Positions 1 to 36,341 of a stretch of 36,341 nucleotides of DNA are shown here, one piece after another. Origin of the DNA: Saprospiraceae bacterium (GTDB lineage: Bacteria > Bacteroidota > Bacteroidia > Chitinophagales > Saprospiraceae); the NCBI GenBank assembly GCA_012031785.1, contig JAAUTG010000010.1, forward strand, positions 1 through 36,341, written 5' to 3'. The position numbers and the translations under genes were made by a program. Each line of letters starts with the position of its first letter. Position 1 is the first letter of the stretch. The notes under the pieces are model-generated. The model was not told where the DNA came from, ran no database searches, and was given only the letters and a program-made list of their open reading frames with translations.

Positions 1-802
1 ACAACGCCGATAGTGATGGGAATATTAAACGTCACGCCCGACTCTTTTTTTGATGGTGGACGATATACGACCCTTGATGCCATGTTGGAACAAGTGGGAA
101 AAATGAATGAAGAAGGTGCAGACCTAATTGATGTGGGTGGAATGTCCTCTCGTCCGGGTGCAAAAATAATCAGCACGGAAGAAGAACTTCAGCGCGTCCT
201 ACCGATTGTAGAAGCCATTAGCCAGTATTTTCCTGACACGATTATTTCTGTGGATACCGTAAAGGCAGCAGTGGCAAAGGCAGCAGTAGAAGCAGGTGCG
301 CGTTTAGTCAACGACGTTTCCGCAGGCAGTATAGATGAGGCAATGCACGAAACAGTGGCAGCTTTGCAAGTACCTTACATTTTGATGCACGCGCAAGGTA
401 GCCCTGAAACCATGCAACATCATCCTACTTACGAAGAAGTAACGCTAGAAGTGCTAGATTTTTTTTATCGCAAAGGTGGGAAAGTTAAGGGCTTTAAATG
501 TGAAAGATATTATTCTGGATGTAGGATTCGGATTCGGAAAAACGATTGAGCACAACTATCAGTTGCTACAACAACTAAAGGTTTTTCAAATACTTGGCTT
601 ACCTTTACTAGCAGGACTTTCTCGCAAATCTATGATTTACAAAGTATTGAAAACAACCCCTGAACACGCGCTACACGGTACTATCGCGCTTAACATGGTA
701 GCTTTACAACAAGGTGCGAAAATCTTGCGCGTCCATGATGTGAAAGCTGCCAAAGAAACTATCGCACTTTGGCAACAGCTACAACTTGCAGATAACGAAT
801 GA
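1..802 (+). CDS. folP: Dihydropteroate synthase, 5' end missing, one frameshift
   Basis: Condenses 6-hydroxymethyl-dihydropterin diphosphate with p-aminobenzoate in cytosolic folate synthesis. The visible reading starts inside the gene with TPIVMGILNVTPDSF, the pterin-binding strand 1 signature, followed by the GADLIDVGGMSSRPGA loop, SVDT, NDVSAG and LMHAQGSPETMQ. The frame then changes near 473-476, where one extra base in aaaggtggg moves the reading from frame 1 to frame 2. It resumes with GKLRALN, then DVGFGFGKT, LLAGLSRKSMI (the Lys/Arg pair at the sulfonamide and pABA site) and a normal C-terminus RVHDV. About 266 residues are visible after correction, against roughly 270-285 for the family, so only a short N-terminal piece lies outside the window. 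The identification is certain. Whether the frameshift is real is not: folP is normally essential, so a sequencing indel is favoured. Confidence 0.93.
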
Positions 803-826
803 ACTGAACCAAAGGGTTTTTAGGAT

Positions 827-860
827 GAGATGGCAGGCATTTTGCTGTACTTGCCATCTC
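827..860. terminator. Hairpin between convergent folP and leuB
   Basis: A 9-bp perfect inverted repeat, gagatggca at 827-835 and tgccatctc at 852-860, encloses a 16-nt loop in the gap between two genes that end towards each other. No clear T-run follows on either strand, so it may act as a weak bidirectional terminator or only protect RNA ends. Confidence 0.4.
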
Positions 861-914
861 CTTGCAGCTCGCTATTTGCGTTTGATTGTTCGTTTTAAAA
901 AAGAGAGCATAACA

Positions 915-1985
915 TTAGTTCTTAATATACGCTGCTAACCAATCTCCCACATCCGAAGTGCTGTAAGCCTTTTCTTTATCGGTTGCAATATCCACCGTGA
1001 CGGCTTGAGCCAGCATAGAGGCATCTACGGCAGCTCGAATGGTATTTCCTTCTTCCAATAGATTAAAACTCATTTCCAACATCAAAGCAGCAGAAAGTAC
1101 AGTTGCCACAGGATTAGCGATATTCTTACCTGCCGCCTGCGGATAAGAACCATGAATCGGCTCAAAAACGGAGGTGTGCAAACCTATGGAAGCAGAAGGT
1201 AACAGTCCCAAAGAGCCAGTAATGACGCTGGATTCGTCAGACAAAATATCGCCGAACATGTTTTCTGTCACAATCACATCAAACTGTCTAGGATATTGAA
1301 TTAACTGCATGGCAGCATTATCTACGAACATGTAATCCAATTCAATATCTGGGTAGTCTTTAGCCATATCTTGTACGGTTTCTCGCCAAAGTTTGGACGT
1401 TTCCAGCACGTTTGCTTTATCTACTAGGGTCATTTTTTTGCGTCGTTTGGCGGCGTATTCAAAGCCTAGCTTAACAATACGTTCAATTTCTGCACGAGTA
1501 TAAACACAGGTATCAAAAGCTGTTGTCAAATCCTCACTTCGTCCTCTAGGCTCGCCGAAATAAATACCCCCTGTCAACTCGCGTATGACGACCAAGTCGG
1601 CGCCTTCTACAAGGTCAGCACGCAATGGAGATTTGTGTATCAAGGCTGGAAAGGTAGTAACGGGGCGAATGTTGGCATATAAGCCCAGTTTCTTACGCAT
1701 TTTTAAAAGCCCTTGTTCCGGTCTCACCTTAGCTTTGGGGTCATTGTCGTACTTTGGATCCCCAATAGCTCCAAACAAAACGGCAGCAGCATGGAAGCAA
1801 TTTTGAAAAGTCTCCTCTGGGAACGGTTCTCCTGTTTCGTCAATCGCAACAGCACCAACTGGGCTGTATTGAAAGTCAAAGGTATGTCCAAACTTTTGAC
1901 CAATTGCTTCTAGCACTTTTACGGCTTGAGCAACCACCTCTGGTCCGATTCCGTCGCCGGGCAGCGTTGCAATGTGAAAATTCAT
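915..1985 (-). CDS. leuB: 3-isopropylmalate dehydrogenase
   Basis: Cytosolic NAD-dependent oxidative decarboxylation of 3-isopropylmalate, the third step of leucine synthesis. The 356 residues match the family's usual length. Visible signatures are [11 protein letters not shown] at the N-terminus, the substrate arginine region [26 protein letters not shown], the catalytic tyrosine in DTCVYT, the catalytic lysine in [16 protein letters not shown], the metal-binding aspartates in FVDNAAM and [10 protein letters not shown], and the cofactor-binding loop [18 protein letters not shown]. The start ATG gives the expected [12 protein letters not shown]. No other leu gene lies in the window, so the gene is detached from a leuACD operon here. 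A second, diverged copy lies at 6599-7743. Confidence 0.97.
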
Positions 1986-2220
1986 TTTGTTTTAGTTTTT
2001 TATTTTTCGATAGCGTTTCGGCACGATGTAGCAATAAAGGTAATACAACACTAGAAAGCGGTATTTCCACTTGGCTGCCATGCCACAGAAAATGTTTAAC
2101 AAGTAATTTCTTTTACGGAAGGCAATATTAGTAAAGTATAGTGAAATTCGGTTTACTTTTTATAAAAGTTTGCACCAGAGGCAGGAAATTAAATTTCGGT
2201 TGGTACGCTTTATCCTAAAG

Positions 2221-2262
2221 CAGCATATTGGTAGTCTAAGGAGTAAACTACCAAACATGCTG
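2221..2262 (-). terminator. Hairpin downstream of hemH
   Basis: The arms at 2221-2234 and 2248-2262 pair over 13 bp (cagcat/atgctg and ttggtag/ctaccaa) with a small internal loop and a 13-nt apical loop. It begins 25 nt beyond the hemH stop on the minus strand. There is no long U-run after it. The rest of the 301-nt gap 1986-2286 shows no gene. Confidence 0.45.
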
Positions 2263-2286
2263 TCATCAATAGTCTGGTTTTACTTT

Positions 2287-3309
2287 TTAATTGGCTTTAA
2301 TCAAATCTGATAAAGCAGCTATCCATTTTGGATTATCATTTAAACTAGGAACTAAATCTACCTTTTCGCCCCCCATTTCTTCAAATTCTTCTTGGTATTC
2401 TTCCCCAATTTCTATGATGGTTTCCAAGCAATCTGCTACAAATGCTGGACTAAACACCAGTAAACGTTTTGCACCTTTTTTGGCTTGTTCTTCAATAGTT
2501 TTACTGGTGTAGGGCTGCGCCCACTTATCTGGACCTAACCGGCTTTGGAAGCAGGTAGTATATTGCGTTGTATCTAGCTCCAAAGCTGCGGCAATAGCTA
2601 GCGTCGTAGCGTTGCATTGGGCAGAATAGCAGAATTGGTTAGTGGTAGAAATGGTCTGACAGCAATTTTCTACTTTTAAACAGTAATTGCAATTGTCTGC
2701 CTTTCGCAGTTGTCGTTGTGGCAGTCCATGATAGCTGAATAAAATATGGTCGTAGCTCGCTAAATCAAATTTTCTTGCATTTTCAGCAAATAGTGCAATC
2801 ATTTCTGGATGGTCATAATAAGAGTTGACCAACTTTACATTTGGAATGGCTTGTTCTTTTGCTAAGCAGCGCATGACTTCTTCATGGACTGAACCAGTGG
2901 TAGCAGAAGCATATTGCGGAAATAAAGGGAAAACTATAATTTCAGCTACTTGCTGTTGGAGCAACCTTTTTAATGCACTTTGGATGGAAGGATTCTGGTA
3001 GCGCATAGCTAACTCCACTACATATTCTTCCCCAAGATGCGACTTAATATCTTCTGCCACACGCACTCCGTACACTTTGAGTGGAGAGCCATCTTCTGTC
3101 CAAAGTTTCTTGTACAGTTTGGAAGAACTACCTGATCTAAACGGCGCAATAACGCCACGCACCAATAAATTGCGAGGCAACCAAGGATAATCCACTACAC
3201 GAGGGTCTAAAAGGAACTCTTGCAAGTACCGATACACATCACCACGCGCTGGTGAATCTGGTGTCCCTAAGTTGACCAGCAAAACGCCTTTCTTTCCGAA
3301 TGTTGTCAT
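2287..3309 (-). CDS. hemH: Ferrochelatase
   Basis: Inserts ferrous iron into protoporphyrin IX, the last step of haem b synthesis, in the cytosol or at the inner membrane face. The protein is 340 residues, a normal length. It opens with GVLLVNLGTPDSP, the family N-terminus, and carries the active-site histidine in FSYHGLPQRQ near residue 192 and the late TCFQSRLGPDKWAQPYT block. The glutamate-rich EEYQEEFEE segment matches the acidic helix of the family. A segment with six cysteines (CNYC, ENCCQT, FCYSAQC) lies just after the active-site histidine. From memory this also occurs in relatives, so it is not a local oddity; a metal or Fe-S role is possible but not shown. It sits on the same strand as the Rieske and photolyase genes upstream, 134 nt after the Rieske stop. 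Confidence 0.96.
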   Translation of the reverse strand: MTTFGKKGVLLVNLGTPDSPARGDVYRYLQEFLLDPRVVDYPWLPRNLLVRGVIAPFRSGSSSKLYKKLWTEDGSPLKVYGVRVAEDIKSHLGEEYVVELAMRYQNPSIQSALKRLLQQQVAEIIVFPLFPQYASATTGSVHEEVMRCLAKEQAIPNVKLVNSYYDHPEMIALFAENARKFDLASYDHILFSYHGLPQRQLRKADNCNYCLKVENCCQTISTTNQFCYSAQCNATTLAIAAALELDTTQYTTCFQSRLGPDKWAQPYTSKTIEEQAKKGAKRLLVFSPAFVADCLETIIEIGEEYQEEFEEMGGEKVDLVPSLNDNPKWIAALSDLIKAN

Positions 3310-3407
3310 CTTTTTTTATTTCTAGAATGCTAAAACGCAGGGGTGCAGTTTAAGTTGAACCTAAACAATTAATTTCTAAATTTCTATGACAATTCTTAAT
3401 CTGTACA

Positions 3408-3438
3408 GGCAATCGTTTCCTATTGCTCAAGCATTGCC
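3408..3438 (-). terminator. Weak inverted repeat after the Rieske gene
   Basis: The 6-bp arms ggcaat and attgcc enclose a 19-nt loop just beyond the stop of the Rieske gene on the minus strand. The stem is short and no U-run follows, so this is a tentative call. Confidence 0.22.
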
Positions 3439-3443
3439 GAACT

Positions 3444-4142
3444 TTAACAGCCGTTTTGAAGCAATCTATCCATCACCCAAAGTATATTGCTATCTGCTTG
3501 ATAGTAAGTAGCATGTTCGTAAAGTGGCATATCGGCGGGTCCTGCCATTTCACACCCCTTATCATTAAACACGGAGCCATGACAAGGGCAAAGAAAAAAA
3601 CGACTAGATGCTTCCCAATTGACCTGACAACCAGAATGAGTACATGTTAAAGATTTGACTTTTAAGCTATTATCATCTTGTGTGAGGATAGCAAAAGCAT
3701 TAAAAGAAGCTATCTCAAACACTTCTACGTGACCAATTTGATTCAAAGACGGATAATCGGAAAGGAGTACAGGAAAAGCAGCTACAATTTGTAAAGGCGC
3801 AGCAGACCTAGCATTCAGCGTAGAATCGCGTTCGTCAGAAATTCGGAATATGGCAAATTGAGTGATTTCGCTAGGGGCATCCCAAGTCCAAAACCCTTTT
3901 TTTGCCGAAATTTGCTGACCAATTATTTCCCAAGTCTCTCCACCGTTTGGCGAATATGCTATGGTAATGGTTTTCACGCCTAATGCTTTCCAAGTGAGGT
4001 CGAGTGGTGCGCCCACTGGATGAATGTTTTGAAGAGGTGGAAGCAAGACTAAGCTAGAAGGCAAGTCTTCGCAGCTTGCTGCTGCTACACCGACTATGCC
4101 TAAGGTTAAATGTTTAAGAAAAACTCGTCTTTTCGTATTCAT
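3444..4142 (-). CDS. Exported Rieske [2Fe-2S] lipoprotein with a central beta domain
   Basis: A 232-residue exported redox protein. The N-terminus has a twin-arginine-like start (RRVFLKH) followed by a hydrophobic stretch and a lipobox-like AAASC, suggesting Tat export and lipid anchoring. Residues of about 40-140 look like a small all-beta domain with the Asp-box-like SPNGGETWEI. The C-terminal third is the Rieske domain: CTHSGC with Cys167 and His169, 15 residues, then CPCHGS with Cys185 and His188. This fits C-x-H-x15-C-x2-H, with the two extra cysteines that form the disulfide in respiratory-type Rieske proteins. No cytochrome b or other bc-complex gene is nearby, so it is probably an orphan electron-transfer protein. 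Its partner is unknown. It is followed by hemH on the same strand. Confidence 0.85.
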   Translation of the reverse strand: MNTKRRVFLKHLTLGIVGVAAASCEDLPSSLVLLPPLQNIHPVGAPLDLTWKALGVKTITIAYSPNGGETWEIIGQQISAKKGFWTWDAPSEITQFAIFRISDERDSTLNARSAAPLQIVAAFPVLLSDYPSLNQIGHVEVFEIASFNAFAILTQDDNSLKVKSLTCTHSGCQVNWEASSRFFLCPCHGSVFNDKGCEMAGPADMPLYEHATYYQADSNILWVMDRLLQNGC

Positions 4143-4224
4143 ATTCTAGTGTTAGCGTAAAAGGTTGAAATTAGCGACTAAAGATACATAATCTAATGTA
4201 TCGAAATACTTAACCCTTAAAATA

Positions 4225-4647
4225 TTATCCGAAGACCCTTTGATATATTTTTTTTCTAGCTGCAAACTGCAGGTAGAACAGGGGATAAAATACATAATCC
4301 GTAAGTTTAGAGAAAGTGGTAAATTGAATGTCATCTATGATGATGCTACCAGTGGGCGCTTTTAAAATACGGTGGTGGTGTCGCCAAGTTTTTAGTGGAA
4401 AAGGTAACTTCTTTCCTACGTCTGTAAAAAAGATTTCGTTAGGTGTATTGCCGTGCGCTATTATGCTTGCTTCCCAAATTTGGTTGAAAATTTTAATATG
4501 AACTTCATCGCCCGTTTCGCTACCATCGAACCTAAGCAGTTGTAAGGGTAAGAACGGCGGTTTTAGTTGTAGGAATAAATCCGCATTAAATCCGTTCCAA
4601 ACGCGCTGATAATCTTGTTGGACGGGCGTTTCAATTAGTATGTGCAT
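4225..4647 (-). CDS. SRPBCC-like ligand-binding protein
   Basis: A 140-residue soluble protein without signal peptide. The start MHILIETPVQQDYQRVWNGF and the later GDEVHIKIF, WEASIIAH and TTFSKLTDYVFYP segments have the pattern of the SRPBCC (START/polyketide-cyclase-like) fold, in which a helix-grip barrel encloses a hydrophobic pocket. The ligand is unknown. It begins 7 nt after the stop of the photolyase-like gene on the same strand, so the two are almost certainly co-transcribed. The fold is inferred from pattern rather than from catalytic residues, and a precise function cannot be given. Confidence 0.65.
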   Translation of the reverse strand: MHILIETPVQQDYQRVWNGFNADLFLQLKPPFLPLQLLRFDGSETGDEVHIKIFNQIWEASIIAHGNTPNEIFFTDVGKKLPFPLKTWRHHHRILKAPTGSIIIDDIQFTTFSKLTDYVFYPLFYLQFAARKKIYQRVFG

Positions 4648-4653
4648 TATAAA

Positions 4654-6198
4654 TTATTTCGCGTTTTTTTTGTAAAAAGCTGCTTGCTCCAGTATCTTTA
4701 CTTGTTCGTCCGCTGCCATCTTATGCCAAGTTGCAAGCATCATATTGATACGTGGAATATTTTTCAATTTCGAGCCATTTCTATCGTAAAAATCCCAATA
4801 CAAACTATTGAATGGACAGGCACGCGAGCCGTATTTTTGTTTTTTGTCGTAGTAGCAATTTTGGCAATAGTCACTCATTTTATCTATGTAGTTTGCACTT
4901 GATACATAAGGCTTCGTACCCACAATACCTCCATCCGCGTATTGACTCATACCGCGTGTATTGGTAATTTCTACCCACTCTAGCGCATCCATGTAAACCC
5001 CTAAGTACCAAGCGTCTATCTCGTCAGGATGGACACCTAATAACAGCGCAAAATTACCTGTAATCATCAAACGCTGGATATGGTGGGCATAAGAGCGATC
5101 CAAACTTTGCTGTACTGCATGTCCAACACATTTCATTTTTGTGTTCCCTGTCCAGTAAAAATCAGGTAACGGGGCTTGATGGTCGAAGTAGTTTTTGGTC
5201 GCGTATTCCGGCATTTTTGCCCAGTAAATACCACGCACATATTCACGCCAGCCCACAATTTGGCGCACAAAACCTTCCACTTGGGCAATATCAATAGTAT
5301 TTTGATGCGTTTTCCAATATTCAATTGCAGCTTCCACTACTTCTAGAGGCGTAATCAATTTGACATTCAGTACAAAAGAAAGCCGCGAATGAAAGCCCAG
5401 CCAATGTCTTTCTGAAAGTGCATCTTGGTAATCTCCAAAATGGGACAAACGCAGGCGATTAAAATGCTCAAGCAGTTCAAGGGCTTCTTTTCTAGTCAAA
5501 GGGCAATCAAACGCATCAGGGGTGATGTTTCCAAAAGTCGGTACTTTTAACCGCTCCAACATAGCCACCACTTCTCTAGCATCCTGCAAAAAGGGCAGAT
5601 GTGGGGGGATAGAAAGTTGCGCAGGATATTTTTTGCGATTGCTTTGATCGTAATTCCATTGTCCAGTAAGAGGTGTTTCACCGTCTGCCTCCATCAAGAG
5701 TTGATGTCGAAGTCTTATTTTTCGATAAAATGTTTCTAGTAAAAATCGTTTTTTCCCTTTAAATAAAGTTGCTACAAAATCGCGCTCCACCAAAAAATGC
5801 TCACTATCTACAGCTTGACAAGGAATTGTCAATGCCGCACCAAGTTGCTTCAAATGTTCATCTACACGGTATTCATCTGGCAACTGATACTCAAAGCGTT
5901 GAATGTTGTGCCGCGCCACCAATTTTTTGATGTTCTCGCCAAAGGTTTGCTCATTATCTTCGTCATCTAATTTCAGGTACAGCACGTGATGTCCAAGTTC
6001 TTGTAAAGTGGCTGCGAACTGACGCATCGCCATAAAAAAACCGACTACTTTCTGAATATGGTGACGCACATAAACTGTTTCTGACCAAACTTCCATCATC
6101 ACATAGCAAGTAGTATCATCTACCGAACTAAACCAGCTATGGTTCTGATGAAGTTGGTCGCCGAGTACTAAGCGGAGAGTTTGATATTGTTGAGCCAT
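4654..6198 (-). CDS. Cryptochrome/photolyase family protein, FeS-BCP type
   Basis: A 514-residue flavoprotein of the iron-sulfur bacterial cryptochrome and photolyase group (PhrB-like, formerly DPRP/COG3046). The N-terminal domain starts with LRLVLGDQLHQNHSWF, the antenna-binding fold. The C-terminal helical domain carries QIVGWREYVRGIYW, HHIQRLMITGNFALL and the signature YYDKKQKYGSRACPFNSLYW. Four cysteines at 357, 445, 448 and 461 have exactly the spacing of the four [4Fe-4S] ligands of Agrobacterium PhrB (350, 438, 441, 454 from memory), so an intact cluster is expected. Family members repair (6-4) photoproducts with FAD and a lumazine antenna, or act in light signalling. The SRPBCC gene follows after 7 nt. 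No light-responsive regulator is seen nearby. Confidence 0.94.
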   Translation of the reverse strand: MAQQYQTLRLVLGDQLHQNHSWFSSVDDTTCYVMMEVWSETVYVRHHIQKVVGFFMAMRQFAATLQELGHHVLYLKLDDEDNEQTFGENIKKLVARHNIQRFEYQLPDEYRVDEHLKQLGAALTIPCQAVDSEHFLVERDFVATLFKGKKRFLLETFYRKIRLRHQLLMEADGETPLTGQWNYDQSNRKKYPAQLSIPPHLPFLQDAREVVAMLERLKVPTFGNITPDAFDCPLTRKEALELLEHFNRLRLSHFGDYQDALSERHWLGFHSRLSFVLNVKLITPLEVVEAAIEYWKTHQNTIDIAQVEGFVRQIVGWREYVRGIYWAKMPEYATKNYFDHQAPLPDFYWTGNTKMKCVGHAVQQSLDRSYAHHIQRLMITGNFALLLGVHPDEIDAWYLGVYMDALEWVEITNTRGMSQYADGGIVGTKPYVSSANYIDKMSDYCQNCYYDKKQKYGSRACPFNSLYWDFYDRNGSKLKNIPRINMMLATWHKMAADEQVKILEQAAFYKKNAK

Positions 6199-6598
6199 AC
6201 AATCATTATTTTAAGCCAGTCAACGCAGCGAACTACTTTTTGTTCATGGTATTAGTGCTGACAACGTGAACGAACATACAAAAAAGCATGTCAAATCTTG
6301 TGGAGATTTAATGATACAATCGCACTGGTTAATCTGTATGTACGAACGAGTATGGTTAGAATTTTAACAATACCTCCTAATCTAAAAACTCCTCACCTTA
6401 AAAATCTTTTTCTACATCTAATTCTCAAAATCTCAACAAGTTAGTATCGCTAGTGAAAATAAGGTGAGCGCATCAACCAATATGCCTTTCAAAACGTCTA
6501 ATGTATCTAATGCAACTAGTTGTTGGTCTTTGGCAAAAGATTCAAGACTTTTGTGAGCCTAAGTTTTTTAGGCTTTGAAAATTTGAAAAATTTAAACC
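6199..6598. other. Divergent intergenic region, 400 nt
   Basis: This gap separates the photolyase-like gene (minus) from the LeuB paralogue (plus) and must contain both promoters. No reading frame resembles a protein and no clean TAnnTTTG match was found. The only clear structure is the hairpin at 6556-6574. Confidence 0.5.
6556..6574 (+). promoter_or_regulatory. Small leader hairpin upstream of the LeuB paralogue
   Basis: The 7-bp perfect arms agcctaa and ttaggct enclose a 5-nt loop, and the flanks ttcaa and ttgaa could extend the pairing. The hairpin ends 24 nt before the start codon at 6599, so it should lie in the 5' leader. A role in attenuation or mRNA stability is a guess. Confidence 0.3.
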
Positions 6599-7743
6599 AT
6601 GATACAAGCTACAGGAACCGCAGAAAAAGTAAACACTACAACTGGCGTAAAAAAGAAAATTGTAATCCTACGAGGGGATGGAATAGGTCCAATTTTAATT
6701 ACGCAAGCCTTAAAAGTGATGGATGCTATCGCTGAAAGATTCAACCACCACTTTGAATACTGCGAATGCCCTATTGGCGCAAGTGCCATACAAGCATATA
6801 ACGATCCTTTACCTGAGAATACTTTAGCATCCTGCCTCAAAGCAGATGCTAGTATAATTGGTGCTGTTGGGTATCCTGCGCACGACCTCAACTTTAATCA
6901 AGGCAGCACACCAGATGAAGGATTGCTACGACTACGAAAAGGGTTGGGCTTATTTTGTAACATTCGCCCAATCAGAACCAATCAATACTTACTGAAATTG
7001 TCGCACCTAAAGAAGAAATACGTGGAAGAAGTAGATTTCCTAATCTTTAGGGAGCTTTCCAGCGGTATCTATTTTGGAGATAAGGGCAGAACAGAAAACC
7101 GTTCGGCGGCTTACGACGTTTGCTATTACACTAAAGAGCAAATTCATCAAGTGGCGCACCTTGCTTTTAGAGCGGCTCAACAGCGAAAGGGTAAACTTAC
7201 GCTTATAGACAAGGCGAATGTGCTGGAAACTTCTAAACTTTGGAGAGAAGAAGTTAAATAGTATCGCAAAAGAATATCCAGAAGTGACGTTGAAATACTA
7301 TGTTTATTGACCATGGTGTGGCGGAAATGATTATGCGTCCTAAAGACTTCGATGTAATTTTGACGACCAACCTTTTCGGCGATATTTTATCAGATGCAGC
7401 AGGGGTCATCACGGGTTCTGTTCGCCTAATTCCGTCCGCGTCCATTGGAGAAAAAACCGCGCTTTATGAACCTATTTATAGCGCGTTTCCACAAGGGGTG
7501 CGAACTTTGTACGCCAATCCTATTGCCATCATTCTTTCTGTGGCGATGATGATGGAGGGATTTAATTTACGCAATGAAGCTAGAGCTATTCGCACCACTG
7601 TTACGAAGGTGCTTAGAAGCGGCTACGGTACACCTGATTTGGGGTTAGAATACGAGATTTCAGCAGGTGAAATGGGCGACTTGATGGCAGCGAACATTAT
7701 TGAGCATGAACACCATTTTTATTTACCAGATAGTTTAATATAA
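6599..7743 (+). CDS. Diverged LeuB-like dehydrogenase, two frameshifts
   Basis: A second isopropylmalate/isocitrate-type dehydrogenase, 380 residues after correction, with a 19-residue N-terminal extension. Reading breaks twice: an extra base at 7253 puts a stop after LWREE, and an extra base at 7299 separates LKY from MFIDHG. With both removed the protein aligns with LeuB throughout. Substrate and catalytic features persist: [51 protein letters not shown] and NLFGDILSD. The cofactor region does not: [18 protein letters not shown] of the intact copy is EPIYSAFPQGVRTLYANP here, losing the His-Gly and the Ala-Gly-Lys, and FVDNA has become FIDHG. It is either a decaying leuB duplicate or a paralogue with altered cofactor use. 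It is 4.6 kb from leuB and on the other strand, so it is not a recent tandem copy. Confidence 0.8.
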
Positions 7744-7926
7744 TTAAATAAGTGACGAACTATCATTTGAGAGTAAATAGATGACATAAGTAGGTTAATT
7801 CCTAATTTATTGTTCATTTACGAGAGATACAAGCACAAACTTTCTTACAAATCACTTTAGGACTTGGTCTCGTTTTTTTTATTAACGCTATAATTCCTAT
7901 TTTGCAGCCTTCAAGAAACGGGCAAT

Positions 7927-9122
7927 ATGTTCACAATTAGTTTTGTTTTATTCTGGGTCAGTGTAGCGGTAGTATTTTACACTTATGTAGGGTATGCCAT
8001 CGTGTTATGGTTGCTGTTGAAAGTCAAAAAATTATTCTATCCAAAACCTGACGATGCAGAACCACGTCGCGGCTCATTGCCTGCTGTTACTTTCTTGGTG
8101 GCAGCTTACAACGAGCAGGATTGTATTATTGAAAAGATAGAAAATTCACTTGCCTTTAGCTATCCCAGACATTTGATTCAATTTTATTTTGTCACAGATG
8201 GTTCTAATGACAATACCTCGATGTTAATTCAAAACTATATTTTGCCTGATGGCGCAAAATTAAAACTGTTTCATGAACCTACACGCAAAGGTAAGATTGC
8301 GGCGGTCAATCGAGTGATGCCTTTTGTAGAAACGCCGATTACTATTTATTCGGATGCCAACACGATGATTAATCAAGATGCTATCCTACAAATTGTTCGC
8401 CACTATGAATCGCCTAAAGTGGGAGCAGTGGCAGGCGAAAAGCGTATTCATTTACACGAAAAAGACCAAGCAAGCAGTGCAGGGGAAGGATTGTATTGGA
8501 AATACGAATCCTTATTGAAAAATGGGATTCAGAATTATATTCGGTGGTTGGTGCGGCTGGCGAACTTTTTTCAATTCGTACTGCGCTTTATGAATCGCCG
8601 CCACCCGATTCGATTGTAGAAGATTTTTTTATGACGATGCGCATCGCTGCCAAAGGCTATAAAGTGGCTTATGAACCACAAGCGTTCGCGGTGGAAAATG
8701 CGTCAGCTTCGTTAGCAGAAGAATTAAAGCGTAAAATTCGCATTGCAGCAGGTGGATTTCAATCTATTGTTCGGCTCGCGCCCTTGCTAAACGGCTTTCG
8801 GTATGGGGTGTTGTCATTTCAATACATCTCTCACCGCGTATTGCGTTGGACTTTAGCTCCTTTAGCCCTACTTGTTGCTTTTGGCTCTAATGTGGTGTTG
8901 GCTACAACTGGGCATCGTTTTTATGTAGCGTTGCTATGGATGCAAGTGTTTTTTTACGCGCTGGCTTTTATTGGTTTTCTACTGGAAAAAAGGAAAATAA
9001 AAGTCAAGGCGTTTTTTGTTCCGTATTATTTTTGTTTTATGAATTACGCAGTTTTTCGTGGATTTTTTAGGTATCTTACAGGTAATCAATCTGTTATATG
9101 GGAGAAGTCAAAACGCTCCTAG
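7927..9122 (+). CDS. Membrane glycosyltransferase family 2, one frameshift
   Basis: A membrane-bound GT2 enzyme, 398 residues after correction, that would transfer a sugar from a nucleotide-activated donor to a polysaccharide or lipid. Order of parts: one N-terminal membrane helix (about 1-30), a GT-A domain with TFLVAAYNEQD, FVTDGSNDNT, RKGKIAAVN and YSDANT (the metal-binding DxD-like site), the acceptor-side VEDFFM, and three C-terminal membrane helices. The frame breaks in the A-run 8518-8522: one A is missing, so LLK runs out of frame before KWDSELYSVVGAAGELFSIR. The layout resembles poly-N-acetylglucosamine synthase-like GT2 enzymes. The product cannot be named because no other polysaccharide genes are present. 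Confidence 0.87.
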
Positions 9123-9328
9123 ATTCTCGTTTTGAAATTAGAAAGCGCGTTGAGCAGATTTAATTACTGAAATACTTTAGCAATTCTTGGAAAAAAAAAT
9201 GAGTATATTATTCTACTAAAACCTATTAATCAATAGATTAAGTATGGTGAAATACCCTCATATAGAAAATAAACAAAAAATTGTGTAACATAAAGTCCTC
9301 ATTTATTTATATCTAATTATTGGCAAGG

Positions 9329-9769
9329 ATGAAAAAAATTATCATTATTAACGGTCCTAACCTAAATCTGTTGGGCAAGCGCGAACCAACCGTGTATGGA
9401 ACACAGTCGTTTGAAAGCTATTTTGAAAGTTTGAAAGAGCAATTTGGCGGTGCCATTGTACTTGAATATTTCCAAAGCAATCACGAAGGGGCAATAATTG
9501 ACAAACTACACGAAGTAGGTTTTAGCTATGACGGAATCGTTTTGAACGGTGGTGCTTACACGCATACGTCAATTGCAATTGCAGATGCAATTGCTGCCAT
9601 CAATACAGCAGTGGTGGAAGTACACATTTCCAATGTTTATGCGCGAGAAGCATTTCGTCACCACTCCTATTTTTCGGCAAACTGCAAAGGATTGATTGTG
9701 GGTTTGGGGTTACAGGGGTATTCGTTAGCAATTTTGTCTTTTGTGTTAGGGACCAACGCGAATGGGTGA
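9329..9769 (+). CDS. aroQ: 3-dehydroquinate dehydratase, type II
   Basis: Dehydrates 3-dehydroquinate to 3-dehydroshikimate in the shikimate pathway, in the cytosol. The ATG at 9329 gives MKKIIIINGPNLNLLGKREP, the conserved start of type II enzymes; a TTG nine bases upstream is less likely. Arg18 and Tyr23 in GKREPTVYG are the catalytic pair. FQSNHEGAIIDKLHE, LNGGAYTHTSIAIADAI and VEVHISN (catalytic His) complete the active site, and YAREAFRHHS follows. The 146 residues are normal for the dodecameric family. Its last 24 bases overlap the convergent gene on the minus strand. Confidence 0.97.
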   Translation: MKKIIIINGPNLNLLGKREPTVYGTQSFESYFESLKEQFGGAIVLEYFQSNHEGAIIDKLHEVGFSYDGIVLNGGAYTHTSIAIADAIAAINTAVVEVHISNVYAREAFRHHSYFSANCKGLIVGLGLQGYSLAILSFVLGTNANG

Positions 9770-10264
9770 AATATCCAAATCCAGTAAGCGAAGGCGGTAC
9801 TTATTACCCATTTTTAAAGTTCGCTGCCTAAAGAGGCGCTGAATGGCAAAACCACTGACTAATGCAGTAGAGGCAGGAATGAGAATGAGTGGTACAGAAG
9901 CCCTATTCTCGTTTTGATTAAAAATCAAGCGGTCTGCAATTCCAAAAAAAGTCCATCCAGCTGCAAAAGTGTAAAGTTGTAATCCCAGATTTCTTGACCA
10001 TCGCTGACTGTTGTTGAATTGCAAGGCTTCGATTGCTTCCACACGCACCAAGCGATCATTAAAGATAAGGAATCCTTCCTCTGCTTTGATATCCTCAATG
10101 ACTGCATTATACCAAATGTCATCGTCCTGCAATTTGTAGGTAATTCCATCGCCTATCGTAAATTTTTGGGTTTTTGCAGAACCTATTTTTTCGAGTTGCA
10201 GCACTTTTTGGGTAAACACTAAGCACGGCAAGAGCATCAAGCATAAAGTTAAAAATTTCCTCAT
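9746..10264 (-). CDS. Small exported protein of unknown function
   Basis: A 172-residue protein starting with the signal peptide MRKFLTLCLMLLPCLVFTQ, typical of Bacteroidota secreted or periplasmic proteins. The mature N-terminal part (KFTIGDGITYKLQDD, followed by VIEDIKAEEGFLIFNDRLVRV) looks like a small beta-rich domain. A hydrophobic region near 105-145, including VPLILIPASTALVSGFAI, suggests one or two membrane passes, and the basic tail follows. No family is recognised. It lies downstream of rnpA on the same strand and overlaps the 3' end of aroQ by 24 bp. Confidence 0.7.
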   Translation of the reverse strand: MRKFLTLCLMLLPCLVFTQKVLQLEKIGSAKTQKFTIGDGITYKLQDDDIWYNAVIEDIKAEEGFLIFNDRLVRVEAIEALQFNNSQRWSRNLGLQLYTFAAGWTFFGIADRLIFNQNENRASVPLILIPASTALVSGFAIQRLFRQRTLKMGNKYRLRLLDLDISPIRVGP

Positions 10265-10450
10265 TAGTAATTATTTTACAGAAAGACACCTCAAGCAAAG
10301 CTTTCGTTCGTAAGTAACTAAGTTTTTATTTTCAGCCCTTCCCGATATAAAGTGCGCAAGTATAACTTAGCCTTTAGTAATTTTTCCAAAAAAACATCAG
10401 GAACTGCTGAAATAAAGTGCTTTTTTCTTTCCCCACTCACGCTTCATAAC

Positions 10451-10857
10451 TTATGTTTGATTAACTGGATTCAAATGGTTTTTTATAAATTTCTTAATCA
10501 TTCGCTTCATGCTTACCTCAATTTCTATATATGGAAGTGGCTCATTAGCAGTAATAAAGCACCATAAAACAATATTGTCCAGCACTATTTGTGGTGGCAG
10601 CGAATAGTTGATGCTTATGAAGTCGCCAAGTTTCTCGAATTTGTCGCTTGAGGCGATTTCTATCCACCGCTTTGCGAAATTTTTTTTTTAGGTACACTTA
10701 CTCCAAACTGCACAGGCGCGTCAGTCATGGACAAGTCCACTTTCAGCCATACTAATCGCAAAGGATACATCGCAAAAGAAGCACCTTGCTTGTTGAATAA
10801 TTTTTGGATAATGCGCTCGCTTTTTAGGCGTTCTGTCTTAGGAAAAGTAAGTGACAT
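10451..10857 (-). CDS. rnpA: Ribonuclease P protein component, two frameshifts
   Basis: Protein subunit of RNase P, which helps the RNA subunit cleave 5' leaders from pre-tRNAs. From the ATG at 10857 the protein starts SLTFPKTERLKSERIIQKLF, then YPLRLVWLK and DAPVQFGVSVPKKK. There the frame breaks in a run of ten A (minus strand; T at 10680-10689), where nine would give the RNR-type motif FRKAVDRNRLKRQIRETWRL. A second extra base near 10553 breaks QYCFMVLY from TANEPLPYIEIE and a basic tail ending NPVNQT. Corrected length is 134 residues, normal for the group. The gene is essential and normally single copy, so both indels are more likely sequence errors than real. No rpmH is visible next to it. 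Confidence 0.88.
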
Positions 10858-11187
10858 GGTAAGATGATTCAATATGGTGGATAATATTTACAAAATAATA
10901 GTCTTTGGTGCTCAACCACTTTATCTTTAATCGTCTAAGTAGCACCTTCTATCTAATTCAAATCATTCGTTTTAAACTCCTTTCAAAAGGCTAAAAAGCA
11001 AAAACCAAAGCCAACTGTACAATATCATTCAAAAGATATTAAACACTTATAGCGTGCGAATCGTTTTGTGTAATTAACTTTGTTGTAGCGTTTTGAAATT
11101 AGCTTACCATCCAAAGCATTTTTCCGAATAATGGCTAACCATTAGACTATCAAAACAACAATACAAAAAACTAAATTTCAGCAACTT
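10858..11187. other. Divergent intergenic region between rnpA and ppx
   Basis: The 330-nt gap contains no plausible gene and no rpmH. A TAACTTTG match to the Bacteroidota minus-7 consensus lies at 11075-11082 on the plus strand, about 105 nt before the ppx start, but without a well-spaced TTTG upstream. Nothing else stands out. Confidence 0.35.
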
Positions 11188-12098
11188 ATGAATCATTACG
11201 CAGTAATTGATCTCGGGACAAACACGTTTCATTTATTAATAGCAGTTCCAGCTCACAGTGGGTTTAAAGTGCTTTACAAAGAGCGTCGTTTTGTTAAATT
11301 AGCAGAAAATGGAATCGAACGTATTGGTGAAATACCTTATCAGCGCGGCTTAAACGCTATCCATCACTTTAACGATGTCTTGAAAGAACACCAAATTCAG
11401 GAAGTACGTGCTTTTGGTACGGCTGCTTTACGCACCGCAAGTAATGGGCAGCAATTTATTGAAGAAGTGCAACAACAAACAGGTATTGTGGTACAACTGA
11501 TTTCTGGAGACCGTGAAGCGGCACTGATACACAAAGGCGTGGTGCAAGCCCTACCTGCCATAGCTGAAAATATTCTGATTATGGATATTGGTGGCGGAAG
11601 CGTAGAGTTTATTATCTCCAACCAAGCACACGTTTTTGGGCACAGAGTTTTCCAATTGGTGTAGCAGTGCTATTCCATCAATTCAAACACAGCAACCCAG
11701 CAACTGATTCAGAAATAAAGTTCATAGAAAGTTACTTAGCTTTGATGCTATTGCCTTTAAAAGAAGCACTTACTCAAATCGAAACCCATTTCCTAGTGGG
11801 TGCGTCTGGCACTTTTGACGTGCTAGAAAACAACCTCCCTCATTTAGAAAAAGGTAAAAAGTACGTTTGTTTATCAGTAAATGATTATGATAATTATTAT
11901 CAGCAATTGGTAAAGACCACTTTAGAGGAGCGATTACAGATGGAAGGTATTCCCAATTTGAGAGCAGAAATGCTGGTTGTAGCTTTTATTCTGGTAAAAT
12001 ATGTATTCTCATTACTTCCGAACAGTCAGCGTTTTTACATTTCAGACTATGCTATGAAAGAAGGTATTTTAGCTGAAATGATGACTGCATCCGCTTAA
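11188..12098 (+). CDS. Ppx/GppA family phosphatase, one frameshift
   Basis: An exopolyphosphatase or guanosine-pentaphosphate phosphatase of the actin/Hsp70-like ATPase fold, expected in the cytosol in phosphate and stringent-response metabolism. It carries YAVIDLGTNTFHLLIA (phosphate loop 1), FGTAALRTASNG, LISGDREAALIHKG, MDIGGGSVEFII (phosphate loop 2) and VGASGTFDVL. The frame breaks at the T-run 11633-11637: one missing T turns VFWAQSFPIGVAVLF into an out-of-frame stop. After correction the length is 303 residues, the short Ppx form common in Bacteroidota without the C-terminal HD domain. Which of the two substrates is used cannot be told from sequence. Confidence 0.9.
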
Positions 12099-12110
12099 CA
12101 ATTCGAGCAA

Positions 12111-12134
12111 AGGCGCGACCTTAAAGCCGCGCCT
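12111..12134. terminator. Bidirectional terminator hairpin after ppx
   Basis: The GC-rich perfect arms aggcgcg and cgcgcct (7 bp, 10-nt loop) lie 12 nt after the ppx stop and 27 nt past the end of the convergent minus-strand gene. A loose T-rich stretch follows on the plus strand. The GC content stands out from the AT-rich surroundings. Confidence 0.65.
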
Positions 12135-12161
12135 CTATGCACATTTAATTTTTCATTCTAT

Positions 12162-12806
12162 TTATCCCTGTACCAACTTGCGTCCTTCTTGAGTAAAGGA
12201 TTCTAAATCTGCCAATAATTCTTTAGCTTGTGCAGCAATCAGATTCAATTCTTCCACATTTTGCTCTAATTTTTGGCGAATGCTTGATGCCACCAATACC
12301 ATGTGAAAGTCGTGGCCAGCTTCTAGGACGGTAGTTACTTTTTCTACGTTCACAGAAGCCTCTTGATAAGTAATATTCCAACGTGCTTCCAACTCTTTAT
12401 TTTTTGCCAACTCTTCATTTTTGAGTGCTTCGTTTCGGATTTGACCACTTAATTCATTGAGTTGTTGAAAATAAGCCGTAGAACTTTCTCCCACCTTTCC
12501 AAAATCGTCTTTCAATTTCTTATAACGCGACTGAATATCAGACCATTCTTTCTCAAAATCCTTAGACACCTTTTGTAAATTTGGATTTTCAGCCGCCAAC
12601 TCTGAGCCAGCTTTTTCCAAATTTTCAATCAAACTTTCAGAAAGTTTTTGTCTATTCTTTTCAAAATCTTCAATGGAGGACTTGAGTACATCTCCATGTT
12701 TGATAGCTGTTTTTGTTGTTTGCCACTTACAAGAAGTAGGTAAAACCAATGCACCCAAAACAACAAGAGCCAATATCAATGCGCCCCACACTAGATTCTT
12801 TGACAT
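12162..12806 (-). CDS. Coiled-coil putative lipoprotein
   Basis: A 214-residue protein of unknown function. The ATG at 12806 was chosen because it gives MSKNLVWGALILALVVLGAL followed by LPTSC, a hydrophobic export signal with a lipobox-like cysteine; a longer reading from 12845 adds a non-typical basic stretch. The mature part is nearly all helical and charged (SIEDFEKNRQKLSESLIE, SRYKKLKDDFGK, LKNEELAKNKELEARW), indicating long coiled coils. It is probably anchored to a membrane and facing the periplasm. A TATTTTTG match to the minus-7 consensus lies on the minus strand at 12826-12833. The nuclease gene ends just upstream on the same strand. Confidence 0.65.
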   Translation of the reverse strand: MSKNLVWGALILALVVLGALVLPTSCKWQTTKTAIKHGDVLKSSIEDFEKNRQKLSESLIENLEKAGSELAAENPNLQKVSKDFEKEWSDIQSRYKKLKDDFGKVGESSTAYFQQLNELSGQIRNEALKNEELAKNKELEARWNITYQEASVNVEKVTTVLEAGHDFHMVLVASSIRQKLEQNVEELNLIAAQAKELLADLESFTQEGRKLVQG

Positions 12807-12858
12807 AAATAATAATTTGTATTTACAAAAATAGGTTTTTAACAAATTGTCGAATTGC

Positions 12859-13758
12859 TCAATTCACTGGTCCATCATCAATTTTACTTTCCAAGGCACT
12901 TTGCACAAAAAAAGGAAGTTCTGAAAATAAATCCAACCCTGTGGCATCCTCTATTTCGTCAACTGAAATACGGTACTCATGCCATGCTTTCAACCCTTCG
13001 TTGGTGTTTTCAATAATAACGGCGATGACGCGCGTAGATTCATCTACCCGCAACAAGTCGTTATCATCTTCTGGCAGCACGACATAGACCTTCCAAATAT
13101 ATTTGGGAACAACTACATTGCTGTTTCTACCAATTTTTTCTACATAACCTTTACTGCCTGTCCCTCCTACGCCAAAATTACCCATCACCACATATAATTC
13201 GTTACCTTCAAACACCAAATCCCGACCAAATTCTTCCATGTCTTTCCACGGTCCTTGATTGTGGCGCGGAGCTTGTGGTACGATGTTGGTCATAAAAAAA
13301 GTAGCTTCGTTGCTTTGTGTGGAGCGCGTTCTGTCCGCAGAAGGGCAATTGTGACCTCTATCAAAGCCGCTATTGGTATAATCCGAACTACTCACCACAT
13401 TGAAATCGTTGTTCAAAAATGGGTCTGTTTTGAAGGTTTCTGCACGGTCAGTAGAGCCAATCCAAGAGCGGTCTAAGTGCCAACTTACCCAATTGGGAAT
13501 ACCGCGCTCATTATTGTAGGATAACGCATACTCGGTGCGTTCAATCAAAAAATTATTTGGCTCTAAAAAACTAGCCCTCGCGTTAGAAGGATTGCCCAGT
13601 GCCAAACTGGTGTTGGAGTTATCTTCGAGAATTGGAATAACCTCTTCCTCAAAAAAACTACAACTAGACAGCGTGATTGCTAGTAAAACAACCCAAAACG
13701 AATGATAATTAGGAACAAAACGAATATTAAATCTTAACGCAATATTATTGGTTCTCAT
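12859..13758 (-). CDS. DNA/RNA non-specific endonuclease, putative lipoprotein
   Basis: A sugar-non-specific nuclease of the NucA/EndoG beta-beta-alpha-metal family, about 299 residues from the ATG at 13758. The N-terminus ends a hydrophobic stretch with ITLSSC, a lipobox, so the enzyme is probably anchored on the outside of a membrane. The catalytic motif DRGHNCPSADR is intact, with the histidine acting as base. It is followed by TNIVPQAPRHNQGPWKDMEE, which supplies the metal-binding asparagine and the conserved Trp and Glu. YVVMGNFG and VPKYIWKV are further family segments. Likely roles are nutrient scavenging or degradation of extracellular DNA. Upstream in-frame ATGs (to 13803) exist but do not start a better signal. 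Confidence 0.88.
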   Translation of the reverse strand: MRTNNIALRFNIRFVPNYHSFWVVLLAITLSSCSFFEEEVIPILEDNSNTSLALGNPSNARASFLEPNNFLIERTEYALSYNNERGIPNWVSWHLDRSWIGSTDRAETFKTDPFLNNDFNVVSSSDYTNSGFDRGHNCPSADRTRSTQSNEATFFMTNIVPQAPRHNQGPWKDMEEFGRDLVFEGNELYVVMGNFGVGGTGSKGYVEKIGRNSNVVVPKYIWKVYVVLPEDDNDLLRVDESTRVIAVIIENTNEGLKAWHEYRISVDEIEDATGLDLFSELPFFVQSALESKIDDGPVN

Positions 13759-13803
13759 AAGCAAATTTTCAATCATAAATTTGGATAAGTAGTTTGGCAA
13801 CAA

Positions 13804-14160
13804 CTTTTTACGTCCGAAATAAAAGTAATTACATTTTCACTACTCCCCTAAGAATTAAAGCGATTTGACCATTCGACAAAAGCAAGAAGTTAGATTATTC
13901 CTTTTCTTGAACACAAGTTAGTGAAAATAGAAACATTTTCTTGATCATTCCCATGCAAATATAAGCAATACTATTGGTTTGATATTCAAATTAGCGACAA
14001 TTATTCCATTTTTGGAGAAGCCATAAAAAGTGGAATAGTTCGTTTACCAAAAAGATAAATGGCTTTTTTATTGATCTGTTCCAACAACATTGGTTGGTAA
14101 GATGTTTATCATCAACAAAAAAACCTGCTTCATTACCCTTACTTTTACAATAAACAAAAA
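13804..14160. other. Divergent intergenic region, no gene seen
   Basis: The gap between the nuclease (minus) and the VOC protein (plus) is AT-rich and should contain both promoters. No conserved reading frame, RNA gene or clear promoter consensus was recognised. Confidence 0.4.
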
Positions 14161-14520
14161 ATGCTCACAGCTATCCATCCTAAACTACCCATGCGTAGTA
14201 AAGAGGCGACACAAGAGTTCTACGTGAATCAATTAGACTTCCGAATAGTAGGAAATTCGGACTTTGCAGGCTATCTAATGGTAGAAAAAGACCATATTCA
14301 ACTTCACTTTTTTGAGTTCAAGGACCTAAACCCCAAAGAAAATTATGGGCAGGTCTATATCAGAACGAACGATATTGAAGCATTTTATCAACTATTATTG
14401 GCTAAAAAGACTAGCATACATCCAAATGGACACTTGCAGGTAAAGCCTTGGGGACAAAAAGAGTTTTCCATACTTGACCCGGACTATAATTTGTTGACTT
14501 TTGGTCAGCGTGTATTATAA
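14161..14520 (+). CDS. VOC family (glyoxalase/bleomycin-resistance-like) protein
   Basis: A 119-residue cytosolic protein of the vicinal oxygen chelate fold. The segments KLPMRSKEATQEFYVNQLDF, DHIQLHFFEF, YIRTNDIEAFYQLL and KEFSILDPDYNLLTFGQ fit the paired beta-alpha-beta-beta-beta layout of the bleomycin-resistance group, with His and Glu positions in the right places for a metal or ligand site. Such small members bind or sequester a ligand or act as lyases; the substrate is unknown. It is monocistronic, with a good terminator directly after it. Confidence 0.8.
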   Translation: MLTAIHPKLPMRSKEATQEFYVNQLDFRIVGNSDFAGYLMVEKDHIQLHFFEFKDLNPKENYGQVYIRTNDIEAFYQLLLAKKTSIHPNGHLQVKPWGQKEFSILDPDYNLLTFGQRVL

Positions 14521-14549
14521 ATTGTTCTTTATTTATGACATTCAGATTA

Positions 14550-14577
14550 GGTATCCTATTACTGATACCCGTTTTTT
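14550..14577 (+). terminator. Rho-independent terminator of the VOC gene
   Basis: The 6-bp arms ggtatc and gatacc with an 8-nt loop are followed by a run of six T (14572-14577), 30 nt after the stop codon. This is the clearest classical terminator in the window. Confidence 0.75.
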
Positions 14578-14641
14578 GTAAAAGGTAAATGAGCGTTAAT
14601 TTATTTTCATAACCCATTTATAATCAAATGACCAAACTAAT

Positions 14642-14670
14642 AGTTTGCGAATAAGGCATTATTCGCAACT
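14642..14670 (-). terminator. Terminator hairpin of the AraC-type gene
   Basis: The perfect 10-bp arms TTGCGAATAA and TTATTCGCAA around a GGCA tetraloop can be extended by two pairs past a bulged T. It lies 18 nt past the corrected stop of the minus-strand regulator, and a moderately T-rich stretch follows on that strand. Confidence 0.6.
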
Positions 14671-14687
14671 AACTGGTTATTATTGAT

Positions 14688-15791
14688 TTATAGCTCATCA
14701 TCAAATGCAGGTACTAATCTTTTTTGCTTTCTGTTGAAGAACTTTTATGAGTTGATGTGTAGAATTAAATCCTGCCGCGATAGCCACATGGTGCATGTCA
14801 GAGTTCACTTGTAGCATTTGCTGAGCCATTTCGATGCGAAGTTCCTGAATCCAAGCAGATACTCGGTGCTTGCGGTGCTGCCAAACACTTTCACGGATGT
14901 ATTTTCCACCACATGCTGCGACTTTGGCAAGGTGCAACGTACCCAATTCTGGATTGCTTAGCAAATGCCCATGCTGTAAAGTAGTTTCTAAATCCTCAAC
15001 AAGCGCAGACAAATCACTTTGAGGCTTCAACCGTCGAGTTTCCAAAAAAAGTTGGATATCTTCCCTAAATACAGCATAACCTAACCAGAGCAACATCCCC
15101 GCAAACGCCAAAATCTCCAAAAAAAGAAAATCCAGGTGCATCATATAAATTGAGGTTAAAAAAACGATAAGCAATAAAATCTACTAGCGCAAAAAAACTA
15201 TACACAGCTCCTAACACACTAAGTCGTTTAACGGTTTTTCGCAGCAAAAAAGCCTTTTTCTTCTCCCACTCTTGCCCTTTGTAGCGCAATCTAGCATTTT
15301 GATACCGCACGTACCGATAGGCAAGCGACAAATACACAAAGAAAAAAACTAAAAAAAAGTGCGTATTCAATGGGTCCATAGTAAGGTCGAATAAAGTCTT
15401 GCCAAATTTGATACTGATTTTCAGGTGCTTGTAAACCAATACTGAATACCAATACAAACTGCATAACTGGAAGAATCAAATGCTTAAAGTCAGTAGGCCG
15501 AAATTGATAAATCGGGAAAAGTGAAAATTTAACATGGTAAAAAAACAAGGGTCCAAAAGACAAGGTAAACCAAAATGGCAAATGATAAACATGTAAGGCA
15601 TTCTCAAACCATTGTACGCGCAGCAACCATACATCTAAGGCACTCAGTCCGAACGTAAACAGCAGAAATCCCAAAGCCACATTCGCCAAGCGATTCCCAC
15701 GATTTCTTATAAACATAAATAGCCCAATCACCAGCCCTTGTACTGCACTGAATAGTAATAATGACAACACCAAAAACTGGATGATTTCCAC
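14688..15791 (-). CDS. Membrane-anchored AraC-family regulator, three frameshifts
   Basis: A transcription factor with a membrane sensor half and a C-terminal AraC DNA-binding domain, 366 residues after correction. The N-terminal half has about seven hydrophobic helices, beginning FLVLSLLLFSAVQGLVIGLF, a layout common in Bacteroidota. The linker is basic (RYKGQEWEKKKAFLLRK). The C-terminal domain has LAKVAACGGKYIRESVWQ as the first helix-turn-helix and VAIAAGFNSTHQ as the second. Three single-base excesses disrupt it, at the A-runs 15351-15358 and 15119-15125 and at the T-run 14743-14746 (plus-strand letters). Removing the last restores the normal end FFNRKQKRLVPAFDDEL. The signal sensed is unknown, and it probably controls itself or a neighbour. 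Confidence 0.85.
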
Positions 15792-15850
15792 AGATTTACT
15801 TGTTATGATAAGATAAAATAGCAGTACCTATCAACGACTTGTTCACTACC

Positions 15851-15877
15851 CAAAGGTACGATTTCTTCACCACCAAA
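15851..15877 (-). promoter_or_regulatory. Possible promoter of the AraC-type gene
   Basis: Read on the minus strand, TACCTTTG (15858 to 15851) matches the Bacteroidota minus-7 consensus TAnnTTTG, and TTTG at 15877 to 15874 could be the minus-33 box. The spacer is 15 nt, a few bases shorter than usual. Transcription would start about 50 nt before the ATG at 15791. Confidence 0.35.
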
Positions 15878-16523
15878 TGAATGAAACCACGAAAGCGTGC
15901 AGTTGAAGTTGGCAAACCATTGAAATTTGTAGCAATCGAAATTACTACATCAAAACAAAATGAATTTACAAGAAACAAGTTGAATACTAGCATCAAAAAG
16001 AATCAGATTTAGCATATATGCTTTCATTTATTACTGATGTTGCAACATTTACTTTTTTGTTCAAATACAATCACTCAAAGCATCCCTAACTGATAAGATT
16101 GTTATGCAAGTAGGAGAAATATTTCTTAAAACCAAATGCCTAAATTCGAACAGCGTAACAGCAGTTAGCACCAGAAGGGGAATAAATACACAACACCTGA
16201 ACTAAAAAACCGTTTTATTGTCTCGTAAATGATGATTAGAGCATCAAAAAAGGCACCTTAGGGAAAAATATGTTACTAGGTAACAAACTTGAGGTTGCTA
16301 TTGGATAAATAAATGAGGCTTGAATTAAATTAACACCTTATTTGTTGCTTACTCCTGAGTAATCCTTACGAACAAAGGAAACGAAAAGTCGTTTTCACGA
16401 TACCTAAAATGAACCAAAAATCAAGTGTATTATCGAGATAGTTCAAAGTCACTCCGATAATTTGCGCCACTAATCGTTCTTTATTAATTAATTTTGTATT
16501 ATAAAAATTAATATTCAAAAAAT
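15878..16523. other. Long divergent intergenic region
   Basis: Together with the promoter stretch, about 730 nt separate the AraC-type gene (minus) from the cytochrome gene (plus), the longest gap in the window. Stops are frequent in all frames and no known RNA gene was recognised. A TAATTTTG minus-7-like box lies near 16489-16496, about 30 nt before the cytochrome ATG, but its upstream TTTG is 24 nt away, longer than usual. Confidence 0.35.
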
Positions 16524-17548
16524 ATGAAAAAAGTATATTTCTTATTTTTCCCGATGTTGCTACTTTTTTTCAGCAACTTTAAGTGGAAACAAACCATGTC
16601 AGTGGATGAAAATAGTAGTTTGGCAACCGTATTGGAGCAATTAGGAGATACCACACTACTAAATCGAGCAAACACTAGCATAGCAGGAGTTTCGGCAGCG
16701 CAAGGAGAAGCCCTAGTATTGACTGGTTTTGCACAAACCAAGGATGGTGCGAAAACCAGCAAACAAAGCGCGCATTTTGTTTGTACTTCTTGCCATAACA
16801 TTCAGCGCGATGAACCCGATTTGAGCAAGACCAACCCACAGGCTAGACTGGATTATGTAGAAAAAATGGGTTTACCTTTTTACAAGGTTCTGCGCTTTAT
16901 GGTGCAGTCAATCGCACCAGTTTTTATAACGGCGATTATTACAAAAAGTATGGCGACCTCGTAACGCCTGCGCGCAACAATATTCGAGAAGCTATCCAGC
17001 TTTGTGCAGTAGAGTGCGCACAAGGTAGAAGGTTAGAGGCTTGGGAAGTAGAATCTATCTTGGCTTATCTTTGGACAATTGAATTGAAACTGGGCGACTT
17101 GCAACTGAACGAATCGGATTACCAACAAATTAATAAGGCGCTGACTCAAAAAAATCAACCCTCCGAAGCTATTGCTTTGCTCAAATCAAAATACCTTACT
17201 GGCTCACCTGCCACTTTTTCGCCACCACCTACCGATTGGAATATAGGTTACGCAGAAGAAGGCAATCCTAAAAACGGAAAACGTATTTACCAATTAAGTT
17301 GCCTTCACTGCCACCAAGATATGCGCTATTCTTTCTTTGAATTAGATGGCTCAAAAGCCACCTTCCAATTTTTAAGTAAACATATACCACGCTTTACGCG
17401 CTATTCCATCTATCAAGTAGCGCGTTGGGGAACTACGCCTTTACCAGGAAAACGAGCGTACATGCCACAATATACACTTGAAAAAATGAACAATCAACAG
17501 CTCGAAGACTTGCGTGCTTATTTGGAAGAAGAAGCGAAAAATTTGTAA
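16524..17548 (+). CDS. Exported diheme cytochrome c, one frameshift
   Basis: A periplasmic c-type cytochrome of 341 residues after correction, with signal sequence MKKVYFLFFPMLLLFFSNFK. Two haem attachment motifs are visible: CTSCH at residues 87-91 and CLHCH near 260-264, each starting a cytochrome domain. The frame breaks at the T-run 16877-16881, where one T is missing; correction gives LPFLQGSALYGAVNRTSFYN and continues into YYKKYGDLVTPARNNIREAI. The two-domain layout with a long linker resembles SoxA- or thiosulfate-dehydrogenase-like diheme cytochromes. No sox gene is nearby, so the electron donor is unknown. It is transcribed away from the AraC-type regulator. Confidence 0.85.
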
Positions 17549-17854
17549 TAAATGCCATCAGAGTATGTTTACTCATGTATTACCTCAATTAAATTGGTTC
17601 GTCACTGACCATCTGTCTTGATGCGTTATGCTGTAAATGCAGACAGGTTTCAATTTATTGTTAACAGCTTTTCACAGTTAGTGGAAGTGCGCTTTTTTTA
17701 AGCCTGACTTTCTACTTTTTGTTTCTAATACAATCAAGAAATTGTAAATAAAGTAAAATTAACCTTTAAACAAAAACAAATTGAAATCAATTTAACAACA
17801 TATTGTTTAATTAAAAAAATTAAACTATTTTTTGTAAAAAATTGATTTTCAGCA
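17549..17854. other. Intergenic region after the cytochrome gene
   Basis: These 306 nt are very AT-rich near the 3' end, as expected for a promoter region of the following gene. Only weak inverted repeats are present, for example gagta/tactc just after the stop. No gene or clear consensus promoter was found. Confidence 0.35.
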
Positions 17855-18541
17855 ATGAAAAAGCAAGCCATTAACAGAAAGTACAATTATCCTGACGCAG
17901 ACCTGTATTTACAGTGTATTGACCATATCCGATATGCTTATCGAGATGTAGAACAGTTCCAACAATATGGTTTTAATGCGGAACGCTTGCAGAAGTTTAA
18001 GACAATGTGCGAGCAATTTCAAGCCTTACCCAGTGACGATGAACTAGTGGGCGACCAAATGATTTTGACAGACAAAAAATATGCCGCCGCAGAACGGCTA
18101 AAAAGCACCATCCGAACGGTGATGACACGAGTGGCGATGAAGTACAACAACCGCTCTGGCAGATACAGAAAGTTTGGAACTTCTAAAATGGGCGACATGA
18201 CGGACGCGCAACTTATTTTTTGCGGCAGAAGAGTGGTTCGCGTGGCGCGGTTACAGATAGATTTTTTGGCAGACGTAGGCGTAAATGAATCGTTGATTAG
18301 TCGCATCGTGGAAGCAGTGCAAGATTTTGAACAGGCAGTCAATTTGCAACAAGATAGAATTGCTGACCGAGACATTGCCGTAGAGAGAAGAACGGAAAAA
18401 GGAAACAAAATTTACGACGAACTCGTCACGCTTTGCGACATTGGAAAGGATATTTGGGCGGAAAAAGATATGACTAAATACGAAAATTATACCTTGTACG
18501 AAAGCAATAACGATGAAAAATTGCACGCAAGGAGCGTTTAG
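17855..18541 (+). CDS. Conserved hypothetical, helical cytosolic protein
   Basis: A 228-residue protein without signal peptide or membrane helix. It starts MKKQAINRKYNYPDADLYLQ and is mostly helical, with charged segments (FNAERLQKFKTMCEQFQALP, AAERLKSTIRTVMTRVAMKY) and a basic middle part rich in arginine (NNRSGRYRKFG, RRVVRVARLQ). No enzyme motif is visible. The pattern, including AVQDFEQAVNLQQDRIADRD and YDELVTLCDIGKDIW, resembles small conserved Bacteroidota proteins of unknown role. Reading is intact and codon use is like the neighbours, so it is a real gene. Confidence 0.7.
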   Translation: MKKQAINRKYNYPDADLYLQCIDHIRYAYRDVEQFQQYGFNAERLQKFKTMCEQFQALPSDDELVGDQMILTDKKYAAAERLKSTIRTVMTRVAMKYNNRSGRYRKFGTSKMGDMTDAQLIFCGRRVVRVARLQIDFLADVGVNESLISRIVEAVQDFEQAVNLQQDRIADRDIAVERRTEKGNKIYDELVTLCDIGKDIWAEKDMTKYENYTLYESNNDEKLHARSV

Positions 18542-19058
18542 CAGAAAAAAAAGAACCTGCAAGCGTGGCATCTTAGTTATGACTCAGGTTATACCACTGG
18601 TTAGGGTTATCTGACAGAACGCTATGTGCTTTACTGTAAGGCAACAAAAGGTTAACTGCATCCTGCCAGTTCTCAATCCATCCCCACAAATAACCGTTTG
18701 CTCAATGTATTTAGCATTTTATTTTGCTGGTCAGGCACAATGAAAGATGCTCAAAAATGAGTATAAATTAGCTGAAACCATTGATTTTTATAAATTTGCA
18801 GGCGATATTTCCAGCAAGTAGCTCTTGACGGCATCTGGACGGTTGACTTTTAAGGTATTACATCACTGTGCAAGTTCAATGAGCTGCGGGCGAGCAACAA
18901 GTAAGTCAAGTAAGCGGTAAGAAGCAAACAACGTTGATTTGCGAAAATAGGAAAGCGATTAGATGGAAACTCAGGTTGATACAACCTGTCAATTCAGTGC
19001 AGGCTTTCAATTTTACAATCAATTTCGCTGGCATTAAAAACTCAATTTATTTTAGTCA
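18542..19058. other. Intergenic region upstream of hisS
   Basis: About 517 nt of less AT-rich non-coding sequence. No tRNA, SRP, 6S, tmRNA or RNase P RNA signature was recognised. A TAAATTTG minus-7-type box lies at 18791-18798, 260 nt before hisS, without a well-spaced TTTG. A short minus-strand reading (about 20 codons around 18795-18855) looks protein-like but is stopped on both sides, so an eroded gene is possible. Confidence 0.3.
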
Positions 19059-20417
19059 ATGAAACCAAGCATTCTCAAAGGAACGCGCGACTTTACGCCC
19101 GAACAAGTCATCAAACGCAATTATATTTTTGATACAATTAAGCGTGTGTTCATCAAATATGGCTTTCAACCCATAGAGACACCTGCTATGGAAAATTTAG
19201 AAACCCTTACGGGCAAATACGGCGAGGAGGGAGACAAACTCCTTTTCAAGGTACTCAACAACGGCAATTTTCTTGAAAAAGCTGATAAAAACGCCATAGA
19301 AAATGGGGACTATAAAAAGGCTGTACCTTCGCTGTCCAAACGTGGACTTCGTTACGACTTGACTGTTCCATTTGCGCGTTTTGTAGTGATGAATCAGCAT
19401 GATTTGGCATTCCCTTTCAAACGCTATCAAATACAGCCTGTTTGGAGGGCAGATAATCCCCAAAAAGGACGCTATCAGGAGTTTTATCAATGCGATGTGG
19501 ACGTGGTTGGCTCTGATTCGCTGGTGTATGAAGCCGAGTTATCCCAAATTTACGACGAAGTTTTTGCTGCCTTGGGTGTTCAGGTAGTTATTAGTATCAA
19601 CAATCGAAAAATTTTGGCAGGCTTGGCAGAAGCAGTAGGCATTGAAGACCACTTTATGGACATGACTATTGCTATTGATAAGTTGGATAAAATTGGATTG
19701 GAAGGAGTGCAAAAAGAAATGTTGGAGCGCGGCATTCCAAGAGCAGCATCCGATAAAATTGCGCAAATACTAGAGGTACAAACCCTAGAAGTCTTAAAAC
19801 CACTGCTACAAGATAGTAAAACTGGACGGAAAGGTATCGAAGAGTTAGAAACTGTGTTCAGCTTGCTAGAAGGCTACAACATGCACAACACATTGGTGTT
19901 TGACATCACTTTAGCAAGGGGTTTGAACTACTATACAGGTTGTATTTTTGAAGTAAAAGCCAACACGAAAGTCTATCCCAACCTAAAAATGGGTAGCATT
20001 GGTGGAGGAGGACGTTACGACGATTTGACGAGTGTGTTTGGGTTGAATAATGTATCGGGTGTAGGTATTTCCTTTGGTGCGGAGCGGGTTTATGATGTAA
20101 TGGAAGAATTAAATTTGTTTCCTACGGCGGCTGAGCAACAGTTAAAGGTTATGTTTATTGCCCTAGACGAAAGCACGTTTCCCTACGCTTTTCGCGCGCT
20201 AAATCAGGTACGCTCGGCAGGTATCAATGCAGAAATTTATCCTGAACCGAGCAAAATGAAAAAACAGATGAAGTACGCCAATGCTCGCAATGTGCCATTC
20301 GTGATTCTAGTGGGAACAGAAGAAATGGCTTCAGGGAAATTAGGACTGAAAAATATGGCTTCTGGCGAACAAAAAAACTTAACTTTAGAGGAAATTGTTG
20401 GACAACTAAGCAATTAG
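19059..20417 (+). CDS. hisS: Histidyl-tRNA synthetase
   Basis: Charges tRNA-His with histidine, a class II aminoacyl-tRNA synthetase of the cytosol. The 452 residues are complete. It starts MKPSILKGTRDFTPEQVIKR. Visible are the KGTRD start motif, RYDLTVPFARF, motif 2 with GRYQEFYQCDVDVVG near residue 138, the histidine-specific ARGLNYYTG near 286, motif 3 GGGGRYDD near 314, GVGISFGAERV, and a C-terminal anticodon-binding domain from about 365. There is no frameshift. gatA follows after 153 nt, so this is a small translation-related group. Confidence 0.97.
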   Translation: MKPSILKGTRDFTPEQVIKRNYIFDTIKRVFIKYGFQPIETPAMENLETLTGKYGEEGDKLLFKVLNNGNFLEKADKNAIENGDYKKAVPSLSKRGLRYDLTVPFARFVVMNQHDLAFPFKRYQIQPVWRADNPQKGRYQEFYQCDVDVVGSDSLVYEAELSQIYDEVFAALGVQVVISINNRKILAGLAEAVGIEDHFMDMTIAIDKLDKIGLEGVQKEMLERGIPRAASDKIAQILEVQTLEVLKPLLQDSKTGRKGIEELETVFSLLEGYNMHNTLVFDITLARGLNYYTGCIFEVKANTKVYPNLKMGSIGGGGRYDDLTSVFGLNNVSGVGISFGAERVYDVMEELNLFPTAAEQQLKVMFIALDESTFPYAFRALNQVRSAGINAEIYPEPSKMKKQMKYANARNVPFVILVGTEEMASGKLGLKNMASGEQKNLTLEEIVGQLSN

Positions 20418-20486
20418 TGATGAATTGTAATAGATGATTGACACCAGTTATTTATTCATTATTCCTTAAAGAAATTATATCATAGC

Positions 20487-20551
20487 ACTTTTGACAAAAA
20501 ACAAGAACAATTTGTCCTTTTGTTAAGATGGAGCAAATACTCGTCAAAAGT
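20487..20551 (+). promoter_or_regulatory. Inverted repeat region upstream of gatA
   Basis: The 9-bp perfect arms acttttgac (20487-20495) and gtcaaaagt (20543-20551) enclose 47 nt that can fold further (gacaaa/tttgtc). The right arm ends 19 nt before the unusual gatA start. It may be the hisS terminator, a gatA leader structure or an operator. The sequence alone does not decide. Confidence 0.35.
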
Positions 20552-20570
20552 TTAAACAAATAAAAGCAAC

Positions 20571-21995
20571 TTGGAAAGATACAGTACCCTCCAGCAAGTA
20601 CAAAGCGCTTTAGCAACAGGAGAATTGACTTGCTGCGATTTAGTCAATTACTTTTTGGCACAAATTGAAGCCAGCCGACATTTAAACATATACATAGAAG
20701 TGTATGCTGAAGAAGCACTGGCAAAAGCGAAAGTATTAGACCAAAAATACGCCACTAGCAGCACTGCTGTTGGACGGTTGTTTGGCATGGTTATCGCCAT
20801 AAAAGATGTAATTTGCTACGAGAGTCATGCTGTTACAGCAGCTTCCAAGATACTGCAAGGTTTTGTCGCACCTTATTCTGCCACCGCCATCGAGCGATTA
20901 CTTGCCGAAGATGCCATCATTATTGGACGCGCTAACTGCGATGAATTTGCAATGGGTTCTACCAACGAAAATTCTTATTATGGCATCACGCGCAACGCAG
21001 CCGATGAAAACAAAGTGCCAGGCGGTTCGTCAGGTGCGTCGGCGGTAGCGGTGCAAGCTGGCACTTGCATAGCAGCATTAGGTTCTGACACAGGCGGTTC
21101 AGTGCGCCAACCTGCCGGCTTGTGCGGCGTGGTAGGAATGAAACCCACCTACGGCAGAATATCCAGACATGGCTTAATTGCCTATGGTTCTTCTTTCGAC
21201 CAAATCGGAACATTGACAAATAATGTAGAAGATGCCGCCCTACTTTTGGAGATTATGGCTGGAGCAGACGAATTTGACAGCACCGCCAGCCAAAGCCCTG
21301 TCCCACTTTATTCTGAACGACTAAAAAAGACTGAAAAATATAAAGTTGCCTATTTCAAATCCGCAGTGGAACATGAAAAGTTAGATACGGAAATACAACA
21401 ACGTACCTTTCAATTCATACAGCAACTACAAAAAGCTGGTCATCAGGTAGAAGCAATTGAATTTGATTATTTAGATTACCTCATTCCAGCTTACTATGTA
21501 TTGACTACTGCCGAAGCCTCATCCAACCTGTCGCGTTACGACGGCATACGCTATGGTTATCGCAGCCCAAACGCCAGCAACTTATTGGAAACCTATACAA
21601 AATCAAGAACGGAAGGCTTCAGTTTAGAAGTGAAGCGACGCATTATGCTCGGCACTTTTGTATTAAGTGCAGGATATTACGAAGCGTACTACACAAAAGC
21701 ACAGCAAATTAGACAATTGCTTTGGCAGCGCACCAAAGAAATTTTCAACGACTTCGATTTTATTTTGATGCCTGTTTCCCCCACTACGGCTTGGGAAATT
21801 GGTAAGCTTTCCAACGATCCTGTGGAAATGTATCTTTCCGATATTTTCACTGTTCATGCCAACATGGTGGGTATTCCTGCGCTTGCGCTACCTATCGGAA
21901 CACACAGTAATGGCTTGCCCATTGGCGTACAACTGATGGCAAATCGTTTTGAAGAAGAAAAATTATTAGCGATGGCGTACTCAATTCCTATTTAA
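20571..21995 (+). CDS. gatA: Glu-tRNA(Gln)/Asp-tRNA(Asn) amidotransferase subunit A
   Basis: The amidase subunit of GatCAB, which makes ammonia from glutamine to convert Glu-tRNA(Gln) to Gln-tRNA(Gln). The amidase-signature triad is intact: Lys78 in AIKD, Ser153 in GGSSGAS and Ser177 in DTGGSVRQPAG. These are each one less than the S. aureus numbers (79, 154, 178, from memory), supporting the chosen start. The 474 residues are normal. The start is TTG at 20571, because an in-frame stop lies 18 nt upstream at 20553 and no ATG lies between; MERYSTLQQVQSAL fits the family N-terminus. The stop overlaps the next start by one base (TAATG), so the two genes are co-translated. gatB and gatC are not in the window. 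Confidence 0.95.
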   Translation: MERYSTLQQVQSALATGELTCCDLVNYFLAQIEASRHLNIYIEVYAEEALAKAKVLDQKYATSSTAVGRLFGMVIAIKDVICYESHAVTAASKILQGFVAPYSATAIERLLAEDAIIIGRANCDEFAMGSTNENSYYGITRNAADENKVPGGSSGASAVAVQAGTCIAALGSDTGGSVRQPAGLCGVVGMKPTYGRISRHGLIAYGSSFDQIGTLTNNVEDAALLLEIMAGADEFDSTASQSPVPLYSERLKKTEKYKVAYFKSAVEHEKLDTEIQQRTFQFIQQLQKAGHQVEAIEFDYLDYLIPAYYVLTTAEASSNLSRYDGIRYGYRSPNASNLLETYTKSRTEGFSLEVKRRIMLGTFVLSAGYYEAYYTKAQQIRQLLWQRTKEIFNDFDFILMPVSPTTAWEIGKLSNDPVEMYLSDIFTVHANMVGIPALALPIGTHSNGLPIGVQLMANRFEEEKLLAMAYSIPI

Positions 21996-22810
21996 TGATA
22001 AAAATAGTATCTATACTAGGTTGCGGCTGGCTCGGATTGCCTTTAGCACAAACCTTGCTCGTAAAAGGATACCAAGTGAAAGGCTCCACGACCACGCCCG
22101 AAAAATTAAGCCAATTGCAAGCAGCAGGCATCACGCCTTTTTTGCTTGAAGTGGGCGATGAGGTAACGGGCAAACAAATAGACGATTTTTTCGATACTGA
22201 ACTTTTAATCATCAATATTCCACCCAAAAGAAATCAACCGAATATTGAAACGCTCTACCCTGCTCAAATCAATGCGATTTTAAAAAAGGCTTTACAACAC
22301 GGAGTTCAGGCTATTATTTTTGTAAGTTCCACAGGTGTTTACGGGGACACTAACGAGGTGGTGACCGAAAATACGCCCGTGCAGCCTGACAGAGCAAACA
22401 CCAGAGGATTAGTGCAAGCAGAATTACTGGTGCAAGCCTGTGGCTTGAACTGGTCTATTTTGCGCATGGCTGGTTTGGTCGGTGGAACGCGCAAAGCTGG
22501 GCGATTTTTTGCAGGGAAAACTGACCTTCCAGAAGCTGATGCACCAGTAAATTTGGTACATTTAGACGATTGTATAGGAGTGGTTTGTCGTTTATTGGAA
22601 CAGCCTTGTTGGGGCGAAATCTTTAACGTGTGTGCCACAGCACATCCTACTAAAAAAGACTTTTATAGCTCCCAAACCTTAAAAGAAGGATTAAAAGTTC
22701 CCGACTTTTTAATACCCACTACGCCGTCTCCTTTTAAAATTGTTTCCAATGAAAAGGTTAAAAGAATGCTGTCTTATACCTTTTCAAAGCCCGATCCGAT
22801 GTTTTTTTGA
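21995..22810 (+). CDS. NAD(P)-binding epimerase/SDR-like protein (YeeZ-type)
   Basis: A 271-residue Rossmann-fold protein of the extended short-chain dehydrogenase/epimerase group. The N-terminal SILGCGWLGLPLAQTLL is the dinucleotide-binding glycine motif. IIFVSSTGVYGD carries the serine-threonine and YxxxG-like part, and NLVHLDDCIGVV is the later epimerase segment. The usual YxxxK is not obvious, and the lineage resembles the atypical YeeZ-like epimerases. Its substrate is unknown. It overlaps gatA by one base, so translation is coupled, though a functional link to tRNA amidation is not evident. Confidence 0.82.
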   Translation: MIKIVSILGCGWLGLPLAQTLLVKGYQVKGSTTTPEKLSQLQAAGITPFLLEVGDEVTGKQIDDFFDTELLIINIPPKRNQPNIETLYPAQINAILKKALQHGVQAIIFVSSTGVYGDTNEVVTENTPVQPDRANTRGLVQAELLVQACGLNWSILRMAGLVGGTRKAGRFFAGKTDLPEADAPVNLVHLDDCIGVVCRLLEQPCWGEIFNVCATAHPTKKDFYSSQTLKEGLKVPDFLIPTTPSPFKIVSNEKVKRMLSYTFSKPDPMFF

Positions 22811-22855
22811 TGTAATGGAGGGGTGTTTAACCAAAGATACTATGCTTTTACCATT

Positions 22856-25201
22856 TCATCGGCAATACGCTTCAAAATATTTGCATTGACTTTTGATTTC
22901 ACCAAAAAAATTAGTATCTTTATACTGCTCTTTCAGAAGTTGAAAATTAGTCAAATATTCTTCAGGCAGGCGCGGAATATAATTTCCTACGTTGGTCAAC
23001 TGGTACTCGCCGCTAGTGTAGCAGCGTTTTTGCTCGCACTTCGCTGCCATAAAAATTGCTTTAGCCGCCAACTCTCTGTCGTTTTGTGCTAATGCCATAG
23101 TTCGAGCATCTTCAAAATAGAGCGAAGCCACCGTCAAATCAAAATTCTCTCGGTTGCCGTATGGTGCGCCCCAAAACGACACTACTCCATCTTTTGCAGC
23201 AAGGTACTGTGGCGTATTATTTGCACCGCTCCTGTAAAAATCCATCGCATTCCAAGCATAACCAAAGTAGGACATATTATACAATCCACAACCCACATTA
23301 TAAAGTTGACGCGCTGCATTTGCTGACCCTGTGCGCGCTTCTCCATCTGCATTTAGGATGGCTTCTACAATAGTTCCTTTAGAAAATGTAGCAGTATCTA
23401 CCACAATTCCTCTATCATTCGGGGAAGCGTGGTGAACACGATCTAAAAAACGCTCAGCGAAAGGAGAAAATGTGCCAAATTGACTCCAAAGCGCACGATC
23501 CATTTGTTTCCATACATTAAGTGCGCGGATGTACTGGTGCTGACTCATTAAAAAAGTAGCCTTTATGTTTAACAACTCTAGGCGAGCATCCTCACCCAGA
23601 GTGTCTTTGCCCAACATAACTGCAAAATCAGTCAATGTGGTATCGCCGCGTGTGATGGTTTCCAGCAAATCATCAATCACTTTGACATCTGGATTGTAGC
23701 GCAAATCATTGATGCTGTAATGCGCACGAAAAGCAAGCCCCACTTTTCCTGATTGCTGATAAAGCTGGGCTACACGGTCGTTGAAATATTCTCTAAACTC
23801 TGGGAAGTCTTTCCAATTGCTACTTTTTTTGTAAATTTCAAATAGTTCGTCCTCCACATCGGTATCAATTTCCTGTATGGTTGCCAATTTGAGCACCGTC
23901 GAAAGCACTTGCAGTTCTTGTTTTAAATCTTCGTTCATCACCAACTGCTGCGCCCTCATAAAAGTCTGCTCCGCCTGATAGTAATTACCTGCAAGAAACT
24001 CTAAATAGCCTTCTGCAATCAGCCAAAGGCTAATGTTTTTTACTTTTTTATCTTCTCGGCATCGAATAGTAAATTGCTGCAACTCCACCAAATAATTACC
24101 TAGTTGGTCGTTAAGCTTTGGGGTTTTATGCGAAATACGTTGATGGGGCTTCGTCCCAAACGGCGTAATTCCTAATACTTGTTCTTCTACTTTTCTAATT
24201 TCTCGAACCAATAGCGTTTCCAAAAAGTCACTTTTGGCATCTATTTTGTAAATCTGTTCCATTGAAGTCAAAGCGCGGCTGCCAGAAGCACTGGCGCGAA
24301 TCGCAAACATCGCAGCCCGCTCACTATTGGTTTTGCACATTAGGTAAACCTCCTTCCAGTCTTCATCATTGCGAACTAAAAAACTTCTGAATGCAGACTC
24401 TCGACGGTTGGGGCAATTCGCAAAAATGACCACATACAAATAAGCAGCTTCTGTATAGCGTTCTAAAGACCGAAGTGCGCCTGCTCGGTGTCCTAATAAC
24501 CAATAGTAAATTACATTTTCAGAAATATCTATCTTAGGTACCAGCTCGTCGTATAAGGCAATAACACGTTCATAATTTTTTTGATAATGTGCCAAACGCG
24601 CTACTTGATAGGCGTAGCGCTGTTTCAAATAGTGTGATGAAGTGCGTTTGAACAAGCCCAAACCCTCCTCAATCAAGTCCGACATACGGTTGTAATCGCG
24701 TTTAGGTTCTTCCCAACTGTCTTTTGGCAGCACTACGTAAGGTTCACAGGCTTTGGCATAAAGCAGATAATCTAGCGTTTCTTCGCATTTGTTATCGAGT
24801 AAATAATCCACAAACTGATTGCGCCGCAACGCTTTGGGCAATGCTACTCGCTTATTGGTCATTGCAGATTGAATACTGCGCAAAACAGATTCATCAGCAT
24901 CATAAATAATCTCTTTTATTTCTTCCAATTCTGCTTCCTCGCAAACGCGATCCTGCCAATCTTTTAGGTTAGCGTATTCTTGGCGATACGTCTCTGTGCC
25001 AAAGTATTTATAAATTTCTCCAAAATTAAAATCCAATAAAAAAGGCGCAGGTTTAGCAGCTTCTAAAAGTAAAGGCGTTCCGATAAAAGAATAACCTGTA
25101 ATCAAATTGCGATAAGGTCCACATCCTTTAGAAACAACTTGTGGAAGTAAAAAAAACAGCCATACGCACCCCAACCAACGCGGAAATACGACTACGAGCA
25201 T
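22856..25201 (-). CDS. Large exported repeat-rich protein of unknown function
   Basis: A 781-residue protein from the ATG at 25201, which gives MLVVVFPRWLGCVWLFFLLP, a signal peptide, followed by SKGCGPY, possibly the lipidated cysteine or mature N-terminus; an in-frame longer reading to 25327 is less likely. Most of the rest is helical with TPR-like pairs, such as YERVIALYDELVPKI, LLGHRAGALRSLERYTEA and AEQTFMRAQQLV. The N-terminal block FLLDFNFGEIYKYFGTETYR and the C-terminal YNMSYFGYAWNAMDFYRSG are typical of a conserved Bacteroidota family without known role. It is probably periplasmic or on the outer membrane. It converges on the epimerase gene with 45 nt between the stops. Confidence 0.75.
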   Translation of the reverse strand: MLVVVFPRWLGCVWLFFLLPQVVSKGCGPYRNLITGYSFIGTPLLLEAAKPAPFLLDFNFGEIYKYFGTETYRQEYANLKDWQDRVCEEAELEEIKEIIYDADESVLRSIQSAMTNKRVALPKALRRNQFVDYLLDNKCEETLDYLLYAKACEPYVVLPKDSWEEPKRDYNRMSDLIEEGLGLFKRTSSHYLKQRYAYQVARLAHYQKNYERVIALYDELVPKIDISENVIYYWLLGHRAGALRSLERYTEAAYLYVVIFANCPNRRESAFRSFLVRNDEDWKEVYLMCKTNSERAAMFAIRASASGSRALTSMEQIYKIDAKSDFLETLLVREIRKVEEQVLGITPFGTKPHQRISHKTPKLNDQLGNYLVELQQFTIRCREDKKVKNISLWLIAEGYLEFLAGNYYQAEQTFMRAQQLVMNEDLKQELQVLSTVLKLATIQEIDTDVEDELFEIYKKSSNWKDFPEFREYFNDRVAQLYQQSGKVGLAFRAHYSINDLRYNPDVKVIDDLLETITRGDTTLTDFAVMLGKDTLGEDARLELLNIKATFLMSQHQYIRALNVWKQMDRALWSQFGTFSPFAERFLDRVHHASPNDRGIVVDTATFSKGTIVEAILNADGEARTGSANAARQLYNVGCGLYNMSYFGYAWNAMDFYRSGANNTPQYLAAKDGVVSFWGAPYGNRENFDLTVASLYFEDARTMALAQNDRELAAKAIFMAAKCEQKRCYTSGEYQLTNVGNYIPRLPEEYLTNFQLLKEQYKDTNFFGEIKSQCKYFEAYCR

Positions 25202-25849
25202 TTTAAAAAAAGTAAACAACATCATTAAAACAGTTAAAGACCCAAAGCTACTTGGAAATGTTGAATTGCAAAGTAGCAGCACCCTCTTTTTGCATATTTT
25301 TAGCGTTTCAACATCGCTTTTGGTCATCAGTAAATAGTGCGGACTTCCTATTATTACACAATAAAAATATGGAAAAAAAAGTTACAGTAATATAAAATGA
25401 GTTTGCAAAAGAGATAAGCTAAACAATTAAAAATCAAGCTAATCATCTTGCAAATGATATAAATTTTGTTGCATCTTAAAAACAAAACACTTCTTATCGC
25501 ACTTTTCTACAAAACAATCTTATTTTTGGTTTCTAATTTTTACTAAACTTTCAATGGTGAATTTACAATTGGTTCAACTGGCTGTTCAATAAAAACACAC
25601 TGCAAATTTAATGCGTCTCCCTTTCGGCTGCGTTTGTTAGATAAAACAGTAAGATTTGGCAGTTTATTTTATTGTTAATTAAAAATTAGGAAGAACTAAA
25701 AAATTATAGTTTTGTTGATTCTTTGGTATGTTTTGTGACTGCATGATAATTGAATGAGGGCATTAAGAAGCTATTTTTTCATTCAAGTATCACGCTGAAA
25801 AATAGGTCAAAGAGCGATTTTATTTTATCACATTTTTAATGAAGTGTAA
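25202..25849. other. Divergent intergenic region upstream of porX
   Basis: About 650 nt between the large exported protein and porX, very AT-rich. No gene was recognised. TAGTTTTG at 25707-25714 matches the minus-7 consensus on the plus strand, 136 nt before the porX ATG, but no TTTG at the proper distance precedes it. Confidence 0.35.
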
Positions 25850-27405
25850 ATGGATGGTGTAAAAATCCTGTGGGCAGATGATGAAATTGATTTACTAAAA
25901 CCCCAGTTATTGTTTTTAGAAAAAAAGGCTACCAAGTCATCACCGTGACCAACGGATACGACGCGATGGAAGAATGCGAGAGCAACAACGATATAGATGT
26001 TGTTTTTTTAGATGAAAGTATGCCTGGTTTAACAGGACTTGAAACCTTACAGCAGATTAAATCTAAATATCCACACTTGCCAGTGGTAATGATTACAAAA
26101 AATGAAGCAGAAGATGTGATGGAAGAAGCAATCGGTGCGCAAATTAGTGATTACCTGATCAAGCCTGTCAACCCAAATCAAATTCTGCTCACGCTAAAAA
26201 AAATCATTGACAACAAGCGGCTGGTAAGAGAAAAAACTTCTGCTGACTATCAGCAAGAGTTTCAGCAGATTTTCATGCAAATCAGTGGCGGCTTGAATTA
26301 TGAAGAATGGGTGGAAACCTATCGAAAAATAATCAGTTGGGAACTTAAAATTGATGCTTCTAACTCTACGGAGATGGCTGATATTTTGGCGATGCAAAAA
26401 AGTGAAGCCAATAAAGAGTTTTCAAAATTTATCATCAAACACTACAATGATTGGGTACAGGATAAGAAAAAAGGTCCCCTCTTGTCAAATGATTTGATGC
26501 GCAACAAAATATTTCCACACGTCAATGATGATATTCCTACGGTCATGTTGCTCTTGGACAACCTGCGCTACGACCAATGGAAAGTGCTAGAACCCATTAT
26601 CACTGAACTATTTAGAGTAGAAGAAGAAGATTATTTTTACAGCATCTTACCCACTTCTACCCAATATAGCCGAAATGCGATTTTTTCTGGACTAATGCCT
26701 TTGGATATTGAGGCTTACTATCCTGATTGGTGGAAAAACGATTCAGAAGAAGGCGGAAAAAACCTCCACGAACACGATTTACTCGACCACTTAGTAAATA
26801 GACTAATTCGCCGCGACGTGAGGGTGGACTACCTGAAAATTACCAACGTGAATCAGGCGAAAACCATGCAAGAAAATATTTATAACTACCTGAATAACGA
26901 CCTCGCTGTGATTGTGTATAACTTTATAGATATGCTCTCCCATGCCCGTACTGAAATGGAAGTGCTCAAAGAATTGGCTGGCGACGAAACCGCTTATCGC
27001 TCCCTAACCAAGTCTTGGTTCATTCATTCTCCACTTTGGGCAGCACTTCAAAGAATTGCAGAACGCGATGTGCAACTTATTATCACTACTGACCACGGTA
27101 CCATCCGAGTCAACACCCCTTCTAAAGTGGTGGGTGACAGAGAAACCACTACGAACCTACGCTACAAAGTAGGACGCAACCTTCAGTACGACCGCAAGGA
27201 TGTGATGGAAGTGAGAGATCCAAAGCAAGCGAAATTGCCGCGACCTAACGTTAGTTCTACTTTTATTTTTGCGAAAGAGGATAAGTTTTTCTTGTATCCA
27301 AATAATTACAATCACTACCATAATTATTACAAGAATACCTTTCAACACGGTGGCATTTCTTTAGAGGAAATTATTTGTCCTATCATTCGGTTACGCTCGA
27401 AATAA
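25850..27405 (+). CDS. porX: PorX, response regulator with PglZ domain, one frameshift
   Basis: Two-component response regulator that controls type IX secretion genes in Bacteroidota. The ATG at 25850 gives MDGVKILWADDEIDLLKPQL, the family start. The frame then breaks in the A-run 25920-25926, where one A is missing; correction continues KKGYQVITVTNG. The corrected length is 518 residues, matching P. gingivalis PorX (about 518 from memory). The receiver domain has the acidic pair ADDE, the phosphorylated Asp55 in VVFLDESMPG and the lysine in DYLIKPVNP. The C-terminal PglZ (alkaline-phosphatase-like, zinc) domain shows VMLLLDNLRYDQW, LPTSTQYSRN, TTDHGTIRV and FQHGGISLEEIICPI. Its partner kinase PorY is not in the window. 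It is monocistronic. Confidence 0.94.
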
Positions 27406-27412
27406 AGCGTAT

Positions 27413-27464
27413 GACTCTTTGACAAAAAATGTACTATTACACTACAATTTTTTGTCAAAGAGTC
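27413..27464. terminator. Long perfect hairpin between porX and the oxidase gene
   Basis: Two 18-nt arms (27413-27430 and 27447-27464) are perfect reverse complements around a 16-nt loop. Each arm contains A6/T6, so a terminator with a T-run inside the stem can work in both directions. It starts 7 nt past the porX stop and lies 28 nt beyond the end of the convergent gene. Confidence 0.7.
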
Positions 27465-27492
27465 CAAAGAACAGCAAGCTGTGTAAGACTAT

Positions 27493-28113
27493 TTATTGAA
27501 TCAAATAGTTGAGGTATAAGAAAATTACTAGATATATCCAAAGTGCATCCAAAAAATGCCAATATATAGTGAGTAGTCTAAGTTTTAGCCTTTTCTCGGG
27601 GTCAGAAAAGTAAACTAGCACACTCACTGGTTCCTTCATGTGTTTATAGGCTTTCCATAAAAACACACCCAAAAATGGCAATCCACCAATTACGTGTGCG
27701 AAATGCAGCCCTGAGATAACATATAGGTAAGAGGCAGATAAACTGGAATCTATAAAAATATTGTTACTGAACATTTGCTTCCAAGCAATAAATTGAGATG
27801 CCATAAACAATAGCGAAAGCACGATTGTGGTGATGAGGGCATATTGGTATTGTTGCGTGTCGTCCTTTAAGTAAGCGCGTTTTGCCCAAAACATAGCACC
27901 ACTACTTCCCAATAGTATTAATGTGTTGACAATGAATAAGTTGGGTAATTTAATTGGAGGCATTTGGTTTTGAATTCTCGCGTACATGAACGCAGCAGTC
28001 AATGTAATAAACAAGGCACCCAAGCTCACTAAAGACAGCATCAGTAGCACATTAAAAGGGTGAAACGCTAAATTTGGGGTATCCTGTTGTTCTTCGTAAT
28101 TATTTGCTGGCAT
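27493..28113 (-). CDS. Haem-copper oxidase subunit III-like membrane protein
   Basis: A 206-residue membrane protein with five hydrophobic helices of the cytochrome c/quinol oxidase subunit III family, which stabilises the oxidase core in the inner membrane. Typical segments are LAFHPFNVLLMLSLVSLG at the first helix, WAKRAYLKDD after the second, SGLHFAHVIGGL in the fourth and YWHFLDALWIYLVIFLYL at the end. No subunit I or II lies nearby, so it is a stand-alone gene. Its ATG directly follows the stop of the DUF2256 gene (TAA then ATG, no spacing), indicating coupled translation. Confidence 0.88.
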   Translation of the reverse strand: MPANNYEEQQDTPNLAFHPFNVLLMLSLVSLGALFITLTAAFMYARIQNQMPPIKLPNLFIVNTLILLGSSGAMFWAKRAYLKDDTQQYQYALITTIVLSLLFMASQFIAWKQMFSNNIFIDSSLSASYLYVISGLHFAHVIGGLPFLGVFLWKAYKHMKEPVSVLVYFSDPEKRLKLRLLTIYWHFLDALWIYLVIFLYLNYLIQ

Positions 28114-28266
28114 TTACTGTTGTTTTTTAAATGTTTTTTTACATCGGTCACTGCAATATTTCACTTCTTCCCATACTTTTTCCCACTTTTTTCGCCAAGT
28201 GAAAGGTCTTCCACAAGTAACACATATCTTTTGTGGTAAATCACTTTTTTTTACTTGTTTCGCCAT
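28114..28266 (-). CDS. DUF2256 small zinc-ribbon-like protein
   Basis: A 50-residue protein, [18 protein letters not shown] to KKTFKKQQ. It has the full DUF2256 pattern: [18 protein letters not shown], then YCSDRC. Cys15, Cys18, Cys38 and Cys42 would bind one zinc. Such proteins are often found beside photolyase-like genes (from memory); here the photolyase is 22 kb away and the neighbour is the oxidase subunit III gene, whose ATG abuts this stop. The function is unknown. It is highly basic and probably binds nucleic acid or a partner protein, which is inference. Confidence 0.9.
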
Positions 28267-28390
28267 GAGGTATTATTTTTCGGTAGCTAAACCGTATTTT
28301 AGCAGCAAAGTTTACTAAAAAGACAAAATTCTGATGAAGTGATGGATGGGTTAGCATTTGGTTCTTTAAAAGTTTCAATCACCCGATCAC

Positions 28391-29434
28391 TCACTCTATC
28401 CCTTCTAACAAAGCAATATATGTGGCTATTGCCTGTGCTATTTCTTCCACAAAAATATATTCATCGGCGGTGTGTGAGCGAGCAGAATCGCCGGGACCGA
28501 TTTTCAGGGTTGGAAACGGCATCAAAGCTTGGTCAGAAAGTGTGGGTGAACCATAGTGCGCAAGCCCTAAAGCTTTGCCTTTTTGCACTAAAGGATGAGT
28601 TAAAGAAATGCTGGAAGAATTAAGGCGAAAAGAGCGAGCTGTTACTTGAGATAGGAGATGCTGTTGGATAATTTCAAACACAGCTTGATTAGAATAGCAC
28701 TCATTGGTACGGACATCTATTACAAAAGAACATCGGTCTGGCACCACATTATGCTGCGAGCCAGCTTGAATTTGTGTAACCGTCATTTTGGTTGCGCCAA
28801 GCAAAGGAGAAACCTTTTCAAATTGATAATCCTGAATCCATGCAATATCTTGAAGTGCCTTATAAATGGCCTTTTCCCCTTCATTTCTTGCTGCGCTGTC
28901 CCGACTGTCCATGTGCAACAGCATCTATCACCATTAGTCCTTTTTCTGCCACTGCCATTTGTATCATCGTAGGCTCTCCCACTATTCCAAAAGCAATGTC
29001 ACCCAATTCGGGCAGCAGCAATGTCATACCGTTTACACCAGAAATTTCTTCCTCCGCGCTTGCCGCAAAAATGAGGTTGTAATTCCCAATAGTTTCGTAA
29101 AAGTACAAAAAAGTAGCCAACAATGCTACTAAAGCACCTCCTGCATCGTTACTTCCCAACCCATACAGTTTGCCAGCTTCCAAAGTTGGTGCAAAGGGGT
29201 CTCTAGTATAGCCGATGCTCGGCTTGACAGTGTCGTGGTGAGAGTTGAGTAAAATAGTGGGTTTGGTGGGGTCGAAATATTTATTTTTAGCCCAAACATT
29301 ATTTTGTAGTTGTTGTGCTTCTACTCCGCTTTCGCGTAGATAAGCGGCGATAAGTTCAGCAGTTGCAGCTTCTGCTTTAGAAAAGAAGGTGTTGCAATGA
29401 GTGATTGCAGCAAAGTGATGGCGGACGCTACCAT
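28391..29434 (-). CDS. M20 family deacylase (ArgE/DapE-like), two frameshifts
   Basis: A zinc amidohydrolase related to acetylornithine deacetylase and succinyl-diaminopimelate desuccinylase, 347 residues after correction. The start at 29434 gives MVASAITLLQSLIATPSF. One T is missing at the run at 29381-29384 (minus strand), after which SKAEAATAELIAAY resumes. The metal site is seen in SHHDTVKPSIGYTRDPF and GSNDAGGA, then AEEEISG, GEPT and a late HTADEY. A second indel, an extra base at 28896, splits AHGQSG from HAARNEGEKAIYKAL. In Bacteroidota this type usually works in arginine synthesis, but no arg or dap gene is present, so substrate is open. Confidence 0.87.
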
Positions 29435-29579
29435 ATCATTTTTTTATTTGCACGAAGTTAAGGGCAGTATTTGATTTTTACAAAAGATGGTACTAATGAA
29501 CACAAGGAATGATAAATAAATTAATAATCTTGTTTTCAATTTCCTTACTATCAGGTAACTAACTCGTTACTAATAAACA

Positions 29580-29605
29580 AGCCGCCTAGATTGCTCTAAG
29601 CGGCT
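29580..29605 (-). terminator. Terminator of the Kazal/T9SS gene
   Basis: agccgc/gcggct plus taga/tcta pair over 10 bp with one C-A mismatch and a TTGC loop, GC-rich in an AT-rich gap. On the minus strand it lies 40 nt past the stop at 29645, and a T-rich stretch follows. Confidence 0.65.
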
Positions 29606-29644
29606 CAATGCTATTTCATACCTGGAATTGTTTGGCAGTAGCCA

Positions 29645-32032
29645 TTATTCCTCGCTCAAAATCATAGATTTAGTGATGACTTTATCTTCTGTTTGTAAGC
29701 GATAAAAGTACATTCCGCTAGGCAAATTGCTGGTATCATCAAATTCTAGCTCGTTAGTACCTTCCTCAAATTCTCCTGTTTTTTCGTACAACACTTTCCC
29801 ATCCATATCTAGGACAGACAAAGTGGCTTTCATGCGTGCTGGTAACGAAAACTTAATCACCGTGAAACCACTGAACGGATTTGGCGAGTTAGTTAATGTG
29901 TAAAGCACCTCTTGTTCACTCGTGTTTCCTCTATTTTCTACGTTGCTACCGTCTGCCAAGTTGCTGCCGTTGCATGTGCCTGTTCTCCACGACTTGACCC
30001 CCGCTATTCTTGCGGCACAAGGATTGTCGTAAGTTTGGTTATTGCAACCACAAACTGGATTATATTCTAACGTACACAATGTCTCACCAGAAGATTCCCC
30101 TACGCAAGCTTCGTCACAGCTAGGAATCACGATTTCTACCATGTCCAAGTGGCAACATACTGCAGTATAATCACCTGTGCGTCGCTTCAAGACAGGCATA
30201 ACCATAATTTTAGTACCTGCTGTCAATGGTAAAGCGCATCCTTCTAGTCGCAAAATAATGGTTTGAGGTCCAGAAATAATGCCAGATAATTTAGTCACGT
30301 TGTTACAACCCCTAAACCCAATACCAGAAGGAGAAACAAGAATAAAATCTATTTCTAAGTTACTTGCAGTTGCATCGTAGATAGGATTAGTGTAAATGTC
30401 ATACGTATTGTTCAAGGTGAAAGTCACGTTAGCAAACTTTGGATCGTTCTCACACACTACATCTATATCTGTAATCTCGCCGCAAGGATGTGCAGGAGCG
30501 CAGATTCTCTTGCAGCAGATTTGGTAACAACGAGTCACTGGGTCGTAAATCAAGGCGCTGATTAAGTAACACTTACCCGCAGGCGGCAGTGCTACAAAAA
30601 TATTGGTCACGCCACTACCTAAGTTAGCGCCATTTGTGTCATTCGTCCATCGAATCACGTTGGAAGCCAATACTCCACTCAACGATAAGTTGAAACCACC
30701 TTGTGTTGGATTGACGATGATTCTATCGCAAGCAAATGGGTCGTTGATGCACACTTGGCGGCAGCATCTGACTTTACAACCATTTTGGTCAGTGTATTCG
30801 TAGCAAATGTTGTAAGTACCAAATGCTGGGAAGGTGAAGTCAATGGTGTAACCGTTGCCGAGTGTCGTTTCGTTAGCACCGTAGTTACCTCCTGTGGCAA
30901 ACCATCTACCTGATGGAATATTATTTGGCACACTGAACTGGTAGCGCAATGAACCCGATGAACCCGAGTAGCTAAAGTTGATTTTATCGCAATTGTTGTC
31001 CACTGGTGGGCAGTTGTTGCCGCATATTTTTTTACAACAAATACGATAACAACCTGTGGATGGGTCATAGTATTTTACACTGATGTTGTAACATACGCCA
31101 GTTGGTGGAACTGGATAACTGATGCTGGTACTTCCACTGCCTGCAATCAGTTCTCCTGTGTCGTCATTTCTCCATTCTAGGATATTTTGAGCAGAAATAC
31201 CCGGCAGATTGAAGCGATATTGGTTTCCGGATTGGGTAACAGAAAGCGCATTACAGTTGGATGGATCAACAATACATAACGTTTTGCAGCAGGAGATTTC
31301 ACATCCTCTACTGTCTATGTATTTGTAACAAACCGTAGTTGCTCCACCCGAAGATGGATAATCTACATTGACAGACCTAGCGTTTTGTACGCGAACGACT
31401 TGAGTGGTGTACTTAATTTCCCAATTTCCAATTGGAAAAGATGTAGGCACTGAAAAGTTGTAACGAATCACTCCATTAAAATTACTTACAAACTTGTAAG
31501 CAACATCTTGACAGTTGTTGTTAGGTTGAGGACAGTCGTCCCCACAACCACCGCAGCTATTGTCACACTTGACCAATAACTGAAACTGCGAACGCTGTTC
31601 ATTGTTACTACCATCAATCACGATGTAATAAGTACCTGACGCTCCGTTGATGTTAATCAGCTCATTACTATTGCTTGGATTGATACTCTTGGCTGTGCAG
31701 GATGCGTTCGCAGAACAACCTCTGAAAATAAATAAATCCAAATCTTTACTCATTCCCGCTAAGGAAACAGTAAGACTAGAATTGGCTGGCACATCTACTC
31801 GATAGACGACCTCGCAAGAGTTAAAAGGATTAATGCTGGTATTCACACCAGAAAGGCAGCTCCCATAATTTTGGGCTTGTAAGATGTTGCCAGTGTCAAA
31901 GTTGTTGAAAGATACCGTTTGACCACACTGAATGAGTCTCGCTTTTGAGCAAAAATCTGTTTGCGCATTGACTGTACAGATGGACGTCCAAAATGCCATC
32001 AGTAAAATCAGTCTTGATAAAAATGTTTTCAT
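29645..32032 (-). CDS. Secreted cysteine-rich protein with Kazal and T9SS sorting domains
   Basis: A 795-residue secreted protein from the ATG at 32032 (MKTFLSRLILLMAFWTS, cut after VNA). Parts in order: a PPC-like beta domain (about 55-160; DLDLFIFRGC, GTYYIVIDGSN); four alternating modules A-B-A-B (about 170-515), each ending in CY, an acidic turn, GC or RC, and CCxxxC (CCKTLC, CCKKIC, CCRQVC, CCKRIC); a further beta domain; a Kazal-type motif CTLEYNPVCGCNNQTYDNPC (about 652-687); and a type IX sorting domain (TNSPNPFSGFTVIKFSLP and SGMYFYRLQTED). It should be exported by T9SS and attached or released at the surface. The Kazal part suggests protease inhibition. Adhesion is possible. An upstream in-frame ATG at 32056 is less likely. 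Confidence 0.9.
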   Translation of the reverse strand: MKTFLSRLILLMAFWTSICTVNAQTDFCSKARLIQCGQTVSFNNFDTGNILQAQNYGSCLSGVNTSINPFNSCEVVYRVDVPANSSLTVSLAGMSKDLDLFIFRGCSANASCTAKSINPSNSNELININGASGTYYIVIDGSNNEQRSQFQLLVKCDNSCGGCGDDCPQPNNNCQDVAYKFVSNFNGVIRYNFSVPTSFPIGNWEIKYTTQVVRVQNARSVNVDYPSSGGATTVCYKYIDSRGCEISCCKTLCIVDPSNCNALSVTQSGNQYRFNLPGISAQNILEWRNDDTGELIAGSGSTSISYPVPPTGVCYNISVKYYDPSTGCYRICCKKICGNNCPPVDNNCDKINFSYSGSSGSLRYQFSVPNNIPSGRWFATGGNYGANETTLGNGYTIDFTFPAFGTYNICYEYTDQNGCKVRCCRQVCINDPFACDRIIVNPTQGGFNLSLSGVLASNVIRWTNDTNGANLGSGVTNIFVALPPAGKCYLISALIYDPVTRCYQICCKRICAPAHPCGEITDIDVVCENDPKFANVTFTLNNTYDIYTNPIYDATASNLEIDFILVSPSGIGFRGCNNVTKLSGIISGPQTIILRLEGCALPLTAGTKIMVMPVLKRRTGDYTAVCCHLDMVEIVIPSCDEACVGESSGETLCTLEYNPVCGCNNQTYDNPCAARIAGVKSWRTGTCNGSNLADGSNVENRGNTSEQEVLYTLTNSPNPFSGFTVIKFSLPARMKATLSVLDMDGKVLYEKTGEFEEGTNELEFDDTSNLPSGMYFYRLQTEDKVITKSMILSEE

Positions 32033-32453
32033 CACTAAAAAAATTAAGTTAAACAATAAGAAATAGCTAACTAGGATAGCGTTCCCAAAACAGGCTCGCC
32101 GTAATCAGCTCATTACTTTTTTTAGTTAGGATTGAGGAAATTAATTTTTATGATTAATACTAAAATGGTGTGGTTGAACAGAAGAGAAGTATCTATTTGC
32201 TTGGTTTCATTCGCTTTTTAGCCAGATGATGACAGATGTTGAAAGCAAAGGGTTGATAGCAAACAGGTAAATCACTTGGAAATTTGACAAAAATAGGTTA
32301 TAAATTTTTGAACCATTTATATATAATACTGCAAACATATAAACAAACTAAGAAAATATCAAATACTATAAAATAAAATTTTAACTAAATTCAAATAAAA
32401 ACTAATATTCGGTGTAAGCGTTACTACCAAACAACTAATTTTGCTATAACCTA
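32033..32453. other. Divergent intergenic region before the TonB receptor
   Basis: An AT-rich gap upstream of two divergent genes. No reading frame or RNA gene was recognised. On the minus strand, TATTTTTG at 32295 to 32288 matches the minus-7 consensus but lies 250 nt from the Kazal gene and has no spaced TTTG. Confidence 0.35.
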
Positions 32454-32486
32454 TTTGGCAAATCTCTAAATTTGTGCATACATTTG
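32454..32486 (+). promoter_or_regulatory. Bacteroidota-type promoter of the TonB receptor
   Basis: TTTG at 32454-32457 and TACATTTG at 32479-32486 match the minus-33 and minus-7 boxes with a 21-nt spacer, within the usual range. An overlapping TAAATTTG at 32467-32474 is a second minus-7 candidate. Transcription would start near 32493, leaving a leader of about 110 nt. Confidence 0.55.
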
Positions 32487-32530
32487 TAAAGTGCGATGCC
32501 TGAAGCGGTGCGCAAGCAATTAAATTGAAT

Positions 32531-32576
32531 GGGAATGATTTGTGGAAAAAGAAAAATCGCTGCCACAAACCATCCC
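32531..32576 (+). promoter_or_regulatory. Stable leader hairpin of the TonB receptor gene
   Basis: The arms gggaatgatttgtgg and ccacaaaccatccc pair over 13 bp with one bulge and one A-C mismatch around a 17-nt A-rich loop. It lies inside the predicted leader and ends 27 nt before the start codon at 32604. The position suggests translational control. It does not match a known riboswitch. Confidence 0.5.
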
Positions 32577-32603
32577 CCAACCATTTACACCAACAGTAGG
32601 TCT

Positions 32604-34958
32604 ATGAGAAAATATTGGATCATTAGTTTCTTCTTTTATGCTGGACTAAGCATGGCGCAGTCTGCTACTTTACAAGGCATCATCACGGATGCTGAAAACG
32701 GGACTGCACTGCTATCAGCGACTATCGCAGCAGGAACAATCGGCACTACCAGCGATGAAAATGGAGCTTATCAACTAGAGCTTGCTGCTGGAAAACATAT
32801 CGTCACGTTTAGTTACTTGGGATACGATGCTTATGAATTGGTCATAAATTTATCAGACCAAGAGGTAAAAGTTTGGAACGTTGCCTTAGAACCACAAAGT
32901 ACGCTACTTCAAACCACCACCATCACTAGTGGGCGTTATGAAAAACCACTCAGCGAAGTGACTATATCGCTAGAAGTGTTGAAGCCGACGCTATTAGAAA
33001 GCAACAATACCGTTAATATCTCTAGCATCCTGACCAAAGTACCAGGAGTGAGTATTATTGATGGACAAGCCAACATTCGTGGAGGTTCTGGCTACTCGTA
33101 TGGTGCTGGAAGTCGCGTCTTGCTTTTGGTGGATGATATTCCAATTTTGAGTGCTGACGCAGGTTCATCCAATTGGCGTGATATTCCTGTTGAAAATATT
33201 GAGCAAATAGAAGTGGTAAAGGGTGCTGCCTCTGTACTTTATGGTTCTTCTGCCTTGAACGGGGTCATTAACGTCCGCACTGCTTATGCTAAATCCGAGC
33301 CGATTACGAAAATTGCCAGTTTTTCTACCTTATTTTTCAAGCCTAAAGAAAAAGAACTCGCTTGGTGGGACACTCCACCAGTTCAATTTGGCAGCAGCGT
33401 CAGTCATCGTAGAAAACTTGGTAAAGTAGATTTGGTGTTAGGGGCTTTATATTCCAATGAGTCAGGGTTCATTAAGGACGAAACACCCAACGCAGAGCAG
33501 CCTGGTACTTTTAGACGTTATGGTCGTTTCAATAGTAACGTTCGCTACCGCATCAACGACAAGCTATCTGTTGGTTTCGCCACGAACTTCAATCGTGGGT
33601 CTAGTAAAGATTTTTTCTTTTGGAAAGGCATCAACGATTTATACACCGGCGCGGTGTCCACGATTTCGGAAGGCACGCAATGGCGATTTAATATTGACCC
33701 TTTTGTGACTTACTTTGATGCAAAAGGCAATCGCCACAAACTATTGGGTAGATATTACCAAATTGATAACGAGTTCAATAACGACCAATCGAATGGTTCT
33801 AAACTTTACTACGGCGAGTATCAGTTTCAACGACAGTTTGAGCAGATTGGCGTAGTTACTACGGCTGGCTTAGTCGCTACTGGTTCTACCACCCAAGCTG
33901 CACTTTACGGCGAAAGCGAATATCAATCCTTGAACACTGCTGTTTACTTACAAGCAGATAAAAAATTCTTTAATCGCTTAACGCTTTCTACAGGATTTCG
34001 ATACGAACGCAACACCATCAACAACGATCTTTTCTTTGATGCTTTTTCTGGACAAGAAGTTGCTGCTAACGACAACCAAGAGGCAAAACCCGTTTTCAGA
34101 CTTGGTAGTAACTACCAAGTCGCCGAAAATACATTTTTACGCGCTTCTTTCGGACAGGGTTATCGCTTTCCTACGGTGGCAGAAAAATTCATTTCAACTA
34201 CCATTGCAGGAGGTATTCGCGCTGTTCCGAATATTGATTTACAATCCGAATCAGGTTGGACAACAGAGGTAGGCGTTAAGCAAGGTTTTCGAATTTCTGG
34301 TTTTGAAGGGATTATAGATTTTTCAGCTTTTTGGTCAGAGTATCAGGACATGATGGAATTTAATTTGGCATTCAACCCCAGCAGTTTTCAAATTGGATTT
34401 CAATCTCAAAACGTAGGAGATACTAAGATTCAAGGCGTTGAGTTAACCGTTGCTGGTAGAGGGAGTTTGTTTAACTTCCCAACCACACTTTTGGCTGGCT
34501 ATACTTTCATTGAACCTACCTTCAAGGAGTTTGACCTTGCAGGTAAGCAACTCTCTTTAAATAATCTAAAAGATGCACCTATTGGACAATTCAATGCTTG
34601 GAGTTCTTCGTCTTCTGAAAATGTGCTCAAATATCGTTTTCAGCATTTGTTTACTTTTGATGCAGAAACCAACATCAAGATGCTTTCTCTTGGTGTAGGT
34701 GCTTCTTACAATAGCAATATGGAAGCCATAGATGCCATCATACAAGCCGATGACCGTTTTGTACCAGATGCGAATGATTTTAGGGCAAAATACGACAATG
34801 GGTTTTTTCTTTTATCCTTCAGAGCTGGCTATAAACTTGGTGCGCATTTCAAAATTTTAGCTCTTTTGAATAATGCGCTCAACACGGAGTATTCCGTGCG
34901 TGTAGGGGTTATTGATGCTCCTAGAAATGCTTCTTTACGAATGGATGCTGTTTTTTAA
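32604..34958 (+). CDS. TonB-dependent receptor with carboxypeptidase-regulatory domain
   Basis: An outer-membrane transporter of 784 residues, energised by TonB. The ATG at 32604 gives the signal peptide MRKYWIISFFFYAGLSMAQ, cut before SATLQG; an earlier in-frame ATG (32529) lies in the leader hairpin and lacks a signal. Residues of about 20-105 are the CarboxypepD_reg-like domain (LQGIITDAENGTALLSATI to FSYLGYDAYE). The plug domain follows, with LTKVPGVSIIDGQANIRGGS, VLLLVDDIPI and IEQIEVVKGAASVLYGSSAL, then the 22-strand barrel. The C-terminal residue is Phe (MDAVF), as in outer-membrane beta barrels. The substrate is not clear; siderophore or vitamin receptors of this layout exist. No SusD-like partner is adjacent. 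Confidence 0.92.
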   Translation: MRKYWIISFFFYAGLSMAQSATLQGIITDAENGTALLSATIAAGTIGTTSDENGAYQLELAAGKHIVTFSYLGYDAYELVINLSDQEVKVWNVALEPQSTLLQTTTITSGRYEKPLSEVTISLEVLKPTLLESNNTVNISSILTKVPGVSIIDGQANIRGGSGYSYGAGSRVLLLVDDIPILSADAGSSNWRDIPVENIEQIEVVKGAASVLYGSSALNGVINVRTAYAKSEPITKIASFSTLFFKPKEKELAWWDTPPVQFGSSVSHRRKLGKVDLVLGALYSNESGFIKDETPNAEQPGTFRRYGRFNSNVRYRINDKLSVGFATNFNRGSSKDFFFWKGINDLYTGAVSTISEGTQWRFNIDPFVTYFDAKGNRHKLLGRYYQIDNEFNNDQSNGSKLYYGEYQFQRQFEQIGVVTTAGLVATGSTTQAALYGESEYQSLNTAVYLQADKKFFNRLTLSTGFRYERNTINNDLFFDAFSGQEVAANDNQEAKPVFRLGSNYQVAENTFLRASFGQGYRFPTVAEKFISTTIAGGIRAVPNIDLQSESGWTTEVGVKQGFRISGFEGIIDFSAFWSEYQDMMEFNLAFNPSSFQIGFQSQNVGDTKIQGVELTVAGRGSLFNFPTTLLAGYTFIEPTFKEFDLAGKQLSLNNLKDAPIGQFNAWSSSSSENVLKYRFQHLFTFDAETNIKMLSLGVGASYNSNMEAIDAIIQADDRFVPDANDFRAKYDNGFFLLSFRAGYKLGAHFKILALLNNALNTEYSVRVGVIDAPRNASLRMDAVF

Positions 34959-35050
34959 GAGAATCATTTGGTCATTTATAGAGTTAGCTGTTTGTTAGTC
35001 CATAAAATTAAAAGGGATAAGCAACGAATGACCGATAAAATAATTAATAA

Positions 35051-35470
35051 ATGAAAGAGAATCAGATAGAAAAAGTACGGGTAGATACATGGCTTTGGAG
35101 CATTCGCATTTTTAAATCGCGCACCCTAGCCATTGACGCATGCAAATCGGGAAAAGTAAAAATGGGGAGCAATACCCTAAAACCAGCTACTAACATCAAG
35201 GTGAACGACGTGGTTCGAGTAAAAAAAGATGGCTTTAATTTAGACTTCAAAGTGGTGCGCATCATTGACAAACGAGTGGGTGCCGCTATCGCGCAGGAGT
35301 GCTACGAGAACTTGACACCTATGGAAGAGATGAACAAATACAAGGATTGGTTCGTGGGTAAAGGACCTGCCGAAGTGCGAGACCGAGGAGCAGGAAGACC
35401 AACCAAGCGCGACCGTAGGGTGCTGGAAGACTTTAAGGGCGACTTCTTTTTGGAGTGGGAGGAAGAATGA
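35051..35470 (+). CDS. S4-domain RNA-binding protein (Hsp15-like)
   Basis: A 139-residue protein of the S4 family. VRVDTWLWSIRIFKSRTLA is the first helix pair of the domain, and IDACKSGKVKMGSNTLKPAT with VNDVVRVKK completes it (residues about 8-65). The C-terminal half is basic (KDWFVGKGPAEVRDRGAGRP) and matches Hsp15/HslR, which in E. coli recycles free 50S subunits carrying a stalled nascent chain. The ATG fits the family start. It is separated from the TonB receptor by 92 nt and may be read through from it. Confidence 0.9.
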   Translation: MKENQIEKVRVDTWLWSIRIFKSRTLAIDACKSGKVKMGSNTLKPATNIKVNDVVRVKKDGFNLDFKVVRIIDKRVGAAIAQECYENLTPMEEMNKYKDWFVGKGPAEVRDRGAGRPTKRDRRVLEDFKGDFFLEWEEE

Positions 35471-35572
35471 GTGAGGGATTAATTGCTTTTATAACTTATT
35501 CGTTATCAAACAACTAATCCAAAAATTATCACAAAGAAGGTAAGGAAAAGATGTGCGTAATTTATGAACATC

Positions 35573-35590
35573 TTGTCTTTAGCAAGACAA
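35573..35590 (+). promoter_or_regulatory. Small hairpin between the S4 gene and the hydroxylase gene
   Basis: The 7-bp perfect arms ttgtctt and aagacaa enclose a TAGC loop, 103 nt past the S4 stop and 90 nt before the next start. No T-run follows, so a terminator is possible but weak, and a leader structure is equally possible. Confidence 0.3.
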
Positions 35591-35679
35591 CGCTAAATTT
35601 ATATGAACAAATTTTCATATTTTCATACAACTCTTTTCGCGACACCTTGTTTTAGTAGTAAATTAAGGGAACTATAATT

Positions 35680-36341
35680 ATGCACTACTGGAATATTTTT
35701 GTGGAAGGCTATCAGAATTACGCCGCTTATCTTTGGCAAGAAATTACACAACCCTCTTGGCACAGTCACTTTTACTGGTTGCTAATAGTTTCTGGTTTTT
35801 TCCTCGCTTTGGAGTGGTTTATGCCTTGGCGCAAAACACAAGCTAAATTCAGACAAGATTTTTGGTTGGATTTTTTCTACATGTTCTTCAACTTTTTCTT
35901 GTTTTCTTTAGTCCTGTTCAACGCAGTTTCTTCAGTAGTGGTGAATTTGTTAAATGACGGCATTAAAGCCTTGTCAGGATTCGATTTACAAACCGTCAAT
36001 CCGTTAAATAGCGCGCCACTTTGGGTAGTTTTACTGGTGGGTTTTGTGGTTCGAGATTTCATTCAGTGGTGGATACACCGTTTGTTACATCGCGTACCTG
36101 CCCTTTGGAACTTTCATAAAGTACATCATTCTGTGGAACAAATGGGATTTGCGGCACACTTGCGCTACCATTGGATGGAAAATGTGGTGTATAGAACCAT
36201 AGAATATTTGCCGCTCGCTTTGCTTGGTGTAGGATTGTACGACTTTTTTATCATTCATATTTTTACCCTTGTTGTTGGGCATTATAACCATTCCAACATT
36301 CGTGTTTCTGGCTACGCGACAGGCGGTATCATTGGCGGAAT
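35680..36341 (+). CDS. Fatty acid hydroxylase/sterol desaturase family protein, 3' end missing
   Basis: An integral membrane diiron oxygenase, of which 220 residues are visible before the right edge. The ATG at 35680 opens MHYWNIFVEGYQNYAAYLWQ. Several hydrophobic helices follow, with the histidine clusters of the superfamily: HRLLH, HKVHHS and, further on, GHYNHSN, which hold the two irons. The rest of the histidine set must lie beyond the window. The substrate (fatty acid, sterol or carotenoid) cannot be told. The reading is open to the edge with no frameshift, and there is no further gene on this strand in the window. Confidence 0.92.
   Translation, partial: MHYWNIFVEGYQNYAAYLWQEITQPSWHSHFYWLLIVSGFFLALEWFMPWRKTQAKFRQDFWLDFFYMFFNFFLFSLVLFNAVSSVVVNLLNDGIKALSGFDLQTVNPLNSAPLWVVLLVGFVVRDFIQWWIHRLLHRVPALWNFHKVHHSVEQMGFAAHLRYHWMENVVYRTIEYLPLALLGVGLYDFFIIHIFTLVVGHYNHSNIRVSGYATGGIIGG

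Follow-up and report, generated by a model that had tools for sequence, protein, structure and literature searches.

The window, a stretch of 36,341 nucleotides from a genome of the family Saprospiraceae, encodes a protein in which four cysteine-rich modules stand between domains that Pfam can name. What are these modules, why do two forms of them alternate, and what might such an array do outside the cell? Our working answer, to which we give a probability of about 0.5, is that the protein is a disulfide-stapled surface stalk exported by the T9SS, here presenting a Kazal-type inhibitor.

Features of the gene are collected in Table 1. A second in-frame start is possible at a TTG eight codons 5′ of the ATG. 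The 795-residue product contains 49 cysteines, 25 of which lie within residues 170-515. PPC, Kazal_1 and Por_Secre_tail each score above their own Pfam cut-offs in this protein, while searches with the whole protein, with single modules and with region C placed nothing above cut-off between residues ~170 and 640. Region C, for which Pfam gave no family, has a CCH and cysteines of its own and is present behind the array in several paralogs of the genus.

Table 1. Features of the array gene, in window coordinates
Feature	Residues	Coordinates	Strand	Basis or remark
Whole gene	795 aa from ATG	29645-32032	minus	open reading frame
Signal-peptide-like N-terminal stretch	1-23	31964..32032	minus	judged by eye from sequence
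PPC domain	76-140	31613..31807	minus	Pfam 40.1 bits vs cut-off 25.9
Module A1	173-254	31271..31516	minus	PKD-related by profile; Cys 174, 235, 244, 248, 249, 253
Module B1	259-337	31022..31258	minus	Cys 260, 314, 328, 332, 333, 337
Module A2	347-429	30746..30994	minus	Cys 348, 410, 419, 423, 424, 428
Module B2	435-511	30500..30730	minus	Cys 435, 488, 502, 506, 507, 511
Region C	516-640	30113..30487	minus	comparable region after array in some paralogs
Kazal-type domain	643-687	29972..30106	minus	six-cysteine span; Pfam stretch 652-673
T9SS type A sorting domain	717-791	29660..29884	minus	

The gene lies beside a Pfam-confirmed TonB receptor gene (32529-34958). On its other side a frameshift splits an M20 peptidase gene (28391-29183, minus) into two frames, one with the M20 part (28881-29183 and upstream) and one with the dimerisation part (28391-28924). 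Three overlapping frames on one strand at 14701-15791 (minus) suggest more frameshifts or assembly errors in the contig. About 2.2 kb from the array gene, at 25945-27405 (plus), is a gene for a receiver and PglZ protein, which is also the domain make-up of the T9SS regulator PorX.

The first-pass annotation had described an A-B-A-B array with regular cysteine-rich ends, and this was confirmed: modules in that order span residues 173-511, and each closes with CY..[GR]C-xxx-CCxxxC. The CCxxxC motifs are found at residues 248, 332, 423 and 506, and the four module ends read CYKYIDSRGCEISCCKTLC, CYNISVKYYDPSTGCYRICCKKIC, CYEYTDQNGCKVRCCRQVC and CYLISALIYDPVTRCYQICCKRIC. In 20,000 composition shuffles of residues 170-515, four CCxxxC motifs never occurred, nor did two or more full module ends in 20,000, which rules out chance as the source of the pattern. 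The annotation was right about the cysteines of the module ends but had overlooked a sixth conserved cysteine, at the start of every module; six per module and one extra (C341) account for the 25 of this region. Its pairing of like modules also held in single BLAST comparisons, with 32% identity over 85 columns for A1 and A2 (E 6e-17) and 43% over 79 columns for B1 and B2 (E 3e-23). Module A1 aligns with B1 as well, at 28% identity over 67 columns (E 9e-7).

To assess the kinship of the two forms, we took the window protein and 13 others, encoded by 12 loci in the same genus and family, and kept their modules of 66 residues or more. With the window protein and its closest paralog supplying the seed profiles, these sorted into 31 A and 44 B modules, with one ambiguous row dropped. 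Aligned by hhalign, the 31 A and 44 B modules match over 76 of 83 columns with a probability of 98.2% (E 4e-14) and a score of 69.8, compared with 21.9 for the best among 50 column shuffles. This profile-profile alignment rules out A and B as independent domain types and, by sequence profile, makes them one homologous family. The earlier division thus survives as two alternating forms, not as two unrelated kinds of module.

Profiles also connect the A modules to a named domain. Five Pfam-called PKD_4 repeats from one genome of the same order served as the reference; hhalign related A to them with a probability of 94% (E 1e-7) and a score of 39.8 (best of 30 shuffles, 11.7), and the result for B alone was not significant (8%, score 18.7, best shuffle 15.1). 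Among 20 single A modules, nine match PKD and eight PKD_4 weakly, with best E-values of 0.0016 and 0.0014. One paralog, L039, exceeds both cut-offs when taken whole (PKD_4 52.7 vs 27; PKD 38.4 vs 23.5), scores that sum over its A modules with no lone stretch above cut-off; seven other array proteins scored beside it did not reach the PKD cut-offs, and neither the window protein nor any of its single modules reached the Pfam gathering cut-off for PKD. The hallmark motif of the PKD domain is WDFGDG. It is absent from the window modules, where NWEIKYTT and RWFATGGN stand instead, and because these modules fall below the PKD cut-off and lack the motif we file them as PKD-related and not as PKD members.

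What the A modules have in common with PKD (PF00801, PF18911) is the W region, the F-strand G-T-Y-x-V-C, the N-G-C turn and the G strand. The PKD_4 repeats of the same-order genome have four of the six array cysteines (start, VC, GC and one of CC), and to these the A modules add two, the other C of CC and the last C. Another family, Bact_surface_Ig-like (PF16403), weakly matches 11 of 20 A modules (best single-module E 0.0019) over a segment confined to ~25-30 residues at the module end, and the whole L038 protein is barely above its cut-off (27.9 vs 27). No named family was found for B alone in Pfam as searched. The first-pass annotation had recognised no family for any of the modules, expecting that a clear Pfam hit of each would overturn it. 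That view is upheld for B and for the single modules of the window, none of which scores above cut-off; it gives way for A, which by these profile comparisons is a cysteine-rich PKD relative, and to which B is homologous.

The modules had been called beta-type units, and the structure prediction agrees. An AlphaFold2 model of A2-B2 (16 rows) is all beta, with a pLDDT of 93.7 and a pTM of 0.83. Foldseek found no PDB match to it at E <= 0.001, and its top rows are mostly tandem Ig/FN3 domains; at rank 8 (E 3.5e-3) is a fragment of GhpA, the grappling-hook protein of Aureispira (PDB 9flw), a resemblance at fold level. VIA-align gave Z up to 8.4 over ~80 residues, near background for such models, with beta-glucuronidase first and then mostly FN3-type receptor domains. 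A viral library returned eight matches at E <= 0.001, mostly generic phage structural proteins. The A2-B2 tandem is predicted to be nearest to Ig/FN3-type sandwiches. In a longer model of residues 168-640 (12 rows, one of them shortened since its B module had aligned to region C), module blocks score mostly 72-92, two blocks, one where the model begins and one between B1 and A2, drop to 53-56, and those of region C lie at 45-67. With a pTM of 0.43, this model gives no prediction of how the four modules are arranged, and so none of a straight rod.

The array is not peculiar to this gene. Three more array loci occur in the same genome, on contigs C106 (63% identical over the array), C156 and C122, and arrays are present in all three other genomes of the genus. 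An initial contig scan used an A-B alignment of six rows; it matched 109 stretches, none of which was confirmed. At family level, where only the top candidates per genome were scored, the A-B profile is matched in 86 of 398 genomes and in 35 of 112 genera. The order, counted with the family's members, has 102 matching genomes of 298, and the phylum seven of 395. Among the matches listed, coverage of at least 150 of the 160 positions is found only in Saprospiraceae, and those outside the family are partial, reaching from inside A up to A plus the start of B. Thirteen loci with a named source comprise ten from Saprospiraceae and one each from Neolewinella aurantiaca, a Chitinophagales MAG and an uncultured Bacteroidetes MAG. 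No description of the array itself was seen among the open-access PMC papers listed.

Architectures vary around this core, with two to 13 modules per open frame. In eight frames of the genus, some of them incomplete, PPC, Kazal (Kazal_1 or Kazal_2) and the T9SS tail are each above cut-off in five; just below it are the tail of L041 and the PPC domain of L040. Outside the genus, PPC is above cut-off in three of six proteins and the tail in three, with two more tails below, and Pfam found Kazal in none of the six. Pfam found no Kazal either in the genus proteins L039, L042 and L045; L045 does match a Kazal pattern, and the L039 frame stops before the expected site. Kazal-like stretches are visible by eye in L016 and L048.

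The two forms alternate strictly in the window protein, L038, L039, L041 and L042, and also in L051 and L053 of another genus, each with A-B twice. Within the window's genus, L043 and L044 have one A ahead of two to five B. The successive B modules there mostly lack the GC Cys, show a Cys ahead of strand F that is two alignment columns earlier, and have their last Cys shifted to C[ND]P[YF]xC. Some paralogs are not intact as sequenced. In the closest one, L038 (C106, 2276-5047), the PPC part is broken into three frames and the module part is open; the frame upstream of it resembles a TonB receptor by eye. The open frames of L039 (C156) and L040 (C122) stop short of T9SS tails that lie downstream in other frames (C156 8149-8373; C122 5612-5842), so that these genes look broken or misassembled.

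Cysteines co-vary between neighbouring modules, an observation that is new relative to the first-pass annotation. Within A modules, the last Cys and the GC Cys are linked (four-way counts 20/16/0/11, p 0.001; p 0.076 on the 43 pairs described below), and if the modules are Ig-like sandwiches, the end of each adjoins the FG loop of the following one. On these two grounds the last Cys of a module was tested against the cysteines of the next one. In 37 A-B pairs, the last Cys of A and the GC Cys of the next B gave counts of 16/0/4/17 (both, the A Cys only, the B Cys only, neither; p 6e-7). A larger set drew on all loci and both strands, requiring more than 25 bits and more than 80% of the profile for both modules and a linker of fewer than 16 residues, and counting pairs identical over residues 16-115 once; it comprised 43 pairs, which came from 28 sources counting the window. 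Here the counts were 20/0/6/17 (p 2.4e-7), which ranks first of 78 cysteine-column pairs, the next best having p 0.0067. In the A2-B2 model the last Cys of A is residue 84, at the end of strand 76-85, and the GC Cys of B is residue 158, which begins the strand after the 154-157 loop.

The association holds with one pair per source (12/0/4/12, p 7e-5), within the genus (12/0/1/9) and outside it (8/0/5/8, p 0.007). One pair, from L016, is probably B-B, as is the L087 row of alignment A4; without L016 the 43-pair test gives 20/0/6/16 (p 4.8e-7). When the tree was inferred with the cysteine columns left out, both traits showed six changes on it, and none of 5000 simulations of independent evolution reached the observed association. 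Together with the per-source and genus splits, this rules out shared descent as its sole cause. Six B modules have the GC Cys without a partner Cys in A. Four of these six have an extra Cys two residues before GC, compared with none of 20 partnered modules (p 0.001, a value from the same data in which the pattern was first noticed), and the other two are without the CxC.

From this co-variation we predict an inter-module disulfide between the last Cys of A and the GC Cys of the next B, which the residue positions in the A2-B2 model fit. The link between these two columns inside A, weaker on the 43 pairs, counts against it. B-to-A pairs (n=9), on which a second staple would bear, vary little in their cysteines. 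Within modules, our guess, with weak and partly conflicting support, would be that the start Cys pairs with the first C of CC and the strand-F Cys with the second. Also against the staple, VKOR and DsbB were found in none of the four genus genomes, though these export very cysteine-rich proteins; DSBA is found in three of the four.

Judged by its tail, the window protein is T9SS cargo: the tail scores 51.4 against a cut-off of 23 with TIGR04183 and 45.5 against 27 with PF18962. The genome has 132 matches to such tails, and SprA_N is above cut-off there, in pieces on two contigs. The annotation's picture of an extracellular, cysteine-rich fold that recurs along the protein and is combined with PPC, Kazal and sorting domains is borne out. 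The Kazal_1 match scores 26.9 bits against a cut-off of 21, and residues 651-684 align with residues 14-47 of the ovomucoid third domain, reactive loop included; by this alignment the P1 residue would be Leu655. Compared with the classical domain (PF00050), the window's copy is a compact variant with CGC, placed in a large T9SS surface protein, and is a putative inhibitor. Across ten Kazal stretches found by pattern in proteins of the genus, P1 is L, S, R, Q, R, L, L, T, D and P; the pattern does not pick up the Kazal_2-type stretches in L044, a protein of 2183 aa. Such a spread suggests inhibitors facing different proteases. Pfam found no Kazal domain in any of the six array proteins from beyond the genus, so displaying an inhibitor cannot be what the array does in general; we infer that the array is best read as a stiff surface stalk, with inhibitor display a local use here.

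A mechanism can be proposed as follows. One PKD-like ancestor would have given rise to four beta-sandwich modules in two alternating forms, which together make a rod. In each module the start Cys, the strand-F Cys and the CC would probably form two disulfides. Strand G of A ends next to the linker with the last Cys of the module, which is probably bonded to the GC Cys that the next B carries in its FG loop, at the same pole; the candidate staples in the window protein are C253-C328 and C428-C502 and, by extension, C337-C419. Such covalent stapling of neighbours would render the rod stiff and protease-resistant outside the cell, where it would hold region C and the Kazal domain, with its predicted P1 Leu, outward, while the C-terminal tail would export the protein and anchor it at the cell surface. 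As a working role, the displayed serine-protease inhibitor may shield the cell surface or secreted proteins. The array itself, the homology of A and B, the domain content and the cysteine co-variation are established by the analysis; the fold is a prediction, and we infer the disulfides, the stiffness and the protease inhibition. If stalks are stapled in this manner, each form would supply one half of the staple, which would explain why A and B alternate.

Other readings were weighed against the stapled stalk. The array protein might instead be an adhesin whose modules or PPC domain bind a polymer, a cell or prey, the Kazal domain being accessory or a structural cysteine knot. This is the main rival, a credible, if tentative, alternative. 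It fits the lack of Pfam Kazal outside the genus and the varying companion domains within it (DUF11 in L040 and L041, a sub-cut-off CBM_4_9 in L045), and it draws on the GhpA fragment in the fold search: PMC11205867, in passages that leave GhpA unnamed, describes ixotrophy in which prey flagella are caught on hooks formed from a T9SS-secreted protein. Yet PPC aside, no binding domain is above cut-off in the window protein, and the GhpA match is no better than those to fibronectin; when the A and A-B profiles were compared with PDB sequences, GhpA was not among the matches listed.

Exported Bacteroidota proteins commonly have PKD and Ig-like spacers, and the array could be a passive spacer of this kind, its cysteines guarding against proteases with no bond between modules. 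The widely varying number of modules per frame would suit a spacer, but the co-variation from neighbour to neighbour would not, and we consider this reading unlikely. That the cysteines are metal sites (CCxxxC with GC and the start Cys) and not disulfides seems to us quite improbable. Metal binding by cysteine clusters occurs in other proteins, and the lack of a VKOR or DsbB oxidase in the four genus genomes would agree with it. The window protein is exported, however; the strongest co-loss links a cysteine of one module to a cysteine of its neighbour at a shared pole, four of the six partnerless GC modules have gained a nearby Cys, and the module-end alignment contains no conserved His and a single conserved Asp (YxD of B).

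If the stapled stalk is correct for the window protein, the broader proposal would be that Saprospiraceae build such stalks, the end of each PKD-derived module being disulfide-bonded to the loop of the next, and display inhibitors or binding domains on them; we advance this wider claim with some reserve. A load-bearing role would fit the report in PMC2862302 of PKD domains in polycystin-1 whose mechanical strength exceeds predictions. The predicted staple bears on how T9SS surface stalks are stiffened.

Ig modules of Gram-positive pilins and adhesins are beta-sandwich stalks hardened by isopeptide or ester crosslinks, whereas the array has predicted disulfides, placed between neighbouring modules. 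If the proposal is true, stapled stalks would parallel, on the Gram-negative side and by means of disulfides, the isopeptide-hardened pilus stalks of Gram-positive bacteria. The A-B profile is found across so many Saprospiraceae genomes, and yet B is nameless in Pfam, that a large set of exported proteins has gone undescribed in this family. In the genus of the window, the varied P1 residues of the Kazal domains suggest a range of surface inhibitors directed at different proteases.
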